From positions 2,702,799-2,766,798 of the forward strand of contig NZ_CP128399.1 of assembly GCF_030389965.1 (NCBI RefSeq): a stretch of 64,000 bases of DNA. The letters run 5' to 3'. The position numbers and the translations under genes are program-made. This document shows, in pieces, positions 1-64,000 of the stretch. Each line of letters begins with the position of its first letter. The stretch's first letter is position 1. Origin of the DNA: Candidatus Chlorohelix allophototropha (GTDB taxonomy: Bacteria > Chloroflexota > Chloroflexia > Chloroheliales > Chloroheliaceae). The notes beneath the pieces are model-generated. The model was given only the letters and a program-made list of their open reading frames with translations, was not told the DNA's origin and did no database searches.

Positions 1-507
1 GTTAAAGAAGGGCAACGTGCTGCTACCTATTTGAGCCTTTTTAACTATCCGGTAGATGCAATTATCTCGAACCGGATTTTACCTGAAAATAGCTCTGATG
101 CGTTTTTCGCAGGAATATGCGGAAGGCAAAAGGAATATCGGGATTTGATTTATAGCAGTTTTGCGCCACTCCCCATTCTGGAAGTACCCATGAAGGGACA
201 TGAGGTTACCGGGATCAAAGCGCTAGGTGACTTGGGAATGGAAATATACGGTGATCGCGACCCTACGGAGTCGTTCTACCGTGGCAAAGCGCAAGAAATC
301 GTCAAGATTGACGGCGAATATATATTACAGCTTGCTCTTCCTAACCTTGAAGTGGACAAAGTGAATATGGTTAAGAAGGGTGACGAACTCTTCGTTGAAA
401 TTGGTAATTTCAAACGGGATTTATTGCTACCACATGCGTTAGCCGCTCGCAACGCTAAATCAGCACGGTTCAAGGATGGAATACTGCACGTACACTTTTC
501 TAATTAA
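1..507 (+). CDS. ArsA-type ATPase, C-terminal part (cut by left window edge)
   Basis: The frame is open from base 1, so the ATPase core and P-loop lie outside the window; 168 residues are visible. The first ~85 resemble the end of an ArsA/GET3-type NTPase domain (a YPVDAIISNRILPE segment, where ArsA proteins carry a conserved Asn-Arg). Residues ~95-168 look like the small beta-rich HSP20/alpha-crystallin-like domain that ends many bacterial ArsA homologues. A second, complete ArsA-like gene follows after 23 bp, so this is a tandem pair, probably one operon. Family knowledge: ArsA/GET3 ATPases work in arsenite export or membrane-protein targeting, and green phototrophic bacteria have arsA-like genes linked to chlorosomes. 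The actual client is unknown. TTG at base 31 is an internal codon, not the start. Confidence 0.85.
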   Translation, partial: VKEGQRAATYLSLFNYPVDAIISNRILPENSSDAFFAGICGRQKEYRDLIYSSFAPLPILEVPMKGHEVTGIKALGDLGMEIYGDRDPTESFYRGKAQEIVKIDGEYILQLALPNLEVDKVNMVKKGDELFVEIGNFKRDLLLPHALAARNAKSARFKDGILHVHFSN

Positions 508-530
508 CTGCGAGGAGAGGTTTTGAAAAG

Positions 531-1778
531 ATGGGTACCAGAGTCATAATTTATAGCGGCAAAGGTGGGACGGGCAAAACCACCATTAGTGCCGCAAGTG
601 CCAGTCTGATTGCCAGCCGCGGGAAAAAGGTGCTGATTATGTCCAGCGACCCGGCACACTCTCTATCTGATGTTATTGGAAAAGCGATTAGCCGAGATGA
701 AGTAACCGAACTAGCGCCTAACTTATTTGGTCTGGAAGTAGATACAGTCTACGAGATGCGGAAAAGCATGGGCGGGTTTCAGAAATTTATGGCAAACGCC
801 TATGAAGGGCGTGGCGTGGATAGTAGTGTTGCCGCCGAACTCAGCAACCAACCCGGTATGGACGAGATTCTTGCACTGAACCGTTTGCTTATAGAATATA
901 AGAGCAACAAGTGGGATTGTATAATTGTTGATACTGCTCCCACCGGCAATACTTTGCGTTTATTGGCTTATCCCGAAATGATCATTGGAGGCACAAGCGG
1001 TAAAAACTTCTTCAAGGTTTACCGTGGCTTTAGTAGTTTCGTGCGCCCTTTCCGCCAACAAACCCCTAATGATGAGTTTTTCAAAGAAGTAAACAACTTG
1101 ATGGAGATGATGAATGAGCTAAGCGCCTTCATCGTAGCCGATGATGTTTCAGTTCGTTTGGTATTGAATCCTGAAAAACTCCCGGTGATGGAAACTAAAC
1201 GCGCCTACACCTTTTTAAGCCTTTATGGCATCAAGATGGACTCGGTTATAATCAACAAGATTCTACCCAGAGAGAAACAGCTTGGCGCCTATTTTGATTA
1301 TTGGGTGGAGTTGCAGGCAAAGTATATCAAAGAAATCGAAGAGAGTTTTAACCCCATGCCCATCTTTGGTTCTATATTGGAAGATGAAGAGCCGATAGGG
1401 GTTAATAAGCTTATACCGGTTGCAGACAAACTTTTTGGAACGTCTGACCCAATACAAAAGTTATACGACCATCCGCTCATATGGCTGGAAGAAATGACTG
1501 CAAATCCGCGTGCGCCTAAAGAAACGCATCGAAGACTTTGTGTGCGCTTACCTTTCATCGATGAGCAGGACGAATTATACATCGCACATAACGGTACGGA
1601 TGTAAATGTAACCGCAGGACGACTACAAAGAGCAGTTTCCCTACCGAGGGTTTTAGTACACAGCGATTTGGTTAATTTTTATTATGAAGATGGCATTCTC
1701 AAAATGGAGTTTTCGGAAAAGCCTCCCGAAGAGATTGCGTGGACAGACGACCCTTTTTTCGTAGGAAGTAACAAGTAA
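531..1778 (+). CDS. ArsA-family ATPase (full length)
   Basis: The protein has 415 residues. It carries the deviant Walker A motif GKGGTGKTT at residues 10-18, DPAHSL at 40-45 and the switch II segment DTAPTGN at 134-140, all diagnostic of ArsA/GET3 ATPases. The last ~80 residues form a beta-rich HSP20-like domain, as in the preceding partial gene. ATG is preceded by GGAGAGG about 12 bases upstream. No obvious ArsA metal-binding Cys cluster was noticed, so a targeting or assembly role is at least as likely as arsenite export. Paired ArsA-like ATPases are known in green phototrophic bacteria, where a role in placing chlorosome or membrane proteins has been suggested; here that is inference. A strong hairpin terminator follows the stop. 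Confidence 0.9.
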   Translation: MGTRVIIYSGKGGTGKTTISAASASLIASRGKKVLIMSSDPAHSLSDVIGKAISRDEVTELAPNLFGLEVDTVYEMRKSMGGFQKFMANAYEGRGVDSSVAAELSNQPGMDEILALNRLLIEYKSNKWDCIIVDTAPTGNTLRLLAYPEMIIGGTSGKNFFKVYRGFSSFVRPFRQQTPNDEFFKEVNNLMEMMNELSAFIVADDVSVRLVLNPEKLPVMETKRAYTFLSLYGIKMDSVIINKILPREKQLGAYFDYWVELQAKYIKEIEESFNPMPIFGSILEDEEPIGVNKLIPVADKLFGTSDPIQKLYDHPLIWLEEMTANPRAPKETHRRLCVRLPFIDEQDELYIAHNGTDVNVTAGRLQRAVSLPRVLVHSDLVNFYYEDGILKMEFSEKPPEEIAWTDDPFFVGSNK

Positions 1779-1787
1779 ATAGGAAAC

Positions 1788-1818
1788 AAAAAGCCAGGTT
1801 CTAGACCTGGCTTTTTTA
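1788..1818. terminator. Bidirectional Rho-independent terminator
   Basis: A 9-bp perfect stem (AAGCCAGGT, 1791-1799, with ACCTGGCTT, 1805-1813) has a T-run on the plus side and an A-run (T-run on minus) on the other. It sits between the convergent ArsA-like gene and the 32-residue minus-strand gene, so it can end both transcripts. Confidence 0.85.
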
Positions 1819-1827
1819 GTTTAGCTC

Positions 1828-1926
1828 TTATTTTTTTCCGGCTTCTCGCTCGGTCTTGCGACGATCGCGTAACTTCTTGCTTTTAGCTCGGTGCTTTTGA
1901 ATAGCTACCTTCTTGCGTTTATTCAT
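1828..1926 (-). CDS. Very basic 32-residue microprotein
   Basis: A short ORF encodes MNKRKKVAIQ...REAGKK, about half of whose residues are Lys or Arg. It is supported by a perfect Shine-Dalgarno sequence (AGGAGG) about 5 bases before ATG and by a terminator straight after the stop. It lies 32 bp downstream of the two HTH-Sm genes on the same strand and is probably cotranscribed with them. Size and charge resemble small ribosome-associated peptides of the Thx/bS22 kind, but I cannot assign a family. An RNA- or ribosome-binding role is inference from composition and neighbours. Confidence 0.7.
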   Translation of the reverse strand: MNKRKKVAIQKHRAKSKKLRDRRKTEREAGKK

Positions 1927-1958
1927 TTTATCCTCCTAACTATATTTTGAAGCTTCTA

Positions 1959-2735
1959 TTACTCTTCATTCTCCGGTCTTGGTCTGAACGGGGGTCGGGG
2001 TCGATAATTGCCCTCATTCCCACTATCGCTATTGCCGCCACCGGGCGGTCTCGGACGGTAACCACCCTCATTCCCGCCACTGCCACTACCACCACCGGGC
2101 GGTCTCGGACGGTAACCACCTTCATTCCCGCCACCGCCACTACCACCACCGGGTGGTCTCGGACGATAGCCACCTTCATTCCCGCCACCGGGTCTGGGAC
2201 CTGGGCGTGGGCCTGATCCAGTGTTAGGACCGGTTGGTCTGCCACCACCGGGTCTAGGGGGTCTACCTCCGCCTCCGCCGCCATTAAACGGTCGTCTTCC
2301 ACCACCGCCACCTCCAACAGGTCTACGAGGTGCGGAGGGTTTAAGTGACCACCATTTTTTGATAGCGTGACGTTGCAGGATAGTTTTAATACCGCTATTC
2401 AACTCAACAATTTTAATTATGCTATTATCTGCGCCATCAACAGTCCCTAATAAAGTTTCACCGTTCATAAGCAGGAAACCCATTTGTGGGCGGCGTTCGT
2501 GCTTTAGCGTCTCTTGCAAGCGGGAACTAGTGCTGCGTGCATAATCGCTAAACTCATCAACCGGAATACCAAAATATTCAGCTAAAGAACCACGAGAATG
2601 TACATCTCCAGCATGTTTCTCCAACTCAATAGCATGGATATAATGCTCAGGCAAACCTACTTCCGACGCTACCTCACGAGGGGTAATGCCATCCTTCAGA
2701 GCGCGAAGATAAATTATATACGAACCGAGGCTCAT
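1959..2735 (-). CDS. XRE-type HTH fused to Hfq/Sm-like domain with Gly/Arg/Pro-rich tail
   Basis: The protein has 258 residues. Residues ~1-65 resemble an XRE-type helix-turn-helix (a REVASEVGLPEHYIHAIE core). Residues ~70-128 fit the Hfq/Sm pattern: a short helix, a first strand ending in the MNGETLLG turn (compare VNGIKLQG in E. coli Hfq), and a closing RHAIKKW strand (compare KHAISTV, the Sm2 signature). From ~132 to the end it is low-complexity Gly/Arg/Pro, including an 18-residue repeat with the core NEGGYRPRPPGGG. This composition is like RGG-type RNA-binding tails. The start ATG lies 2 bp after the stop of a paralogous gene and its GGGAGG ribosome site lies inside that gene's end, so the two are translationally coupled. 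RNA binding is inferred; no partner is known. Confidence 0.75.
   Translation of the reverse strand: MSLGSYIIYLRALKDGITPREVASEVGLPEHYIHAIELEKHAGDVHSRGSLAEYFGIPVDEFSDYARSTSSRLQETLKHERRPQMGFLLMNGETLLGTVDGADNSIIKIVELNSGIKTILQRHAIKKWWSLKPSAPRRPVGGGGGGRRPFNGGGGGGRPPRPGGGRPTGPNTGSGPRPGPRPGGGNEGGYRPRPPGGGSGGGGNEGGYRPRPPGGGSGSGGNEGGYRPRPPGGGNSDSGNEGNYRPRPPFRPRPENEE
1988..2203 (-). repeat. 54-bp tandem coding repeat
   Basis: Four units of 54 bp begin near 1988 (degenerate), 2042, 2096 and 2150. Each encodes 18 residues with the core NEGGYRPRPP followed by a Gly/Ser stretch. The period is a multiple of three, so unit gain or loss keeps the frame. The repeat makes the disordered tail of the HTH-Sm protein. 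Confidence 0.9.
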
Positions 2736-2737
2736 AA

Positions 2738-3424
2738 TTATTCGCCTCCCTTACCTTCGTTAGCCTCAGCAAAAGCGTCTGCCTTGCGGTAGAAAGCCAT
2801 TGCCAGCTTGCGCAAAATGATTTCCTGCTTGGTTTCCTGATCAATGATATGGACGGTAAAAGGAGTAAAATCTACCACCACGCCGGTAAACTCTTTGCCG
2901 TTCAAAAAGGTGAAGGTTAACGGCACTTTTAAATCACGCTGCTTGCGCAAATAAGCAGACTCAATGTCACCCAATTGCTCAGCGGTATATTTCATTACCG
3001 GCTTAGACTGCTCGCCGCCTTCCTTAGCATCACTGCTATTTTTCCCTTCTGCCTTGTTAGTAGGACGAGGCGCGGGAGGGGCAGGACGAGATGCCGGAGG
3101 ATTAGAAATTGCCGGGCGTGGGCTAAAATTGCCGGGAGCAGCTTGGGTAGGGCGTGGAGCAGGGTTATTATTTAGCCGTGGCGCAGCCTGACTCGGAGCC
3201 GGTTGCGGTGGGTTTTGCGGCGTAAACTCATCAAGGGGAAGGTTATAGTAGGCGGCGAATTTTTGGCGCTCAACATCGGTAGGTTCGCGTTCGCCTTCTT
3301 CCAGTTGAATAATGCGATCACGACTGATTTTCAAGTCGGCGGTTAGATCTACGTAACCTTTTTTGTGTTGTTTTTTTAGTTCTTTGATCTTGCGACCAAA
3401 ATTGAATGCCTCAGATGAAGACAT
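2738..3424 (-). CDS. XRE-type HTH fused to C-terminal Hfq/Sm-like domain
   Basis: The protein has 228 residues. Residues ~5-68 look like an XRE-family helix-turn-helix (LKKQHKKGYVDLTADLKIS and a LEEGEREPTD turn). A Pro/Ala/Asn-rich linker covers ~70-140. The C-terminal ~75 residues match Hfq in order: a helix (ESAYLRKQRDLK), then VPLTFTFLNGKEFTG (compare VPVSIYLVNGIKLQG), a DFTPFTVHI strand and a closing basic strand. Hfq is a hexameric RNA chaperone, and a fused DNA-binding-type domain is unusual. The ATG has a GGAGG about 10 bases upstream. It is the first gene of an operon with the HTH-Sm paralogue and the microprotein. Function in RNA or nucleoid regulation is inference. Confidence 0.75.
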   Translation of the reverse strand: MSSSEAFNFGRKIKELKKQHKKGYVDLTADLKISRDRIIQLEEGEREPTDVERQKFAAYYNLPLDEFTPQNPPQPAPSQAAPRLNNNPAPRPTQAAPGNFSPRPAISNPPASRPAPPAPRPTNKAEGKNSSDAKEGGEQSKPVMKYTAEQLGDIESAYLRKQRDLKVPLTFTFLNGKEFTGVVVDFTPFTVHIIDQETKQEIILRKLAMAFYRKADAFAEANEGKGGE

Positions 3425-3581
3425 CTGGCAGCGCCTCCATATAGAAGTCCTTCCTCAGAAAACCTATTTCGCCTGCGCCATTTGCAAGATAGGGAATAAT
3501 AAAACCCACTAGCGGAGGAGTCGGGGCGAAATTAAAAAGAAAGACCTCTCTAAATTATTTAACCTGATCAACTGGTTTGTG

Positions 3582-3608
3582 AAAAAAGCCAACAGAACCG
3601 CTGGCTTC
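3582..3608 (-). terminator. Terminator-like hairpin
   Basis: Read on the minus strand, an 8-bp stem (AAGCCAGC with GTTGGCTT, one G-T pair) is followed by a run of six T. It lies ~250 bp beyond the histidine kinase stop and upstream of the HTH-Sm operon, so it would insulate the operon from read-through. Confidence 0.6.
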
Positions 3609-3822
3609 TTCGCGACCGGATTAGCCACATGATAGCCTACCCTCAAATGCTTGTCAACCTAAGAAATTTCATTATTAGTCAAGCAAATCTGTTAAACAAA
3701 TTATAGTTAGGTGCAGTTAGTTTTTTAAAGACTAAAGCACCTATCAGCTAGTTTTCAAATAACAATAGTATGGTCTTTAGTCAATAGGCTACATGGGAAG
3801 ATAAGCACTGCGAAGTGAGGAA

Positions 3823-3852
3823 GTGTAGCCGGATTATAAAACCCGGCTACAC
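3823..3852 (-). terminator. Strong hairpin directly after the histidine kinase stop
   Basis: A perfect 10-bp GC-rich stem (GTGTAGCCGG, 3823-3832, with CCGGCTACAC, 3843-3852) starts three bases after the kinase stop codon. The T-rich side is on the plus strand, so on minus it acts as a 3'-end hairpin without a good U-tract. Confidence 0.55.
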
Positions 3853-3854
3853 TT

Positions 3855-5564
3855 TTATTCCTTGTGGGAAGTAGGCAGGGTAAAATAGAAGGTAGTACCC
3901 TTGCCTTCTACCGAGCTAAAACCTATATTACCACCCATTAACTTAACTAGACGTTGGGTAATAGACAAACCCAGTCCGGTTCCGCTAATCCCACTACGTT
4001 TGCTGGCGCTACTTCTGAAAAACCGATTGAATATTTTCGCTTGCTCTTTCTCAGGAATACCCATACCCTCATCGGTAATACGTACTTCAACCATTGGGCG
4101 CATCGCGGAAGCATTGTCAGCCTCGTCCGTAGGTGGAACTGCATTTTGAACGATAATATTAATCTTGCCACCCTTAGGCGAGTATTTTATCGCATTACCA
4201 ATAAGATTCATTAAAATCTGATTGAGTTTGCCGTAATCTGCCAGCGCATAGGGATGTTCAGCCTTAATAGCCACTTCAATCTGGTGAGGAGATTTTTGTT
4301 GCAGCTTCAAATTTTCTAAAACCTGCGTAATAGTGATATTCAAGTCGATTTCGGCTACTTTTATTTCAAGGTTGCCTTCCTCAAGTCGGGTTAATTCGAG
4401 CATATCATTGAGCAAAGCTCTCAAGCGTAAAGCTTCCTGATTAATTTGCGCTATCCACTGAGGACTTTCTTCAGGAGGTAAAGAGGGTTCATTTAGTATT
4501 TCGGTCATATTCAATATAACCGCGATAGGATTGCGGAGTTCGTGGGAAACCATTGATACAAATTGGTCTTTTAAGCGATCTAATTCGCGGTCACGAGTAA
4601 CATCGCGTAGCAGAAAACCCGTTCCGATCTGCCTACCACGAGCATCGTCAATCGGAAAAAGGGTCATTCGGATTTCACGTACCGGACGGTTGGCAAGTCC
4701 AGCAGAAGGATCGACACCAAGTTCACCGGAAGACTGAATGAAAGGAGCAGGGCGCAAGTGCTGAATGATTTCCGATTTTATAGCGGCAAGCGGTCGTTCA
4801 AGGCTAAATTCAAAACTGGGCACTTGTCCTTGAGAACTATATTGCCGAGCAGCCACCATACCCATCCTGAAACTTTCCCGGTTAGCAACAAACGGTCTGA
4901 TTTTAGCAAGCCACTCCTCAACCGTTTTTAATTTCTGCTCAGGATTATAAATACCGCACCACTTAAGCAATTCGTCGGTGCGTTTATTCGAGTGAATTAT
5001 GGTGCCATCGAGTTCCGCCAGCAACAAGCCGTCACTCATACCTTCTAAGCCACTGGTGAGAGCAAGGTGTTCTTCTATATATTGGACAACCTCATTTTGA
5101 ATAGCCTCGCGATGCTTAGCAGCCCGCATATTTACGGTTCTAGCGCTGATTACCAACACTAAGGCAGCGCCAAAGGTGGATGAGGCTACTACAACTGCCA
5201 ATAGGAGCAAAAGTTCGCTATTTAGAAGGCTACCGAAAAATAGCAAGCCCACCAATGCCAGCAGCACAATCCCCAAATATAACCAGATATCGCTAACTGT
5301 CAGGGGATGCGGTTCTATTACCCGATTTTTTGCTTTCGCAGGCTCGAGCAATAGCGGCGGTTCGGATATTTTATCTACTAGTGGCTCGAATAGATTGCTT
5401 TGCAAACCAATTCTATTTTCAGAGCGGTTTAAATAACCCAAGCCTGTATCTCCTATACTATATTGAAATCCTAAGCGAAGTTGTGGAAGCACAGGCACAA
5501 ATATAAGCAATATACTGAAAACCCAATCTGTTGGGATTATGCCACAATTTGATATTTTAGACAA
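3855..5564 (-). CDS. Membrane PAS-containing sensor histidine kinase
   Basis: The protein has up to 569 residues. Hydrophobic segments at ~93-113 and ~117-140 form a hairpin of two membrane spans, with a possible third near residue 15-30. A PAS-like region spans ~172-325 (SDGLLLAELDGTIIHSN). HisKA has FVSMVSHELRNP with the phospho-accepting His341. The ATPase domain shows the N box (NLIGNAIKYS), G1 (DEGMGIP) and G2 (GTGLGLSI). No response regulator is adjacent, so its partner is elsewhere. The first available start is TTG at 5564 without a clear ribosome site, and a later alternative start is possible. It is divergent from cobS with 53 bp between them. Confidence 0.9.
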   Translation of the reverse strand: MSKISNCGIIPTDWVFSILLIFVPVLPQLRLGFQYSIGDTGLGYLNRSENRIGLQSNLFEPLVDKISEPPLLLEPAKAKNRVIEPHPLTVSDIWLYLGIVLLALVGLLFFGSLLNSELLLLLAVVVASSTFGAALVLVISARTVNMRAAKHREAIQNEVVQYIEEHLALTSGLEGMSDGLLLAELDGTIIHSNKRTDELLKWCGIYNPEQKLKTVEEWLAKIRPFVANRESFRMGMVAARQYSSQGQVPSFEFSLERPLAAIKSEIIQHLRPAPFIQSSGELGVDPSAGLANRPVREIRMTLFPIDDARGRQIGTGFLLRDVTRDRELDRLKDQFVSMVSHELRNPIAVILNMTEILNEPSLPPEESPQWIAQINQEALRLRALLNDMLELTRLEEGNLEIKVAEIDLNITITQVLENLKLQQKSPHQIEVAIKAEHPYALADYGKLNQILMNLIGNAIKYSPKGGKINIIVQNAVPPTDEADNASAMRPMVEVRITDEGMGIPEKEQAKIFNRFFRSSASKRSGISGTGLGLSITQRLVKLMGGNIGFSSVEGKGTTFYFTLPTSHKE

Positions 5565-5617
5565 TGGGCGTATAATGAAGCGATTAATATCTGGCTTAAT
5601 ATGAATGACGGTTAGAA

Positions 5618-6391
5618 TTGCAAATAGTGCTTAGCTTTCTGGTAGCAGTTCAATTCCTCACGACTCTGCCTGTACCCCTACGACGACAGGCAAGCTCAGA
5701 AGATGTAGGCAGGGCAGTTCGTTATTTCCCAATTGTAGGGTTGTGGCTAGGAGTAATGTTAGCCAGTTTGAACTGGCTGCTTAACTTTTTTATGCCTGCA
5801 AATATCGTGGCGACCTTACTTGTAGCTTCGCTGCTTGCCTTTACCGGTGCGCTTCATTTTGACGGTTTTCTAGATTCATGCGATGGTATGTTCGGTTACC
5901 GCACCCCGGAGCGGCGGCTTGAAATTATGCGAGACAGTCATGTTGGAAGCTTCGCGGTTGCAGGTGGCTGGGTTTTATTAACCCTTAAATATGTCGCGCT
6001 TCTCAACATTCCCCCCGACCTGATGACCCCGGCACTATTACTTGCTCCGGTATTAGGGCGGTGGGCGCTAGTCACAGCGGTGGTTATATTTCCATATGGA
6101 CGGGATAGCGGATTGGGTATTCTGTTCAAGCAGCACACCGGAAAACTAGAAATGGCACTGGCTGGACTAGGAGTGTTGGTATTTTCGCTATTAACATTGC
6201 GGCTATTTGGAGTGGTGCTAGTATTAACTAACTTCGTTTTTGCTTACCTTTTTGGTAAGTATGTAATGAGCAAACTGCCTGCCGGTTTAACGGGCGATAG
6301 TTATGGGGCTATAACCGAATCCAGCGAGACGCTCGCCTGGCTTATTATCGGGGCGGCGGCGGGTGTGATAAAATCCATGTGGTTTCTATAA
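5618..6391 (+). CDS. cobS: Adenosylcobinamide-GDP ribazoletransferase (cobalamin synthase)
   Basis: CobS joins adenosylcobinamide-GDP to alpha-ribazole (phosphate) in the last steps of cobalamin assembly at the membrane. The 257 residues include the family metal-binding motif DGFLDSCDG at ~82-90 and the following RRLEIMRDSHVGSFA segment. Several hydrophobic helices are spread over the length, as expected for this integral membrane enzyme. Start is TTG (encoding MQIVLSF), which gives the expected N-terminus. It leads the cluster cobS-cobC-cobU. No cobalamin riboswitch fits in the 53 bp before it. Confidence 0.93.
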   Translation: MQIVLSFLVAVQFLTTLPVPLRRQASSEDVGRAVRYFPIVGLWLGVMLASLNWLLNFFMPANIVATLLVASLLAFTGALHFDGFLDSCDGMFGYRTPERRLEIMRDSHVGSFAVAGGWVLLTLKYVALLNIPPDLMTPALLLAPVLGRWALVTAVVIFPYGRDSGLGILFKQHTGKLEMALAGLGVLVFSLLTLRLFGVVLVLTNFVFAYLFGKYVMSKLPAGLTGDSYGAITESSETLAWLIIGAAAGVIKSMWFL

Positions 6392-6436
6392 CCAAATACT
6401 TCTCAAAACCTTTTATCCTTTACAGGTGATAAGAAA

Positions 6437-7078
6437 ATGCCGAAGCTGATTCTGGTAAGGCACGGTCAAACCGATTATAACGCGCAACGTCGTTATCAAG
6501 GACACACCGACATCCCACTTAATGAAATGGGTTTACGTCAAGCCAGAGCTTTACAAAAACGCCTCTCTCATTTAAAACTCACTGCTGCCTTTTGTAGCGA
6601 TTTGAGCAGAGCGCGTACCACTGCCCAAATTGGGCTGGAAGGGCATTCTCCCAAACTGGAAGCGGAAATATTGCCCGGTCTGCGTGAAGCTTCCGGTGGC
6701 AGAGCAGAGGGGTTAAATTATAATCAAATGCTGGAGCAATTCCCCGAAGAAACTAAGCTCTGGCAAAGTGATCGGTACAATTATAGCCCGCCCGGTGGTG
6801 AAAACCTGAAGACTGTGCTTGAGCGGGTTAGCCAAGCAATTGATTATATTACCAATAAACATCCGGGCGAAGATGAAGTGGTTTTGGTAGTGGCACACGG
6901 GGGAGTAATCGGCACACTTCTTTGCCATTATATGGGGATGGATTTAAACCGTATCTGGCAATGGCGGGTAGATAGTTGTTCGTTGAGCATCGTCCACCTT
7001 TACGATAATGCTTCAATCCTGTCGCTGTTTAACGATACATCCCATATTGACTCTATGGATTTAAGTGAAGGTAAATAG
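6437..7078 (+). CDS. cobC: Histidine phosphatase, probable alpha-ribazole-5'-phosphate phosphatase
   Basis: The protein has 213 residues of the phosphoglycerate-mutase-like superfamily. The catalytic RHG motif is at residues 8-10 (LILVRHGQTDYN), the second catalytic His is in VVAHGG near residue 154, and the substrate region QGHTDIPLNEMG is typical of CobC/PhoE-like phosphatases. Sequence alone cannot separate alpha-ribazole phosphatase from other small phosphatases. Placement between cobS and cobU argues for removal of phosphate from alpha-ribazole-5'-phosphate or adenosylcobalamin-5'-phosphate. Confidence 0.8.
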   Translation: MPKLILVRHGQTDYNAQRRYQGHTDIPLNEMGLRQARALQKRLSHLKLTAAFCSDLSRARTTAQIGLEGHSPKLEAEILPGLREASGGRAEGLNYNQMLEQFPEETKLWQSDRYNYSPPGGENLKTVLERVSQAIDYITNKHPGEDEVVLVVAHGGVIGTLLCHYMGMDLNRIWQWRVDSCSLSIVHLYDNASILSLFNDTSHIDSMDLSEGK

Positions 7079-7120
7079 GAATTTCTTGTTTTCTGGAAAG
7101 GTTTTTGAATAGTAGCGATA

Positions 7121-7810
7121 ATGTCAAAACCATCGAAAGAGCGCCTAATAAGCCTTGTTTTGGGTGGCGCACGCAGCGGCAAAAGTACCTTTGCCGAGAA
7201 ACTGGCAAGTTCCCGTGCGAGCAACCTCGCGGTGTTATACGTAGCAACGCTTGAACCTTATGATGCCGAAATGCAAGAGCGCGTAGAGCGACATCGTGCC
7301 AGTCGTCCCGATACATGGCGCACATTAGAAGCCCCTCTGAATTTGGCTGAAACAGTTCGTCAAGGATACAAGGGTGAGAAATTGGTGCTGCTCGATTGTC
7401 TCACGCTTTGGACTACCAACCGCCTGATGAGCATAACACCACTGGATAAGGATGCTGCGGGATATGTCTCCCAAATACCGCCTGAAGACGACCTTGCGCT
7501 CGAATCTACTACGCCTACTACTCCTGTTGAGGTTACTTCCCCAGATTATTTTGCCGAGGAACGCGCAATGGCTCAGGAACTCGAATCACTAGTGGCTTGG
7601 TTACGTGAGCAGAATTGCGGACTAGTAATGGTTTCTAACGAAGTGGGAATGGGTTTAGTACCGCCTTACCCACTGGGACGCGCCTATCGAGATGCGTTGG
7701 GACGCTTAAATCAGGTTGCTGCTAACCTCGCAGATGAAGCTTTTTTTTGTATTGCCGGTATTCCCATTGATTTGAAAAAATTGCAATATAATTTTGACGA
7801 GGATATCTAA
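7121..7810 (+). CDS. cobU: Adenosylcobinamide kinase / cobinamide-phosphate guanylyltransferase
   Basis: CobU phosphorylates adenosylcobinamide and transfers GMP to it, making the CobS substrate. The P-loop is GGARSGKS at residues 15-22. The guanylyl-accepting region has ERHRASRPDTW, and the C-terminal SNEVGMGLVPPYPLGRAYRD segment followed by LGRLNQ is strongly diagnostic. The 229-residue protein is longer than usual because of a Ser/Thr/Pro-rich insertion at ~105-145, just before the conserved EERAMAQELE helix. It follows cobC by 42 bp. Confidence 0.93.
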   Translation: MSKPSKERLISLVLGGARSGKSTFAEKLASSRASNLAVLYVATLEPYDAEMQERVERHRASRPDTWRTLEAPLNLAETVRQGYKGEKLVLLDCLTLWTTNRLMSITPLDKDAAGYVSQIPPEDDLALESTTPTTPVEVTSPDYFAEERAMAQELESLVAWLREQNCGLVMVSNEVGMGLVPPYPLGRAYRDALGRLNQVAANLADEAFFCIAGIPIDLKKLQYNFDEDI

Positions 7811-7815
7811 GGGCT

Positions 7816-8862
7816 ATGAAAGGGATTTTCTCGACCCTGAAACGAGGTTTGACCAAATTTCTAGAAGATCAGGGCACAGGCTGGGCGGCGGCAATCGCCT
7901 ATTATGCGCTGGTCTCTGTTTTTCCGCTTATCATTGGCGTAGTTGTAATCGCTACTTTAATCATTCAGGACGATAATACCCGTAAGGATATTACTAAAAG
8001 CCTGATTGAAGCTTTCCCAAAAGCCGATCAAGCCGGAGTAAACATCAATGAAATCATTAATAATTTCATTGATACCTTGAGTAAAGCTGCTCCTGTTCTA
8101 GCGGTAGTATCGGTGATTGGTACTCTATGGTCGGGTAGTGGCGTGTTAGACGGGATTATGACTGCTGTAAATGTTGCATGGGATGTAAAAAGAGACCGAC
8201 GGAGCTTTTTTAAGAAAGCAGTGATACGCTTTGGAATGTTGATAGGGCTAGGTATTCTGTTTATTATCTCCACCGGCATGGGATTTGCCATTCAGATTAT
8301 TCGAGGGCTTGATATTGGTATCCTCGGTATTAGCACTAATAGTTTTAGTTTGCTTTGGGATACAATCATTTTCATAGTACTTTACTTACTCAATGTAGCA
8401 ATTTTCATGGTTATTTACCGACTCGCTCCCGATCGAACGCTAGAAAAACGAATCCGCTGGAAACCAATACTATTGGGTGCAGTGATTGCAGCGTTTCTTT
8501 TTGAGATCAGCAAATTGTTGCTGACCTTCTTCCTAACCGGATTCGGAGGCGCACAAAGCTATCAGCGTACATATGGAGCTATAGCCGGAGTTATCATTTT
8601 CTTATTCTATGTATATGTAAGCGCTTGTATTCTGCTGATAGGGGCTGAAATAGCGGCAGTAGCTACGCGCAAGGCAGAAGTGGAAGCAGGAGAATTGCGA
8701 GAACCGGAGATAAAGAAAACCAACTCGAATATTCTGACTCCTGTGACTGTGGAAATTGCCAAGCCCAAAGAAACCAAATCGGGTTTGTTACCCGCCTTTT
8801 TCAGTTTGGCAATAGTAGGTCTGTTTATAGTAGCAGGACGCAAACGCAGCAACCGTAAATAA
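7816..8862 (+). CDS. YihY/BrkB-family inner-membrane protein
   Basis: The 348-residue protein has about six hydrophobic segments and the family hallmark WAAAIAYYALVSVFPLI near residues 24-40. The QRTYGAIAGVIIFLFYVYVSA segment near 250-270 is also typical of YihY/UPF0761 proteins. The function of the family is not established; older ribonuclease BN assignments were wrong. A final hydrophobic stretch (~325-340) is followed by a basic tail. ATG lies 5 bp after the cobU stop, so it is probably cotranscribed with the cobalamin genes, though no functional link is known. Confidence 0.85.
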   Translation: MKGIFSTLKRGLTKFLEDQGTGWAAAIAYYALVSVFPLIIGVVVIATLIIQDDNTRKDITKSLIEAFPKADQAGVNINEIINNFIDTLSKAAPVLAVVSVIGTLWSGSGVLDGIMTAVNVAWDVKRDRRSFFKKAVIRFGMLIGLGILFIISTGMGFAIQIIRGLDIGILGISTNSFSLLWDTIIFIVLYLLNVAIFMVIYRLAPDRTLEKRIRWKPILLGAVIAAFLFEISKLLLTFFLTGFGGAQSYQRTYGAIAGVIIFLFYVYVSACILLIGAEIAAVATRKAEVEAGELREPEIKKTNSNILTPVTVEIAKPKETKSGLLPAFFSLAIVGLFIVAGRKRSNRK

Positions 8863-8886
8863 AAAAGGCGCAGACTTTATCTGCAC
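8862..8886 (-). terminator. Terminator of the MerR/B12 gene
   Basis: On the minus strand a 5-bp GCAGA/TCTGC stem, extendable past one mismatch, is followed by a run of six T. It lies 26 bp after the minus-strand regulator stop and touches the end of the convergent YihY gene. Confidence 0.55.
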
Positions 8887-8911
8887 CCCAGAGTTTTGCT
8901 TTCAGAAATAG

Positions 8912-9922
8912 CTAATCTTTTGACAGAACTTTTTCTACTAATGCAACGCTCTGTCGCCCTTCGTCCCCAAAATAAACCGCATTTTTGAAAAGCGCATGCA
9001 GATTGGGGTCTTCGGTGAAAGCACGACCAGCATAAGCAAAAATAATACCGGGCAGCCAATATTGCTTTACTTTTTCTATCACTGGTGATATTTCTTGATG
9101 GAGCGCAATAGCGGTTTCAGAACGACTTGCTGAAAAGACCACCATAGCGGGCTTCAAACGGCGTAAATCTTTTTCGAGATCAAGCGCCGGCACATTTTGC
9201 CCCAGATAAAGCACCCGCCAGCCATTTCTACGAAGAAAGAAGGTTGTCATTACTACCCCTACTTCATGAAATTCGTGAGGAGCGCAACCTGTTAGGATTA
9301 GCGGTCCTGTTTCCAGAACCGGCAGCGAATTGATCATCGCATTCAGACGAGTGCGGCAGATGTTGCTGGCAAAATGTTCGGTGGCAACTGTTACTTCGTT
9401 GCGCATCCAGCGATCACCGATTTCGTAAAGTACCGGTTGAATCAAATCCACACAAACTTCTTCCGGTGGATAAAATCCGGCTGCTTCAGAAATAAGGTTA
9501 TCGGCGGTCTGTTCATCAAATTGTAGGAAAGCATTCATCAACTCATTGCCTAGTACGCTCATAGAACGCACCTCATTTAAACGAGTATTCTTTGGATGGC
9601 TTCCTCTGCCGTTGGTTTTCGTAGAATTGGAACGAGCTTGGCGGTTTTCGTACTGCATCACCTCTAGAACAGTTTCTTCCGGCTGTGCCTGCAAAAGAGT
9701 GCTGGCTTGACTAATTGACATTCCTTCTTCAAGGCGATTCCTCAACCACATAACACGATAAATATCTCGCTTGGTATAGCGCCTATGCCCACTCTCAGTT
9801 CGCTGTGGAGTGAGAATTTTGTAGCGCTTCTCCCAAGCGCGTAGAGTAGGTTCGGTAATACCTGCCATATGCGCTACCGCTTTAATGCTATAAATAGGGA
9901 GATCGAGGGTGTTTTCTAACAT
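8912..9922 (-). CDS. MerR-family regulator with cobalamin-binding (CarH/LitR-like) domain
   Basis: The protein has 336 residues. A MerR DNA-binding head occupies ~8-78 (IYSIKAVAHMAGITEPTLRAWEKRY, then GHRRYTKRDI). A helical bundle at ~118-200 carries Trp172 with nine residues before Glu182-His183, the W-x9-EH signature of CarH photoreceptors. A Rossmann-like B12 domain follows, with E217-x-H219-x-x-G222 supplying the lower axial His ligand. In Thermus and Myxococcus such proteins bind adenosylcobalamin, repress carotenoid genes in the dark and fall apart in light; the same mechanism is inferred here. A consensus promoter lies ~120 bp upstream. Cobalamin assembly genes are 1 kb away. Confidence 0.9.
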   Translation of the reverse strand: MLENTLDLPIYSIKAVAHMAGITEPTLRAWEKRYKILTPQRTESGHRRYTKRDIYRVMWLRNRLEEGMSISQASTLLQAQPEETVLEVMQYENRQARSNSTKTNGRGSHPKNTRLNEVRSMSVLGNELMNAFLQFDEQTADNLISEAAGFYPPEEVCVDLIQPVLYEIGDRWMRNEVTVATEHFASNICRTRLNAMINSLPVLETGPLILTGCAPHEFHEVGVVMTTFFLRRNGWRVLYLGQNVPALDLEKDLRRLKPAMVVFSASRSETAIALHQEISPVIEKVKQYWLPGIIFAYAGRAFTEDPNLHALFKNAVYFGDEGRQSVALVEKVLSKD

Positions 9923-9999
9923 TTTGAAGTGTTCCTTTGAAGGGAAGCCATCTGTTGCGGCCTATAGGTTTATTTTGCCAGCCTTTTGTAATTATCACT

Positions 10000-10027
10000 T
10001 TGAGAGTAATATAGAAGTTATTATAAT
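10000..10027 (+). promoter_or_regulatory. Possible sigma-70 promoter toward the SRAP gene
   Basis: TTGAGA (10000-10005) is 16 bp from TATAAT (10022-10027). It overlaps the transcribed leader of the divergent regulator and is ~170 bp before the SRAP start. AT-rich context makes chance matches likely. Confidence 0.35.
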
Positions 10028-10040
10028 TCTTTATACTAAA

Positions 10041-10068
10041 ATTATATCACTCGACATGCCTCTGTCAA
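10041..10068 (-). promoter_or_regulatory. Consensus sigma-70 promoter of the MerR/B12 gene, with small palindrome
   Basis: On the minus strand an exact TTGACA (10068-10063) is 16 bp from an exact TATAAT (10046-10041), pointing at the CarH-like gene. The -35 overlaps an inverted repeat GACA-N6-TGTC (10053-10066), a plausible operator because CarH proteins block RNA polymerase at the -35 of their own promoters. Promoter is seen; operator function is inferred. Confidence 0.7.
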
Positions 10069-10196
10069 GATATTGTATAACATTTCTATTGCTGCTGCTG
10101 TAGCTATTGATACTTTCAAGCCTTTATTGTCCAATTTGTGGATTAATTATAGGAGAGTTTTGATTAAATGCTTTTTAGTCGAATGGAGATAATTAT

Positions 10197-10886
10197 ATGT
10201 GTGGTCGATTCGCCCTGAAAGCTAATATAGATTCTATTGAAGAGCGGTTTACTGCTCAAGCTATGTTTAGTAATACTGACTTTGCGCCTAGTTTCAATAT
10301 AGCGCCTAGCCAGGTTTGTCCTGTTATAGTTGCGAGTGAAAAAGGCAGGCAAATAAGGTTAATGAAATGGGGCTTGATACCAAGTTGGTCAAAAGAATTT
10401 AAAGCCAATTATTCAACGATTAATGCAAGGGTTGAAGGAATAGAAACCAAACCCGCTTTCCGTAAACCGTTTAAATCACAGCATTGCCTTGTACCGACAA
10501 ATGGTTTCTTTGAATGGAAAAAGCCGGAATTGGCTAAAGCGCCTAAAGTTCCCTACTTTATCACTATGCGAGGAATGGATACGCCACTCTTTGCGATGGC
10601 AGGTTTGTACGATATATGGAGAGATGAGCAAGGACAAGAGTTGTATAGTTTTACAATAATTACAACCGAAGCAAACGAACTTATCAAGCCTTTGCACGAT
10701 CGAATGGCAGTAATTTTGCCGGAAGAATCTGAAAGTATCTGGCTGGATACCACCAACACCAACCCTGCAAAGCTTCTATCTATACTCAAACCCTTCCCAC
10801 CAGAATTAATGGCAACGTATCAAGTCTCAAATCAGGTAAATTCGCCCTACAACAATACTCCCGAATTAATCGAGCCGTTGCTTTAG
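10197..10886 (+). CDS. SRAP-domain protein (YedK/HMCES family)
   Basis: SRAP proteins form a thiazolidine crosslink with abasic sites in single-stranded DNA and protect them from error-prone processing. The 229 residues show Cys2 right after the initiator Met (MCGRF), which must be exposed by Met removal. They also show Asn76 in the NARVEG motif, Glu106 in NGFFEWK and the late catalytic His167 in PLHDRM. The length is normal for the family. ATG is preceded by GGAGA with a 7-base spacer. The inverted-repeat element begins 7 bp after the stop. Confidence 0.93.
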   Translation: MCGRFALKANIDSIEERFTAQAMFSNTDFAPSFNIAPSQVCPVIVASEKGRQIRLMKWGLIPSWSKEFKANYSTINARVEGIETKPAFRKPFKSQHCLVPTNGFFEWKKPELAKAPKVPYFITMRGMDTPLFAMAGLYDIWRDEQGQELYSFTIITTEANELIKPLHDRMAVILPEESESIWLDTTNTNPAKLLSILKPFPPELMATYQVSNQVNSPYNNTPELIEPLL

Positions 10887-10892
10887 TAAGGC

Positions 10893-11035
10893 AGGGCTGT
10901 TGCGAGTTCGGAAAGGAGGTGCAGGCGGAACGCCTGCCGGGGTGGCAAGGGGTGTCCCCTTGAACTTACCCTCTCCCCTCCTCTCCGGCGGAAGCAATAG
11001 GTTATTGCCCTAAAAACGTTTCTTGCAACAGCCCT
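10893..11035. mobile_element. 143-bp MITE-like element, copy 1
   Basis: The element is bounded by perfect 11-bp terminal inverted repeats (AGGGCTGTTGC and GCAACAGCCCT). Inside are two perfect hairpins: GCAGGCG/CGCCTGC at 10921-10937 and CAAGGGG/CCCCTTG at 10946-10962. A related copy is at 55509-55658. No ORF of transposase type is inside, so it would be non-autonomous. Both copies sit a few bases after a gene stop codon, so a 3'-end or transcript-stability role is possible. The remaining ~175 bp up to the next gene hold only AT-rich sequence with a loose TATAAT at 11138. Confidence 0.75.
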
Positions 11036-11210
11036 GTTTAGCAAGGTGTAGTTGTTGTAATATAGATGGATATCTAAACTCATAGAATTTTAGTGTGCTT
11101 TGAGTAAAATTGATTCGGTTAAGGGATAATTGCGTAGTATAATTGCCTCGTAACCAGTAAATGCAATATACGTTAACCTAATTGTCATCTTGAAAGGAGG
11201 ACTCTCCAGC

Positions 11211-12275
11211 GTGAAGGGATTAATCCTCAGCGGCGGAAAAGGTACGCGGCTGCGCCCCCTGACCTATACCAGCGCCAAACAGCTTGTGCCGGTAGCTAAC
11301 AAGCCGGTCTTGTTCTACACCATCGAAAACCTCGTGGAGGCTGGTATTTCCGAAATTGGGATTGTAGTAGGCGATACCGCCGCCGAGGTGAAAACTGCTG
11401 TTGGTAGTGGTGAAAAGTGGAATGCAAAAATAACCTATATTCAACAAGAAGCGCCGTTAGGATTGGCACACGCTGTAAAAATCTCACACGAATTTCTTGG
11501 AGATGATCAGTTTGTAATGTATTTGGGCGATAATATGCTTGAGCAAAGCATCCGCCCACTGGTTGAGGATTTTAAAACAGGTAAATGCAACTGCCAGATT
11601 TTATTAAAAGAAGTTACTAACCCTCAAAGCTATGGGGTTGCAGTTTTAGCGGGTGATAGAGTGGTAAAACTAGTTGAAAAGCCCGCAGATCCACCGAGCA
11701 ACCTGGCGTTGGTGGGTGTATATATGTTTGACCACAATATTTTCACCGCAGTTAACGAAATAAAACCAAGTTGGCGAGGCGAACTAGAAATCACCGATGC
11801 AATTCAATACTTGGTGACTAACGGTTATAATGTCAAACCTTTTGTGGTAGAGGGTTGGTGGGTCGATACCGGAAAGCAAGCCGATATGCTAGAGGTAAAT
11901 CGTCTCATTTTAGACCGACTAGAACGCAATGTTTCTTGCTATGTAGATAAAGATAGCCGCGTTGAAGGCAAAGTGGTTATCGAACAATCAGCCGAAATTA
12001 TTAATAGTGTAGTGCGTGGTCCAACAATTATCGGCAGGGGCTGCCGGATTATAAACAGTTACGTAGGACCATATACGTCGATTAATCATAACTGTACAAT
12101 TAGTGATAGCGAAGTTGAGCACAGCATTATTCTTGAAAATAGCCAGATTCATGATATCCCCAGTCGGATTGAGGATAGCCTTATAGGGCGAAACGTGGTA
12201 GTGGAAAAATCGCCCATCAAACCCAAAGCCTTAAAACTATTACTGGGCGATAACAGCCGGGTAGGAATTCTTTAA
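11211..12275 (+). CDS. Glucose-1-phosphate thymidylyltransferase, long form
   Basis: The enzyme makes dTDP-glucose from dTTP and glucose-1-phosphate, the first step toward dTDP-deoxysugars. Residues 8-16 carry the nucleotide-binding GGKGTRLRP, followed by KQLVPVANKP; GDNML is the metal-binding region and VEGWWVDTGK the substrate region. The C-terminal ~110 residues form left-handed beta-helix repeats (VRGPTIIGRG and similar), as in StrD-type long forms. GTG at 11211 is chosen because AAAGGAGG lies 10 bases before it; a TTG at 11190 would overlap that site. It precedes rmlB by 28 bp. Confidence 0.92.
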   Translation: MKGLILSGGKGTRLRPLTYTSAKQLVPVANKPVLFYTIENLVEAGISEIGIVVGDTAAEVKTAVGSGEKWNAKITYIQQEAPLGLAHAVKISHEFLGDDQFVMYLGDNMLEQSIRPLVEDFKTGKCNCQILLKEVTNPQSYGVAVLAGDRVVKLVEKPADPPSNLALVGVYMFDHNIFTAVNEIKPSWRGELEITDAIQYLVTNGYNVKPFVVEGWWVDTGKQADMLEVNRLILDRLERNVSCYVDKDSRVEGKVVIEQSAEIINSVVRGPTIIGRGCRIINSYVGPYTSINHNCTISDSEVEHSIILENSQIHDIPSRIEDSLIGRNVVVEKSPIKPKALKLLLGDNSRVGIL

Positions 12276-12303
12276 TTTTTTAGAGGAGAGTTATATCAGC
12301 TTT

Positions 12304-13311
12304 ATGAAGAAAGTCTTAATTACTGGCGGTGCGGGCTTTATAGGCTCGAATTATGTCCGCTATATGCTTGAAAAATACCCTGATTACCACGTAGTAGTGC
12401 TAGACAAATTAACATACGCCGGTAATCTGGCAAATCTGGCAGATATTGAACAAAATTATGGGGATCGCTATACCTTTGTAAAAGGCGATATTGCCGACCC
12501 GGTAGCAGTTGATCAGGCGATGAAAGATTGCCAATACGTTTTGAATTTTGCTGCCGAAAGCCACGTTGACCGCTCAATTGAACAGCCCGGTCAATTCATC
12601 ATGACCGATGTTTACGGCACTTTTGTACTTCTGGAAGCTGCCAAAAAATATGCGGTAGAACGTTTTGTGCAAATTTCCACCGATGAGGTTTACGGACATA
12701 TTCCGCAAGGTTCTTCTAAAGAAGGCGATCGCCTCGAAACACGCAGCCCCTATTCTGCCAGTAAAGCGGGCGGTGAGCTTATGGCGCATGCTTACTATGT
12801 CACTTATGGCGTTCCGGTGCTGATTACACGTGGTAGCAATAATTATGGACCATATCAGTATCCTGAAAAGCTTATCCCGCTTTTTATCACCAACGTAATC
12901 GACAATATTCAGGTTCCGGTTTACGGTGATGGACAGCAGATTCGCGACTGGATTTATGTGCTAGATCATTGCAGCGGTATAGATTTGGTACTACACAAAG
13001 GTCAACTCGGTGAAGCTTATAATGTAGGTGGTGGTAACGAACGCACCAACCTTGAAATAACTCATAAGATTCTTGAATTGACCGGAAAACCGCTTGACCT
13101 TATCAAATACGTTAAAGATCGCCCCGGTCATGATCGACGCTATTCACTGGATACCACCAAAATTCGCCAATTGGGTTGGGAGCCGCAATTCACTTTTGAA
13201 ACGGCGATGCGCCAAACTGTCGAGTGGTTCCTGAAAAACGAGAAGTGGTGGCGACCGCTTAAATCAGGAGAGTTCCAAGAATACTACCAACGTCAGTACG
13301 CCAATCGCTAG
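12304..13311 (+). CDS. rmlB: dTDP-glucose 4,6-dehydratase
   Basis: RmlB converts dTDP-glucose to dTDP-4-keto-6-deoxyglucose using bound NAD. The 335 residues contain GGAGFIG at 8-14, the NFAAESHVDRSI segment that marks the family, catalytic Thr-Asp-Glu at 126-128 (STDEVYG) and the SDR pair Tyr150/Lys154 (YSASK). Together with the thymidylyltransferase it supplies 6-deoxysugar precursors, probably for exopolysaccharide or glycan; rmlC and rmlD are not in the window. A clear terminator follows. Confidence 0.95.
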   Translation: MKKVLITGGAGFIGSNYVRYMLEKYPDYHVVVLDKLTYAGNLANLADIEQNYGDRYTFVKGDIADPVAVDQAMKDCQYVLNFAAESHVDRSIEQPGQFIMTDVYGTFVLLEAAKKYAVERFVQISTDEVYGHIPQGSSKEGDRLETRSPYSASKAGGELMAHAYYVTYGVPVLITRGSNNYGPYQYPEKLIPLFITNVIDNIQVPVYGDGQQIRDWIYVLDHCSGIDLVLHKGQLGEAYNVGGGNERTNLEITHKILELTGKPLDLIKYVKDRPGHDRRYSLDTTKIRQLGWEPQFTFETAMRQTVEWFLKNEKWWRPLKSGEFQEYYQRQYANR

Positions 13312-13336
13312 GCATAATTAGAAATAGATTAGTTTC

Positions 13337-13369
13337 AAGAGCAGTCAGTGGGCTGCTCTTTTGTTTTTC
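13337..13369 (+). terminator. Terminator after rmlB
   Basis: An 8-bp stem (AAGAGCAG, 13337-13344, with CTGCTCTT, 13353-13360) is followed by TTGTTTTT. Confidence 0.85.
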
Positions 13370-13437
13370 TTGAAATCTGAGCCGCAAGCAGCTAAACTAA
13401 GCGATACAAATATGGTACTTAATATGGGGAGATCAAA

Positions 13438-14205
13438 TTGAAGAAAATCTACGTTCTGCCACTAATAATTTGTTGTATATTGCTTGTTTCTTGCGGTGAG
13501 AATAGCCCAACAGCGGCAAAATCTCCTTCTCCTGCGCCAAATGCAACTATTCGCCCATTGACCACTTCTCCAGTAACAACCGGGGCGGTTACTGCTGCTA
13601 CTATCGCTATCAGCAATGCTACTGCTACCCCCATTCCCCCAAATGTCATAACTATTCCGGCATCCGGCAGTTACACCGGTAGTCTGGAAGTATTTAAGAA
13701 AGTATTCGAAGCAACCGGAAAAGCTAATTCATATCGCTTCTCAGTGGTTTCCACCGGAGTCAGTTTGAGCGGGGTGTTTGTTAAGCCCGACCGCATTTCG
13801 GGGAATCTTGAAACCGGGGGGCAAAAAGCTCAAGTAGTACTTATTGGCAAGGATTTTTACTTTAGTGTGGACGGCAAGAGTTGGCAGAAAAGCTCAGGCG
13901 ACACATCCTTATCCGACATAACGGCACGCCTGAATGAGGTAATACCCTCTAACCTAGCCGGTAGCCAATTTTATCCACAAAGTGATGAAAAGCTCGATGG
14001 TAAGGATGTGGGTGTTTTCGTGATAGAAACCGGTAGTCCCAATTCAGCATTAGGCACAGCGATTAATAAAACCCGCATGACCTACAAGTATGATAAACAA
14101 ACCTTTCAAGTAGTGTTGGTACAGGTTAAAAGTGGCAGCAGCGATGCGGAGATACGGTATAGCGACTACGATAATCCGACGCATAAGGTGGAAGCTCCGG
14201 CTTAA
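13438..14205 (+). CDS. Secreted lipoprotein, possibly LppX/LprG-like fold
   Basis: The 255-residue protein starts with a signal peptide ending in the lipobox LVSC at residues 16-19, so it is anchored by lipidated Cys19. A Ser/Thr/Ala/Pro-rich linker covers ~22-75. The globular part (~80-255) is beta-rich and contains the pattern YRFSVVSTGVSLSGVFVKPDRI and GKDFYFSVDGKSWQK. This recalls the LppX_LprAFG lipid-binding lipoproteins, but the similarity is only by pattern. TTG start at 13438 is supported by GGGGAGA 6 bases upstream. Function unknown. Confidence 0.75.
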   Translation: MKKIYVLPLIICCILLVSCGENSPTAAKSPSPAPNATIRPLTTSPVTTGAVTAATIAISNATATPIPPNVITIPASGSYTGSLEVFKKVFEATGKANSYRFSVVSTGVSLSGVFVKPDRISGNLETGGQKAQVVLIGKDFYFSVDGKSWQKSSGDTSLSDITARLNEVIPSNLAGSQFYPQSDEKLDGKDVGVFVIETGSPNSALGTAINKTRMTYKYDKQTFQVVLVQVKSGSSDAEIRYSDYDNPTHKVEAPA

Positions 14206-14313
14206 GTGTCGGGTTGCACCTCACAGCAAATGGGCTTTAAATAAGACGTTACGAGCAAGGTTCGAAACCGTCAAACTTGTAAGTTGTAGGTGTAGCCTCT
14301 ACTACGGGACTAT

Positions 14314-14342
14314 GATATTGCCTATGCTAACATAGCAATATC
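14314..14342. other. Hairpin between lipoprotein and chlorophyll synthase genes
   Basis: Arms GATATTGCCTATG and CATAGCAATATC pair over 12 bp with one bulged base and a CTAA loop. There is no T-tract. It lies 44 bp before the chlorophyll synthase ATG and could act as a 3'-end or leader structure. Confidence 0.5.
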
Positions 14343-14385
14343 CTGAGAAATCTTGTCTTTTTGCCATTAGAAAGCCTTTTATTCT

Positions 14386-15387
14386 ATGAACAACGAGCGA
14401 AAAAAACACCCCCATCTGCAAATTATAAATCCTTCCGATACCCCTACCGATACCGAATACGAAGTTAATCAAAGCGCACAGGTGCTTGTACGAAAAACGC
14501 AAGAGGTTAAAACGGCTGAAGTAGCCAAACCGCGCTGGGGTATTTATCTGAGTATAATGAAACCCATTACTTGGGTTCCAGTAGTATGGTCATTCCTATG
14601 TGGTGCAGTTGGGTCGGGTGGTTTGCGACTCGATCTAGAAATACTGTTAAAGCTATTAGTCGGTTTGATTTTATCCGGGCCGCTGCTGTGTGGAATGGGT
14701 CAGGCAATAAATGACTATTTCGACCGGGAAGTGGATGCGGTTAACGAACCATCAAGAGCAATTCCAAGCCTACGTATCACCCTGATGGAAACCTACCGTA
14801 TTATCGGATGCTTGGGCTTTTTAGGCTTATTATCGGCATACTATCTTGGCACAGTAGTGTTTTTCCTTTCTCTGGCAGGAATAGGCTTAGCACACGCTTA
14901 TAGCGCACCACCGCTTCGACTCAAGCGTTTTACGTGGCTTGGTCCACTTACTAGCGCAGTCTCTTATATTGCCTTCCCGTGGTTAGCCGCCGCCAGCATT
15001 TTTGGAGAAATCAATCCGCGCGTATTGATTATAATATCAATCTATTCGCTTGGTGCTACCGGAATAATGATTTCTAATGATTTCAAAAGCATCGTGGGAG
15101 ATTACGCGCTAAAACTGCCAAGCGTCCCGGTGGTTTACGGCACACGGATTGCTGCCAGAATTACATGCGCCCTTATAGATGGCGCACAATTGGTAGTAAT
15201 AGGGTATCTCATTTTTGCCGACCACCATTTTCTTGCAGCAGGCGTAGTTTTGCTGTTGATGTTGCCGCAACTATTTTACCAGAAAGCGTTTCTTGAAAAG
15301 CCTTTGGCAAAAGCCATCTGGTATAACTCACACAGCCAGATATTCTTCGTAACAGGCATGCTGGTGGTAAGCGTTCTGGCATTTTAA
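14386..15387 (+). CDS. bchG: (Bacterio)chlorophyll synthase, UbiA prenyltransferase family
   Basis: The enzyme attaches the long-chain alcohol to a (bacterio)chlorophyllide at the membrane. The 333 residues carry MKPITWVPVVWSFLCGAV at ~58-75 and the first Asp-rich motif NDYFDREVDAVNEP at 109-122. They also carry YSAPPLRLKR near 172-181 and the second motif NDFKSIVGD at 231-239, a set specific to ChlG/BchG/BchK rather than general UbiA enzymes. About eight membrane spans are visible. The N-terminal ~50 residues are a polar extension. Whether it makes BChl a (bchG), BChl c (bchK) or Chl a (chlG) cannot be told from motifs. It is monocistronic here, ending at a hairpin. Confidence 0.88.
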   Translation: MNNERKKHPHLQIINPSDTPTDTEYEVNQSAQVLVRKTQEVKTAEVAKPRWGIYLSIMKPITWVPVVWSFLCGAVGSGGLRLDLEILLKLLVGLILSGPLLCGMGQAINDYFDREVDAVNEPSRAIPSLRITLMETYRIIGCLGFLGLLSAYYLGTVVFFLSLAGIGLAHAYSAPPLRLKRFTWLGPLTSAVSYIAFPWLAAASIFGEINPRVLIIISIYSLGATGIMISNDFKSIVGDYALKLPSVPVVYGTRIAARITCALIDGAQLVVIGYLIFADHHFLAAGVVLLLMLPQLFYQKAFLEKPLAKAIWYNSHSQIFFVTGMLVVSVLAF

Positions 15388-15422
15388 CCTCAATAACTTT
15401 TTAATCTAGGTGTTTTTTCTTT

Positions 15423-15447
15423 GCCTCTATCGCTAGAGGCATTTTCT
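15423..15447 (+). terminator. Terminator after chlorophyll synthase
   Basis: A 7-bp stem (GCCTCTA, 15423-15429, with TAGAGGC, 15434-15440) with a TCGC loop is followed by ATTTTCT. Confidence 0.7.
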
Positions 15448-15498
15448 ATTAGCTTTGAAATCCCAAAATGAATTTAGAACGAATTTGCGGAAAACCTC

Positions 15499-15527
15499 TT
15501 GACAAATCCGCATAATTGTTCTATATA
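15499..15527 (+). promoter_or_regulatory. Sigma-70 promoter of the 15663-19825 operon
   Basis: Exact TTGACA (15499-15504), 17-bp spacer and TATATA (15522-15527) point toward the VirB4-like operon and leave a ~130-base leader. Confidence 0.7.
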
Positions 15528-15567
15528 CATGGTAATTAGAACATTTGTATGCTAGATTTTATGTTCT
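15517..15567. promoter_or_regulatory. Candidate operator: three alternating TGTTCT/AGAACA boxes
   Basis: TGTTCT (15517-15522), AGAACA (15538-15543) and TGTTCT (15562-15567) alternate in orientation about two helical turns apart. The first overlaps the -10 box; 15517-15523 and 15537-15543 form a 7-bp inverted repeat, as do 15538-15544 and 15561-15567. A repressor site is inferred. Confidence 0.4.
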
Positions 15568-15662
15568 GGAAAATTAGGATAAAACTAGAAATTCGCCCTA
15601 TACCTATGCTCACCTGCTACTGCTCACAAACTACAGGCAGGTCCTAACCTAAAAGGAGTTAA

Positions 15663-16466
15663 ATGATGGCTAATCCGGCTCGTAATTACTCGCATTATGG
15701 TGATGATTTTGAGGAAGATGAGGATCAAACCTTACCGCCCCGACATGCCAATGTACCAGGATCGGCAAGAATGGCTATGCCTGCTTACAGGGTTAATGTA
15801 ATCGGTCAGGGTGAAAGCGCCGCCGCCCGTGTCAATATGCCACGCCCACTGCCAAACGTAGCGCCACCAATGCAGGGACGTGCCAATGTACCGCCTCAGG
15901 TTATGATGCCCCGCCAAAGAATGGCGTTACCCGCGCCCCGTTATAATCGCCCACAACCTAAAACTCTAAACAATCGTTTTGCTCTGCTAGATAAACTTAG
16001 TCTAGCTAATATTGCGCCCTACAAAATGCTGTTGGGGGTGATCGGTGGGTTAGTGGCAATAAGTATGCTCATTTTACTGGTAACTACTGTAATCGGTTGG
16101 TGGAATATCTGGCAAGATGATATGACTTACGGCAGACCACGCACTATGCAGCTTAGCGGTTGGGTAGGGCATAACGAGCAAACCGGGGAACCCACTAACT
16201 TTATTGCGCAAAACATCAATGGGGAAGTTAACATCTACGAAATCCCCGGTGGCGATACATCAAAGATGACTGTAATTAAAGGACCTCGCCTTTTTGGAAA
16301 AAATGCCGACCTTACTCCGGTCAAAATCCGACTTGAAGATGTAAATACTGATGGGCATGTAGACCTGATAGCAACTGTGGATGGTTCAGAATTGGTTTAT
16401 ATCAACGATAGCGGCAAATTTCGCCCGGCATCTGGCGATGAAGTTCGTCGGATTATGAAAAAGTAG
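15663..16466 (+). CDS. Single-span membrane protein with extracytoplasmic FG-GAP-like domain
   Basis: The 267-residue protein has a Pro/Met/Arg-rich disordered cytoplasmic part (~1-115), one membrane span at ~122-147 (LLGVIGGLVAISMLILLV) and an outer domain of ~115 residues. That domain ends with a calcium-loop-like repeat (EDVNTDGHVDLIATVDG), the kind seen in FG-GAP/VCBS repeats. AGGAGTTAA precedes ATGATG; either ATG may be used. It is the first gene of an operon with a membrane-bound lysozyme-like protein and a VirB4-like protein, which suggests a cell-envelope machine. I do not recognise the protein itself. Confidence 0.75.
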   Translation: MMANPARNYSHYGDDFEEDEDQTLPPRHANVPGSARMAMPAYRVNVIGQGESAAARVNMPRPLPNVAPPMQGRANVPPQVMMPRQRMALPAPRYNRPQPKTLNNRFALLDKLSLANIAPYKMLLGVIGGLVAISMLILLVTTVIGWWNIWQDDMTYGRPRTMQLSGWVGHNEQTGEPTNFIAQNINGEVNIYEIPGGDTSKMTVIKGPRLFGKNADLTPVKIRLEDVNTDGHVDLIATVDGSELVYINDSGKFRPASGDEVRRIMKK

Positions 16467-16477
16467 GGAGGCTCTCA

Positions 16478-17410
16478 GTGGGGCGAGAAGCTACAGCCAG
16501 AACATGGGATTACTGGGATGACGAAGAACAAGATTACAAACCCCGGCACGTTGAGAGAAAAAGACCTCCCGCTATCCGTCCGGCAAGTATCAAAGTCATT
16601 TACCAGCCTGAACTATTCAAAGTAGCTCCAAAGGGGAGCTACACTTATGAGGAAACATTACAAGCACAACCGTATACTCGCCAATGGGCACAATATGAAA
16701 TAAATGAGACATTACATTCAGCAGCTTTTACCAGCCCTAAACAAGCCTCGCTCCAAAGCAGCTTTCATGAGCTAAAAGCTCTGGTGGTTAACCTATACCA
16801 AACCATGCCTTACCGTAAATCATTAGGCTGGGTTTTTACAATAGGATTGGGGTTATTTTTGGTAGTAAGCTTTTTTGGCTGGATTCAGAACGCCACCGCG
16901 AAAGCGCCCCGTTACACTACTTTTGGTCAAAGCAGTGTTGGGCAAATTACTAGCCAAAACGCAACAGGCGCGATTTTAGGCGCACCTAGTATCAGCCCTG
17001 AAAAGATTGATTCGGTGCTTGGAAACTACAAATCCCCGGCAACCGGAATGGGACGAACTATGTACGACTTGGGTATCAAGTATGGTATCGATCCGGCATA
17101 TGCGCTTGCTTTCTTCATCCACGAAAGCTCAGCCGGGACACAAGGAATTGCTACTGTAACCAAATCCATCGGCAACATTCGCGTCACGCCCGGTTATGAG
17201 AATTATCAAGGTTTTCGCAAGTATCCGGGATGGGATGCAGGTATTGAGGATTGGTACAAGCTGATAAAAAACCTGTATGTGGACGGCTGGGGATTGAATA
17301 CTGTTGAGAAAATTGTTCCGGTTTATGCGCCTGCTGCCGATAATAATAACCCTGCCGCCTATATCAAGCATGTAAACAACCTAGTGGCGCAATGGCGTTC
17401 CGGGAGTTAG
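16478..17410 (+). CDS. Membrane-anchored glucosaminidase/lysozyme-like protein
   Basis: The 310-residue protein has a basic, aromatic cytoplasmic part, a membrane span at ~116-135 (GWVFTIGLGLFLVVSFFGW), a Ser/Thr-rich stretch, and a C-terminal domain from ~188. That domain has the GIDPAYALAFFIHESSAGTQG region with candidate catalytic Glu216 and the later YPGWDAGIEDWYKLIKNLY, a pattern of peptidoglycan glucosaminidases (GH73/lysozyme-like). GTG start is supported by GGGAGG. Lytic enzymes of this kind accompany type IV secretion and conjugation ATPases to open the wall locally, and the next gene is VirB4-like. Confidence 0.75.
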   Translation: MGREATARTWDYWDDEEQDYKPRHVERKRPPAIRPASIKVIYQPELFKVAPKGSYTYEETLQAQPYTRQWAQYEINETLHSAAFTSPKQASLQSSFHELKALVVNLYQTMPYRKSLGWVFTIGLGLFLVVSFFGWIQNATAKAPRYTTFGQSSVGQITSQNATGAILGAPSISPEKIDSVLGNYKSPATGMGRTMYDLGIKYGIDPAYALAFFIHESSAGTQGIATVTKSIGNIRVTPGYENYQGFRKYPGWDAGIEDWYKLIKNLYVDGWGLNTVEKIVPVYAPAADNNNPAAYIKHVNNLVAQWRSGS

Positions 17411-17446
17411 CCAAAATAACCCGATAACCTTAACTGAGTATAGTTT

Positions 17447-19825
17447 ATGATTTTTGCGAAGCCACAACCAAAACGTGATTTGCCCATCCATAGCCCCGGA
17501 TTTCTCAAAGTTCGCCCGGTTCTGAATCCGGGAGGTGAAGAGAGATTCGGGGTAATTGAGCTTTCTCAGGATTGTGCCCCATACGTTTTCTTTTCTGAAA
17601 AGAAAAAAACAAAAGGGGTAAAAACTCTGACCGGGGGATTGCGCTTGTCAGGTTCGCGCCTGAACTTGGGACTAACTGATGAAAGAGAAGAGGCTGATTT
17701 TTGGCACAAGCTGACTGCCTCATTACCTGAAGGGATAGCAGCTCAGTATATTTTACGCCGTAAGCCGGGAAGCCTCAAAAGCCATTATGAGCAGTTGCGA
17801 GAACAAGTATTACAACGCCTGAATGATGAAGAATCGGCTTATTTATTTCTGGAAGATTATCTGGAAAATCTGATATACCCTGTCGAGGAAGCCGGCTTAA
17901 CCGATCAGGAATTTTACTTACTGATCGGTGCGCCTAGTGAAGAAGCAATGGCGGAGCAACTTGCCTTGCTCTTTACCAACTTGCCATGTGATGCTACCCC
18001 GCTTTGTGCTGATGATCTTCAAAAACTTCTAAACGAATACGGCACTAATCTCGAACCAGCCTGTAATAAGGATTACCTACAAACCACCGATATCCGCGCT
18101 TATTGGACGCTAGTCGCGCCACCCCCTTCGATAGAGGGAGGATGGACGCGCCCGATTCTGGAAAATGAGACGCTAGCAAATGCGCGCTTCGATATTGTGG
18201 GACATATTACACCCGGCAAACCCGACGCTGCCTTGAGAACCGTATTGGAAAAAAGAAGTGCAGCCTTATTGGAAATGCTGGAAAGTGCAGAAAATGTTGG
18301 TACTAAAAATGCAAGCCGTGAGTTGAGCGAACAACTACACGAAGTAAATAAACGGCTTGCCACGCTAGAAGATCAAGGTCAACGTTTTTACGAGGTTAGC
18401 CTATGCTTTTCGCTATATACCGATTCTGAACACTTTGCCGAGCAAGTCGAAAACTTTGAAATAGCTTTGCTGGAGGCACATCTCACCCCACGCCGGGTAT
18501 GCGGGGAGAGTGGGTTGGAATTGGCGTGGCGCGATTGTGCGCCGATTAATCTATCCCAACTGGCGCGTCCATTTGTAGTGGGCGAACATCCTGCTGTTGA
18601 GCAAGTACGTCAGAATGTACCTACCGCCGGTAAGTTGCTACAACTCGCCACTTCCGGTTCTAGCGTTGAATGTACCACGCTGGCAGGGTACAGCCGAACA
18701 GGTGAAGCATTTTACCTGAAACCTGATTCTAAATTAAGCCTCTTTCTATTAGGTGAAAAAGATACCCGTTATTACGAGGCTGCCCACAATATGACGCAAT
18801 ATTTAATGGCGATGCGTTTCCTGCAAGGGCAGAAATTTTGCGTTTTTGATCCTTCTGGAAAATGGCTGGTTACTGCCCGGCAATTGGGCGGTTTAAAGAC
18901 ATGGCAACGCCCTCACCAATTTGTCGATTTGTTATCCGCCAACCCTGAAAAACTTCAGACGCTCGCTCAAATCGAAAAATGGATTGAATATACCGGGTGT
19001 TTTTTGAGCGAACTGCTTGGACTAAAAGGAGACGTTGGACTGGAATCGCTGTTACTTGGAGCGGTGGTAGCCCAACAATATGAGAATATTGCGCTAACCC
19101 CTGTATCGCTGTGGGAACGCGCCCTTGTCGATAATAATGAAATACTGGCAGAAGCGCTTTCACGGTTGGTACTGGATGGAGATTTAGCATGGCTCTTTGC
19201 AGTTCCCACCGAACAAATCCAACCTAATGAACCATTGCTGGTGTTCGGCTTTGAACCGGATGAGATTAAGGTTCTCCCCGAAACTACGCGCCGAGCAATA
19301 ATGACACGGGTTTTTACAGAAATAGCAGGACGGCTGCCCGACCATATTAGCATAGTAAGTGAAGCCGATTGGCTATTACAAGACAAAGCCTTTGCCGGGA
19401 GTCTTTTTAAAACAATAAAACATGGTCAAAAGATTTGGGCGATTGCCGATAATTGTGAGGAACTGCTAGTTGGAGCAAACGGGACAGGGCGGTGGTTACT
19501 TGAACAGGCGCAAATGCACTTGTTTTTCAGGCAGGAAGGGGCAGGGCTTATCGGAATAGCCCGCCGCCTTAACCTGCCCGCGCGTGGTGTGAAAGCTATT
19601 CGCGAACTGGCAGCAGGCGCAGCGATTGTAAGGCAAATTGAGAATGAACAGGTTAACTTGAGCGCGTTTGAACCACTACCCGGAGATTATATCGGCAGGC
19701 TTTCCGGTAAAAAGGCTACGCGCACTCCCGAAAAATTACCTGAGTTTATCCGCACCGAGCTTGAAAAGCTCTTTACCCCTAAAAAAGTTGCCCCGTTATT
19801 GCTTAAAGCCAGACTCGGTGCTTAA
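17447..19825 (+). CDS. VirB4/TraC-like ATPase relative lacking Walker A
   Basis: The 792-residue protein has the layout of VirB4/TraC ATPases. An N-terminal part (~15-220) includes LTDQEFYLLIGAPSEEAMAEQ, like the region before the TraC motor; a coiled stretch lies at ~262-312. A motor-like part runs from ~425. At the P-loop position the sequence reads LFLLGEKDTRYYEAAHN (433-449), where a GxxGxGKS would be expected, followed by the matching VFDPSGKWLVTARQLGG segment. The Walker B region survives partly (IVSEADWLLQD, 636-646). So ATP hydrolysis is probably lost. No relaxase or coupling protein is nearby. The stop overlaps that of convergent prmA by 3 bases. Confidence 0.65.
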   Translation: MIFAKPQPKRDLPIHSPGFLKVRPVLNPGGEERFGVIELSQDCAPYVFFSEKKKTKGVKTLTGGLRLSGSRLNLGLTDEREEADFWHKLTASLPEGIAAQYILRRKPGSLKSHYEQLREQVLQRLNDEESAYLFLEDYLENLIYPVEEAGLTDQEFYLLIGAPSEEAMAEQLALLFTNLPCDATPLCADDLQKLLNEYGTNLEPACNKDYLQTTDIRAYWTLVAPPPSIEGGWTRPILENETLANARFDIVGHITPGKPDAALRTVLEKRSAALLEMLESAENVGTKNASRELSEQLHEVNKRLATLEDQGQRFYEVSLCFSLYTDSEHFAEQVENFEIALLEAHLTPRRVCGESGLELAWRDCAPINLSQLARPFVVGEHPAVEQVRQNVPTAGKLLQLATSGSSVECTTLAGYSRTGEAFYLKPDSKLSLFLLGEKDTRYYEAAHNMTQYLMAMRFLQGQKFCVFDPSGKWLVTARQLGGLKTWQRPHQFVDLLSANPEKLQTLAQIEKWIEYTGCFLSELLGLKGDVGLESLLLGAVVAQQYENIALTPVSLWERALVDNNEILAEALSRLVLDGDLAWLFAVPTEQIQPNEPLLVFGFEPDEIKVLPETTRRAIMTRVFTEIAGRLPDHISIVSEADWLLQDKAFAGSLFKTIKHGQKIWAIADNCEELLVGANGTGRWLLEQAQMHLFFRQEGAGLIGIARRLNLPARGVKAIRELAAGAAIVRQIENEQVNLSAFEPLPGDYIGRLSGKKATRTPEKLPEFIRTELEKLFTPKKVAPLLLKARLGA

Positions 19826-20844
19826 GCGGTTTTCTCTGCCAGCAACGCCACCCAATCGTTTTCGCTGCGGCGTTCCAATATCTTCAGCCCTACCTGTTCA
19901 AATGCCTGAACTACTTCCGTTTCTTTCTCGGAAATAATACCGCTTACAATCAGCTTCCCACCCGGCTTTAACGCCAGCGCAAAGGCGTTAGCCAGCGCCC
20001 CAAGCACTCGCGCGATAATATTAGCCAGCACCACATCGTAAGGCGCGTTGGTTATCAAGGCTTCCGGTACGCGCTGCGCATCCTCTGGGAAACTGTAAAA
20101 GCCGCCGCTAGCGATACTTTTCTCCACTGCCAGCGAACCAGCCACCACTATTACGCGCTCTTCCAAACCGTTGCGAGAAACATTTTCAGCGGCAGATTGT
20201 ACCGCTACCGGGTCGGTATCAACCCCAATTGTTAAGGTTGCGCCTAATTTCGCGGCAGCAATAGCCAATATCCCGCTACCTGTTCCGACATCGAGAGCTT
20301 TAATGCGCTCATCACCCTTTTGCGCTAATAGCAAGGGAATTTGTTCTTCAGCCAGCAAAAGGCAAAGACGGGTGGTAGGGTGCAAGCCCGTTCCAAAAGC
20401 CATACCGGGGTCTATTTCCACCACTATATCATCCGCTTCCGGGACATACGGCTGCCACGGTGGTTTGATTACGGTGCGTTTTCCCAACCGATGCACCTGA
20501 TAGTATTGTTTCCAAGCATTAGCCCAATCTTCCTCGCGCTTCTCGGCTACCTGCAAAGCCTCTATGTGCAACATTCGCCCCAGATACCACAAACCTTCTC
20601 TCAGTTTTTGAACCTGCGCTTGTTGTTCTTCGGAATTTTCAGGGCTAAGCGGCAGATAGGTGCGCACCGTCACCAAACCTTCGGGGTCAATCTCCGCACC
20701 ACCATCGGGACCGGGTTTTATTGGCTCTTCGATAACCACCCCTTGATTGTAACCATAGCGTGTAAAAAGTTCGGTAATGGCTTCCACTGCTTCTGCTTCC
20801 GCCACTACCGCTAATTCAAGCCAACTTGAGGCTGTATCGTTCAT
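19822..20844 (-). CDS. prmA: Ribosomal protein L11 methyltransferase
   Basis: PrmA trimethylates ribosomal protein L11 using S-adenosylmethionine. The 340 residues contain the family segment DPGMAFGTGLHPTTRLCL, the SAM-binding LDVGTGSGILAIAAAKLGA motif and the substrate-loop NAPYDVVLANIIARVL (an NxxD-type motif). The start codon overlaps the stop of the upstream esterase gene by 4 bases, so the two are translationally coupled. Confidence 0.93.
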   Translation of the reverse strand: MNDTASSWLELAVVAEAEAVEAITELFTRYGYNQGVVIEEPIKPGPDGGAEIDPEGLVTVRTYLPLSPENSEEQQAQVQKLREGLWYLGRMLHIEALQVAEKREEDWANAWKQYYQVHRLGKRTVIKPPWQPYVPEADDIVVEIDPGMAFGTGLHPTTRLCLLLAEEQIPLLLAQKGDERIKALDVGTGSGILAIAAAKLGATLTIGVDTDPVAVQSAAENVSRNGLEERVIVVAGSLAVEKSIASGGFYSFPEDAQRVPEALITNAPYDVVLANIIARVLGALANAFALALKPGGKLIVSGIISEKETEVVQAFEQVGLKILERRSENDWVALLAEKTA

Positions 20845-21608
20845 GCTTTTTGTTTTTGTCCTAACTCGCTTGCAGCACGGTCGTGCAATTTAGCCACAAA
20901 TTTTTCAATTTCGTCCAGCACTTCCGTTTTTTCGCCATCCCGCAGCATTTCATGACCGCTACGGTAAAACCATTTCAAGGTTTTTTCTGTGCTACCAAGA
21001 TTATCGTATAACCATTGCTGAATTTTGGGGTCGATGGTGCGGTCTTTCTGGGTAGCAATCACCAGCGTGGGGATTTTAATTTGCGCCATCAAATTGGGCT
21101 TGCGCATCCGTTGCTGGTAGCGATAAAGTTGTAACGCCGCGTGGGTAGGAATCCATTTATAGTTCTGATTGGTCTTTAGCATGTCCGGGTCACAGTAATC
21201 GGCGGGATTGAATTGGAAAACTATCTTTTTCTGGAAACGCGCCAGCAATGGCAGCAGATTCGTACGCGGGTCAGAATATTTTAATGCAGCAACGATAGTC
21301 ACCAAACCAGCCAATTGCTCTTGATAGGCAAGTGTTAGGTCAAGCAAAACAACGCCGCCCATCGAAAGCCCTATAATTACAACCTTATCCGCCACCTGTA
21401 ACAGCTCTTTCAAGGCTTTTTCCGCATCGGCGTACCAATCTTGCCAACTAACCTCTTGCAAGTCTTCAGGCTTGGACATATGACCCCGCAGCACCGGCAT
21501 TCGGTAAGGAATACCCAGTTTCTCTAAGCGGTCAACAACCGGGTCGATGCAATTTATATGTGAGCTTAAACCGTGCAGTAGCAAGCAGCCAAGCGACGCT
21601 TTTTGCAT
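20841..21608 (-). CDS. Carboxylesterase-like alpha/beta hydrolase
   Basis: The 255-residue protein has an oxyanion region LLHGLSSH at ~10-17, the nucleophile elbow GLSMGG with Ser82, a candidate acid in ATQKDRTID and the catalytic His in SGHEML near residue 223. Size and motif order match small carboxylesterases and monoacylglycerol lipases such as Est30. Substrate is unknown. It lies between the sugar transferase gene and prmA, on the same strand with short gaps, but no pathway link is evident. Confidence 0.85.
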   Translation of the reverse strand: MQKASLGCLLLHGLSSHINCIDPVVDRLEKLGIPYRMPVLRGHMSKPEDLQEVSWQDWYADAEKALKELLQVADKVVIIGLSMGGVVLLDLTLAYQEQLAGLVTIVAALKYSDPRTNLLPLLARFQKKIVFQFNPADYCDPDMLKTNQNYKWIPTHAALQLYRYQQRMRKPNLMAQIKIPTLVIATQKDRTIDPKIQQWLYDNLGSTEKTLKWFYRSGHEMLRDGEKTEVLDEIEKFVAKLHDRAASELGQKQKA

Positions 21609-21620
21609 AATCTATTTCTC

Positions 21621-23180
21621 CTAATACGCATTTTTATCCGTAAAAATCACTATCAAAGTTTTTAGCATTATCTTAATGTCGAATAGAATTGACCAGTTTT
21701 CTACATAGTACAAGTCGTAGCGAATACGCTCTTCAATAGAGGTATCCCCACGCAAACCGTTTACCTGCGCCCACCCTGTTATACCCGCCTTTTCTTTGTG
21801 GCGACGGCTATAACGAGGGTAGGTTTGGCTAAATTCTTCTACCTTGAAAACCTGCTCCGGTCGTGGTCCTACGATACTCATATCACCGATTAGCACATTT
21901 ATAAACTGAGGCATTTCATCTAGGCTAAAACGGCGCATAAATGTGCCTATTTTGGTACGGCGTGGGTCATTCTTGACAGTCCAGCCCGGTCCGGTTTTTT
22001 CGGAACTAGCACGCATCGAGCGAAACTTCAACACAGTAAAAGGCTTGCCATCCAACCCTACGCGCTCTTGCGTGTATAAAACCGGTCCTTTAGGGTCGGT
22101 AACTTTTATTAGTAATGCCTGCAAAAGCAGCAAGGGTGAGGAAAAAATCAGTATCAAAGCGCTGATAGCAACATCCATTGCACGCTTAATGAAACGATTT
22201 ACGCCACGCAAGGAAGAATCTTTTACGCTCAAAAGCGGGAGACCGGTAAGCTCACCGATAGCGCCATCGTCAGTTGTAATCAATTGGAACGCATCGGGAT
22301 ATATCCAAATGTTTACCGGCAAATCTTCGCATTTATCTACAAAGCCTAAGAGGCTATCCTGTGAAGCTCCACTTATAGCAATGATAACCTCGTCAACATG
22401 GTAACGAGGCACAACCTCACGCAAATCGTTTAGCTTACCAACTATCTGCAAGTTTTTGCTAATATTTTCTAACAGGTCATCCGATAGCACACCAACAACC
22501 CGATAGCCCAAACCGGGAGATTCGGCTACCTTACGAGCAATCCGCTCGGCTACCTCACCGCTTCCAACCAGCAATAATCTTATTTGAGTTACACCTTTAC
22601 GGCGTAGGAAACCAAGAACTGCGCCAAAAATAAAACGCGCTAGAGTAGTAAATACTATTATAAAAACCAGCGAGTAAAGCAAAATCTGGCGCGAGTATTG
22701 AAAACTACCGCCCAAAATCACTGAATTTAAAGCAATAGCCAGAATTATCCCAAGGGTAACGGCAGCGCAAATGCGGTAGAACTCATCTATACGGCTGTAT
22801 CCTCGTTTGAGACGGTATAGCCGTCGGTAGTAGAAGCCAATCAAAACAGTGGCTACACTTACCGGCAAAATAACTGCATAATTTGTAGGAGAATAAGTGA
22901 TTAGCGGGCCACCAAAAGGTACTTTGGCACGAAGCCCGTAGGCTGCCACAAAACCTAACGTAATCATCGCTATATCAAGTATGACCAAAGTAATAAAACC
23001 GAAGATTTGGGCGAAGTCTCCAGCGAGCTTATGATATTTGGTAAGAGTAACCAAATCAGTGTCCCCCGAAGAAGCATCGGCAGCAGCAGATAAACCTGTG
23101 AGCAGTGTATTTGCCGGGAGGACAGGTGGTGCCTCTAAACCGGCAGAAGGAATATTTTTGGTTGATTTTTGACTACTCAA
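21621..23180 (-). CDS. Polyprenyl-phosphate sugar-1-phosphate transferase (exopolysaccharide priming)
   Basis: The 519-residue protein has a cytoplasmic head, about four membrane spans (~50-190), a Rossmann-like central domain (LLLVGSGEVAERIARKV) and a C-terminal bacterial sugar transferase domain. The last includes KRAMDVAISALILI, LKFRSMR, RRFSLDEMPQFINVL, GDMSIVGPRP and ITGWAQVNG. This is the WcaJ/CpsE layout, which loads the first sugar phosphate onto undecaprenyl phosphate to start a polysaccharide repeat unit. The GT2 gene upstream ends 17 bp before it, so they are probably cotranscribed. Confidence 0.93.
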   Translation of the reverse strand: MSSQKSTKNIPSAGLEAPPVLPANTLLTGLSAAADASSGDTDLVTLTKYHKLAGDFAQIFGFITLVILDIAMITLGFVAAYGLRAKVPFGGPLITYSPTNYAVILPVSVATVLIGFYYRRLYRLKRGYSRIDEFYRICAAVTLGIILAIALNSVILGGSFQYSRQILLYSLVFIIVFTTLARFIFGAVLGFLRRKGVTQIRLLLVGSGEVAERIARKVAESPGLGYRVVGVLSDDLLENISKNLQIVGKLNDLREVVPRYHVDEVIIAISGASQDSLLGFVDKCEDLPVNIWIYPDAFQLITTDDGAIGELTGLPLLSVKDSSLRGVNRFIKRAMDVAISALILIFSSPLLLLQALLIKVTDPKGPVLYTQERVGLDGKPFTVLKFRSMRASSEKTGPGWTVKNDPRRTKIGTFMRRFSLDEMPQFINVLIGDMSIVGPRPEQVFKVEEFSQTYPRYSRRHKEKAGITGWAQVNGLRGDTSIEERIRYDLYYVENWSILFDIKIMLKTLIVIFTDKNAY

Positions 23181-23197
23181 GATTTGCCACTGATATA

Positions 23198-24232
23198 TCA
23201 GGATACGCGACGTTGTTTTTTAGGGCGAAAATAATTAATTGCCAAGGTAAGCCCGGCTTTGCCCCAAATGCCGCCATATATAAGCCAGTTAAGTAAAAAG
23301 AAGGTTTGATTGGCGTAATGCTTACGGTAAAAAACATCCATTGCATGGTAGAAATTAATGATTGCCCCGGCAGGACGCTGTTTACTACTTTCACCCTTCA
23401 GGTGCAGCACAGTAGCAGCGGGGTTGTAGAAGATTTTCCAGCCTTTTTTCTTTATCCGCAAAGCCCAATCCAAATCTTCACCGTACATAAAAAACTTCTC
23501 GTCAAGGTAGCCGACCTGTGCCAACGCTTCAGCTCTCACCAGCATAAATGCGCCACATACGCTATCCACTTCATATAACTTATCAGGGTCTAAGTAGGTT
23601 AGGTTGTAACGTGCAAACAGGCGGTTTTTAGGAAATAGCTTGCTTAATCCGGTCATACGCCAGAAAGAAATTTCAGGAGTGGGAAAACTGCGGCGGCAAG
23701 CCAAATCTAGTTTTCCATTAGCGCGCACCAGTTTCGGACCAACTGCGCCAGCCAGCGGGTTAGACTGCATAAAATCGTACATGATTTGCAGCGCATCGGG
23801 TGGCAATACGGTATCAGGATTTAACAACAAAACGTAATGTGCTTGGGGACAACAGCCTGAACCGGGATTATAACTGTCAAGGGTTGCACCAGCGAACAAC
23901 GGGCAAACCTGTCGCAAAGCTAGGTTGTTCCCGAAGGCGAAACCACCGTTTTCTTGGCTGGCAATTAAATGCAGGTTAGGATATTTATTCTCGAACTCGC
24001 GCCTGACCATCTCTGCGCTATCGTCTTGTGAGCCGTTATCCACTACATAAACCCGGTAATCGAAGTTGCAATGGCTGGCGAAAATAGAGTTAAGACAATC
24101 GCGCAAGAGCACAGGGGTTTTATAATTAACAATAATAATATCGAGGTCGGTTACAAACTTTCCCGTTTCATTTTTAGGAGCGAGGTCGGTCGCAGCTACC
24201 CTCTGCGTGGCGCTTAGTTCTGATTCAGGCAA
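23198..24232 (-). CDS. Family 2 glycosyltransferase (rhamnosyltransferase-like)
   Basis: The 344-residue protein has a GT-A fold: IIIVNYKTPVLLRDCLNSI at ~31-50, VVDNGSQDDS for nucleotide-sugar binding, the metal-binding LLNPDTV and the acceptor region MYGEDLDWALRIKKKGW. This pattern is like WbbL-type rhamnosyltransferases. It sits just upstream of the priming transferase, so it probably adds the next sugar of the same polysaccharide; the dTDP-sugar genes at 11-13 kb could feed it. Donor and acceptor are inferred. Confidence 0.88.
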   Translation of the reverse strand: MPESELSATQRVAATDLAPKNETGKFVTDLDIIIVNYKTPVLLRDCLNSIFASHCNFDYRVYVVDNGSQDDSAEMVRREFENKYPNLHLIASQENGGFAFGNNLALRQVCPLFAGATLDSYNPGSGCCPQAHYVLLLNPDTVLPPDALQIMYDFMQSNPLAGAVGPKLVRANGKLDLACRRSFPTPEISFWRMTGLSKLFPKNRLFARYNLTYLDPDKLYEVDSVCGAFMLVRAEALAQVGYLDEKFFMYGEDLDWALRIKKKGWKIFYNPAATVLHLKGESSKQRPAGAIINFYHAMDVFYRKHYANQTFFLLNWLIYGGIWGKAGLTLAINYFRPKKQRRVS

Positions 24233-24385
24233 TTTTCACCCTTTGTACCAGATTTACATTAATGCAGCCTAAATTATCTTGACGATGGGATTATAGCAAA
24301 ATCCGGGGTGGTTGGAAATAGCTGCATAAAGCCTGATTGGGGAGGCGTAATTAACCATAACTCCCCAGACAGGCAGACGCAATTT

Positions 24386-25555
24386 TTAACGGGGCTGCAA
24401 CTTACTCAATAATTCGGCGGCAAGATCGAGCGTTTCAGGCTTCTTACAGAAAGTAAAGCGTACTTTGCTTTTACCAAATTCCGGGTGACGGTAGAAGCTG
24501 CTGCCCGGTACTGACCCCACCCCAATCTCGTCCACCAAATAGCGCGCAAAAGTCATATCATCGGGAAAACCGAAGCGGCTTATGTCGGTCATAATGTAGT
24601 ATGCCCCGTTGGGCTTATAAACCTCGAAACCAGCTTTTTCCAGAATACCAACCATTTTGTTGCGCTTTTCCAGATACATATTTTGCAAATCATGATAATA
24701 ACTGTCTGGGAAAGCCAGCGCAGTAGCAGCGCCCTCCTGCAAAGGAGCAGCCGCACCTACTGTAAGAAAGTCGTGAACCTTGCGAATGGCAGATGAGATA
24801 TGTGGCGGCGCGATTAACCAGCCAATACGCCATCCGGTTGCGCTATAGGTTTTGGAAAGCCCGCTGATAGTAATCGTATGGTCGTACATACCGGGTAGGG
24901 TAGCAAGGCTGACATGCTCGCCTTCGTACACCATATGCTCGTAAATTTCATCGGTAATCGCCACCACGTTCCATTTCTGGCACAACGCACCGATAAATTC
25001 CAATTCGGCACGGTTGAACACTTTCCCGGTTGGGTTGTTGGGTGTATTAATAATAATAGCGCGAGTTTTATTGTTAAAGGCAGCCGTCAGTTCATCCTCA
25101 TCGAAATGCCAATCCGGTTCATGCAAGGTAACGAAACGCGGTTGTGCGCCGGAGAGAATCGCATCCGGACCATAGTTCTCATAGAAAGGCTCGAATACAA
25201 TAACCTCATCGCCGGGGTCAACTACTGCCAGCATGGCTGCCATCATCGCTTCGGTTGCGCCACATGCCACCGTTATTTCGCGTTCTGGGTCGGGATGAAA
25301 ACCGCTAAACTTTGCTACTTTTGCCGCAATCGCATGGCGCAGCGATTTAGAACCCCATGTGATGGCATACTGGTTTATATCGGCGTGAATAGCGCGACTG
25401 GCAGCCTCTTTCATCGCGGAGGGCGCGGGGAAATCCGGGAAGCCCTGTGCCAAATTAACGCCGGGCTTATCGCCCCTTGCCAGAAAAATACGAGTCATCT
25501 CCCGAATAACCGACTCAGAAAACATCCCGGCTTTCTGCGAGATACGTACAGCCAT
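24386..25555 (-). CDS. Class I/II aminotransferase (methionine/kynurenine type)
   Basis: The 389-residue PLP enzyme shows NLAQGFPDFPAP near the start, GATEAMMAAMLAVVDPGDEV, NTPNNPTGKVFN, and the PLP lysine in SGLSKTYSATGWRIGW. The LAQGFPDF signature places it near glutamine-type transaminases that act on methionine or kynurenine (YbdL/KAT group). Its substrate in this organism is not certain; methionine salvage is one option. A GGGGAG/CTCCCC hairpin lies 15-40 bp past its stop. Confidence 0.9.
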   Translation of the reverse strand: MAVRISQKAGMFSESVIREMTRIFLARGDKPGVNLAQGFPDFPAPSAMKEAASRAIHADINQYAITWGSKSLRHAIAAKVAKFSGFHPDPEREITVACGATEAMMAAMLAVVDPGDEVIVFEPFYENYGPDAILSGAQPRFVTLHEPDWHFDEDELTAAFNNKTRAIIINTPNNPTGKVFNRAELEFIGALCQKWNVVAITDEIYEHMVYEGEHVSLATLPGMYDHTITISGLSKTYSATGWRIGWLIAPPHISSAIRKVHDFLTVGAAAPLQEGAATALAFPDSYYHDLQNMYLEKRNKMVGILEKAGFEVYKPNGAYYIMTDISRFGFPDDMTFARYLVDEIGVGSVPGSSFYRHPEFGKSKVRFTFCKKPETLDLAAELLSKLQPR

Positions 25556-25588
25556 AATTTCTCCAGTTCCAGAATAACAGTTGATGGT

Positions 25589-25639
25589 AAAAAGATAGGC
25601 ATCAGGTTAAAGGGTTAAGCAAAACCCACACCTGATGCC
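25589..25639 (-). terminator. Terminator of the ABC transporter operon
   Basis: A perfect 10-bp inverted repeat (GGCATCAGGT, 25598-25607, with ACCTGATGCC, 25630-25639) encloses a second small hairpin. On the minus strand it is followed by TATCTTTTT. It lies 14 bp past the substrate-binding protein stop. Confidence 0.8.
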
Positions 25640-25653
25640 TGATAATTCTAAAC

Positions 25654-26919
25654 CTATTTGTTAGGCGTAATCTTGTCGTATTTGACCGAAGCTTTGCTCA
25701 GAATAGCATCGGGCAATTTGACACCCATCAACTGAGCGCCCTCAAGATTTACTACCAAACCGAAATCCTTTTCCTTTTCAATATCTACTTTGCTGGCAGC
25801 TTCGCCGTTTAGAATGCGTGAAGCCAGTTTAGCGGAAGAAACGCCGTTGTTATAGTAGTCAATGCCATAAGCCAGCGCAACCCCACGCGGACCTGAGGAG
25901 GGATCATTGGAAATAACGGGCTTCTTCTTGGCAATTGCCACCTGCACCAATGCTTCCAATTGATCTACCACCGATACGTCGGTAGTGCTGAAGAATACAT
26001 CCACCTTATCGGCAATTGATTGGGCGGCTTGTTGCACTTCCTCACGCTTGCTGATAGGCGCTTCAACAATGGTCAAACCAAGACCCGGTGCTTCTTGCTT
26101 GGCAATATCGGTATTAACCGCGCTATTCTGCTCGCTAGTAGTCCAGACCAGACCAATATTCTTGGCATTTGGCGCTACTACCTTTGCATATTCAAGCGCT
26201 TCCTTAATCGGAGCAAGCGCCTGCACGCCTGTCACATTGCCATGGTCGGTAGGGGTTTTTACCACATCCTTCAATGCCACGTAAGGGTTAGTAGTAGCAT
26301 TGAAAACAATCGGAGTGTTAGGGTTGGTATTGTACATATTAACCAACGCCTGTGTACCTACCGCCACAATCAGGTCGGGTTTTTCATCGCGGAACTTGTC
26401 ACCGATGGTTTTCAAGCTGGGGATATCGCCGTTAGCATCACCCAAACTGTAGGTTACGTTCTTACCTTCAATAAAACCGCAAGTAGCCAAGCCCTCTTTA
26501 GTACCTTTAATAGCGTTGGAAAGCGCGGGAATGGGCGCTTGCACTGCAATGGCTATTTTGTAAGTCTTGCCATTGGTAGCAGCAGCGGTTGGCGCGGTGC
26601 AAGCCACGCTCTTGGCAGCACCACCTGCTCCGGTAGTAGCAGCAACGGCAGTGGTTGCGCTTGCGGTAGTGACTACACTGGCTGTAGTAGCGCCTGCGGT
26701 AGTGGCTGCACTCGCTGTTGTCGCACCAGCGGTGGTTGCGCCTGCGGTAGTAGCAGCGCCCGCTGTTGTCGCAGCTGCAGTGGTAGCAGCAGCGGTAGTA
26801 GTTGCGGGTACAGATGTAGCGGTATTATCACCGCAAGCCGCTAAAAAAGTGACCAGCGCAAGACTCAACGCCAAGAATAAAGAAACCCGGCGTAGGTTAA
26901 AACTAGCGAATTTTCTCAA
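25654..26919 (-). CDS. ABC transporter substrate-binding lipoprotein (TrpX-like)
   Basis: The protein starts with a signal peptide ending in the lipobox LAAC. An Ala/Thr-rich stalk of ~70 residues made of TTA-type triplets follows. The binding domain (~290 residues) has KIAIAVQAPIPALSNAIKGTKEGL, RDEKPDLIVAVGTQA and VFFSTTDVSVVDQLEALV, a layout of the ABC_sub_bind family. GGAGG lies 8 bases before TTG at 26919, making that the best start; ATGs at 26925 and 26934 are in frame, but the first is too close to and the second overlaps the ribosome site. The transported compound is unknown; tryptophan is known for some relatives. Confidence 0.9.
   Translation of the reverse strand: MRKFASFNLRRVSLFLALSLALVTFLAACGDNTATSVPATTTAAATTAAATTAGAATTAGATTAGATTASAATTAGATTASVVTTASATTAVAATTGAGGAAKSVACTAPTAAATNGKTYKIAIAVQAPIPALSNAIKGTKEGLATCGFIEGKNVTYSLGDANGDIPSLKTIGDKFRDEKPDLIVAVGTQALVNMYNTNPNTPIVFNATTNPYVALKDVVKTPTDHGNVTGVQALAPIKEALEYAKVVAPNAKNIGLVWTTSEQNSAVNTDIAKQEAPGLGLTIVEAPISKREEVQQAAQSIADKVDVFFSTTDVSVVDQLEALVQVAIAKKKPVISNDPSSGPRGVALAYGIDYYNNGVSSAKLASRILNGEAASKVDIEKEKDFGLVVNLEGAQLMGVKLPDAILSKASVKYDKITPNK
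26627..26818 (-). repeat. Low-complexity Ala/Thr codon repeat
   Basis: Degenerate GCx/ACx triplets, often in a 15-bp rhythm (A-T-T-A-G type peptide), encode the stalk of the lipoprotein. The opposite strand is open for long stretches because of this composition, but that is an artefact. Confidence 0.75.
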
Positions 26920-26989
26920 TTTCATCTCCTCCATAAATATCAGACGGGACAACCAACAATAGGTTTGGCATTAAAACCGGATGGGAAGG

Positions 26990-27799
26990 CTAACTTAACA
27001 ACAATTCATCATCTACTATAGAGTCATCCAGCTTGCCCTTTCCGCGTAGCTCCGTAAATTTATTAATCAGGTCGGTAACGGTAAGACGGGCGCGCTCTTC
27101 ACCTCTCAAATCTAAAATTATCTGCCCCTGATGCATCATCAGCGTCCGAGTTCCCATCGAAAGCGCCTGGCTCATATTATGAGTCACCATTAAAGTAGTT
27201 AAATGATAGTCACGTACCAGCTTGTTAGTTAACTGAAGCACCTGTTCGGCGGTAGCAGGGTCAAGTGCGGCTATATGCTCATCCAACAACAATACGCGGG
27301 GCTTGGTAAGAGTCGCCATCAAAAGGGTAAGCGATTGGCGTTGCCCACCTGAAAGCAAACCGACCTTGCTTTGCAAACGATCTTCTAAGCCCAAACCCAG
27401 CAATGCCAAATGTTCCCGAAAAACAGGGCGATCCTTGCGCCGTAGCCCTTGCCCCAACCCCCGCCGTTTGCCTCGCAGCAACGCAATCGCCATGTTCTGT
27501 TCTATGGACATTGAGGCGGCAGTGCCACGTAACGGGTCTTGAAATACCCGTCCGACTAACCGAGCGCGGTGATGTTCTGCCCAGCGAGTGACATCGGTAT
27601 TATCTATATAAATCTTCCCCTCATCTGGTTGGAAAACGCCTGCCACCGAATTTAGCAGGGTGGATTTACCCGCCCCATTGCTACCAATAACGGTCACGAA
27701 CTCGCCAACCTCCAGAGTCAGATCAATACCGCGAAGGGCTTTGATTTCGTTAACATCACCGGGGTTAAAAGTTTTGTGAATTGAGTTAAGTTCTAACAT
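26990..27799 (-). CDS. ABC transporter ATP-binding protein (TrpZ-like)
   Basis: The ~269-residue ATPase has Walker A GSNGAGKST, the signature LLSGGQRQSLTLLMA, Walker B LLLDEH and the H-loop THNMSQAL. Before the signature there is an inserted basic segment (LLRGKRRGLGQGLRRKDRP) typical of the TrpZ/YtsC-like group. ATG at 27799 is preferred to TTG at 27808. It lies 18 bp after the permease gene and powers import with the neighbouring permease and lipoprotein. Confidence 0.92.
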   Translation of the reverse strand: MLELNSIHKTFNPGDVNEIKALRGIDLTLEVGEFVTVIGSNGAGKSTLLNSVAGVFQPDEGKIYIDNTDVTRWAEHHRARLVGRVFQDPLRGTAASMSIEQNMAIALLRGKRRGLGQGLRRKDRPVFREHLALLGLGLEDRLQSKVGLLSGGQRQSLTLLMATLTKPRVLLLDEHIAALDPATAEQVLQLTNKLVRDYHLTTLMVTHNMSQALSMGTRTLMMHQGQIILDLRGEERARLTVTDLINKFTELRGKGKLDDSIVDDELLLS

Positions 27800-27817
27800 A
27801 TTGTCCAATAAATGTTA

Positions 27818-29158
27818 TCAGTGTGCCGTCAACGCTCGCAAGCCCAGATTACGCCGCAAGCTGGGAATAACTAGGGCGATTAAAACCAGCAAAGCCAGCG
27901 CAATCTGTATATCACCCGCTTCCAGCTTCACAATCAGGTTTTTGTCGAGTTCCCAATTAAAGATATAGATTGGAAGGTAATACAACAAGCTGCTCAAAAG
28001 CGCACCGACAAAAGCTCCCACAAAGATACTGGTAATGGTTATCCAGCGCGGTGTAAATTCATTCAAGGTGAGATAAGCCAGCCAGCTAACGAAAGCGACG
28101 GAAAGTAGTGTAACCAACAAGCGCAAGCCAACCGCTTGAGTCAGGGCGAGATTGAATACACCTGAGAAGATAAAGCGATATACAATCGCGCCGATTACCG
28201 CACCTGTCAAAGCAAATAAAGTGGTGCGAGGAGGCAGGAAAGTTTCGCCGATGATTACCGCCGCCACGCCTGTAACAATAATGCCCTGCCCGGCTGTTAC
28301 GCTGGCGCTACGCTGATATTGCGCTACAAGCGCCCCACATAGAGCTATCATAGCGTTAGAAAGCATCAGCACCATAATTTTGGTGTTATTGGTATTTACC
28401 CCCAATGCCCGGATCATATTTTCATTATCCCCGGTAGCGCGCATGGCAAAGCCGATTTCGGTATTAATCAACCAGTTGATAAACAGCACAATCACAAGCG
28501 CAATCGCCGCCATCACGCCCATCTGCACAAAATCGCCTTCCAATGTGCCAAGCAACTTGCGTGGGTCGGGTTGCCCTAGCAGCGTGGTTGTTACCTGATC
28601 GAGAATCGTGGAAGGAGTAGAGGTTAGATTTGCAGCTAAAATACCCTGATTATTGATGGCGCGTAGGTTGATGCTGTATAAAGCCGCTGAAACCAAAATC
28701 CCGGCTAGAATACCGTTTACCTTGAAACGAGTGTGGATTATTCCGGTAGCCATACCCGCTAACGCCCCGCATAATGTCGCAACCAGCGTGGCTACCCAAG
28801 GGCTACCAAAAAAGCCTCCTTCCTGAAACCGAATAAGCGCAATAGTAACGCATCCGCCCAGCGCATAACTACCCTCGATGGTCAGGTCGGGAAAACTCAG
28901 AATCCGAAAAGTGAGATAAACACCGATAGCCACTCCCACAAAAGCAAACCCAAAGGTGAAAGCGCCGCGCCATTGTGAAACTTCGGTTTGGAGAGTCAAG
29001 TAACCGGCAAGAGCGAGAGCGCAAACCCGCAGCGACCAACTGCTTAATAAGCTTAACTGGTGGCGCGATAAGTTTGGATGTACAACAGCTTTAGAAGGAA
29101 CAGGCGCTCCATCAGGTTTTTTTATGGGGGGTTCAGTGCGGGTGCGCCATGCTTTCAC
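27818..29158 (-). CDS. ABC transporter permease (TrpY-like)
   Basis: The 446-residue protein has about ten hydrophobic segments and a polar N-terminus of ~35 residues. Motifs typical of the BPD_transp_2 permease group are FPDLTIEGSYALGG, MATGIIHTRFKVNGILAGILV and RATGDNENMIRALGVNTN, the last likely contacting the ATPase. GTG start has AGGAGT about 11 bases upstream. First gene of the permease-ATPase-lipoprotein operon. The C-terminal ~100 residues extend beyond usual family length and add further spans. Confidence 0.9.
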   Translation of the reverse strand: MKAWRTRTEPPIKKPDGAPVPSKAVVHPNLSRHQLSLLSSWSLRVCALALAGYLTLQTEVSQWRGAFTFGFAFVGVAIGVYLTFRILSFPDLTIEGSYALGGCVTIALIRFQEGGFFGSPWVATLVATLCGALAGMATGIIHTRFKVNGILAGILVSAALYSINLRAINNQGILAANLTSTPSTILDQVTTTLLGQPDPRKLLGTLEGDFVQMGVMAAIALVIVLFINWLINTEIGFAMRATGDNENMIRALGVNTNNTKIMVLMLSNAMIALCGALVAQYQRSASVTAGQGIIVTGVAAVIIGETFLPPRTTLFALTGAVIGAIVYRFIFSGVFNLALTQAVGLRLLVTLLSVAFVSWLAYLTLNEFTPRWITITSIFVGAFVGALLSSLLYYLPIYIFNWELDKNLIVKLEAGDIQIALALLVLIALVIPSLRRNLGLRALTAH

Positions 29159-29313
29159 TTAGCAACTCACTCCTTGTTTAGCAGAAACTCAAAATAATCC
29201 ACTTGTTTAACATTCAGGCAGTAGGTTATATAGCGAGTCGGGATTTTCGCATATTATAGCTTAAGGCAAAATAGCTAACAACCCGAATGCGAGCAAATTG
29301 CAGATTTAGTTGA

Positions 29314-29342
29314 TTGAGTTCCTTGGCAACAACGCTTATTAT
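29314..29342 (+). promoter_or_regulatory. Putative promoter of the macro-domain gene
   Basis: TTGAGT (29314-29319), a 17-bp spacer and TATTAT (29337-29342) lie 38 bp before the start codon, followed by an AGGAGG ribosome site. Confidence 0.5.
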
Positions 29343-29379
29343 AGACTCAGCTTAATAAAATTCAAATAGGAGGAAGCTT

Positions 29380-29931
29380 ATGGCAGATGAATATGTGGTG
29401 GGGAAAACAAAACTTAAAATTGAACGCAGCGATATTGTAAAGGCAGGCACAGAAGCCATCGTCAATGCCGCTAATTCAGCACTAGCAGGCGGTGGTGGGG
29501 TTGACGGCGCGATACATACTGCCGCAGGTCGTGAACTTTACGAATTGACGCGCCCTTTCGGCGGCTGCCCCACTGGCAGCGCGGTAATAACGGCGTCAGG
29601 GCGTATCCCTTTGCCCACCCGTTATATCATTCATGCGGTAGGTCCGATTTATGACGAATATAGTGCGGGTGAAAGCGAGCGTTTGTTGGCGAGTGCTTAC
29701 CTAAAGTCGTTGGAATTGGCGGAGGAAAATCAGCTAAAGAGTGTCGCTTTTCCCTCCATTAGCACCGGCGTTTATGGATACCCCATCCAACGTGCCGCAC
29801 CGCTCGTATTGCGCACCGTTAAAGAGTATTTAGAGAAAAAGGGGGGGAACACTACGCTGGAATTGGTACTATTTGTACTGTATGGCGAAAGAGATTTAGA
29901 AATCTATCGCAATGCGCTGGCAAAACTTTGA
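29380..29931 (+). CDS. Macro-domain protein (ADP-ribose binding/hydrolysis)
   Basis: The 183-residue protein is a single macro domain: IVNAANSALAGGGGVDGAIH binds the ADP-ribose distal ribose (Asn and Asp of the NAAN...GGGGVD motif), HAVGP follows, and FPSISTGVYGYP is the phosphate loop. This is the MacroD/YmdB type that removes ADP-ribose from proteins or deacetylates O-acetyl-ADP-ribose. AGGAGG is placed ideally before ATG. It is convergent with a Nudix hydrolase gene, another family acting on ADP-ribose-like compounds. Confidence 0.95.
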   Translation: MADEYVVGKTKLKIERSDIVKAGTEAIVNAANSALAGGGGVDGAIHTAAGRELYELTRPFGGCPTGSAVITASGRIPLPTRYIIHAVGPIYDEYSAGESERLLASAYLKSLELAEENQLKSVAFPSISTGVYGYPIQRAAPLVLRTVKEYLEKKGGNTTLELVLFVLYGERDLEIYRNALAKL

Positions 29932-29946
29932 AAATAAGCGGGTATT

Positions 29947-30606
29947 TTAGAGCGGATAACCACAATCGTAGTTGAGGGTGCGGCGCATTTGACGAGCATG
30001 ATTGATAAGACTTTTCAGGCGAAGAGCGGGTGGAGAGAGCATTTCATCGGTCTTACCCGCTTCAAAATAATTATCAAAGAAAGCTACTTCACTCACGTCA
30101 AAATTGTTGCCGCCAGATAATAAAATGCCGCCTACGACCCGAACCAGATAAAAATGCAAAATGCCATGTACAGGTTGCCCGGTAGGCATCACTATAAAAT
30201 CATCCCAAGAATCTACAAGCGGGCCAAGCTCAACCTCAAGCCCGGTTTCTTCCATAAATTCCCGCTTGAGCGCATCGGGTTGCATTTCGCCACGACCCAT
30301 TGCGCCACCGGGGAAATTCCAGTAAAAACTAAGGGAGTTATTACGAACCATCAACACGCGGTCTTCTTGGTCAAAGAGCAAACCATAGACAGCGGGTCGC
30401 CAAGCTAGGCTCTGGGGTGGAAGCCAGCGCCCACCCGGTATCAGTGGGTTGGATTCCCGGCAATATACATACCTGTTACGCGGAGTCACAAGTTTGCCGG
30501 GAAGCAGATTTTTAAATTCGTGCCATGCCTCAGCTTGTAAATGATTGCGGAATACCGAATCTGAGGCACAGCGTTTGAGAACTCGCCAGTAAAAAGCTAG
30601 AGCCAC
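29947..30606 (-). CDS. Nudix hydrolase
   Basis: The 219-residue protein has the Nudix box GGAMGRGEMQPDALKREFMEETG with the REFMEE metal-binding core, in a domain covering ~65-185. The N-terminal ~60 residues are an extra part. Substrate (a nucleoside diphosphate derivative) is not predictable. It is followed upstream on the same strand by a thioesterase gene with a 12-bp gap. Confidence 0.88.
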   Translation of the reverse strand: MALAFYWRVLKRCASDSVFRNHLQAEAWHEFKNLLPGKLVTPRNRYVYCRESNPLIPGGRWLPPQSLAWRPAVYGLLFDQEDRVLMVRNNSLSFYWNFPGGAMGRGEMQPDALKREFMEETGLEVELGPLVDSWDDFIVMPTGQPVHGILHFYLVRVVGGILLSGGNNFDVSEVAFFDNYFEAGKTDEMLSPPALRLKSLINHARQMRRTLNYDCGYPL

Positions 30607-30618
30607 TTTACCTGCATC

Positions 30619-31035
30619 TTATTTTGCCTTGAGAAGTTTAGCCATCTCTTCAGGAATCGAAATAGATTTAAGTTTACCGACATCATCGGGGTCTTCCATT
30701 TTTATCCAGATGCGCAATTCATAACCACTTCCTACCAGCACACCCTCTTTGAAAAGATGATGTTCCAGCTTGAAGGTCTTTTCCTTAAGATCAACTACCT
30801 CAGATTCGATATGTACAATATCATCATAACGCAAAGGTCGGATGAAGTGGCAACCACATTCGACGACAGGTTGTGCCAACCCATAATGTTCTAACAATTG
30901 GCTATGGGTAAGACCAACTGCTCTCAGTAATTCATGAGTTGCCCGGTCAAACCAGCGGAAATAGTTGGGGTAAAACACTACCCCACGAGCATCCGTATCA
31001 CCAAGATCGACCCTCAATTCAATCGTATTTTTCAT
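30619..31035 (-). CDS. Acyl-CoA thioesterase, 4HBT/YbgC type
   Basis: The 138-residue hotdog-fold protein shows the family N-terminus VDLGDTDARGVVFYPNYFRWFDRA with the catalytic Asp (position equivalent to D of DxDxxG-V-Y-x-xY-F) and length typical of YbgC/4-hydroxybenzoyl-CoA thioesterases. It hydrolyses acyl-CoA esters; the acyl group is unknown. It appears cotranscribed with the Nudix gene. Confidence 0.88.
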   Translation of the reverse strand: MKNTIELRVDLGDTDARGVVFYPNYFRWFDRATHELLRAVGLTHSQLLEHYGLAQPVVECGCHFIRPLRYDDIVHIESEVVDLKEKTFKLEHHLFKEGVLVGSGYELRIWIKMEDPDDVGKLKSISIPEEMAKLLKAK

Positions 31036-31126
31036 CGCTGTTTTCCTTTTCTGAATACTTCAGGTTCAGAACTGCCTATTAGTAACAACGGGTTATTTTC
31101 ATTGCTTACCCGCCAAGTATCTAGAT

Positions 31127-32281
31127 CTAAAATCGGTGCGAGTCGATGAAGTTGCAAATACGGGTGACACCTTCTACCAGTGCGTCCTCAGCAGTAGCTA
31201 GCGAAACACGCAAGAAACCACCTGACTCGGGACCAAATGTTGCACCCGGCGCACACGAAACCTTGTGCTCAGTAACTAGAGTGCGAGCCACATCATAGCT
31301 ATCAAGTAAAGTTGTGCTAATATCAAGCATTACATAAAAAGCGCCGCTAGGCTTGTATTGGTACAAACCGCGTTGCTTTAAAATATCACATACCAGATCG
31401 CGGCGGTGGCGGTAGCTCTCGCGCATTTCCGCTACACAATCCTGCGAACCGGTTAAAGCAGTTAGAGCCGCCATTTGGTTGGGTGCTGCGGTACAACTTA
31501 GCATCGGCTCAAGACTACGCGCCAACAAACCGATAAAGGGTTGCTGCGCCACCACATAACCTACCCGCCAACCGGTCATGCTGTAGGTTTTGCTGAAGCT
31601 GTAAACCCCAATAACACGTTCCGGGTCAAACAGGGCTGCCGTAGTAGGAGCACCTTCAAAAATCAATTCTTCGTAAACTTCGTCAGAAATAACATAGAGG
31701 TCATGCTTACGGGCAAGTTCCACTATCCCCTGCACTACTTGGCTGGAATAAACCGCTCCGGTGGGATTGCTGGGATTGCAAAGCACAATCGCCTTTGTTT
31801 TGGGCGTAATCACTGCTTCTATTTCGTCCAGTTTCGGTACAAAATCGTTTTCAGCGCGGGTGGGGTAAAAAGTTGGCTTGCCGCCCACCAAGGTCACCTG
31901 ATTGGCATATATAGGCCACCCGGGATCAGGCACTAATACTTCATCACCGGGGTTAACCAACGCCATAAAGATTCCCATTAATCCCGGAGTAGAACCGGGC
32001 GTTACCACCACATTATCAGCAGTAATATCTCGGTAATTATTGAGTTTTAGAACTTTTTGCAAAATAGCTTCGCGTAAGACGGGATATCCGGCAAATTGAG
32101 TATATTTAGTATGCCCCTCGCGGGCGGCTTTATTGGCAGCCTCTACAATATGCTCAGGAGTTGGAAAATTGGGTTCGCCGATTTCAAGACGGATACAACC
32201 GGGCGTTTTTACCGCCATTTCCATAATCTCGCGGATACCGCTCCGTTTCGTCTGTTGTGGTCTTGATGCAAGTTCTTTCAT
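31127..32281 (-). CDS. Class I aspartate-type aminotransferase
   Basis: The 384-residue PLP enzyme has LEIGEPNFPTPEHI, NVVVTPGSTPGLMGIF, NPSNPTGAVY and PLP lysine in YSFSKTYSMTGWRVGYV. The ATG at 32281 is chosen because GGAGAG and GGAAGAG lie before it; the longer frame up to 32416 would run into the upstream gene and carries an unrelated peptide. Substrate is not certain; the family includes aspartate, alanine and aromatic aminotransferases. Confidence 0.9.
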   Translation of the reverse strand: MKELASRPQQTKRSGIREIMEMAVKTPGCIRLEIGEPNFPTPEHIVEAANKAAREGHTKYTQFAGYPVLREAILQKVLKLNNYRDITADNVVVTPGSTPGLMGIFMALVNPGDEVLVPDPGWPIYANQVTLVGGKPTFYPTRAENDFVPKLDEIEAVITPKTKAIVLCNPSNPTGAVYSSQVVQGIVELARKHDLYVISDEVYEELIFEGAPTTAALFDPERVIGVYSFSKTYSMTGWRVGYVVAQQPFIGLLARSLEPMLSCTAAPNQMAALTALTGSQDCVAEMRESYRHRRDLVCDILKQRGLYQYKPSGAFYVMLDISTTLLDSYDVARTLVTEHKVSCAPGATFGPESGGFLRVSLATAEDALVEGVTRICNFIDSHRF

Positions 32282-32346
32282 TTCTCTTCCATTCTCTCCA
32301 AAAATTACAGAGCCGCAGTAGCGGCAAGATTCCAAATTCGGTGCAA

Positions 32347-33744
32347 TCAGCTTACTTTTGATTTTGCCGGGTCTTTTACTCCTCTTAAGAAGAAAATCCC
32401 AAGTAAAAAGAAGCAAGTGCCCATCAAAAACAGTGCAGTGTACCCTAGGTGCGGCAAATTGAATAAATGCGTGCCAATTGCATTAAAGCCATCCCGCATT
32501 CCCCCTCCCAAAAGAGCGGCAAGCGCCTGAGAACCTGCACCCGCTAGATTGGAAATACCCATAAAGCGTCCTGCCGATTCTTGCGGAATCAGGTCGGTTG
32601 CCAGTGCCCAATCTAGGCTGTTGAATGAACCGGTAGCAATCCCGATCAAACTACCGTATAGCATCACCTGAGTCATATCGGTTGCCGTTGCTAATAATAC
32701 CATGCCTGTCGCACCGATGCCGCAAGCAATAATAATCAACCGCTTGCGTCCTATCTGATCGCCAAGCCAAACAGCAGGCATAATAGAAAGCAAGCTGCAT
32801 GTGATTATCACCACACCTAGCAAAGTATAAGATTCGGTCAAAGTACCTTCGCGCTTACCCATAACGTCTTGAAGGTAGTAGAGTGCAAAAATAGTGAGAG
32901 TTGCCAGCGCCGTCAGCACACACAGTCGGGAAACAATAAACCTAATAAAATCAGGATAGTTACGCAACTCATGGAGCACTTTCAAAATTATCTTAAAGTT
33001 ACTGGTAGATTCATGAGTCCTGCGCAAGGGTTCTTCCCGAATTGTAGTGAAGGTCGAAACCAGCGTCACAATAACAACTAGGGCTATAAGCAGCAAGGCA
33101 AGTTCAATCCTACCCAAATCAATAAATAGGGTTGCTACTGCCAATCCACTTACATTACCCAGAATTTGCGCAATTCCCATTGCGCCACTGGCTCTACCAC
33201 GTCGCGAAGGCGGCACACAATCCGGAATAATACCTTGGTAAGCACCTTGCACCACATTATCAGAAAACTGCAACAAAAGGTAAAAGAGCAATAGCATCCA
33301 CCAGTTACCGAAGAAAACCACCATTGCTGCCATTATAATAAGCACCAGCACTACCGAGATTCCGCCCACCAGCATATAAGGACGACGTCTGCCCCATAAG
33401 TGCTGATTTACATCGCTCAAAGCTCCGGCGGCAGGTTGCACTACTATTGCCACCACCATACCCAGAGCGGTGATAATGCCAAGCATCGTACCTTTAATAT
33501 CTTCAGCTATATAACGGCTATTAAGGTTCGGTAATATAACGCCATTCACACTACCCCAGAGATAACTGATGCCTAACCACATCAGGCTAATCCAGATGTA
33601 ATCAAGAAATTTGAAATTTGCGCGGGTGCTACCTTTAAAGTCTCTTTTTGTGGTTTTAGGAGGGGTGGGTTTTAGATTGGGGACTTTTTCCAGAGCAGCA
33701 GCCTGCACCTTACCATGTTCGGGGCGCTTGAACAGTTTCGACAT
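32347..33744 (-). CDS. Major facilitator superfamily transporter
   Basis: The 465-residue protein has a basic cytoplasmic N-terminus (~45 residues) and twelve hydrophobic segments. The loop between spans 2 and 3 contains GALSDVNQHLWGRRRPYMLVGG, close to the glycoside-pentoside-hexuronide/sucrose-type transporters (DR-x-GRRRP motif), and the second half has LGDQIGRKRLI. A sugar substrate is possible but unproven. It ends 66 bp before the aminotransferase start on the same strand. Confidence 0.88.
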   Translation of the reverse strand: MSKLFKRPEHGKVQAAALEKVPNLKPTPPKTTKRDFKGSTRANFKFLDYIWISLMWLGISYLWGSVNGVILPNLNSRYIAEDIKGTMLGIITALGMVVAIVVQPAAGALSDVNQHLWGRRRPYMLVGGISVVLVLIIMAAMVVFFGNWWMLLLFYLLLQFSDNVVQGAYQGIIPDCVPPSRRGRASGAMGIAQILGNVSGLAVATLFIDLGRIELALLLIALVVIVTLVSTFTTIREEPLRRTHESTSNFKIILKVLHELRNYPDFIRFIVSRLCVLTALATLTIFALYYLQDVMGKREGTLTESYTLLGVVIITCSLLSIMPAVWLGDQIGRKRLIIIACGIGATGMVLLATATDMTQVMLYGSLIGIATGSFNSLDWALATDLIPQESAGRFMGISNLAGAGSQALAALLGGGMRDGFNAIGTHLFNLPHLGYTALFLMGTCFFLLGIFFLRGVKDPAKSKVS

Positions 33745-33884
33745 TAAGAAGAAAAGCCTTTACTATTTCGATCAGTTCGCTTACTGACGCAATTACATTA
33801 TATTGATTCTTATGACTCTAAGTAAAGCACACAAGTGGTCAATATACTGCTTTCGGAGATATCGGCTTTGTTAGATTTGATTTA

Positions 33885-34850
33885 TCAACGCAAATAAAGC
33901 GAGTGAGGCGGTGGCTCTATAACCCTTGATATATTGCCTTCTGGATCAGTAATGGAAATCCAAATGCCGATATCAGAGTCTTCATGTGGGCCGCTGAAGG
34001 AAACGCCTCTAGCAGAGAAAATGTGCGCCAATTCCTTTAATCCGGTTGCCCGAAATCCTATCTGAAAAGGAGTATCCTTACCCCACACTCGCGCCCGATG
34101 CTCGTCAGGCTTGATACCTCCGGGTGAAAGCGCCAAGCGCGTACCCTCACTAAAAAAAACTGCGCCCATACCAGAATTTTCTGACTCCTGTTGTAGCTCA
34201 GGCTTTGAACCATTTTCCTGCCATACCTTTTCGGCGCGCTCAGTTATAGGACGAACCCCACCACCAAGGTCAACCAGAGGCAAACCCAGCAAGTCACGAT
34301 AAAAGCGTAGTTGTGCCTCAAGATCGGCTACCGCTAACCATAGTACCCCTAAATGTTCAAAACCGCTTGATCCTATCGGCGCAGAGTTGCGAGTTTCAGA
34401 AACCTGCCAGATATTACGCTCAGGGTCAAAAAAAAGCAGATTTGATACCCAACCCTGATCAAACATCTGAGTGATTGGGACTTCGCGCTCATTTAAATTG
34501 GCGTAGATTGCCGCTAAGTCGTCCACCTGAAAGCCCGGTATTAACGCTACATCAGGGCTACCCCGGCGCGGTTTGGGCAAATGCGCCCATGTAACCCGCC
34601 CTTCTACAAGTTCAAGCAGCACCGGACCACAGTTAAAAATAATATGATGTCCCAGAGCAGTATTGCCTTCATCAACAAAGCGTAATCCTAGAGTACGTTC
34701 CAGAAAGGTGGCTTCGCCTAACACATCGTTAGCTTTCAAGCCCAGCCAGAAAATCCCGGTAATACGTGGTTCATGTAAGCGTGAGTAAGCTTTGGAGAGT
34801 GAAGACTGAGAAGTAGCTTTATTCTGTTTTTTTCTTCCAAAAAACCTCAA
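33885..34850 (-). CDS. Protein with two VOC (glyoxalase-like) domains
   Basis: The 321-residue protein has two vicinal-oxygen-chelate repeats: ~30-150 (ITGIFWLGLKANDVLGEATFLERTLGLRFV) and ~165-315 (FEHLGVLWLAVADLEAQLRFYRDLLGLPLV, ending in TDPEGNISRVIE). Such proteins are glyoxalases, dioxygenases or binding proteins. The function here is unknown. The start is TTG at 34850, with a basic N-terminus and no convincing ribosome site; other starts are possible. Confidence 0.8.
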   Translation of the reverse strand: MRFFGRKKQNKATSQSSLSKAYSRLHEPRITGIFWLGLKANDVLGEATFLERTLGLRFVDEGNTALGHHIIFNCGPVLLELVEGRVTWAHLPKPRRGSPDVALIPGFQVDDLAAIYANLNEREVPITQMFDQGWVSNLLFFDPERNIWQVSETRNSAPIGSSGFEHLGVLWLAVADLEAQLRFYRDLLGLPLVDLGGGVRPITERAEKVWQENGSKPELQQESENSGMGAVFFSEGTRLALSPGGIKPDEHRARVWGKDTPFQIGFRATGLKELAHIFSARGVSFSGPHEDSDIGIWISITDPEGNISRVIEPPPHSLYLR

Positions 34851-34898
34851 CCTTGCGCTGACCTTATGAAATAAAAAACTCGAAGTTGCAAGTTTATT

Positions 34899-36689
34899 CT
34901 AACCGAATTCGGGAAGAGCAGGATTATAATAATCGTTGAGGTTAGGTTGATTGTTGCTTAAGAGTCGGTTTTCAAGCCGCAAACGTTCGTTACCCAGTAG
35001 CCCGAACAAGATATAATCCGGTTGACCATTTGCACCGGGATGTAGTTCCATCCGCGCCCGTTCAAAATACTGTACCTTATATACCCCGCCATCATCAGGA
35101 TTCGCCTCATCATAAACGCGGGTCTTGGGCAAACCGATAATCGCCAAACCGCCTTGTTGCAACCATGCCTGAAGGAATAAACCACTCAGGTTGTGCTGTG
35201 TCTCAGGGAACCAGTAGGTATTCTGATTCTTTTCTTCTGGCATAGCGGGGCTATCCAGCGGTTGCCCGCGTTTATCCACCCAACCTCTATCTAACAAAAC
35301 CTGGTTTCCTAACAAGCCGAACAGCACTTCACTGGTAGTACCCTTAAATTCAGGGTGGTATTCCATGCGCACTCGCTCGAAATATTGCACCAGATAATAA
35401 TTGCCATCGGCGGAGTTGCGTTCATAGAATTGCCCGGTTTTAGGGTAACCGAACAATTCAAGACCACCTTTTTCCCACGCTCGTTTAAAGACATCGCGCA
35501 CGGTGTGCTCGGTTTGTGGGAAAACCAGTACATTGGAATTGGCATCAGGCGCAGCCGGAAGAATCCGCTTATTATAAACCCGGTAGGTATCATAGTAAGG
35601 CTGCTTTGGCAAAAACTCATCGTTAGGACCTAAAGTGCGCCCATAGAGGTCGCCTTTTACCTTCAACAGCCCAAACCTTTCACCTTCCCAATCGTGCAGC
35701 ATATGAACATGAAGCATGGTCAGATAGGGGCGTTGTTGCACATAAGCAAAAGCGTCGAGCAAGGCGAGGCTCTGCTCCTGCGGAGTTCCAGTCCACCCTA
35801 CTTCGGTTAACCAAATCGGCTTATTGGCATCACCCATTTCTACCATCAAGTTCCGCAATGCCTCAATGCCGGTTTTATTGATGTTCATTATCTGCCCGTT
35901 TTCAGGGTCTTTCATTCCGATCAGATTGTAAGGGTGATACGCAACCGCATCCCACGGACGCATTCCGTAAACCATATCGCAATAACGATAAAGCCAATCG
36001 GTGTACTCTTTTCCGCTCAGGCTAGTAGCTGCTACATAAACGGTAGGGTCGGCACGCTTGGCAGCATCGTAAAAACCCTTGAGCCAGTAAGCATAATCGC
36101 TAATGTCACGGCTACCCATATAGGGCCATAAATCAGGCTCGTTCCAGAACTCCCAGTTGCGTACGAAGGGATAGCGTTTTATTGACGCGAAAGCTACTTG
36201 TGCTAGGTCTTGAAGCGCATTTGGGTTAGGCTTACATCTGAAATCTTCTTTGACACATTCGCTTTTGTTCAGGCTCGCCCAAGGTGGTATTGTTACAAAT
36301 TCGGCTACTACCTCGAACCCTTCATCGTTCAGGCGACGCAACAGTCGATCTTCGCGCGACCAATCGTAAACCCCTTGTTGCGGTTCGATTACCTTCCATT
36401 CAAAAGGGAGTCGAACGGTAGTTACTTTAAGATCTTTATAATAAGCAATAAAACGATCTTCAAACATATCTAACCACCAAGGATGGGCAGCAATACCGAA
36501 TTTCTGGGAAGCTGGCGCAGTTGGCATATTTATTACGCTAGGCTGAAAAGAGTAATCAATGTTTTCGGCGGCGTGGAGTGGTAAAGGCGAAAACATAAGA
36601 GATAAATCTAGGGCTAGAAGCAAGCCTAGAATATAACATGATATACGTCTGTTATTACGTTTTGAGGATATATATTCTTGTCTAAACAT
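34899..36689 (-). CDS. Secreted clan-A glycoside hydrolase-like protein with C-terminal repeats
   Basis: The 596-residue protein begins with a signal peptide (cleavage likely after PLHA, residue 40). The next ~320 residues form a TIM-barrel-like domain of the GH39/GH5 type: VRLPFEWKVIEPQQGVYDW, the acid/base Glu184 in FWNEPD and the nucleophile Glu296 in LTEVGW. The C-terminal ~210 residues hold two ~85-residue repeats, each with a WFPETQHN/VFPQTEHT start, VQYFERxRME and LFGLLGN. Such repeats are common in secreted Chloroflexota proteins, often fused to other enzymes. Substrate is unknown; it acts outside the cell. Confidence 0.85.
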   Translation of the reverse strand: MFRQEYISSKRNNRRISCYILGLLLALDLSLMFSPLPLHAAENIDYSFQPSVINMPTAPASQKFGIAAHPWWLDMFEDRFIAYYKDLKVTTVRLPFEWKVIEPQQGVYDWSREDRLLRRLNDEGFEVVAEFVTIPPWASLNKSECVKEDFRCKPNPNALQDLAQVAFASIKRYPFVRNWEFWNEPDLWPYMGSRDISDYAYWLKGFYDAAKRADPTVYVAATSLSGKEYTDWLYRYCDMVYGMRPWDAVAYHPYNLIGMKDPENGQIMNINKTGIEALRNLMVEMGDANKPIWLTEVGWTGTPQEQSLALLDAFAYVQQRPYLTMLHVHMLHDWEGERFGLLKVKGDLYGRTLGPNDEFLPKQPYYDTYRVYNKRILPAAPDANSNVLVFPQTEHTVRDVFKRAWEKGGLELFGYPKTGQFYERNSADGNYYLVQYFERVRMEYHPEFKGTTSEVLFGLLGNQVLLDRGWVDKRGQPLDSPAMPEEKNQNTYWFPETQHNLSGLFLQAWLQQGGLAIIGLPKTRVYDEANPDDGGVYKVQYFERARMELHPGANGQPDYILFGLLGNERLRLENRLLSNNQPNLNDYYNPALPEFG

Positions 36690-36721
36690 GGAATGTTATA
36701 TGCTAAACTATTTTGCGACGC

Positions 36722-36750
36722 TTGACAACATCTTCTTAGAATGGCAAAAT
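36722..36750 (+). promoter_or_regulatory. Putative promoter of the GT2 gene
   Basis: Exact TTGACA (36722-36727), a 17-bp spacer and CAAAAT (36745-36750) lie ~80 bp before the AAGGAGG ribosome site of the next gene. Confidence 0.45.
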
Positions 36751-36830
36751 CAAGCTCATTATCTATTTAGGCTAAGCAAATTATATCAGCAGTTTCGTCC
36801 TATTCGGTCATAAAGTCAAGGAGGTTCCCA

Positions 36831-37574
36831 ATAACTAAGCCAATATCCCAAGAGCAAATTTTTCTCTCCGTCATAATACCAGTTTATAACGAGAAAGATA
36901 CTATCCGCGAAATAGTAAAACGGGTGGAAGCAGTTTCAATTCGTAAGGAAATCATTATAACCGATGATTGCTCCACCGATGGAACACGAAATATCCTGAA
37001 AGAAATGGAGCGCGAATACACCGCACACCTTGAATCTGACCCTAACAACCGAGTGCGCTTTTTGTACCACGACAAAAATATGGGGAAGGGCGCGGCGTTA
37101 CGTACCGGTTTTAGCAATATTGCAACTGAATCTACTGTAGTTGTAGTTCAAGATGCCGACCTCGAATATGACCCCAATGATTACGAGGCGCTTTTAAAAC
37201 CTATTGCTGATGGCTATGCTGATGTGGTTTATGGTTCGCGCTTTAAGGGACCTGGTAGAGCCTTTATGTTCTGGCACATGGTTGCCAATAAATTACTCAC
37301 CCTGCTTACCAATATCTTGTACAATACAATCCTGACCGATATGGAAACCTGCTACAAGATGTTTCGCTCTGATGTAATTCGGGGAGTCAACTTAAGGGCA
37401 AACCGCTTTGATTTTGAGCCGGAAATTACCGCCAAGATTCTAAAACAAAAACTTAAAGTATATGAAGTGCCTATTCATTATTACGGGCGCGATTACGCTG
37501 AAGGTAAAAAAATCGGCTTGAAGGACGCTTTTGAAGCAGTTTTTGCTCTGATTAAATACCGCTTCAAAGATTAG
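36831..37574 (+). CDS. Family 2 glycosyltransferase with apparent ATA start codon
   Basis: The 247-residue enzyme has the GT-A fold: SVIIPVYNEKDTIREIVKRV, TDDCSTDGT, the KNMGKGAALRTG segment and DADLEYDPNDY (metal-binding), then ETCYKMFRSDV, like dolichyl-phosphate-mannose synthase relatives. From the in-frame stop at 36768 to a GTG at 36924 no ATG, GTG or TTG exists, and starting at 36924 would delete the first strand and donor loop. A perfect AAGGAGG (36818-36824) lies six bases before ATA at 36831, so ATA is the best start (or the base is misread). The sugar and lipid or protein acceptor are unknown. Confidence 0.85.
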   Translation: MTKPISQEQIFLSVIIPVYNEKDTIREIVKRVEAVSIRKEIIITDDCSTDGTRNILKEMEREYTAHLESDPNNRVRFLYHDKNMGKGAALRTGFSNIATESTVVVVQDADLEYDPNDYEALLKPIADGYADVVYGSRFKGPGRAFMFWHMVANKLLTLLTNILYNTILTDMETCYKMFRSDVIRGVNLRANRFDFEPEITAKILKQKLKVYEVPIHYYGRDYAEGKKIGLKDAFEAVFALIKYRFKD

Positions 37575-37628
37575 GAAAATACGGGCGAAGTCTCGCTTCA
37601 CAACTTTTTGTAGTTAATGGTTTAGAAA

Positions 37629-38516
37629 ATGAGTAATTCGCCTGTCCGAACCTTTTACGTCAGAAAAGTCCAGAGCATCGAAGAATTTCGCGCCTGCCAG
37701 CAAGTGCATCGCCGGACATGGGGACTCAACCCAGAAGATACCGTATTACATCTGCCGTTGCTGGTTGGTTTGCAAAAAAATGGTGGGCTGGTATTAGGCG
37801 CATTTGCTAATTCTGCGAGCAATGAAGAATTGGTGGGCTTTGCAGTAAGCTTTATCGGTCAGGACAGCGAATCACATCGCTTTTATCACTATTCCCAGAT
37901 AACCGGAATCCTGCCTGAATGGCAAAGTCAGGGTGTAGGGTTTGCCCTGAAAACCGTGCAGAGAGAAGAAGTGCTGGCGTTAGGTTTTGATTTAATACGC
38001 TGGTCGTTCGATCCCCTCGAATCGCGCAACGCTTATTTTAACCTAACTCGTCTGGGCGGGCTAAGCCGTCAGTATATACCCGAAATGTACGGTAAGGGCT
38101 GGGGCGGGTTATACGGTCAACTCGATACCGACCGCATGATAATTGACTGGGAATTAAGTACACCAAGGGTGATAGATAGGCTGGAATCAGTACGCAAGGG
38201 TGATACTTTACCCGGTATTCCAGAAGATGCAGCCAACCTACTTGAGGTAGAGTGGGCTGAAAATAGGTATCCCATAATAAGCGGTGATAATACCTCCTCC
38301 ACCGCAACTCATCTTAAAATGGAAATCCCTTATAACTTCCGGGAATTAGAAATAGCTTATCCGGAAGAAGCGAGGCGGTGGCGCGCTCAAACCAGAGCTT
38401 TATTCCTAAATTATCTGGCGGTTGGTTATCATGTAAATGGGTTTGCCAGCGTCAGAGACGAAAGAGGGCTACGCGCCTTTTATTTGCTCACCGATAATAA
38501 CCAGCAGTGGAGTTAA
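37629..38516 (+). CDS. GNAT-superfamily acetyltransferase-like protein (COG3375 type)
   Basis: The 295-residue protein has a GNAT core at ~10-150: an EFRACQQVHRRTWG start and the acetyl-CoA loop ILPEWQSQGVGFALKTVQREEVL, then LIRWSFDPLESRNAYFNLTRLGGLSRQYIPEMYG, which is characteristic of the COG3375 group. The C-terminal half is a conserved extension. The acceptor is unknown. The following amidohydrolase starts 4 bp after its stop, so the two are probably functionally linked. Confidence 0.85.
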   Translation: MSNSPVRTFYVRKVQSIEEFRACQQVHRRTWGLNPEDTVLHLPLLVGLQKNGGLVLGAFANSASNEELVGFAVSFIGQDSESHRFYHYSQITGILPEWQSQGVGFALKTVQREEVLALGFDLIRWSFDPLESRNAYFNLTRLGGLSRQYIPEMYGKGWGGLYGQLDTDRMIIDWELSTPRVIDRLESVRKGDTLPGIPEDAANLLEVEWAENRYPIISGDNTSSTATHLKMEIPYNFRELEIAYPEEARRWRAQTRALFLNYLAVGYHVNGFASVRDERGLRAFYLLTDNNQQWS

Positions 38517-38520
38517 ATAT

Positions 38521-39708
38521 ATGAAGTTACTCAACGCTCGTCTGATTGACGGAAAAGGAGAGCTTTTCGAACGAGTCGATATAGAGTTAGAAGGCTCTCA
38601 TTTTGACCGGATAAGCCCATCCACAGAACATGCTTCCTCAGATTCAGCCAACCATCAAATGTCCAATATCATAGATCTGGAAGGTAAAACTGTAATTCCC
38701 GGTCTTTTCAATTGTCACATTCATCTCGCGATTAACCCCTTCGTGCGACTTGAAGATGATTCGCGTGAACCAGTTTCGTATCGGGTTCTTTGCGCGGTCA
38801 AACGCGCCGAAGCTATGCTCAAAGCCGGTATCACCACTGCACGTGACCTTGGTGGGCAGGATTATAGCGAGATGGCAGTTAAGCGTGTTATCAACGAAAA
38901 CCTTTTTCCCGGTCCGCGTCTGTTGGTAAGCGGCAAGGTACTTACTATGACCGGAGGGCACGGTTACTGGATTGGAATTGAGGTGGACGGTAATGACGAA
39001 GTGCGTAAAGCCGCCCGCCTGAATCTTAAAATGGGGGCTGATTGTATCAAAATGATGGCTACCGGTGGGGTAATGACTCCGGGGGTTGACCCTAACAACG
39101 AGAGTTTGCTTGAAGAAGAATTACGCGCCGGATTCGAGGAAGCCCACAAAGCCGGGAAAATAACCGCCAGCCATGCGCAAGGCACAAGCGGAATCAAAAA
39201 TGCCATTCGTGCCGGAGTACGCACTATCGAGCATGGGGTTTACCTTGACGATGAAGCGGTTCAAATGATGGTAGAGCGCGGCACTTTCTTTGTCCCAACC
39301 CTAGCAGCGCCCATGCAAATTTTGGAAGCAGGCGAGGAAAAGGGTGTTCCTAAATACATGGTGGACAAAAGCATGATGGTTTTCGAGTTCCACCAGCGCA
39401 GTGTGCAAATGGCGTACAAAGCGGGGGTTAAAATCGCTTGTGGTAATGATGGCGGCACGCCCTTCAACCCGCAAGAAGATATTTATACCGAGATGCGCTT
39501 GCTCGGTGAAGCCGGAATGAGCAATATGGAAGTTATTAGTGCCGCTACTTCGGTTTCGGCAACCGCTATGAAACTGGATAAAGTAGTGGGTACGGTTGAA
39601 GCCGGTAAATTTGCCGATTTCGTGGTATTGAATGGTGACCCATTAATCAATTTGTCCACCATCAAAACTCCGCATATGGTCTGGAAAGAAGGGCAACGCT
39701 TTCTCTAA
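38521..39708 (+). CDS. Metal-dependent amidohydrolase (imidazolonepropionase/prolidase-like)
   Basis: The 395-residue protein has the metal-binding HxH at residues 66 and 68 (NCHIHLA), a candidate carboxylated Lys in GADCIKMMATGG, His in ASHAQG and EHGVYL, and the late Asp in CGNDGGTPF. It ends with the usual GKFADFVVLNGDPL. The set matches the Xaa-Pro dipeptidase/imidazolonepropionase-like group; substrate unknown. ATG at 38521 is chosen because the longer frame overlaps the acetyltransferase gene by 80 bp. Confidence 0.9.
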   Translation: MKLLNARLIDGKGELFERVDIELEGSHFDRISPSTEHASSDSANHQMSNIIDLEGKTVIPGLFNCHIHLAINPFVRLEDDSREPVSYRVLCAVKRAEAMLKAGITTARDLGGQDYSEMAVKRVINENLFPGPRLLVSGKVLTMTGGHGYWIGIEVDGNDEVRKAARLNLKMGADCIKMMATGGVMTPGVDPNNESLLEEELRAGFEEAHKAGKITASHAQGTSGIKNAIRAGVRTIEHGVYLDDEAVQMMVERGTFFVPTLAAPMQILEAGEEKGVPKYMVDKSMMVFEFHQRSVQMAYKAGVKIACGNDGGTPFNPQEDIYTEMRLLGEAGMSNMEVISAATSVSATAMKLDKVVGTVEAGKFADFVVLNGDPLINLSTIKTPHMVWKEGQRFL

Positions 39709-39718
39709 AGCGGGATAT

Positions 39719-39747
39719 AAAAAAGGGACGGCGCAAAACCGTCCCTT
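39719..39747 (-). terminator. Terminator of the EamA gene (also ends the amidohydrolase)
   Basis: A 9-bp stem (AAGGGACGG, 39723-39731, with CCGTCCCTT, 39739-39747) has a run of six A on its left side, giving a good U-tract on the minus strand. Confidence 0.85.
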
Positions 39748-39758
39748 CTCATGTCTAT

Positions 39759-40685
39759 TTACTTGCTTTTGATACTCTCCCCGATTCCGCTTACTACCAT
39801 CCCGGCGAAAATGAGCAAGCAGCCCATCATAGCAGGAAAGCTCAAGGTTTCGCCTGCTATTACTACTCCGAACAGCCCTGCCCATGCCGGTTCAAGCGCG
39901 TAAATCAAGGTAGCGCGGGTGCTGCTGATAAATTGCTGCGCCCTATTCATTACCGATAAAGCAAAGGCGGTAGCGATAAGCCCCATAAAAAGCGCAGAAC
40001 CCCACGCTGGAGCGGGAGCAATTACTAAAGGCTCTCCGGAAATGAACACCGAAGCTAAACTTAACAGCGCAGTAACACCGATTTGCACGGTTGTCAGATT
40101 TATCGCATCGGCTTTAGGCGCAAACTTGCTGACAGTTACAATATGTAAGGCACATGCCACAGCACAACCCAACACCAGCAACTCACCTATGCCAAAGTCA
40201 AGGTTAAAGTTGTCATTTATAGACAGCAAGCCCATACCGAGCGTTGAAAAGAAGACTCCAAGCCAGATTAAGGGAGCAGGAAAGTGGCGTAGCAAAAATA
40301 TTGCCATTATTGGAACCAGTGGCACATACAAGCCCGTGATAAAACCCGCTTTGCTGGTAGTAGTAAATTGCAAGCCTACGGTTTGTAGAGCAAAAGCGGC
40401 AAATACAAACACACCGATGATACTGCCTGTAACCAGTTCCCGGCGAGTTATCCGAACAAGGCGTTTGCGGAAAATTATCGCCAGCGCCAACGTCGCGATG
40501 GTAAAACGCATCGACAAGAAGCTGAAAGGCTCGACCAACTTGATGCTATTTTGAACCAGTAAAAAAGTGCTGCCCCAAATTACAGTCAGAAAAACCAGCA
40601 GCGCATCCCAGCGGATTTTGCGCCAGAATCCCGCCAAGCCAGAAGTAGTTCCGATCCTGTTATCAAGCTCCAGTTCGATGGTCAT
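39759..40685 (-). CDS. EamA/DMT-family transporter
   Basis: The 308-residue protein has ten hydrophobic spans in two EamA halves. The first half shows TVIWGSTFLLVQNSIKLVEPFSFLSMRF, and the second AALSVMNRAQQFISSTRATLIYALEPAWAGLFGVVIAGE (in part), the usual DMT pattern. These are metabolite exporters or importers; substrate unknown. No operon partner. Confidence 0.9.
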   Translation of the reverse strand: MTIELELDNRIGTTSGLAGFWRKIRWDALLVFLTVIWGSTFLLVQNSIKLVEPFSFLSMRFTIATLALAIIFRKRLVRITRRELVTGSIIGVFVFAAFALQTVGLQFTTTSKAGFITGLYVPLVPIMAIFLLRHFPAPLIWLGVFFSTLGMGLLSINDNFNLDFGIGELLVLGCAVACALHIVTVSKFAPKADAINLTTVQIGVTALLSLASVFISGEPLVIAPAPAWGSALFMGLIATAFALSVMNRAQQFISSTRATLIYALEPAWAGLFGVVIAGETLSFPAMMGCLLIFAGMVVSGIGESIKSK

Positions 40686-40842
40686 AAGAGTATCCTATAA
40701 AATATAAGCAGTTTGTGTGTTGTCTAAGCCCAAAAATGATACTATTAAAAGTGTTTTTTAGGAATAGGCTACTATGCCGATTTTGGTATGCGGCTTTTAC
40801 TGAGGGCTGTTAGGTAGTTCAGTTTGAAATAAGGGGAAAGGC

Positions 40843-41685
40843 TCAGAGCTTGAGCCACAAATCATATACCTTGCGATGCGGTAAGCCCAGTTCTTGCGAA
40901 ATATGCTCAACCGCTGCTCTTGCCCGAAGTCCGGTTGTTTTTAACGACCGTAACTTTTCCAGAATCTCTTCCTCACTTAGAGCTTGTACAGGGGTAGGCA
41001 TGATTTCCGGCTCGGCGAAAACCAGCGTAAATTCTCCGCGCGGGGCTATTTCTTGAAAATGCGCAATAGTAGAGGAGAGCTTTTCACGGCGCACTTCCTG
41101 ATGCAGTTTGGTCAATTCACGACAAGCTGCCACCGAACATTCTCCCCAAACTTCAAACGCAGTTTCCAAAAGAGCAAGCAAGCGATGCGGCGCTTCAAAA
41201 CAAATCAGGGGGCGTTGCTGTAATTCCGGTTTGAAATGTGCCAGCCAATCACGCAACTCTCTTTTCTGACGTGGTGGAAACCCGGCATAGGTAAAATCGC
41301 GGGGTGAAAACCCACTCAGAACCAGCGCCACCAACGGGGCAGCCGCACCGGGCGCAGCATCAACAGGTATATTTCGTTCCAAACAGGCGCACACCAATTC
41401 CCAACCGGGGTCACTCAGACAGGGAGTACCAGCGTCCGAAACCAATGCTACGTCTTTACCCTCGTTTAGCTTTTCGAGAACGCTATCCAGCCGAGTCAGT
41501 TTATTATGTTCATGATAAGCAATAGTGGGAGTAGGAATCTGGAAATGGTTGAGCAAGTGGCGAGTATGGCGGGTATCTTCCGCCGCAATCAAAGTCACTT
41601 CACGCAGGAGACGTAAGGCACGTAGGGTAATATCTTCAAGATTCCCAATCGGAGTGCTGACAACGTAAAGTGTACCGAGAGGCAT
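40843..41685 (-). CDS. rsmI: 16S rRNA 2'-O-ribose C1402 methyltransferase
   Basis: RsmI methylates the ribose of C1402 in the ribosomal decoding centre. The 280 residues start with GTLYVVSTPIGNLEDITLRAL and contain AEDTRHTRHLL, VSDAGTPCLSDPG, PGAAAPLVALVLSGF and FEAPHRLLALL, all family hallmarks. Its ATG shares one base with the stop codon of the upstream kinase-B12 gene (TAATG), so translation is probably coupled. That pairing with a sensor is unusual. Confidence 0.95.
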   Translation of the reverse strand: MPLGTLYVVSTPIGNLEDITLRALRLLREVTLIAAEDTRHTRHLLNHFQIPTPTIAYHEHNKLTRLDSVLEKLNEGKDVALVSDAGTPCLSDPGWELVCACLERNIPVDAAPGAAAPLVALVLSGFSPRDFTYAGFPPRQKRELRDWLAHFKPELQQRPLICFEAPHRLLALLETAFEVWGECSVAACRELTKLHQEVRREKLSSTIAHFQEIAPRGEFTLVFAEPEIMPTPVQALSEEEILEKLRSLKTTGLRARAAVEHISQELGLPHRKVYDLWLKL

Positions 41686-43517
41686 TAGGAATTTTTCTCT
41701 GAAAGTTTTTTCTGCGCTTCAATACGCCCATTTATGAACCGTGTCGCTATTCTGACAGTTTCATCAGGGTTTGTGCCCTGAAAGTCCACGCCGAGTTGCG
41801 CCGCTAAATCAGGCAGATCGGTGAACAAACGACCACCCACCCCGATTAGCATGTCAGGGTAAGCCTCTCGCACTTCCTGTACCACGCGCTTTATTTCGAC
41901 AAGATGCTGTCGAAGCGAAATACTAAGTAATAGCAAATCAGGTTTGCTTTGCTCAATAGTAGTGATAAAAGCAGACACAGGCACATTTGCGCCTAGATTG
42001 GTAGTTTGCCACCCAGCCCGCGTAAAAGCGTTTGCCACCATTGTCAGCCCCACCATATGCTCTTCTCCAGACACCGTTCCGACCATAACCCTTAGTCCGC
42101 TAGAGGGAACGGCGGTGGTTTTAGCGCGTGCCAGAAAGTCGCGGATAACACCAACCGCGAGATGCTCATCACCAATTCCAATTTTTCCCTGATGCCATAG
42201 TTCACCCACTTCGTAGAGGGTATCACGTAGCACATCATCCAATTGGTTTGAGGGTAGGGTACGTTGCAGGTAATCCAGATAAAGCTCGGCTTCAGTTGTA
42301 TCTTTACCCTGAACTAGCAAGGACTTGAGCAATATATCCTTGAAAATTTTGATTTCGCGGTTGGGGAAGATGTGAACCGGGACAGTGAAGAAGAAGGTAG
42401 TACCTAACCCTAGTTTGCTCTCCGCCCAAATGCGACCGCCCATCAATTCGACCAGATTGCGGGTAATGGCAAGACCTAGCCCAATGCCTTTTACCTCACG
42501 GGTTGAACCATTACGAACCCGATAGTATTTCTCAAAAATATGGGTCTGATCACCTTCAGGAATACCTACGCCCTGATCACTGATACTGATTTGAATAAGT
42601 TCAGAATTGGTAGGGCTGACATTAACCCGAATGGTAATGTTGCCGCCTTTAGAGGAATATTTGATGGCGTTGCCAATAATGTTGTTCAATATTTGAATTA
42701 ACTTATCGCGGTCGGTGCGGGCAGCCGGAAGATTCGATTCAATTTCAATTTTGAAGTTGTGGCGGCTGCTACCGACTCGCAAAATCTCAACTACCTGACG
42801 GATGACCATTTCAAGATCAACCCGTTCGAGTCGCAAATCAATACGCCCACTTTCGATATGAGCAAGACTAAGCATATCCTCAATCAAACCGGATAGACGT
42901 ACACTTTCGCGATTTATCATTTCCAGCCACATGCGTTGGCGTTCGGGAGGAGCATCTTGAGTGAGTAACAATTCGCTGAAACCTTGAATTGCGCTGAGAG
43001 GTGTGCGCAACTCGTGCGATACCACTGCCATAAACTCGTTTTTAATCTGATCTGCCGGGGGTTCGTAGCGACCGTCTTGCAGCATCAAACCGCGCCCAAG
43101 CCAAGCCCCATCTTTATCGCGAACTGAAAACAGAACGAACCGAGCATGGGCATCTGCCATCGGTTCAGCCCCAACCGGAGTCGGCACCACTAATGAGACA
43201 TCAAGAATAACTGGTTGTTCCGGGCGGGTGTTGAGTAACAGGTTATAAAGCTGTTTTGGTTCGCGCGCACGCAATAATATTTTTTCAAGCGCATTCTGGA
43301 AAGGCTGCCCGATTAATTGGCTGGCAGGATAACCCAGCATATCGCATGCCTTCAGATTGGTGAAAAGCACTTCATCAACCCGGTCTGCTACTAATAAGCC
43401 ATCCGGAAACGACAACGCCATCGCCAATACTGCTTCAACACGTAGAGACTGCTCCGTCTTTTTATCAGACTCGTGCATGCCAATTTGCTCTCTTTCGTGA
43501 AGTTTTTTATCTATCAT
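41685..43517 (-). CDS. Soluble PAS histidine kinase fused to CarH-like B12-binding domain
   Basis: The 610-residue protein has no membrane span. A PAS-like domain covers ~25-150 (SFPDGLLVADRVDEVLFTNL). HisKA has EFMAVVSHELRTP with His168, and the ATPase domain has NNIIGNAIKYS, DQGVGIP and GIGLGLA. From ~390 a helical bundle and Rossmann-like domain follow with Trp441, nine residues, Glu451-His452 (the W-x9-EH signature of CarH) and E485-x-H487-x-x-G490 for the lower axial ligand of cobalamin. So the kinase output is attached to what looks like an adenosylcobalamin light-sensor module. Light sensing is inferred; B12 sensing is an alternative. No response regulator is adjacent. Confidence 0.88.
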   Translation of the reverse strand: MIDKKLHEREQIGMHESDKKTEQSLRVEAVLAMALSFPDGLLVADRVDEVLFTNLKACDMLGYPASQLIGQPFQNALEKILLRAREPKQLYNLLLNTRPEQPVILDVSLVVPTPVGAEPMADAHARFVLFSVRDKDGAWLGRGLMLQDGRYEPPADQIKNEFMAVVSHELRTPLSAIQGFSELLLTQDAPPERQRMWLEMINRESVRLSGLIEDMLSLAHIESGRIDLRLERVDLEMVIRQVVEILRVGSSRHNFKIEIESNLPAARTDRDKLIQILNNIIGNAIKYSSKGGNITIRVNVSPTNSELIQISISDQGVGIPEGDQTHIFEKYYRVRNGSTREVKGIGLGLAITRNLVELMGGRIWAESKLGLGTTFFFTVPVHIFPNREIKIFKDILLKSLLVQGKDTTEAELYLDYLQRTLPSNQLDDVLRDTLYEVGELWHQGKIGIGDEHLAVGVIRDFLARAKTTAVPSSGLRVMVGTVSGEEHMVGLTMVANAFTRAGWQTTNLGANVPVSAFITTIEQSKPDLLLLSISLRQHLVEIKRVVQEVREAYPDMLIGVGGRLFTDLPDLAAQLGVDFQGTNPDETVRIATRFINGRIEAQKKLSEKNS

Positions 43518-43610
43518 AAATCTAACCTTAGTATAACTGTTTTTTAAATATCTTAAAATAGAAAGGCACTCAGAAATTCATCAAATTGCTACAATAATTT
43601 TATTATTATA

Positions 43611-43643
43611 ATAAAAAGGGCGTGTATTGGCAAAAACACACCC
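43611..43643 (-). terminator. Terminator of the dehydrogenase gene
   Basis: On the minus strand an 8-bp stem (GGGTGTGT with ACACGCCC, one G-T pair; plus coordinates 43618-43643) is followed by TTTTTATT. Confidence 0.75.
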
Positions 43644-43720
43644 TGAAACTTATACAATTCTTTTTTATCTAGGTCTAATGGTATTCAGACAGCATTTACC
43701 GATAAGTAAAGCGCTGATTT

Positions 43721-44728
43721 TCAGAGATTGGAAATAATCTGCTCTTTAACACGGGCAGTATTGGCAGTACCTCCCAGATCAGGGGTTAACACTCCCTGTC
43801 GAATGGTTGCCGCCACGGCAGATTGCAAGCGTTGGGCAGCAGCATTTTCACCGATATGTTGCAGCATCATCACTGTTGCCAGCAATGTGGCAAACGGATT
43901 GGCTACGCCCTTACCCGCAATGTCGGGGGCGCTGCCGTGAACCGGTTCAAAGATTGCTCCGTGTTCACCGATGTTACCGCTGGCAGCTACGCCCAGACCG
44001 CCTACCAGTTCAGCCGCTTCATCCGATAGAATATCGCCGAACAGGTTAGTGGTAACAATAACTTCAAAGTTCTGCGGGTCTTTTATCAGGCGCATCGCCA
44101 TTGTATCCACCAGCAGTTCCTGAACCTCAATCCCGTATTGTTCATCGTATTCTTTAGCTACGGCTAAGGCGGTTCGGCGGAAAAGACCATCGGTTAGCCG
44201 CAAAATGTTTGCTTTATGCACTACTGTCACTTTGCGTTTACCGGTGTGACGTGCCAGTTCGTAAGCGTAACGAACGATACGCTCACTACCTTTTTTAGTG
44301 ATAAGACGTTTGGCGACGGCGTAATCTCCGAAATCTTCTTCCTGACCGATATATAAACCTTCGGTGTTTTCACGCACCACATAAAAATCCAACCCCTCTC
44401 GGTAATGCCCACCCGTCAAACCAAGTGAATGAACGGGGCGTAAGTTGGCATAAAGGTCGAGTTCACGGCGGAGAGTTACCACCGCACTGCGATAGTTCGG
44501 GATGTCGGGAGGAGTAGTAACTGCGCCGAAAATGGTAGCATCGGCAGCGCGGGCAGCGTCAATAGTCGTTTGTGGAATAGGGTCGCCCACCTCTTGAAAA
44601 CAGGCGTAACCTGCCTTTGCCTCGCTAAAATTGAGGTCTAGCCCCATGTGTTGCAAAATAGCCACGGCGACATCGACTACTTCTGGTCCGATTCCATCGC
44701 CCTTGAGTATCAAAATGTTATGACTCAT
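43721..44728 (-). CDS. Isocitrate/isopropylmalate/homoisocitrate dehydrogenase family enzyme
   Basis: The 335-residue enzyme starts ILKGDGIGPEVVDVAVAIL and has the substrate region RRELDLYANLRPV, DFYVVRENTEGLYIG, TVVHKANILRLTDGLF and the metal/NAD region TTNLFGDILSDEAAELVGGLG. The VRENTEG motif favours isocitrate or homoisocitrate dehydrogenase over 3-isopropylmalate dehydrogenase, which usually has VRELTGG. Cofactor is probably NAD. It may serve the TCA cycle; it stands alone here, upstream of a terminator. Confidence 0.85.
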   Translation of the reverse strand: MSHNILILKGDGIGPEVVDVAVAILQHMGLDLNFSEAKAGYACFQEVGDPIPQTTIDAARAADATIFGAVTTPPDIPNYRSAVVTLRRELDLYANLRPVHSLGLTGGHYREGLDFYVVRENTEGLYIGQEEDFGDYAVAKRLITKKGSERIVRYAYELARHTGKRKVTVVHKANILRLTDGLFRRTALAVAKEYDEQYGIEVQELLVDTMAMRLIKDPQNFEVIVTTNLFGDILSDEAAELVGGLGVAASGNIGEHGAIFEPVHGSAPDIAGKGVANPFATLLATVMMLQHIGENAAAQRLQSAVAATIRQGVLTPDLGGTANTARVKEQIISNL

Positions 44729-44821
44729 TGGTGGTTAACATGCTCCAAATTTAATTGATGGCTTTCTATACCGCCTCCAGCGCAAACTACCCAACTGGAG
44801 TTCCTCGCGAAAAGGACTCAC

Positions 44822-44848
44822 CCGGCGGCTGTGTTATGATACCGCCGG
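44822..44848 (-). other. GC-rich hairpin after serC
   Basis: Perfect 7-bp arms CCGGCGG (44822-44828) and CCGCCGG (44842-44848) lie 12 bp past the serC stop, without a U-tract. Probably a transcript 3'-end or a pause hairpin. Confidence 0.5.
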
Positions 44849-44859
44849 ATTAGTTAGCT

Positions 44860-45972
44860 TTAGCCGTTTTTAGCCTGAAAATCTTTCATAAAGGCTACCA
44901 GCGCTTCAACCCCTTCTTTAGGGAAAGCGTTATAAATCGAGGCGCGCAAGCCTCCCACCGAACGATGCCCTTTCAAGCCGTCCAGCCCGATAGCGGTAGA
45001 TTCTTTAACAAATTTCTTCTCAAGCTCTTCGCTGGGTAATCGGAAAGTGACATTCATTAACGAGCGGCTAGTCAGTTGTGAGTGACCTCGATAGAACCCG
45101 CCGCTGGCATCAATCGCTGCGTATAATAAAGCCGCTTTTTCCTGATTGCGTCGCTCGATTTCGGGCAAGCCACCGATGCTCAATAGCCATTTCACCACCA
45201 AACCGTTCACATAAATTGCAAAAGCGGAAGGGGTATTAAACAGCGATTCTTTTTCTGCCATCAAGCGATAATCCAGCATTGAGGGCAGATTCTTTGGTAC
45301 TCGCGCTAACAGGTCTTCGCGCACAATCACAAGGGTTGTCCCCGCGATACCGGCATTTTTCTGCGCACCACCGTAAAGCATTGCATATTTGGTGATATCA
45401 AGCGGGCGACTCAAAATATCCGAGGAAGCATCACACAGCAACGAAACGTCGCCTACTTCTGGTTCTACAAGGGATTGTGTTCCGTAGATAGTATTATTTG
45501 AAGTGAAATGTGCATAAGCATCTTGTGGGTCAATCTGAATTTCGTTCTGGGTAGGTACACGGGTAAAATTCTCGGATTCGGTGCTGGCAGCAACCCGCGC
45601 TTTGCCGAGTTTTAGCGCCTCTTTGTAAGCGGTTTGCGCCCAAACGCCGCTAATAATATAGGAGGCTTCTGCTCCGGCAGGCAAAAAATTCATAGGAATC
45701 ATAGAAAATTGCAAGCTTGCGCCACCTTGCAAATACAACACCTTATAGTTAGCGGGGATATTCAGTAAGGTGCGCAAATCTGCTTCGGCAGTATGGATGA
45801 TTCCCTCAAAAGGTGCGCTGCGATGGCTCATTTCCATTACAGACATACCTGCTCCGGGGTAGGAAAGCAGATCACGCTGAACTTGCTCCAACACTTCCAA
45901 CGGCAATACCGCAGGACCTGCAGAAAAGTTATAGATGCGCTCAACCTTAGTTTCTTTTACGGTCTGTGTCAT
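44860..45972 (-). CDS. serC: Phosphoserine aminotransferase
   Basis: SerC makes phosphoserine from 3-phosphohydroxypyruvate and glutamate (serine synthesis) and can act in PLP synthesis. The 370 residues contain YNFSAGPAVLPLEVLEQ, GMSVMEMSHRS, YLQGGASLQFSMIPMN, the PLP lysine in GGAQKNAGIAG and the closing GHRSVGGLRASIYNAF. TGAGGT lies 8 bases before ATG. An extended -10 promoter is ~50 bp upstream. No serA is next to it. Confidence 0.96.
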   Translation of the reverse strand: MTQTVKETKVERIYNFSAGPAVLPLEVLEQVQRDLLSYPGAGMSVMEMSHRSAPFEGIIHTAEADLRTLLNIPANYKVLYLQGGASLQFSMIPMNFLPAGAEASYIISGVWAQTAYKEALKLGKARVAASTESENFTRVPTQNEIQIDPQDAYAHFTSNNTIYGTQSLVEPEVGDVSLLCDASSDILSRPLDITKYAMLYGGAQKNAGIAGTTLVIVREDLLARVPKNLPSMLDYRLMAEKESLFNTPSAFAIYVNGLVVKWLLSIGGLPEIERRNQEKAALLYAAIDASGGFYRGHSQLTSRSLMNVTFRLPSEELEKKFVKESTAIGLDGLKGHRSVGGLRASIYNAFPKEGVEALVAFMKDFQAKNG

Positions 45973-46020
45973 TTTTTTGACCTCATTTAGTAAAATAATA
46001 GCAAATTCCGGCTTTGCGAC

Positions 46021-46029
46021 ATTATAACA
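46021..46029 (-). promoter_or_regulatory. Extended -10 promoter of serC
   Basis: On the minus strand TGT-TATAAT is a perfect extended -10 element (TGn plus TATAAT) about 50 bp before the serC ATG, with no recognisable -35. Confidence 0.5.
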
Positions 46030-46173
46030 CAGCGTTGGGTGTGGAATTTCTGGTAAGATTAGCGTTTTGTGATAATTTTCGCATAGTTTTTAAACTGCAA
46101 GTTTTGCAGCTACGATACCGCTAATATTATTCAGATTGTGCAGTGATTTTGTTTTATTTGAAAAATACAGGGG

Positions 46174-46818
46174 TTAGTTACCTTCGAGAAATTTTATTTG
46201 AATGGGGCTACCGTTAGGCAAGTCGCGGATTTGTCGTGCCAAATTAGCGCGTGATTTCATTCCTGCCACCATATTCTCGCTGTAAAAATTCGTAAGCTCG
46301 TACTTACCCCCCGCCACGAATGGAACTAGAGGTAAGATACGGTGGTCTGCCAGCAAACGTCCTTTTCTATTCTGCCATTCGTGTGCAAAGATATACCCGG
46401 TTTCATATTCGTAGTCACTGAGTAGCAAGCCCGCCCACTCTTCCAAGCTGGAAGATATTTGTACACTATCGCCCGTTTCGGGATTAAAACGCCAGACGTA
46501 GCCATCTTTTAAACCAAATTGCTCGCCGAAAGCATCCTGCGCGAAAAAAAGAAAGCCCTCTGCCATATCACTGTACTCACTTCGCCAGAGTGTTTCACTA
46601 TTCCAACGTTGCAAGTTATAAGTGTGAAGGGTATTGCCCACCGGGAAAACATGTAGCGCACTTTCAAAGGCAAAAAAGCCGTTCTTTTGCAGACACAACC
46701 CGGCAAACTCGGCACTTAAAGTTCCGGCTTGCTGAGCAATATCTTCGGGGAAATCGATTAGATACGCGCCGAGCGGATCGCTTCCAAATTCGAGCAATTT
46801 TTGAAGATTATTTCCCAT
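46174..46818 (-). CDS. SMI1/KNR4 (SUKH)-like protein
   Basis: The 214-residue protein is soluble. The central part (FFAQDAFGEQFGLKDGYVWRFNPETGD, then SLEEWAGLLL and ETGYIFAHEWQNRKG) has the pattern of SUKH/SMI1-KNR4 proteins, which in bacteria often serve as immunity proteins to polymorphic toxins. No toxin gene is next to it, so an immunity role is not supported here. The assignment rests on pattern only. Confidence 0.55.
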   Translation of the reverse strand: MGNNLQKLLEFGSDPLGAYLIDFPEDIAQQAGTLSAEFAGLCLQKNGFFAFESALHVFPVGNTLHTYNLQRWNSETLWRSEYSDMAEGFLFFAQDAFGEQFGLKDGYVWRFNPETGDSVQISSSLEEWAGLLLSDYEYETGYIFAHEWQNRKGRLLADHRILPLVPFVAGGKYELTNFYSENMVAGMKSRANLARQIRDLPNGSPIQIKFLEGN

Positions 46819-46867
46819 GTTGCGCCTCAGTTAATAATTTTGAACTGCCCATGAGAGCTAGTAAGCC

Positions 46868-47692
46868 TCACTCATAGCTCTCCCATGCCGTATGCTCAGG
46901 GATTACGTAACCTTGTAAGCGATAGAGCGAACCCGCGCCATCCACTTTTAAAGTCTCGCCGGAGATAAAGGCGGCGGCAGGCGAAAGCAAAAAGGTGACA
47001 GCGGCAGCAACTTCGCGCTCAGTACCCATTCGCCGCGCCGGAATATCGCGGGGCAGTTGCTGGATCAGCGTTTGCACCTCCGGGGGGTATTTCGACATGC
47101 CGCTGGAATTGATCAAGCCGGGCGCAACCGCATTGACGCGAATTGCATAGTGTGCCCATTCCAGCGCCAGCGTTTGCGTCAGGTTCACCACACCCGCCCG
47201 CGCCGCCCCAGTGTGCGCCATATTGGGAAAGCCACGCCACATATCTGCCACAATATTGACGATTGCGCCACCGTGTTCTTTCATCCAAACGTGGTGTGCT
47301 GCCTTACACATAAAGAAAGTTCCGGTCAGGTTGGTTTCAATAACGGCGTTCCAACCTTTAACATTAATCGCTTCGGCAGGAGAAAGAAATTGCCCGCCTG
47401 CATTGTTCACCAGCGCATCCAAACGCCCGCACTTTTGCAGAGTCTGCGCGAACAATTGCTTAACCCGTTCTTCGTCACGAATATTGCATACAGCAGAGTG
47501 AGCTTTACCGCCATCCGCTTCAATTTCCGCTTTTACTGTATCCAATTTTTCTAAAGTGCGCCCGCAAATTATCACTGTCGCGCCTAATACTGCCAGTTCA
47601 CGAGCAATCGAGCGTCCAATACCGCTACCACCGCCCGATACCAGTATTACCTGACCTTCGAAAAGCCCCTCGCGAAAAATTGAACGTAGCAT
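46868..47692 (-). CDS. SDR oxidoreductase (enoyl-/dienoyl-CoA reductase-like), atypical active site
   Basis: The 274-residue protein has the cofactor motif SGGGSGIGRSIA near residues 19-30, the CGRTLEKLD stretch that favours NADP, VNNAGGQFL and RVNAVAPGLI. At the catalytic position the usual Tyr-x-x-x-Lys is replaced: the sequence reads MAHTGAARAGVVNLTQTLA. The same MAHTGAARA pattern is known to me from dienoyl-CoA/trans-2-enoyl-CoA reductase-like SDRs, so this is a subfamily trait rather than decay. Role in fatty acid metabolism is likely. Confidence 0.85.
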   Translation of the reverse strand: MLRSIFREGLFEGQVILVSGGGSGIGRSIARELAVLGATVIICGRTLEKLDTVKAEIEADGGKAHSAVCNIRDEERVKQLFAQTLQKCGRLDALVNNAGGQFLSPAEAINVKGWNAVIETNLTGTFFMCKAAHHVWMKEHGGAIVNIVADMWRGFPNMAHTGAARAGVVNLTQTLALEWAHYAIRVNAVAPGLINSSGMSKYPPEVQTLIQQLPRDIPARRMGTEREVAAAVTFLLSPAAAFISGETLKVDGAGSLYRLQGYVIPEHTAWESYE

Positions 47693-47800
47693 CCCTTGCG
47701 CTATCTCCTCTTAGAAATACAGTTACCTTTGCAGTATAAGCTAATTCGACTTATTATATCCCCGTAATGGTCTAAGTGACACCACAGAACGGAGTAAACA

Positions 47801-49273
47801 TTGGCACAAGTAGCGATAGCCGGAGCAGGAATGGGTGGTTTGGCAACCGCAATCAGATTGGCAGCAGCCGGGCACAAAGTTCAAATCTTTGAAAAAAACG
47901 AGCAAGTAGGCGGCAAGCTCAACTTGCTAGAAAAAGGCGGCTATCGCTGGGACACGGGTCCCTCACTGATCACCATGCCATTTGTATATGAAGACCTGTT
48001 CAGAGTAGCCGGACGTGATTTCAAAGACTATGTAGAACTTGTCCCGGTAGAACCTATCACGCGCTATTTCTACCCCGATGGAGCAATTTTTGATGCCAGC
48101 GATAGCCTCGCCACCATGACAGCCGCTATCGAAAAACTCAGCCCGCCGGATGTAGCGAACTATTATAAGTATATGGCTTACAGTCGCCGCCTATACGACC
48201 TAACCGCCGAGGTGTTCTTATTCAACGGCTTTAATAACTTGCGCGACCTGCGCCAGATGAGCCTGCCAAATACTTTCAAGATTGACCCCTTCCGCACGGT
48301 GCATCAAGCCAACACCGCTTTTTTCAAGGATAAGCGGTTGGTACAGCTTTTCGATCGCTACGCCACTTACAACGGTTCTTCACCCTATCGCGCGCCAGCC
48401 ACCCTGAACGTAATACCCTTCGTGGAATTGGGGTTGGGTGGTTGGTATGTGCGGGGTGGCTTGTACAAGTTGGCACAGGCATATTTGAAACTAGCGCAGG
48501 AGTTAGGGGTAGAAGTGCGTACCGGGGCAAAGGTAGAGCATATCCTGACCTGTAAAGGCAAAGTGTCAGGGCTGCGCTTGGAAAGAGGCGAGGAAATAGC
48601 AGCAGAAGTGGTTATCTCCAATACGGATGTGAGCTACACTAACCGTCACTTGCTAGGGCAAAAACGCGAAGGCTGGCGCAAATACACCGGGATAGAGCCA
48701 AGTTGCAGCGGTTTTGTGTTATTTCTAGGATTAAAGCGGCAATATAAGCAATTGCGCCATCACAATATTTTGTTCAGCCGCGACTACCAGAATGAGTTCG
48801 CCGATATTTTCGAGCGCAAAGTACCCCCGCAAGACCCTACCATTTACATCTGCTGGACAGGGCACACCGACCCAGCACATGCCCCACCGGGTAGCAGCAA
48901 CCTGTTCGTGCTGGTCAATGCTCCCTATTTATCGGAAAATTTTGAGTGGACTCCAACCGCTTCAAAAACTTATCGCGACTTGCTCATCCGCCGGATGCAA
49001 GAAGGTGGTTTAGAAGGGCTTGAAACAGCGATCGAGGTTGAGCAACTAATAACCCCGCACGACTTAGAACAGCACTATAACGCTACACATGGCGCAATTT
49101 ACGGACTAAGCAGCAACAACCGTTTCAGTGCCTTCCTCCGCCCACCTAACCGCTCTTCAAAGCTAAAAGGGTTGTATTACGCCGGAGGCAGCACCCATCC
49201 CGGCGGCGGGGTGCCGTTGGTAACGTTATCAGCCAAAATTGTGGCAAAATTGGTTGAACAAGACTTGCGCTAA
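47801..49273 (+). CDS. CrtI-type carotenoid desaturase/oxidoreductase
   Basis: The 490-residue flavoprotein starts AIAGAGMGGLATAIRLAAAGHKVQ (FAD-binding GxGxxG, ~6-30) followed by EKNEQVGGKLN and RWDTGPSLITMP, both CrtI-family hallmarks. It ends with GLYYAGGSTHPGGGVPLV, the family C-terminal signature. Members desaturate phytoene (CrtI), later intermediates (CrtD) or oxidise end groups; the YFYPDGAIFDASD stretch leaves the choice open. TTG start has GGAG six bases upstream. It is alone, with no crtB nearby. It acts on membrane-bound carotenoids, consistent with a phototroph. Confidence 0.88.
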   Translation: MAQVAIAGAGMGGLATAIRLAAAGHKVQIFEKNEQVGGKLNLLEKGGYRWDTGPSLITMPFVYEDLFRVAGRDFKDYVELVPVEPITRYFYPDGAIFDASDSLATMTAAIEKLSPPDVANYYKYMAYSRRLYDLTAEVFLFNGFNNLRDLRQMSLPNTFKIDPFRTVHQANTAFFKDKRLVQLFDRYATYNGSSPYRAPATLNVIPFVELGLGGWYVRGGLYKLAQAYLKLAQELGVEVRTGAKVEHILTCKGKVSGLRLERGEEIAAEVVISNTDVSYTNRHLLGQKREGWRKYTGIEPSCSGFVLFLGLKRQYKQLRHHNILFSRDYQNEFADIFERKVPPQDPTIYICWTGHTDPAHAPPGSSNLFVLVNAPYLSENFEWTPTASKTYRDLLIRRMQEGGLEGLETAIEVEQLITPHDLEQHYNATHGAIYGLSSNNRFSAFLRPPNRSSKLKGLYYAGGSTHPGGGVPLVTLSAKIVAKLVEQDLR

Positions 49274-49390
49274 AGGGTGCCGAACGTATAAGTGTTGTCT
49301 TTTATGTCTAAAAATTGTAAAATGTGGAAGATAAAAACGCTAAAAGGGGATTTTTAGGTATTCCAGCTTATACATGCAACTTTGCTTGTC

Positions 49391-49399
49391 TGTTATAAT
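49391..49399 (+). promoter_or_regulatory. Extended -10 promoter of the pdxS operon
   Basis: TGT-TATAAT (49391-49399), the same extended -10 as before serC, lies ~75 bp before pdxS; no -35 is recognisable. Confidence 0.5.
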
Positions 49400-49474
49400 A
49401 GCCCGGCAACATAAAGTTCAGTAAACGGGTAACCTATCTCAAGAATCTAAAGTGATGGAGGAAGTACACTTAAA

Positions 49475-50389
49475 ATGGCAACAACCGTATCGGTTAACGG
49501 CGCAAACGTACAAAAATCCACCTGGGCTACCAAAGTTGGTCTAGCTCAAATGCTTAAAGGTGGCGTAATTATGGACGTGGTAACGCCGGATCAAGCTAAA
49601 ATCGCCGAGGAAGCCGGCGCAGTAGCGGTAATGGCACTGGAGCGCGTTCCTGCCGACATCCGCAAACAGGGCGGCGTTGCCCGAATGAGCGACCCTGACC
49701 TGATTAGCAAAATCAAAGAATCGGTCACCATTCCGGTAATGGCGAAAGCACGCATCGGACATTTCGTAGAAGCGCAGATTCTGGAAGCGCTTGGCATCGA
49801 CTATATTGATGAAAGCGAAGTGCTGACTCCCGCCGATGAAGAGTATCACATCAATAAACACGATTTCAAAATCCCTTATGTATGCGGTTGTCGCAATCTG
49901 GGTGAAGCGCTTCGTCGCATTGGAGAAGGCGCAGCCATGATTCGCACCAAAGGGGAAGCCGGAACCGGAAACGTGGTAGAAGCAGTGCGCCATATGCGCG
50001 CGGTAACCAGCGAAATTCGCCGAATCAAGTCAATGGGTAGTGACGAGTTAATGGTAGTGGCAAAGAACTTGCAAGCGCCCTATGAACTGATTGTGCAAAT
50101 CCACGAAACAGGCAAGCTCCCCGTAGTCAACTTTGCAGCCGGTGGCATAGCTACCCCTGCCGATGCTGCCCTTATGATGCAATTGGGCGCAGAGGGTGTG
50201 TTCGTAGGTAGTGGCATCTTCAAAAGCGGCGATCCGGCGAAAAGGGCGCGGGCTATTGTGCAGGCTACTACCCATTACAACAACCCTAAGATTATTGCGG
50301 AAGTATCGCGAGACCTTGGCGAGGCGATGGTCGGCATTGAGATTTCGCAAATCCCGCGTGATCAGGTATTGGCGGAACGCGGCTGGTAA
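49475..50389 (+). CDS. pdxS: Pyridoxal 5'-phosphate synthase, synthase subunit
   Basis: PdxS builds PLP from ribose-5-phosphate, glyceraldehyde-3-phosphate and ammonia. The 304 residues contain [48 protein letters not shown] with the active-site Lys, [15 protein letters not shown]-type [11 protein letters not shown] and [32 protein letters not shown] for phosphate binding. Length matches the family. The glutaminase partner follows. PLP serves the aminotransferases in this window. Confidence 0.97.
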
Positions 50390-50458
50390 AATTAAAAGAA
50401 GCGGAATTACAGCAATGCCCACTGTAATTCCATTCCAATTTCAGGTACTATTAGTCTG

Positions 50459-51076
50459 GTGAAAAAAAACTTAAAAATAGGGGTTCTTGCCCTGCAAGGC
50501 GCATTTATAGAGCATGTTAAAATGTTGCAGGGCATAGGCGTCGAGGTTAGAGAAATTCGCCTACCCGAAGACCTAGTAGAAGTTGACGGCTTGATAATTC
50601 CGGGTGGTGAAAGCACCGCTATAGGCAAGCTTATGACCCGTTGGAATCTGATTGAGCCGATAAAAGAAATGGTGTCACAAGGCAAACCCGTATGGGGAAC
50701 TTGCGCCGGAATGATTTTACTGGCAAAGGATATAGGCGGGCTTGACCAGCCTTTACTAGGTTTAATGGATATTAAGGTAAAGAGAAACGCTTTCGGTTCT
50801 CAGCTTGATAGCTTTGAAACTGATCTGGAGATAAAAGGGTTAGGAAAACCCCAATTTCATGCGGTTTTTATCCGTGCCCCCTTTATCGAAACTGTAGATG
50901 AGAGTAAAGGCGTAGAAATACTCGCCACGCTACCCGACAATAGGGCAGCAGGGCTTGATGAGAGTAACACAGCGATTGTGGTAGCGCGCCAGGGAAACTT
51001 GTTGGCAACTGCCTTCCATCCCGAACTAACCAACGACCCGCGATTCCACCAGCTTTTCCTCAGCATGGTGGAATAG
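50459..51076 (+). CDS. pdxT: Pyridoxal 5'-phosphate synthase, glutaminase subunit
   Basis: PdxT releases ammonia from glutamine and channels it to PdxS. The 205 residues show IGVLALQGAFIEHVKML, PGGESTAIGKLM, the nucleophile Cys in VWGTCAGMILLA and the catalytic His-Glu pair in TAFHPELT. The start is GTG at 50459. It is followed at 38 bp by the next gene of the same operon. Confidence 0.96.
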   Translation: MKKNLKIGVLALQGAFIEHVKMLQGIGVEVREIRLPEDLVEVDGLIIPGGESTAIGKLMTRWNLIEPIKEMVSQGKPVWGTCAGMILLAKDIGGLDQPLLGLMDIKVKRNAFGSQLDSFETDLEIKGLGKPQFHAVFIRAPFIETVDESKGVEILATLPDNRAAGLDESNTAIVVARQGNLLATAFHPELTNDPRFHQLFLSMVE

Positions 51077-51114
51077 CCCTATCACAGGTTTACTCACCAA
51101 GGCGGTGAACCGGT

Positions 51115-52290
51115 TTGATTAGAAACCTGCACTTTAGCGATTTTCTAAAGCTTGGACAGATGCATCAAGCAGAGGTAGGACTTAACCTGCCTAATGCTAT
51201 TATGTCGCCGCCTTCGCCACTTACCGCGGCATTGCTTCAGCAATTACCGGTGCAACACCAGAGTTCTTCGGTTTACATCTACGAGGAGAGTAGCAAGCCG
51301 GCTGCTTTTCTGCAAGCCCGCACACGCCACCGCCGCGAAGAATGGGAAGTCATCTCGCTCGGTACTATCGGAGCAGTATTCTCCAGCCTTGAATCTCCAC
51401 AAATTGAGGATGAAGAAATCGGTATCGAAACTGCCGAGTCAATTATCGAAGAAGCGGCTGAAGAAAAACAAGAACAACCCTTGGACTTGAATAACGCTTG
51501 GTTGCAACTAATTGAGCATACGATTAGTGAAGCGGGCGAAAAGGGAGTACAGCGTATATACGCGCGGCTCAGCACTGAATCAGCGGAACTGGGCTTATTC
51601 ACCAGTAGCGGCTTTCACGCCTACACCCATGAATCGCTATACATGGTAGATCACCGCACCAAAGCGAGAAAACCCGCCGATTTACAGTTGAACCAGCAAC
51701 GCAAACGCGATTTGTGGAACATTCAGCGATTATATGACGCGGTAACACCCAATCCCGTTATGCATGCCGAGCAACTCCGCAGCGATAGTTGGGACATTAG
51801 CCGCAACTACTTCCCCGGAGCGGAACGCGAAACCGGCTGGGTTTTGAGTGAAGAACAAAGCGAACGAGCAGGCGCTTATATTCGCATTACCAGTTACCGC
51901 AACAAGCATTTGTTGCGGATAATGAACGTAGATTTACCACGCGAACGCCTGCCCGAATTATTTCTTTATGCCCTTGCTTGCATCAAGGCAAGTGAGGATA
52001 CTCAGGTATTCTGCGCGGTTCGAGATTACGAAACCGAACAGGAAACTGTGCTGGAAGAACTGGGATTTAAATATTTTGCAAGGCAAGCAGTGCTGGTAAA
52101 ACACACCGCTCACTTAATCAAGGTAAACGAGAAAGCGGTAGCACATGCCCGCGACCGCAGAATCGAATTGCCGCAGACTACTGTGAGCGTATCCAAACAG
52201 TCGCCAGATTTGCAAAATAATATTGGTTCCACACAAGTCCCGAAAAAGCCAAGTCGGGCAAATAAGAGACACGGCAAATCTACTATTTGA
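51115..52290 (+). CDS. Degenerate double GNAT-like protein
   Basis: The 391-residue soluble protein appears to hold two acetyltransferase-like halves: ~1-180 (IRNLHFSDFLKLGQMHQAEVG, then AGEKGVQRIYARLSTESAELGLFTSSGF) and ~195-345 (KRDLWNIQRLYDAVTP, then EQETVLEELGFKYFARQA). Each has the late strand-helix of GNAT proteins, but no acetyl-CoA pyrophosphate loop (Q/RxxGxG/A) is seen, so it may not be an enzyme. A Glu-rich insert covers ~100-125. The C-terminal ~50 residues are polar and basic. TTG start. The gene lies between pdxT and the Ycf45-like gene with 38- and 16-bp gaps, so it belongs to that operon. Confidence 0.6.
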   Translation: MIRNLHFSDFLKLGQMHQAEVGLNLPNAIMSPPSPLTAALLQQLPVQHQSSSVYIYEESSKPAAFLQARTRHRREEWEVISLGTIGAVFSSLESPQIEDEEIGIETAESIIEEAAEEKQEQPLDLNNAWLQLIEHTISEAGEKGVQRIYARLSTESAELGLFTSSGFHAYTHESLYMVDHRTKARKPADLQLNQQRKRDLWNIQRLYDAVTPNPVMHAEQLRSDSWDISRNYFPGAERETGWVLSEEQSERAGAYIRITSYRNKHLLRIMNVDLPRERLPELFLYALACIKASEDTQVFCAVRDYETEQETVLEELGFKYFARQAVLVKHTAHLIKVNEKAVAHARDRRIELPQTTVSVSKQSPDLQNNIGSTQVPKKPSRANKRHGKSTI

Positions 52291-52306
52291 GGTAACCCTG
52301 TAATAT

Positions 52307-54076
52307 ATGATAGAAAAAACTTATATTGTCGAAAAGGAAGCTTTACCCCATGAGAAAGCTATCACCGATGATCTTGAACTACTCTTAGTGGCGTTGCCCC
52401 CTCACATCCGGCGTCCCCTCGAAGAACAAAAACAACGCAGAGATGACTTGCTTGAAGTGATTATGGATTTGGGGCGCAAGCCCGAAGCCCGTTATACCAA
52501 CGAAGAGCATTTTCTAAGCGAGCATGAAGTCAGCGAAGAGGATCTCCATTACGTTGTTTCCCACATCGGTAATTTTGGAAACGATAACCGGGCGGGAATC
52601 GAGCGTACTCTGCACCGCATTTCATGTATCCGTAATCGAGGCGGAAAAGTGGTGGGGCTTACTATCCGTATCGGTAGGGCGGTTTACGGCACTATTAAAA
52701 TTGTGCAGGATTTTATAGAGTCGGGACAAAGCATCTTGCTGGTAGGTAAACCCGGTGTCGGTAAAACTACCTTGTTACGCGAAACTGCGCGTGTGCTGGC
52801 AGACGAAGCCCGTAAGCGAGTGGTTATTGTCGATACCAGCAATGAAATTGGTGGTGATGGAGATATTCCGCATCCTGCTATTGGGCGATCACGCCGTATG
52901 CAGGTCGCACGTCCTGATTTGCAACATAGCGTAATGATCGAAGCGGTAGAAAACCACATGCCGGAAGTAATCGTTATTGATGAAATCGGCACCGAACTGG
53001 AAGCGCAAGCAGCGCGTACTATTGCAGAACGCGGCGTGCAATTAATCGGCACTGCACATGGTGTATCACTTGAAAACCTAATGCTCAACCCTACGCTCTC
53101 CGATTTGATCGGTGGCATCCAGAGTGTAACTTTGGGCGATGAGGAAGCACGACGGCGCGGTACTCAAAAATCCGTGCTGGAACGTAAAGCCCCGCCCACT
53201 TTCGATGTGATGGTTGAAATCCGCGATAGGTATAAAGTAGCAGTTCATCTTAATGTTGCCGATACAGTGGACGCAATTCTGCGTGGTCAGCAATATACCA
53301 CCCAAGTTCGATACCGCAACGAAAAAGGCGAAATCGAAATATACGAGGAAGAATCCGAAAGCGAAACGAACCAACCGGAGCGCAACACCACACTCGATTT
53401 CGGAATGACCAATATTTTCGGTTATGGCAGTAATTTGAAACATGGCGCACCAGAGCGGAGTAGCAAACCCCACCGGATGCCCACGCAAAGGGGGGAACCA
53501 ACCCTGATGCAAATCAATGTGCCGTCTGTAAATTCACGCAACGGAAAACCCGAAATCGTGCCGGTTGGTAACGCCAAGCCGCTGCGTATTTTCCCTCATG
53601 GCATCAACAAAAATCGACTGGAACAGGCAATTAAAGATATGGGTATTCCAGCCGACCTAGTGCGGGAGGTGGAAGATGCAGACATGGTAGTTACCCTGAA
53701 AAATAATTACCGTCAAAAACCGCTTTCAATCAGGCAAGCAGAAAGCAGTGGCGTGCCTATCCATATTTTGAAAAGTAATACGCTGCCCCATATTAAAAAC
53801 CATCTTGCGGAAATATTCGGGCTTAGCCATTCAGATGAGGATGATCCGCGCCACAAAACGGACAATAGCCCGGTAATGCTTGACCCTGTGAAACGTGCTA
53901 TGCTTGAAACAGAAGAAGCAATTTCGCATGTTATGGAACAGGGTACGCCTATTGAACTACCGCCACAAAACGCTTTTATTCGTCGCTTGCAACACCAAAT
54001 GGCAGAGCGTTACAATTTGCTTTCAACCAGCAAAGGACGTGAGCCACTCCGTCGGGTACGGATTTACCCGCAGTAA
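52307..54076 (+). CDS. Ycf45-type AAA ATPase with R3H domain
   Basis: The 589-residue protein resembles Ycf45/SpoIIIAA-like ATPases. P-loop GKPGVGKTT is at 147-155, followed by [40 protein letters not shown] (Walker B) and [19 protein letters not shown]. After a variable linker there is a small conserved domain (~430-510). The last ~45 residues form an R3H domain ([23 protein letters not shown]), which binds single-stranded nucleic acid. The family is widespread in cyanobacteria, plastids and Gram-positives; its role is not settled. It starts 16 bp after the previous gene. Confidence 0.9.
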
Positions 54077-54090
54077 GGGATATTTACACT

Positions 54091-54423
54091 ATGAAAATGG
54101 TCATAGCTGTAGTTCAAAGTAAAGATGCTGGTACCTTAGTAGATAAGTTGGTTGCCCGCCGCTACCGAGTAACTCGCATTACTACCAGCGGCGGCTTCCT
54201 TCGAGAAAGCAACGCCACCTTGCTTATTGGTGTAGAAGATGAACTGGTAAATGATGTGGTTTCGATTATTCGCGCTACCTGCCAGACACGTAATCGCTAC
54301 ATCAGCCCACTACCACCGATGACCGAGCCGGGTGGCGATATATATGTGCCAAATCCAATTGAGGTTCAGGTAGGGGGCGCGACCATTTTCGTGGTAAACG
54401 TTGACCAATACCTACGAATATAA
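54091..54423 (+). CDS. Cyclic di-AMP receptor, DarA/PstA type
   Basis: The 110-residue P-II-like protein has KMVIAVVQSKDAGTLVDKLVARRYRVTRITTSGGFLRESNATLLIGVED, in which the TSGGFLR loop binds cyclic di-AMP in DarA/PstA proteins; the rest folds as in P-II. These trimeric receptors sense the c-di-AMP level; their downstream target is mostly unknown. It starts 14 bp after the Ycf45-type ATPase gene, a neighbourhood that suggests that ATPase or the next membrane protein as partner. Confidence 0.92.
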   Translation: MKMVIAVVQSKDAGTLVDKLVARRYRVTRITTSGGFLRESNATLLIGVEDELVNDVVSIIRATCQTRNRYISPLPPMTEPGGDIYVPNPIEVQVGGATIFVVNVDQYLRI

Positions 54424-54441
54424 AGCGCAAAGGAATCTAAA

Positions 54442-55197
54442 ATGCCCCAGGATTTAATCAATCAGGTTCAAAGTATATTGAATAGTGTAGTGGCGGTTCT
54501 GCAAATTATCGCCACATTCCTGATTGCCTTTCTGGTGATAATCTGGCTTACCCTTTGTTTCTGGACTTTTCGCGATATACAATCACGTACCCGCGATATT
54601 GTAGCCCAGATTTTTGCTACCCTATTGGTAGTTTTTTTCAACATACCGGGAGTATTAATCTACTTGCTGGTGCGTCCTAAGCATACCCTTGAACATGAAT
54701 ACGAACAAAAACTGCAAGAAGAATATATGTTGCAGGATTTGGAAGAGCGGGAGATTTGCCCCACTTGCCGAGTTAAAACGCAGCCTGATTTCATGTACTG
54801 CTATAGTTGCCGCACCCGTCTGCGCAAAGATTGCCCCAGTTGCGGGCAGGTAATCAAACTGAAATGGCACAATTGCCCCTACTGCGGGATGGCGCAAAAA
54901 CCGCCTAGCCGCGAAGAAACGCTCAATCGTATGAGTTTGCGTCCCGGTGCGCCACAGCGACCTGCTGCGGCAGCTACTACGGCGTTGACACGCGAGGATG
55001 TGGAGGATACTTCCCTTGCAAATATTCCGCAAACTTCCGGGCAACGATTCAAAGCCCCTTCCCTACGCGCCGGATATGCCGATGACTTTGAAGAGTCTGC
55101 TAACCTTCCGCTAGATGGTAATAATCACAATGATATTACCCGCCCGGATTATAGCCGCTACAAACCTCCCACCGAACGCGACCTCCGGGAAGAATAA
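54442..55197 (+). CDS. Membrane protein with double zinc ribbon
   Basis: The 251-residue protein has two membrane spans at ~18-40 (VLQIIATFLIAFLVIIWLTL) and ~55-75, then a helical stretch and two zinc-ribbon units at ~110-155 with paired Cys motifs (CPTC, CYSC, CPSC, CPYC). The C-terminal ~95 residues are disordered and polar. Zinc ribbons of this DZANK type usually mediate protein contacts. It is within the operon of the c-di-AMP receptor; function unknown. Confidence 0.8.
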   Translation: MPQDLINQVQSILNSVVAVLQIIATFLIAFLVIIWLTLCFWTFRDIQSRTRDIVAQIFATLLVVFFNIPGVLIYLLVRPKHTLEHEYEQKLQEEYMLQDLEEREICPTCRVKTQPDFMYCYSCRTRLRKDCPSCGQVIKLKWHNCPYCGMAQKPPSREETLNRMSLRPGAPQRPAAAATTALTREDVEDTSLANIPQTSGQRFKAPSLRAGYADDFEESANLPLDGNNHNDITRPDYSRYKPPTERDLREE

Positions 55198-55200
55198 CAA

Positions 55201-55503
55201 ATGTCCGCTTCAAATATAATCCAGCAAGATAAAGAGGGCGTAACCCTTTGGGTTAGAGTCGTGCCACGCAGTTCCAGAAACGGCGTTAGTGGAATAATCG
55301 AAGGGGCTGTAAAAATAAACCTGACTGCCCCCCCGGTTGATGGCGCTGCTAATGAGGCGTTACAGGAAACGCTTGCCAAGCTGTGTGGGCTGCATAAAAG
55401 GGATGTAACTATTTTGAGTGGACATACAGCCCGACAAAAACGGGTATTACTCCACGGCGCAAAGTTGGAGCAAATCAAAAAAACTTTGGGCTTACCGGAC
55501 TAA
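55201..55503 (+). CDS. DUF167/YggU-family protein
   Basis: The 100-residue protein matches the YggU fold: VTLWVRVVPRSSRNGVSG, INLTAPPVDGAANEALQETLAKL and VTILSGHTARQKRVLL. The role of the family is unknown. ATG lies 3 bp after the stop of the zinc-ribbon gene. It is the last gene of the seven-gene operon; the second inverted-repeat element begins 5 bp past its stop. Confidence 0.92.
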   Translation: MSASNIIQQDKEGVTLWVRVVPRSSRNGVSGIIEGAVKINLTAPPVDGAANEALQETLAKLCGLHKRDVTILSGHTARQKRVLLHGAKLEQIKKTLGLPD

Positions 55504-55508
55504 CCAAT

Positions 55509-55658
55509 AGGGCAGTTGTAGAGTCGGAAAGGGAGTGTAACCCTACGGGTCAGAACGCCTGCCGGAATCGCAAGGGTTGTCCCTTGAACTCACCCTTTCT
55601 CCTCCGCTCCGGTCGGTGCAGCAGGCTATTGCCCTAAAACGTTTCTTGCAACAGCCCT
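55509..55658. mobile_element. 150-bp MITE-like element, copy 2
   Basis: It is collinear with the 10893-11035 element: a left end AGGGCAGTTG (diverged), a shared GAACGCCTGCCGG core, a CAAGGG/CCCTTG hairpin (55571-55586), an ATTGCCCTAAAACGTTTCTT stretch and a right end GCAACAGCCCT (55648-55658) identical to copy 1. It lies right after a stop codon, like copy 1. The two copies have diverged, so neither is recent. Confidence 0.75.
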
Positions 55659-55766
55659 AGAGCCGAATTTCAGAAAATAGGCGGGATATGCTAAAATTAG
55701 CAAGCTTAGATTGTAACTTTTCCATAGTTAAACAAAAATCTTAAAAGAAGGATAACTTTAGAAACT

Positions 55767-56519
55767 ATGCCGGATAAAGACGCGCTGGTAGAAATAGTAA
55801 TACCGGTCTATAACGAAGAAGCGATTCTTGAAAAGAGCGTAACCACCTTGCGCGATTATCTAAGCCAGCATTTCCCATATCGCTGGAGAATAACCATCGC
55901 CAACAACGCCAGTAAAGACCGCACCCTTGAAATTGCACGTCACCTTGAAGCGACCTACCCTGATGTGCATGTGTGCCACCTTGACCAGAAAGGACGTGGT
56001 CGGGCGTTACGCACCGCATGGAGTCAGAGCGATGCCGATGTGGTCAGCTATATGGATGTAGATTTAAGCACCAACCTGCAAAGCTTCTTGCCCTTGGTAG
56101 CGCCGATAATTACCGGGCATAGTGATATGGCAATCGGCAGCCGTCTAGCAAAAGGCGCGCGCGTTACCCGGCAGTGGAAACGTGAAATCATCTCTCGTAT
56201 CTATAACCTCATCTTGAAGCTCTTCTTCTGGAATAACTTTACCGATGCTCAGTGTGGCTTCAAAGCCGGACGCACCACCATTGTAAAAAATTTGCTGAAT
56301 CAGATTGAAAACCAAGAGTGGTTTTTCGACTCTGAAATGCTTTTGCTGGCAGAAGAAAAAGGGATGCGCATCTACGAAGTACCAGTAGATTGGATCGAGG
56401 ATTTAGACACTAGAGTGAATATTTCAAAAACCGCCACCGAAGACCTCAAAGGCTGCGTGCGGGTGTGGAAGCAGCGGAGGGAACGCCGCATGCATGAGAA
56501 AAAATTTGCCAAAGTTTAA
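55767..56519 (+). CDS. Family 2 glycosyltransferase (polyprenyl-phosphate sugar synthase-like)
   Basis: The 250-residue GT-A protein has VEIVIPVYNEEAILEKSV, ANNASKDRTLEIA, QKGRGRALRTAW and YMDVDLSTN (DxD-like metal site), then GSRLAKGARV and TDAQCGFKAGRT, a pattern of dolichyl-phosphate-mannose/glucose synthase relatives such as DPM1 and ALG5. It likely transfers a sugar to a polyprenyl phosphate. The stop is 3 bp before tsaD. Confidence 0.88.
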   Translation: MPDKDALVEIVIPVYNEEAILEKSVTTLRDYLSQHFPYRWRITIANNASKDRTLEIARHLEATYPDVHVCHLDQKGRGRALRTAWSQSDADVVSYMDVDLSTNLQSFLPLVAPIITGHSDMAIGSRLAKGARVTRQWKREIISRIYNLILKLFFWNNFTDAQCGFKAGRTTIVKNLLNQIENQEWFFDSEMLLLAEEKGMRIYEVPVDWIEDLDTRVNISKTATEDLKGCVRVWKQRRERRMHEKKFAKV

Positions 56520-56522
56520 CGT

Positions 56523-57632
56523 ATGAACATTCTTGCTCTCGAAACAAGTTGTGATGAAACCAGCGCCGCTATCGTGCGTGACGGGCGGCATATACTGGCA
56601 AACGTAATTGCCTCTCAGATTGATATACACCAGAAATATGGCGGAGTAGTGCCAGAGGTTGCCTCTCGTCAGCATATTCTGTATATCACCCCCGTTCTGA
56701 AAGAAACGCTGGAAACTGCCAACTTAAGTTGGGCTGAAATTGACGCGGTAGCAGTTACCAACGGACCCGGACTGGCAGGCGCGCTGTTGGTTGGAGTAAA
56801 CGTTGGCAAGGCAATTGCTTTTGCGCGCCAGAAACCGCTAATTGGGGTAAATCATCTGGAATCCCACATCTATTCCAACTGGCTAATTCCACCACAAACG
56901 GGCGATAAAGCGCACCCTGCCCCTCAGTTCCCACTGATATGCTTGGTAGTATCGGGCGGACATACTGAAATTGTACTGATTAGCGGGCATGGACACTACA
57001 AATTACTCGGCAAAACGCAGGATGATGCCGCAGGAGAAGCCTTTGACAAAGTAGCCCGCTTGCTTGGCTTGGGCTATCCCGGCGGACCACTGGTAGAACA
57101 AGCGGCGCAATCGGGCGACCCAACCCGCTTTCCTTTTACTCGTAGTTGGTTACGCGGTACTTACGACTTCAGTTTTAGCGGCTTGAAAACAGCCGTATTG
57201 CGAAAAGTCGAAGAATACCGACCCGCGCCTCCCAAACCTGCCCCTTTCTCTGGAGGAAACCAACAAGATAAACCTATCAAGCAAACCCCACTGGCTTTGA
57301 ACGGTGATTTACCAGTCGCCGATATTGCTGCCAGTTTTCAGCAAGCCGCAGTAGAAACACTGGCAACCAAAACTGTAGCCGCTGCCGAAGCGCATGGGGC
57401 AAAAGCGATAATAATTGCCGGTGGAGTAGCCGCAAACAAGGCGTTGCGAGCAGCGCTTTCCGAGCAAGCTGCCCATCTCGCCAAACCTATATCTATCAGT
57501 TTCCCCCCTCCCATTTTGTGCACCGATAACGGAGCAATGGTTGCCGCCGCCGCCTATTTCAAGTTCAGATATGCCAAAGAGGCAATTGCCGAGTTGAGTT
57601 TGGATATTCGCCCTCAGTGGGAACTCACCTAG
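56523..57632 (+). CDS. tsaD: tRNA N6-adenosine threonylcarbamoyltransferase
   Basis: TsaD places the threonylcarbamoyl group on A37 of ANN-decoding tRNAs, working with TsaB and TsaE. The 369 residues begin ILALETSCDETSAAIV and have GGVVPEVASRQH, the metal-binding NHLESHIYSN with two His, SGGHTEIVLI, DDAAGEAFDKVARLLGLGYPGGP and IAGGVAANKALR. A ~25-residue Pro/Lys-rich insertion lies at ~235-262. Likely cotranscribed with the GT2 gene upstream. Confidence 0.96.
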   Translation: MNILALETSCDETSAAIVRDGRHILANVIASQIDIHQKYGGVVPEVASRQHILYITPVLKETLETANLSWAEIDAVAVTNGPGLAGALLVGVNVGKAIAFARQKPLIGVNHLESHIYSNWLIPPQTGDKAHPAPQFPLICLVVSGGHTEIVLISGHGHYKLLGKTQDDAAGEAFDKVARLLGLGYPGGPLVEQAAQSGDPTRFPFTRSWLRGTYDFSFSGLKTAVLRKVEEYRPAPPKPAPFSGGNQQDKPIKQTPLALNGDLPVADIAASFQQAAVETLATKTVAAAEAHGAKAIIIAGGVAANKALRAALSEQAAHLAKPISISFPPPILCTDNGAMVAAAAYFKFRYAKEAIAELSLDIRPQWELT

Positions 57633-57805
57633 CCAAAAAGTACTACGTAATTACTTGAATTAGGTTGATACATTTTATAGGACTTTTTTAGTATTTCCTT
57701 GCTATATTTCTCATTTCTTGTTACCCGTTACAATCAATATAGTAAAGTATTACAGTAGTGGTTGGCTTACTCCTGATTTTAAAGCCGACTCATTTCCCAC
57801 AAAAC

Positions 57806-57838
57806 TCTATATTATTCAGAATCTCTAACTGAATAGAG
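57806..57838 (+). promoter_or_regulatory. Leader hairpin overlapping the ribosome site
   Basis: CTCTA...TTCAG (57806-57819) can pair with CTGAATAGAG (57829-57838), whose right arm contains most of the AGAGGG ribosome site for the AAA+ gene at 57850. Pairing leaves an internal bulge of about five bases. A translational control element is possible. Confidence 0.3.
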
Positions 57839-57849
57839 GGTAATTAAAA

Positions 57850-59517
57850 ATGCAGTTCTTAATTGAGCAAACCGCCGTAGAAGAAATGAATCGGTCAAAC
57901 CTTACCCCCGATTGCTATGCGCGGGCTAACAACTACCCACATCATTTCTGGAAAAACGGTGAGAAAAACCTTGTTGTAAGAGCGCTCTATTCGGCTATAA
58001 GTGAAGCAAAAGTAAAGGGCGATATGGAATCGCTAGCTCACCTAATGCTGCACGAAAAACAGGTTAGAGAATGGGCAGCGGAAATGGAACGGCGCAAACA
58101 AGGTTTGCCAATCAGCGATGAACTGAAAGATTATCCGCATTATGTTGGAACAAGCGAAAATAACCAAGAAGAAGAGAATGAACCTGCCCCGGAAGAACCG
58201 GCTTATTTTCCCACAATTCCTAACAACTTGGAAGATTTAGGTTTGAATCGGGGTTTTGTATCGGAAATGCTATTGCGCTGCATTTATTTTAACGGTCGTA
58301 TCACAGGAAATAAAATGGCTGCCCGCTTACGCATACCTTTCTACGGCATTATTCGAGAGTTGCTGGAAGAAATGCGGATGCAGGAATTACTAGATATCGG
58401 CGGGATGATTGGGTCAGGAGATGGCGGCTACGAATTTGTACTTACTCCTAAAGGAGTTCAGCGTGCCAGTGAACTGCTGGAAAAAACCGCTTACGCCGGA
58501 GCAATGCCCGTACCATTGGAAGAAGCGATAAAAGCCATTAAACTCCAGACCATTAAAAATGTAGTGGTCACTCATAAAAATATTCGCAAGGCTTTCGCCG
58601 ATCTGATTATCCATGACTATGTATTAACCCAAATCGGTCCCGCTGTAAATTCCTGTTCTTCGGTCTTCTTATTTGGCGCGGCAGGCAATGGTAAAACTTC
58701 CATCGCCGAGCGCATCACGCGCCTGATGGGTGGCGATATTTACGTACCGCATGCTATCGAATCCGATGGGCAAATAATCAAACTCTACGACCCGATCAAC
58801 CATGTGGCAGTGGATGATCCCACTTTGGATAAAAATTTGCCCTACGATGCGCGTTGGGTACGCATCAAACGCCCGGTGGTAGTTGTGGGCGGGGAGTTAA
58901 CACTGGCAAGTCTCGACCTGATTTATAACGAAAATGCCAAAGTTTACGAAGCGCCTTTCCAGATGAAAGCTAACGGCGGTATCTTCTTGATTGATGACTT
59001 TGGTCGCCAGCAATGCCGCCCGATGGATTTGCTCAATCGCTGGATTGTACCACTTGAAAAACGCTACGATTACCTTACGCTGGTAACCGGTAAAAAAATG
59101 GAAATGCCTTTTGACCAGTTGATAGCCTTTAGCAGCAACCTTGACCCGATGGATATTGCAGATGAAGCCTTCTTGCGGCGCATCAAGTACAAAATCAACA
59201 TCGGAGACCCAGACGAAAAGCAGTATCGCCAAATCTGGCAATTGGTCTGCAAGAGCAAGAAAATACCCTATGATGAGAAAGCGATTGACTACCTGATTGA
59301 ACGGTATTATCTACCGCACAATCGCCCCTTCCGCATGTGTCAACCGCGTGACCTAGTTGATCAGATAGTTTCACTGGCGAAATACAATATGGAACCGCCA
59401 CGCCTTACACCCGATTTGGTTGATAGCGCTGCCGCCACCTATTTTGTAGATACCAAAGGGCGAAACATGGTCACAATGGCAGGCGAGGGTCACAGTCAAA
59501 TCCGCAAAGTAAGCTGA
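57850..59517 (+). CDS. AAA+ ATPase with winged-helix domain
   Basis: The 555-residue protein has a helical N-terminus, a Glu/Pro-rich linker (~104-122), a winged-helix-like domain (~135-215: RCIYFNGRITGNKMAARLRIP, FVLTPKGVQRASELL) and an AAA+ core. The P-loop GAAGNGKTS is at 276-284, Walker B is GGIFLIDDFGR, sensor 1 region is LIAFSSNLDP and the arginine-finger region is FLRRIKYKI. The lid covers ~460-540. It is a predicted MoxR/chaperone-like ATPase of unknown task. It lies 60 bp before the polynucleotide kinase-phosphatase on the same strand. Confidence 0.85.
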   Translation: MQFLIEQTAVEEMNRSNLTPDCYARANNYPHHFWKNGEKNLVVRALYSAISEAKVKGDMESLAHLMLHEKQVREWAAEMERRKQGLPISDELKDYPHYVGTSENNQEEENEPAPEEPAYFPTIPNNLEDLGLNRGFVSEMLLRCIYFNGRITGNKMAARLRIPFYGIIRELLEEMRMQELLDIGGMIGSGDGGYEFVLTPKGVQRASELLEKTAYAGAMPVPLEEAIKAIKLQTIKNVVVTHKNIRKAFADLIIHDYVLTQIGPAVNSCSSVFLFGAAGNGKTSIAERITRLMGGDIYVPHAIESDGQIIKLYDPINHVAVDDPTLDKNLPYDARWVRIKRPVVVVGGELTLASLDLIYNENAKVYEAPFQMKANGGIFLIDDFGRQQCRPMDLLNRWIVPLEKRYDYLTLVTGKKMEMPFDQLIAFSSNLDPMDIADEAFLRRIKYKINIGDPDEKQYRQIWQLVCKSKKIPYDEKAIDYLIERYYLPHNRPFRMCQPRDLVDQIVSLAKYNMEPPRLTPDLVDSAAATYFVDTKGRNMVTMAGEGHSQIRKVS

Positions 59518-59523
59518 TATGCT

Positions 59524-59562
59524 ATACTAACAGGGATTGGGTGTTATCATCTCTGTTAGTAT
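59524..59562 (+). promoter_or_regulatory. Perfect 10-bp hairpin before the kinase-phosphatase gene
   Basis: ATACTAACAG (59524-59533) pairs with CTGTTAGTAT (59553-59562) over a 19-base loop, with no U-tract. It fills the space between the AAA+ stop and the AAGGA ribosome site of the next gene (59569-59573). Confidence 0.5.
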
Positions 59563-59577
59563 GAATTCAAGGATTCT

Positions 59578-60882
59578 GTGGAACTTAGCCTCTACCAAGC
59601 GCAATTATCAGCCAACCATACGCACCTTTTTATCCCATGTCCAACTGTAATAATTTTATGCGGACCTAGTGGCAGCGGTAAAAGTACCTTTGCCACTCGC
59701 AATTTTCCCGCTACTTGGATACTTTCCTCTGACAAATTGCGAGGGCTGATTAGCGATAATGAGCGTAATCAGGAAAGTAACAAAGACACCTTTGATTTGC
59801 TCTATAATTTGCTAGATACCCGATTACGCTACAAGCGCACTACAATAGTGGATAGTACGGCACTGAGAGTGCAAACCCGCCGGAAATTGCTTCAAATTGC
59901 TCACCGCCACGATTTCGCAGTTTTATTGCTATTAATAGATGCCCCCGAAAAACTCTGTCGTGAGCGTGATGCTGCCCGGATAGACCCACCGCCGGTAGGT
60001 GCAAAGGTAGTAGCAGAACAATTTAAGCTATATTGGGAAATCGAAAAAACCGCACAAAAAGAAGGCTTTGAACAAGTAATCAAACTAAACCAACATGAGA
60101 TTTCCAACCTTCAAGTGGAAATCGTGCCACTCTCGCTAGAGAAACCTGAGCAACGCGGTCCCTTCGATATAATCGGAGATATTCACGGCTGTTACGATGA
60201 GCTTTGCGAATTGCTCAATAAACTTGGGTATCAGTTGGAGAATGGCGTTTACCAACACCCGTTAGGCAGGCGCACCATTTTTCTGGGTGATTTGATAAAT
60301 CGCGGACCTAAAAATCTGGAAGTTTTACGGTTGGTAAGTGCTATGGTAAAAACCGATAACGCGCTCTTTACTCCCGGAAACCATTGTTATGCCTTATATA
60401 AATATTTTCAACAACCTGACAGCGTGGACTCCAATAATACCTGCGAGTGGATTGAACGTTTGAGTGCAAAAGAGTATGTGGAAGCAAGCGAATTGATCAA
60501 TGCACTTGTAAAAGACGCACCACCATACATGATACTTAACCGAAATAAATTGGTGGTAGCGCACGCCGGTATCGAAGACCACATGATCGGGAAACTTACC
60601 ACCCGTATCTTTAATTTCTGCCTGAACGGTGAAATATTAATTACACCGGAGGGCAATAAACAGCGCAAAAACTGGGCAGAAAATTATCGGGGCAAACCCT
60701 TGGTAGCCTATGGACATACGCCCACCACTAAACTCCTACCCGAATTTCGCAACAATACCGTAAATCTGGATCAGGGTTGCGTTTACGGTGGACGACTTAG
60801 CGCAATGCGTTATCCCGAAATGGAATTTATTCAGGTCAACGCTCATGCTGCTTATGTAGAGCGCAAAAAGCGAGGTGTTTGA
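59578..60882 (+). CDS. Polynucleotide kinase-phosphatase (Pnkp-like, without ligase domain)
   Basis: The 434-residue protein has an N-terminal P-loop kinase (GPSGSGKST at 29-37, VDSTALRVQTRR, DAARIDPPPVG) and a binuclear metallophosphatase domain: GDIHGCYDEL from residue 200, GDLINRGP from 237, GNH at 267-269, HAG and YGHTP. Order and motifs match bacterial Pnkp, which heals broken RNA ends, but the ~350-residue C-terminal adenylyltransferase (ligase) domain is absent. The residue after GNH is Cys, where related phosphatases often have Glu or Asp. GTG start with AAGGA upstream. The AAA+ gene precedes it. RNA repair is inferred. Confidence 0.85.
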   Translation: MELSLYQAQLSANHTHLFIPCPTVIILCGPSGSGKSTFATRNFPATWILSSDKLRGLISDNERNQESNKDTFDLLYNLLDTRLRYKRTTIVDSTALRVQTRRKLLQIAHRHDFAVLLLLIDAPEKLCRERDAARIDPPPVGAKVVAEQFKLYWEIEKTAQKEGFEQVIKLNQHEISNLQVEIVPLSLEKPEQRGPFDIIGDIHGCYDELCELLNKLGYQLENGVYQHPLGRRTIFLGDLINRGPKNLEVLRLVSAMVKTDNALFTPGNHCYALYKYFQQPDSVDSNNTCEWIERLSAKEYVEASELINALVKDAPPYMILNRNKLVVAHAGIEDHMIGKLTTRIFNFCLNGEILITPEGNKQRKNWAENYRGKPLVAYGHTPTTKLLPEFRNNTVNLDQGCVYGGRLSAMRYPEMEFIQVNAHAAYVERKKRGV

Positions 60883-60994
60883 TGGTTCATGCAATTAGTT
60901 CAAGCTACACCAACTATTCAGAGTATCGGCTATAATAAAAGTAGTAACCGAAACGTTATTTGTACTTTCTCATCCTTACAGTAGGAGTCTCGAA

Positions 60995-61405
60995 ATGGCA
61001 ATAAATAAAATTGACCACATTGGTATTGCAGTTAAAGATTTGACTAGCTCTTTGAAATTTTACGAGGAAGCCTTAGGGCTAGAAAACATCGGTTTTGAGG
61101 TAGTGGAAGAACAGGGCGTGCGGGTAGCTTTCCTGACTGTGGGAGAAAGCAAAATTGAATTGCTCGAACCTTTGAACGAAGAGTCGCCAATAGCCAAGTT
61201 TATCGCCAAGCGAGGTGAAGGCATCCATCACATTTGCCTTGATGTTGAGGATGTGCCAGAAGCTTTGGGCGAACTCAAAGAGCGTAATCTGCAACTTATT
61301 GACCAACAACCGCGACGGGGCGCACATCATAAAGATATTGCTTTCGTTCACCCCAAATCCAGCAGCGGCGTACTTATCGAGTTAAGTATGGACGGCAAAG
61401 ATTAG
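60995..61405 (+). CDS. mce: Methylmalonyl-CoA epimerase
   Basis: The enzyme interconverts (R)- and (S)-methylmalonyl-CoA for the B12-dependent mutase, in propionate metabolism or the 3-hydroxypropionate cycle. The 136-residue VOC protein shows KIDHIGIAVKDLTSSLKFYEEALGL, ELLEPLNEESPIAKFI, RGEGIHHICLDVED and FVHPKSSSGVLIEL, with metal-binding His and Glu in place. It has a leader of ~110 bp and a terminator after it; no mutase gene is adjacent. Confidence 0.95.
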   Translation: MAINKIDHIGIAVKDLTSSLKFYEEALGLENIGFEVVEEQGVRVAFLTVGESKIELLEPLNEESPIAKFIAKRGEGIHHICLDVEDVPEALGELKERNLQLIDQQPRRGAHHKDIAFVHPKSSSGVLIELSMDGKD

Positions 61406-61411
61406 GCAACA

Positions 61412-61444
61412 AAAAAGGGCGGCTTGAAAACCGCCCTCCGCTTT
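61412..61444. terminator. Bidirectional terminator between mce and roadblock gene
   Basis: A stem AGGGCGG (61416-61422)/CCGCCCT (61431-61437) has an A-run on the left and CTTTTTT (61441 onward) a few bases to the right, so it can end both convergent transcripts. Confidence 0.85.
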
Positions 61445-61449
61445 TTTCT

Positions 61450-61821
61450 TTAGAACAGAACCTTCGCAATATCGCGCGCTGCCCGCTTCATGTAATATTG
61501 CACCATGCCTAGTTTCGCTTCTCGTTTTGAAATAACGGTCAATACCGCATCCTCACCTACCGCCATTAGCAATATATCACCATCGAGACCGCGAATAAAT
61601 ACCTGTTCCAACAAGCCACGATTCAATTCACCTGAAATGCGCATTGAAAGCGCCAGCAAAGCCGCGCTCATGGCGGAAACCCGGTCAGGCTCCACAGCAT
61701 CCGGCAGATTCGAGGCAATAATTAACCCATCGAGGCTTACCACCGCCGAGGCTTCAATTTCAGGCGCAGCCGCCTGAAGCTTACGAAGATGCCCTACCAG
61801 CTCCTCACGGCGATTCATCAA
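61450..61821 (-). CDS. Roadblock/LC7-domain protein
   Basis: The 123-residue protein is a single roadblock domain (AVVSLDGLIIASNLPDAVEPDRVSAMSAALLALSMRISGELN). Roadblock proteins such as MglB regulate small Ras-like GTPases. Its ATG overlaps the end of the GTPase gene by 4 bases, so the partner is evident. It is the last gene of the DUF4388-GTPase-roadblock operon. Confidence 0.92.
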   Translation of the reverse strand: MMNRREELVGHLRKLQAAAPEIEASAVVSLDGLIIASNLPDAVEPDRVSAMSAALLALSMRISGELNRGLLEQVFIRGLDGDILLMAVGEDAVLTVISKREAKLGMVQYYMKRAARDIAKVLF

Positions 61822-62351
61822 TCCTCCTCCGCATCAGCCAGAATAGTGTATAAAAGTTCGAGCAAAACTTTCTTGACACTATCCCGATCCTTTGACACGC
61901 AAGGAATGACCTTAACATCACTACTAAGACGAAGCGAGTAGCGAATATCCTCTGGAGACCACGCATTCTCTAGGTCTTGTTTATTGCAGGCTACAATAAA
62001 AGGGGTTTTACGGTATCCAGTGAAAAATTCAATGATGCGGATAGTTTCGCGGAAGGTATCCGGGCGGGTGCTATCTATCAGCACAATCAAGCCAAGCATC
62101 CCCTCTGACAAAATCTCCCACATAAAATCAAAGCGTTTCTGACCGGGTGTGCCAAAGAGGTGCAATACCAGATCATCCGCAATAGCGATTCGACCGAAAT
62201 CCATCGCTACAGTGGTTTCTTTCTTTATCAGGCTGGTTTCGTCGGTAGCTTTTCGCTCGGTAGAAACGACATCTATTTCGCTAATAGCCTTAATAAATTC
62301 GGTTTTACCGGCTGCGACTGCTCCGGTAATAACCATCTTCACAGTTTGCAC
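61818..62351 (-). CDS. Small Ras/Arf-like GTPase
   Basis: The 177-residue G protein has a P-loop variant GAVAAGKTEF at ~9-18, a switch II region FGTPGQKRF and the guanine-specific NKQD. The effector region contains the ETTVAMDFG pattern seen in prokaryotic MglA-related GTPases encoded beside roadblock proteins. A polarity or surface-signalling role is likely but not shown. Overlaps the roadblock gene and starts 21 bp after the DUF4388 gene stop. Confidence 0.92.
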   Translation of the reverse strand: MQTVKMVITGAVAAGKTEFIKAISEIDVVSTERKATDETSLIKKETTVAMDFGRIAIADDLVLHLFGTPGQKRFDFMWEILSEGMLGLIVLIDSTRPDTFRETIRIIEFFTGYRKTPFIVACNKQDLENAWSPEDIRYSLRLSSDVKVIPCVSKDRDSVKKVLLELLYTILADAEED

Positions 62352-62372
62352 GAACTATAAGCCCTCCCGGCT

Positions 62373-63380
62373 TTACCGTCTGGATATGGCATCTATGATT
62401 CTGCGAATCAAGCTCTTTTTAAATGTCTGCGGTGGAAGAGGCGGACTTTGAGCCGATAGTCCGGGTCCCGGTGCAGCATTCACCCCTACCGCATACCCTG
62501 GGTTATACTGCCCATTAACCGGAACCTGAGCGCGTTGCTGCACAGGCGGTGGTACAGCCTGCGCTGATTTAGCCGGGGCAGGCGCGGGCGCAGTGACCGG
62601 TCTGGGAGCATTAGGACTGGCTAACCCAGTTCTGGGATAACCACCATTTAAAGCAGCTTGGGGCGGTTGCTTGGAAATAATAACCAGACCCGCCGACAGG
62701 AAACCGTACAGGATACGAGCAACATCAAATTCGCTCAGGTGTGTAAGTTGGGCAATCTGGCGAATCGAGTGCAAGCCATTGATACGGGCAAACACGCGCC
62801 ATTCATCAGGTGTAAGGTTTACACCCTTAGCTTTTTCATGCGGCTGATCGCTAAAACGTACCACCACATCCAGATTCGGAATTCTATCACGAATTCGAGT
62901 CCACTCGTCAATGCGGCGCGTACCCTCCATAATGATATTTTCCACGCTCAGAGGAATAGTCAGGCTTTCGGGGGGAGGCTGCACATCTTGCTCAAATTTG
63001 AAATCCCCTTCGTTCCAGTTAAAAAGCCCGTAGGTTATTTCCTCAATTTGCAAACGCACGCATTTATTAATTTCGTCGGTAGAAATAATATTATTGCTTA
63101 CCAGTATTGCACCCAGAGGCTTGTTTGGCTCGCGTGTGTGCTGGATACGTAAGGCATAGTTTACCTGTTCCTGAGTGATTCGACCCATTCGTACCAACAT
63201 ATCACCAAGACGTTCTTCTTGCCCGAAATGGGAAGCGTACACCAGTTTACCTGTCTGGAAATAAAGTTCGGCGCGATCTCCGGGTCTTTGCAAAGTAAGA
63301 CGCCCGGTCTTATAGCCCCGGTCTACGAGGTAGAGAAATTCAGCCAGACCGAAGTCTTTAAGATTTCCTACTAGCGCCAT
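62373..63380 (-). CDS. DUF4388 (PATAN-type) protein
   Basis: The 335-residue protein starts with a DUF4388/PATAN domain (LVGNLKDFGLAEFLYLVDRGYKTGRLTL, AELYFQTGKLVYA) over ~1-125. It continues with a second region (~130-235) that ends in a winged-helix-like segment (SIRQIAQLTHLSEFDVARILYGFLSAGLV), and has a Pro/Ala/Gln-rich disordered tail. PATAN domains occur in response regulators and GTPase-linked signalling. It heads the operon with the GTPase and roadblock genes and has a near-consensus promoter. Confidence 0.88.
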   Translation of the reverse strand: MALVGNLKDFGLAEFLYLVDRGYKTGRLTLQRPGDRAELYFQTGKLVYASHFGQEERLGDMLVRMGRITQEQVNYALRIQHTREPNKPLGAILVSNNIISTDEINKCVRLQIEEITYGLFNWNEGDFKFEQDVQPPPESLTIPLSVENIIMEGTRRIDEWTRIRDRIPNLDVVVRFSDQPHEKAKGVNLTPDEWRVFARINGLHSIRQIAQLTHLSEFDVARILYGFLSAGLVIISKQPPQAALNGGYPRTGLASPNAPRPVTAPAPAPAKSAQAVPPPVQQRAQVPVNGQYNPGYAVGVNAAPGPGLSAQSPPLPPQTFKKSLIRRIIDAISRR

Positions 63381-63495
63381 TAGTGAACTAGCTCCTTAGA
63401 AAAAAGTTAGAAAACTCAGGAATAAAATCACCCATTAGTTGTATCGGGTATTTTTTTGATTTACCTGATTCAGACAAGTATTCCGCGTTCTTAAA

Positions 63496-63524
63496 ATTAT
63501 AACCTTACCTAAAAATAAGGTCAA
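63496..63524 (-). promoter_or_regulatory. Sigma-70 promoter of the DUF4388-GTPase-roadblock operon
   Basis: On the minus strand TTGACC (63524-63519), a 17-bp spacer and exact TATAAT (63501-63496) lie ~115 bp before the start codon. Confidence 0.7.
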
Positions 63525-63594
63525 CGCTCTAAACCATATATTTAAAGCGGTCTCACCGTTAATTCCACAAGCCAGTGGCGCTAATACAACTATT

Positions 63595-64000
63595 TTAACG
63601 ATCTTGTCGCACCAATCTGAAGCGACGACCAGCTAGTGTCAGAGCCGCCAATACCAGTCCACCGATTGGTAATTCACCGCCGGTTTTTGGCAATTGCTTG
63701 CTAGCATCGCTGCTACCGCCTGAACCGCTGCCGGTGTTATCGGGATTCGCATTATTCTGTGAAGGACCAAAGGTTGGTGGCACCCCGATAATTTCGGTGC
63801 CACCGGCAGCGCCACCCGGCAATCCGGTTGTAGTAGGGCTTGCAGCAGCCACTGTAGTAGTCGTTACCGTAGTGGTACTAGCGGTTGTGGTAGCCGTTCC
63901 ATTAGTGGTAGCACGACCGGTAACGGTAGGAATAACTATCGGACTACTTTGTGCTCGTGTAGTAGCGGCTGGAGCAGCCGTTGTAGTAGGAACAGGCGTT
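63595..64000 (-). CDS. LPxTG-type surface protein, C-terminal part (cut by right edge)
   Basis: The minus-strand frame stays open to base 64000, so only the last ~134 residues are visible. The upstream part is a Thr/Ala/Val-rich stalk (TTT, TTA and VTT triplets), then a Gly/Asn/Ser-rich linker, the sorting signal LPKTG, a hydrophobic segment (GGLVLAALTLAG) and a basic tail (RRFRLVRQDR). This is the sortase anchoring signal. The GTG at 63852 is an internal codon. The protein is probably wall- or surface-anchored in a single-membrane cell; its head domain is not visible. Confidence 0.75.
   Translation of the reverse strand, partial: TPVPTTTAAPAATTRAQSSPIVIPTVTGRATTNGTATTTASTTTVTTTTVAAASPTTTGLPGGAAGGTEIIGVPPTFGPSQNNANPDNTGSGSGGSSDASKQLPKTGGELPIGGLVLAALTLAGRRFRLVRQDR

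Follow-up and report, generated by a model that had tools for sequence, protein, structure and literature searches.

A histidine kinase with a C-terminal CarH-type cobalamin domain: a candidate photosensor of Candidatus Chlorohelix allophototropha

Introduction

What signal reaches a histidine kinase that carries a CarH-type cobalamin domain behind its ATPase domain? The question is raised by a gene of Candidatus Chlorohelix allophototropha, a phototroph of the Chloroflexota that was brought into culture recently and has a type I reaction centre (PMC10972752). The closed L227-S17 genome comprises chromosomes of 2.96 and 2.45 Mb, a 375 kb chromid and plasmids of 241 and 55 kb; the words photoreceptor and two-component are absent from the main text of the genome paper (PMC10972752). 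The gene lies in a 64,000-nucleotide stretch of this genome, herein the window, to which all coordinates refer unless a locus is named.

The reference for the cobalamin domain is CarH of Thermus thermophilus (TtCarH). In dark TtCarH the cobalt of bound adenosylcobalamin (AdoCbl) is ligated by His177; Trp131 stacks against the adenosyl group and Glu141 forms a hydrogen bond with it. In the lit protein the adenosyl group is lost and His132 is on cobalt (PMC10442372). Light alone leads to a Co(II)-His132 state; the bis-His end state is reached only when O2 is present (PMC10442372).

Gene and Domain Organization

An open reading frame of 610 residues with an ATG start occupies exactly the interval that the initial annotation had assigned to the fusion. 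Its features and the adjoining gene are as follows.

41685..43517, minus strand: whole gene, histidine kinase of 610 residues with a C-terminal CarH-type B12 domain (open reading frame and Pfam; domain order common to the orthologue L064:2865-4790 (-))
43227..43412, minus strand: PAS domain, residues 36-97 (Pfam)
42846..43043, minus strand: HisKA domain, residues 159-224, with phospho-acceptor H168 in HELRTP (Pfam, residue check)
42375..42713, minus strand: HATPase_c domain, residues 269-381, with N box at 279, G1 box at 314 and G2 box at 344 (Pfam, residue check)
42129..42329, minus strand: B12-binding_2 helix bundle, residues 397-463, with G438xxW441, H442 (CarH His132) and E451-H452 (Pfam, alignment, model)
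41760..42092, minus strand: B12-binding Rossmann domain, residues 476-586, with G484xxH487 (axial His, CarH His177) and G509xxxP513 (Pfam, alignment, model)
40843..41685, minus strand: rsmI, 16S rRNA 2'-O-methyltransferase, its start overlapping the kinase stop (TAATG)

All five Pfam domains exceed the curated cut-offs; with the whole protein as query, the E-values are 1.2e-20 for HisKA, 2.5e-30 for HATPase_c, 2.3e-7 for B12-binding_2 and 6e-21 for B12-binding. The kinase half scores 73.8 bits (HisKA) and 105.6 bits (HATPase_c), and H168 and the N, G1 and G2 boxes are intact, as in an orthodox sensor histidine kinase. The proposal that a complete PAS-HisKA-ATPase kinase stands ahead of the cobalamin domain is borne out. 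No MerR-type DNA-binding head was matched by Pfam in the 610 residues, its place being taken by PAS-HisKA-HATPase. Nor is there room for a bilin-binding globin-like domain: the HATPase ends at 381, the first B12 helix begins at 386 and the B12 match ends at 586 of 610.

Signature Residues of the Cobalamin Domain

Alignment pairs TtCarH W131, H132, E141, H142, E175 and H177 with W441, H442, E451, H452, E485 and H487 of the kinase. The initial annotation had read Trp441, Glu451-His452 and His487 as the W-x9-EH and ExHxxG patterns, and its numbering is exact (W441-x9-E451-H452; E485-E-H487-x-x-G490). A light-response signature of GxxW, EH, GxxH and GxxxP, taken from a published workflow with bench-tested exemplar proteins, occurs in 1,561 of 128,000 CBD sequences after clustering (PMC11796333); all four elements are found in order in the kinase, within residues 438-513. 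In 200,000 shuffles of the B12 domain, W-x9-EH and ExHxxG were both present anywhere in 20 and the full ordered signature (G..W-x9-EH...G..H...G...P) in none, which argues that the motifs do not co-occur by chance. The full signature is carried by 66 of the 133 B12 domains gathered, a fraction that is no base rate since these were collected by similarity to the kinase's domain, and by none of the 16 domains without W-x9-EH (methionine synthase and corrinoid proteins included), as partly follows from the definition.

Against the methionine-synthase/corrinoid group the residues are distinct: W-x9-EH is absent from all 13 of its sequences, nearly all of which have DxHxxG, whereas the kinase combines ExHxxG with W-x9-EH. 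The histidine at position 442 is kept in both orthologues and in 20 of 27 members of the CarH half of the B12-domain tree. The TtCarH dimer contact Arg176-Asp201 is not kept (Glu486 and Asn511 in the kinase); it also differs in the MerR-type CarH of the window (Phe and Asn) and is therefore no strict mark of the family. This second protein (8915-9922, minus strand), encoded beside cobS-cobC-cobU, has W-x9-EH and ExHxxG but a Met at the CarH His132 position. The signature residues of the kinase indicate AdoCbl-type binding, not light as the physiological signal; on this evidence the kinase likely binds B12 in the form of AdoCbl.

Predicted Structure

An AlphaFold2 model of the B12 domain, built on six aligned domains, has a pLDDT of 88.8 and a pTM of 0.84 and consists of a four-helix bundle plus a Rossmann fold. 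The nearest solved folds are the photocobilins (Z 20.2-20.9), then AerR (Z 19.6); CarH and CtMerR reach Z of about 17-18, the CarH chains scoring 16.8-17.8 over about 190-200 residues, and MetH and corrinoid proteins about 15-19. The fold alone does not discriminate sensors from enzymes; the residues do. In the full-length model (pTM 0.40), which has a low-confidence hinge at 383-386 and leaves the domain arrangement open, the helix bundle begins about five residues past the last ATPase strand.

Distribution and Origin of the Fusion

Among 158 genomes of the class, surveyed with the B12 half alone as query, the fusion was found in one other genome (G445), from a different genus of the same family. 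The orthologue has the same domain order, and identities by domain are 26% for PAS (residues 36-155), 81% for HisKA, 63% for HATPase and 72% and 65% for the two B12 halves, with every B12 signature residue kept. Conservation of 65-72% across two genera, against 26% for PAS, argues that the B12 domain is under selection. The phototrophy marker FmoA is encoded in both the Chlorohelix and G445 genomes, while G442-G444, of the same family, have neither FmoA nor the fusion; its presence thus tracks FmoA in the five family genomes, which may reflect one evolutionary event.

With the full-length query, 400 Chloroflexota genomes gave elsewhere only matches to the kinase half, among the three best candidates scored per genome. 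A contig search for relatives returned kinase-only or B12-only proteins, viral contigs held no relative, and plasmid records held CarH and other cobalamin-dependent proteins with no annotated kinase fusion; among the loci examined in 297 genomes from the phylum to which the Desulfonatronospira locus belongs, there was likewise no kinase fusion. The database survey of such fusions proposed in the initial annotation did, besides the orthologue, yield B12-HisKA-HATPase-REC hybrid kinases in two Planctomycetota genomes (L165:4604-7069 (+) and L166:1024-3417 (-)). The hybrids have an N-terminal domain of about 140 residues without assignment.

Other members of the class carry B12 sensors in the form of CarH, short proteins of about 230 residues, DICT-GAF fusions and DUF4388 fusions. 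Two proteins of about 700 residues (L068:738-2855 (-) and L069:1448-3541 (-)) have a B12 domain in the CarH clade, the former being DICT-GAF-B12 by Pfam. Two more, of 757 and 807 residues (L078:2366-4636 (+) and L065:1179-3599 (+)), both from phototrophic genomes, end in a CarH-like B12 domain with NxHxxG replacing ExHxxG; Pfam finds DUF4388 in the former, and in the Chlorohelix genome the distance to a CobA/BtuR gene is about 5 kb.

In a free tree of 113 B12 domains, none of them from a photocobilin of known structure, the kinase pair falls among 27 CarH-side rows (96/89) on a long branch (1.07). An approximately unbiased (AU) test did not reject forcing the pair into the methionine-synthase/corrinoid group (p 0.196). 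The Planctomycetota hybrids lie on the opposite side of the tree, and a single clade uniting them with the kinase pair was rejected (p-AU 0.009); by these comparisons the kinase-B12 fusion arose independently at least twice.

Genomic Context

The kinase gene and rsmI are probably co-transcribed. There is no functional tie between them, and at the orthologue locus rsmI is not the neighbour; there the upstream dehydrogenase is conserved (78% identical) and the downstream gene differs. Directly after the G445 kinase lies an ECF sigma factor gene (L064:2178-2789 (-)), followed by a gene without Pfam match, an arrangement not seen in Chlorohelix. The sigma-factor output that this gene suggested was dropped, the Chlorohelix homologue being located elsewhere. 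No response regulator gene adjoins the kinase at this locus, and an Rfam search of the window gave no match. A CrtI-family (CrtD-like) carotenoid desaturase is encoded on the opposite strand 4 kb from the kinase (47801-49273, plus strand).

The cobalamin assembly cluster cobS-cobC-cobU lies inside the window (5618-7807), 34 kb from the kinase gene. The genome encodes two CobA/BtuR adenosyltransferases and no PduO-type enzyme; the cluster and the two CobA/BtuR proteins make a supply of AdoCbl plausible.

Proposed Function and Alternatives

We favour, with moderate confidence, an AdoCbl-dependent, light-gated photosensor histidine kinase whose response regulator is unlinked. By analogy with TtCarH, the C-terminal domain would in the dark bind AdoCbl in the base-off form, His487 ligating the cobalt and Trp441, Glu451 and His452 surrounding the adenosyl group. 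Green or visible light would break the Co-C bond, the adenosyl group would leave and His442 would move onto cobalt, upon which the helix bundle would shift relative to the Rossmann half. Since the bundle is so close to the last ATPase strand, its movement should affect the ATP-binding domain, altering the access of that domain to His168 and changing autophosphorylation or phosphatase activity; the phosphate would then pass to a response regulator encoded elsewhere. We infer the coupling of the B12 domain to the kinase, and its direction, without direct precedent. With the sensor behind the ATPase and not before the phospho-acceptor helix, the kinase would have to be controlled by something other than the usual route. 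The missing Arg176-Asp201 contact speaks against simple reuse of the CarH tetramer switch, in place of which the kinase's own dimer may act.

The same residues serve AdoCbl binding in the dark, and in CarH that binding by itself switches the oligomer (PMC10442372). The protein could accordingly report whether cobalamin is present or in which form (AdoCbl versus other corrinoids or none), occupancy setting kinase activity, for instance for B12-dependent metabolism, and a cobalamin assembly cluster does lie in the same window. The distance to that cluster, the link between gene presence and phototrophy across the five family genomes and the retention in both orthologues of His442, the residue of the light-driven ligand switch (though common in the CarH half), tell against this, and we regard it as possible but rather unlikely. 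PAS is the usual input domain of histidine kinases, usually placed before the phospho-acceptor helix, as it is here; PAS might drive the kinase and the B12 domain be a vestigial or structural appendage. As the orthologues differ most in PAS and the B12 halves keep all their signature residues, we find this improbable. Poorest of all are the prospects of methyl-corrinoid binding of the methionine-synthase or corrinoid-methyltransferase kind, with the kinase sensing redox or methyl-transfer status: the shared overall fold and the unrejected corrinoid grouping would allow it, but the W-x9-EH cap, ExHxxG in place of DxHxxG and the CarH-side position in the free tree make it very improbable.

A bolder form of the photosensor reading, which we consider doubtful, is a two-component light receptor of CarH type restricted to Chloroflexota with type I reaction centres, gated from behind the ATPase and, in an anaerobe, possibly detecting the coincidence of light and oxygen; this last idea derives from the O2 requirement of the TtCarH bis-His state and the retention of the matching His442. 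If the favoured reading is true, B12 photochemistry feeds a phosphorelay, and a diffusible phosphorylated regulator could place many genes under light where a DNA-bound repressor controls one. The protein would then be a photoreceptor candidate for this phototroph. Optogenetics might gain a green-light kinase from it, and it would allow study of how a sensor behind the ATPase can control a histidine kinase.

Comparison with Known Systems

CarH/LitR proteins, MerR-B12 light-dependent repressors such as TtCarH and Chloracidobacterium CtMerR, resemble the kinase in B12 fold, in Trp131, His132, Glu141, His142 and His177, all of which are matched, and in occupying the same half of the B12-domain tree. 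They differ in having the MerR head, no kinase output and, in TtCarH, the Arg176-Asp201 contact. The B12 domains of methionine synthase and corrinoid methyltransferases are set apart by DxHxxG and the lack of the W-x9-EH cap. AerR/PpaA and AppA SCHIC, antirepressors of purple bacteria, share the fold (Z 16-19.6) at 15-19% identity; they act on a transcription factor, and we know of none that acts as a kinase.

The photocobilins SasPcob and AbDPcob are, by sequence and structure, the closest solved folds. Like the kinase, they join a light-type B12 domain to a non-MerR output (the light response of the kinase being predicted from sequence); they possess a bilin-binding domain, whereas in the kinase the HATPase directly precedes the B12 domain and 24 residues follow it. 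The Planctomycetota hybrids also combine a CarH-type signature domain and a histidine kinase in one protein, but with B12 before the kinase, a receiver domain, an extra N-terminal domain and a B12 domain from another branch.

The initial statement that CarH-type receptors are mainly transcription factors holds in a narrower sense than it suggests: photocobilins have been published, as have proteins that join a B12 domain to diguanylate cyclase, GAF or MEDS domains (PMC10979010, PMC11796333), and the kinase hybrids found here add to these. In the open-access literature covered, partners of B12 photoreceptors are HTH, diguanylate cyclase, bilin-binding, GAF and MEDS domains, with no kinase among them, although reviews may contain an earlier mention. 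Other outputs are already on record for B12 photoreceptor modules; the kinase output would be the new element.
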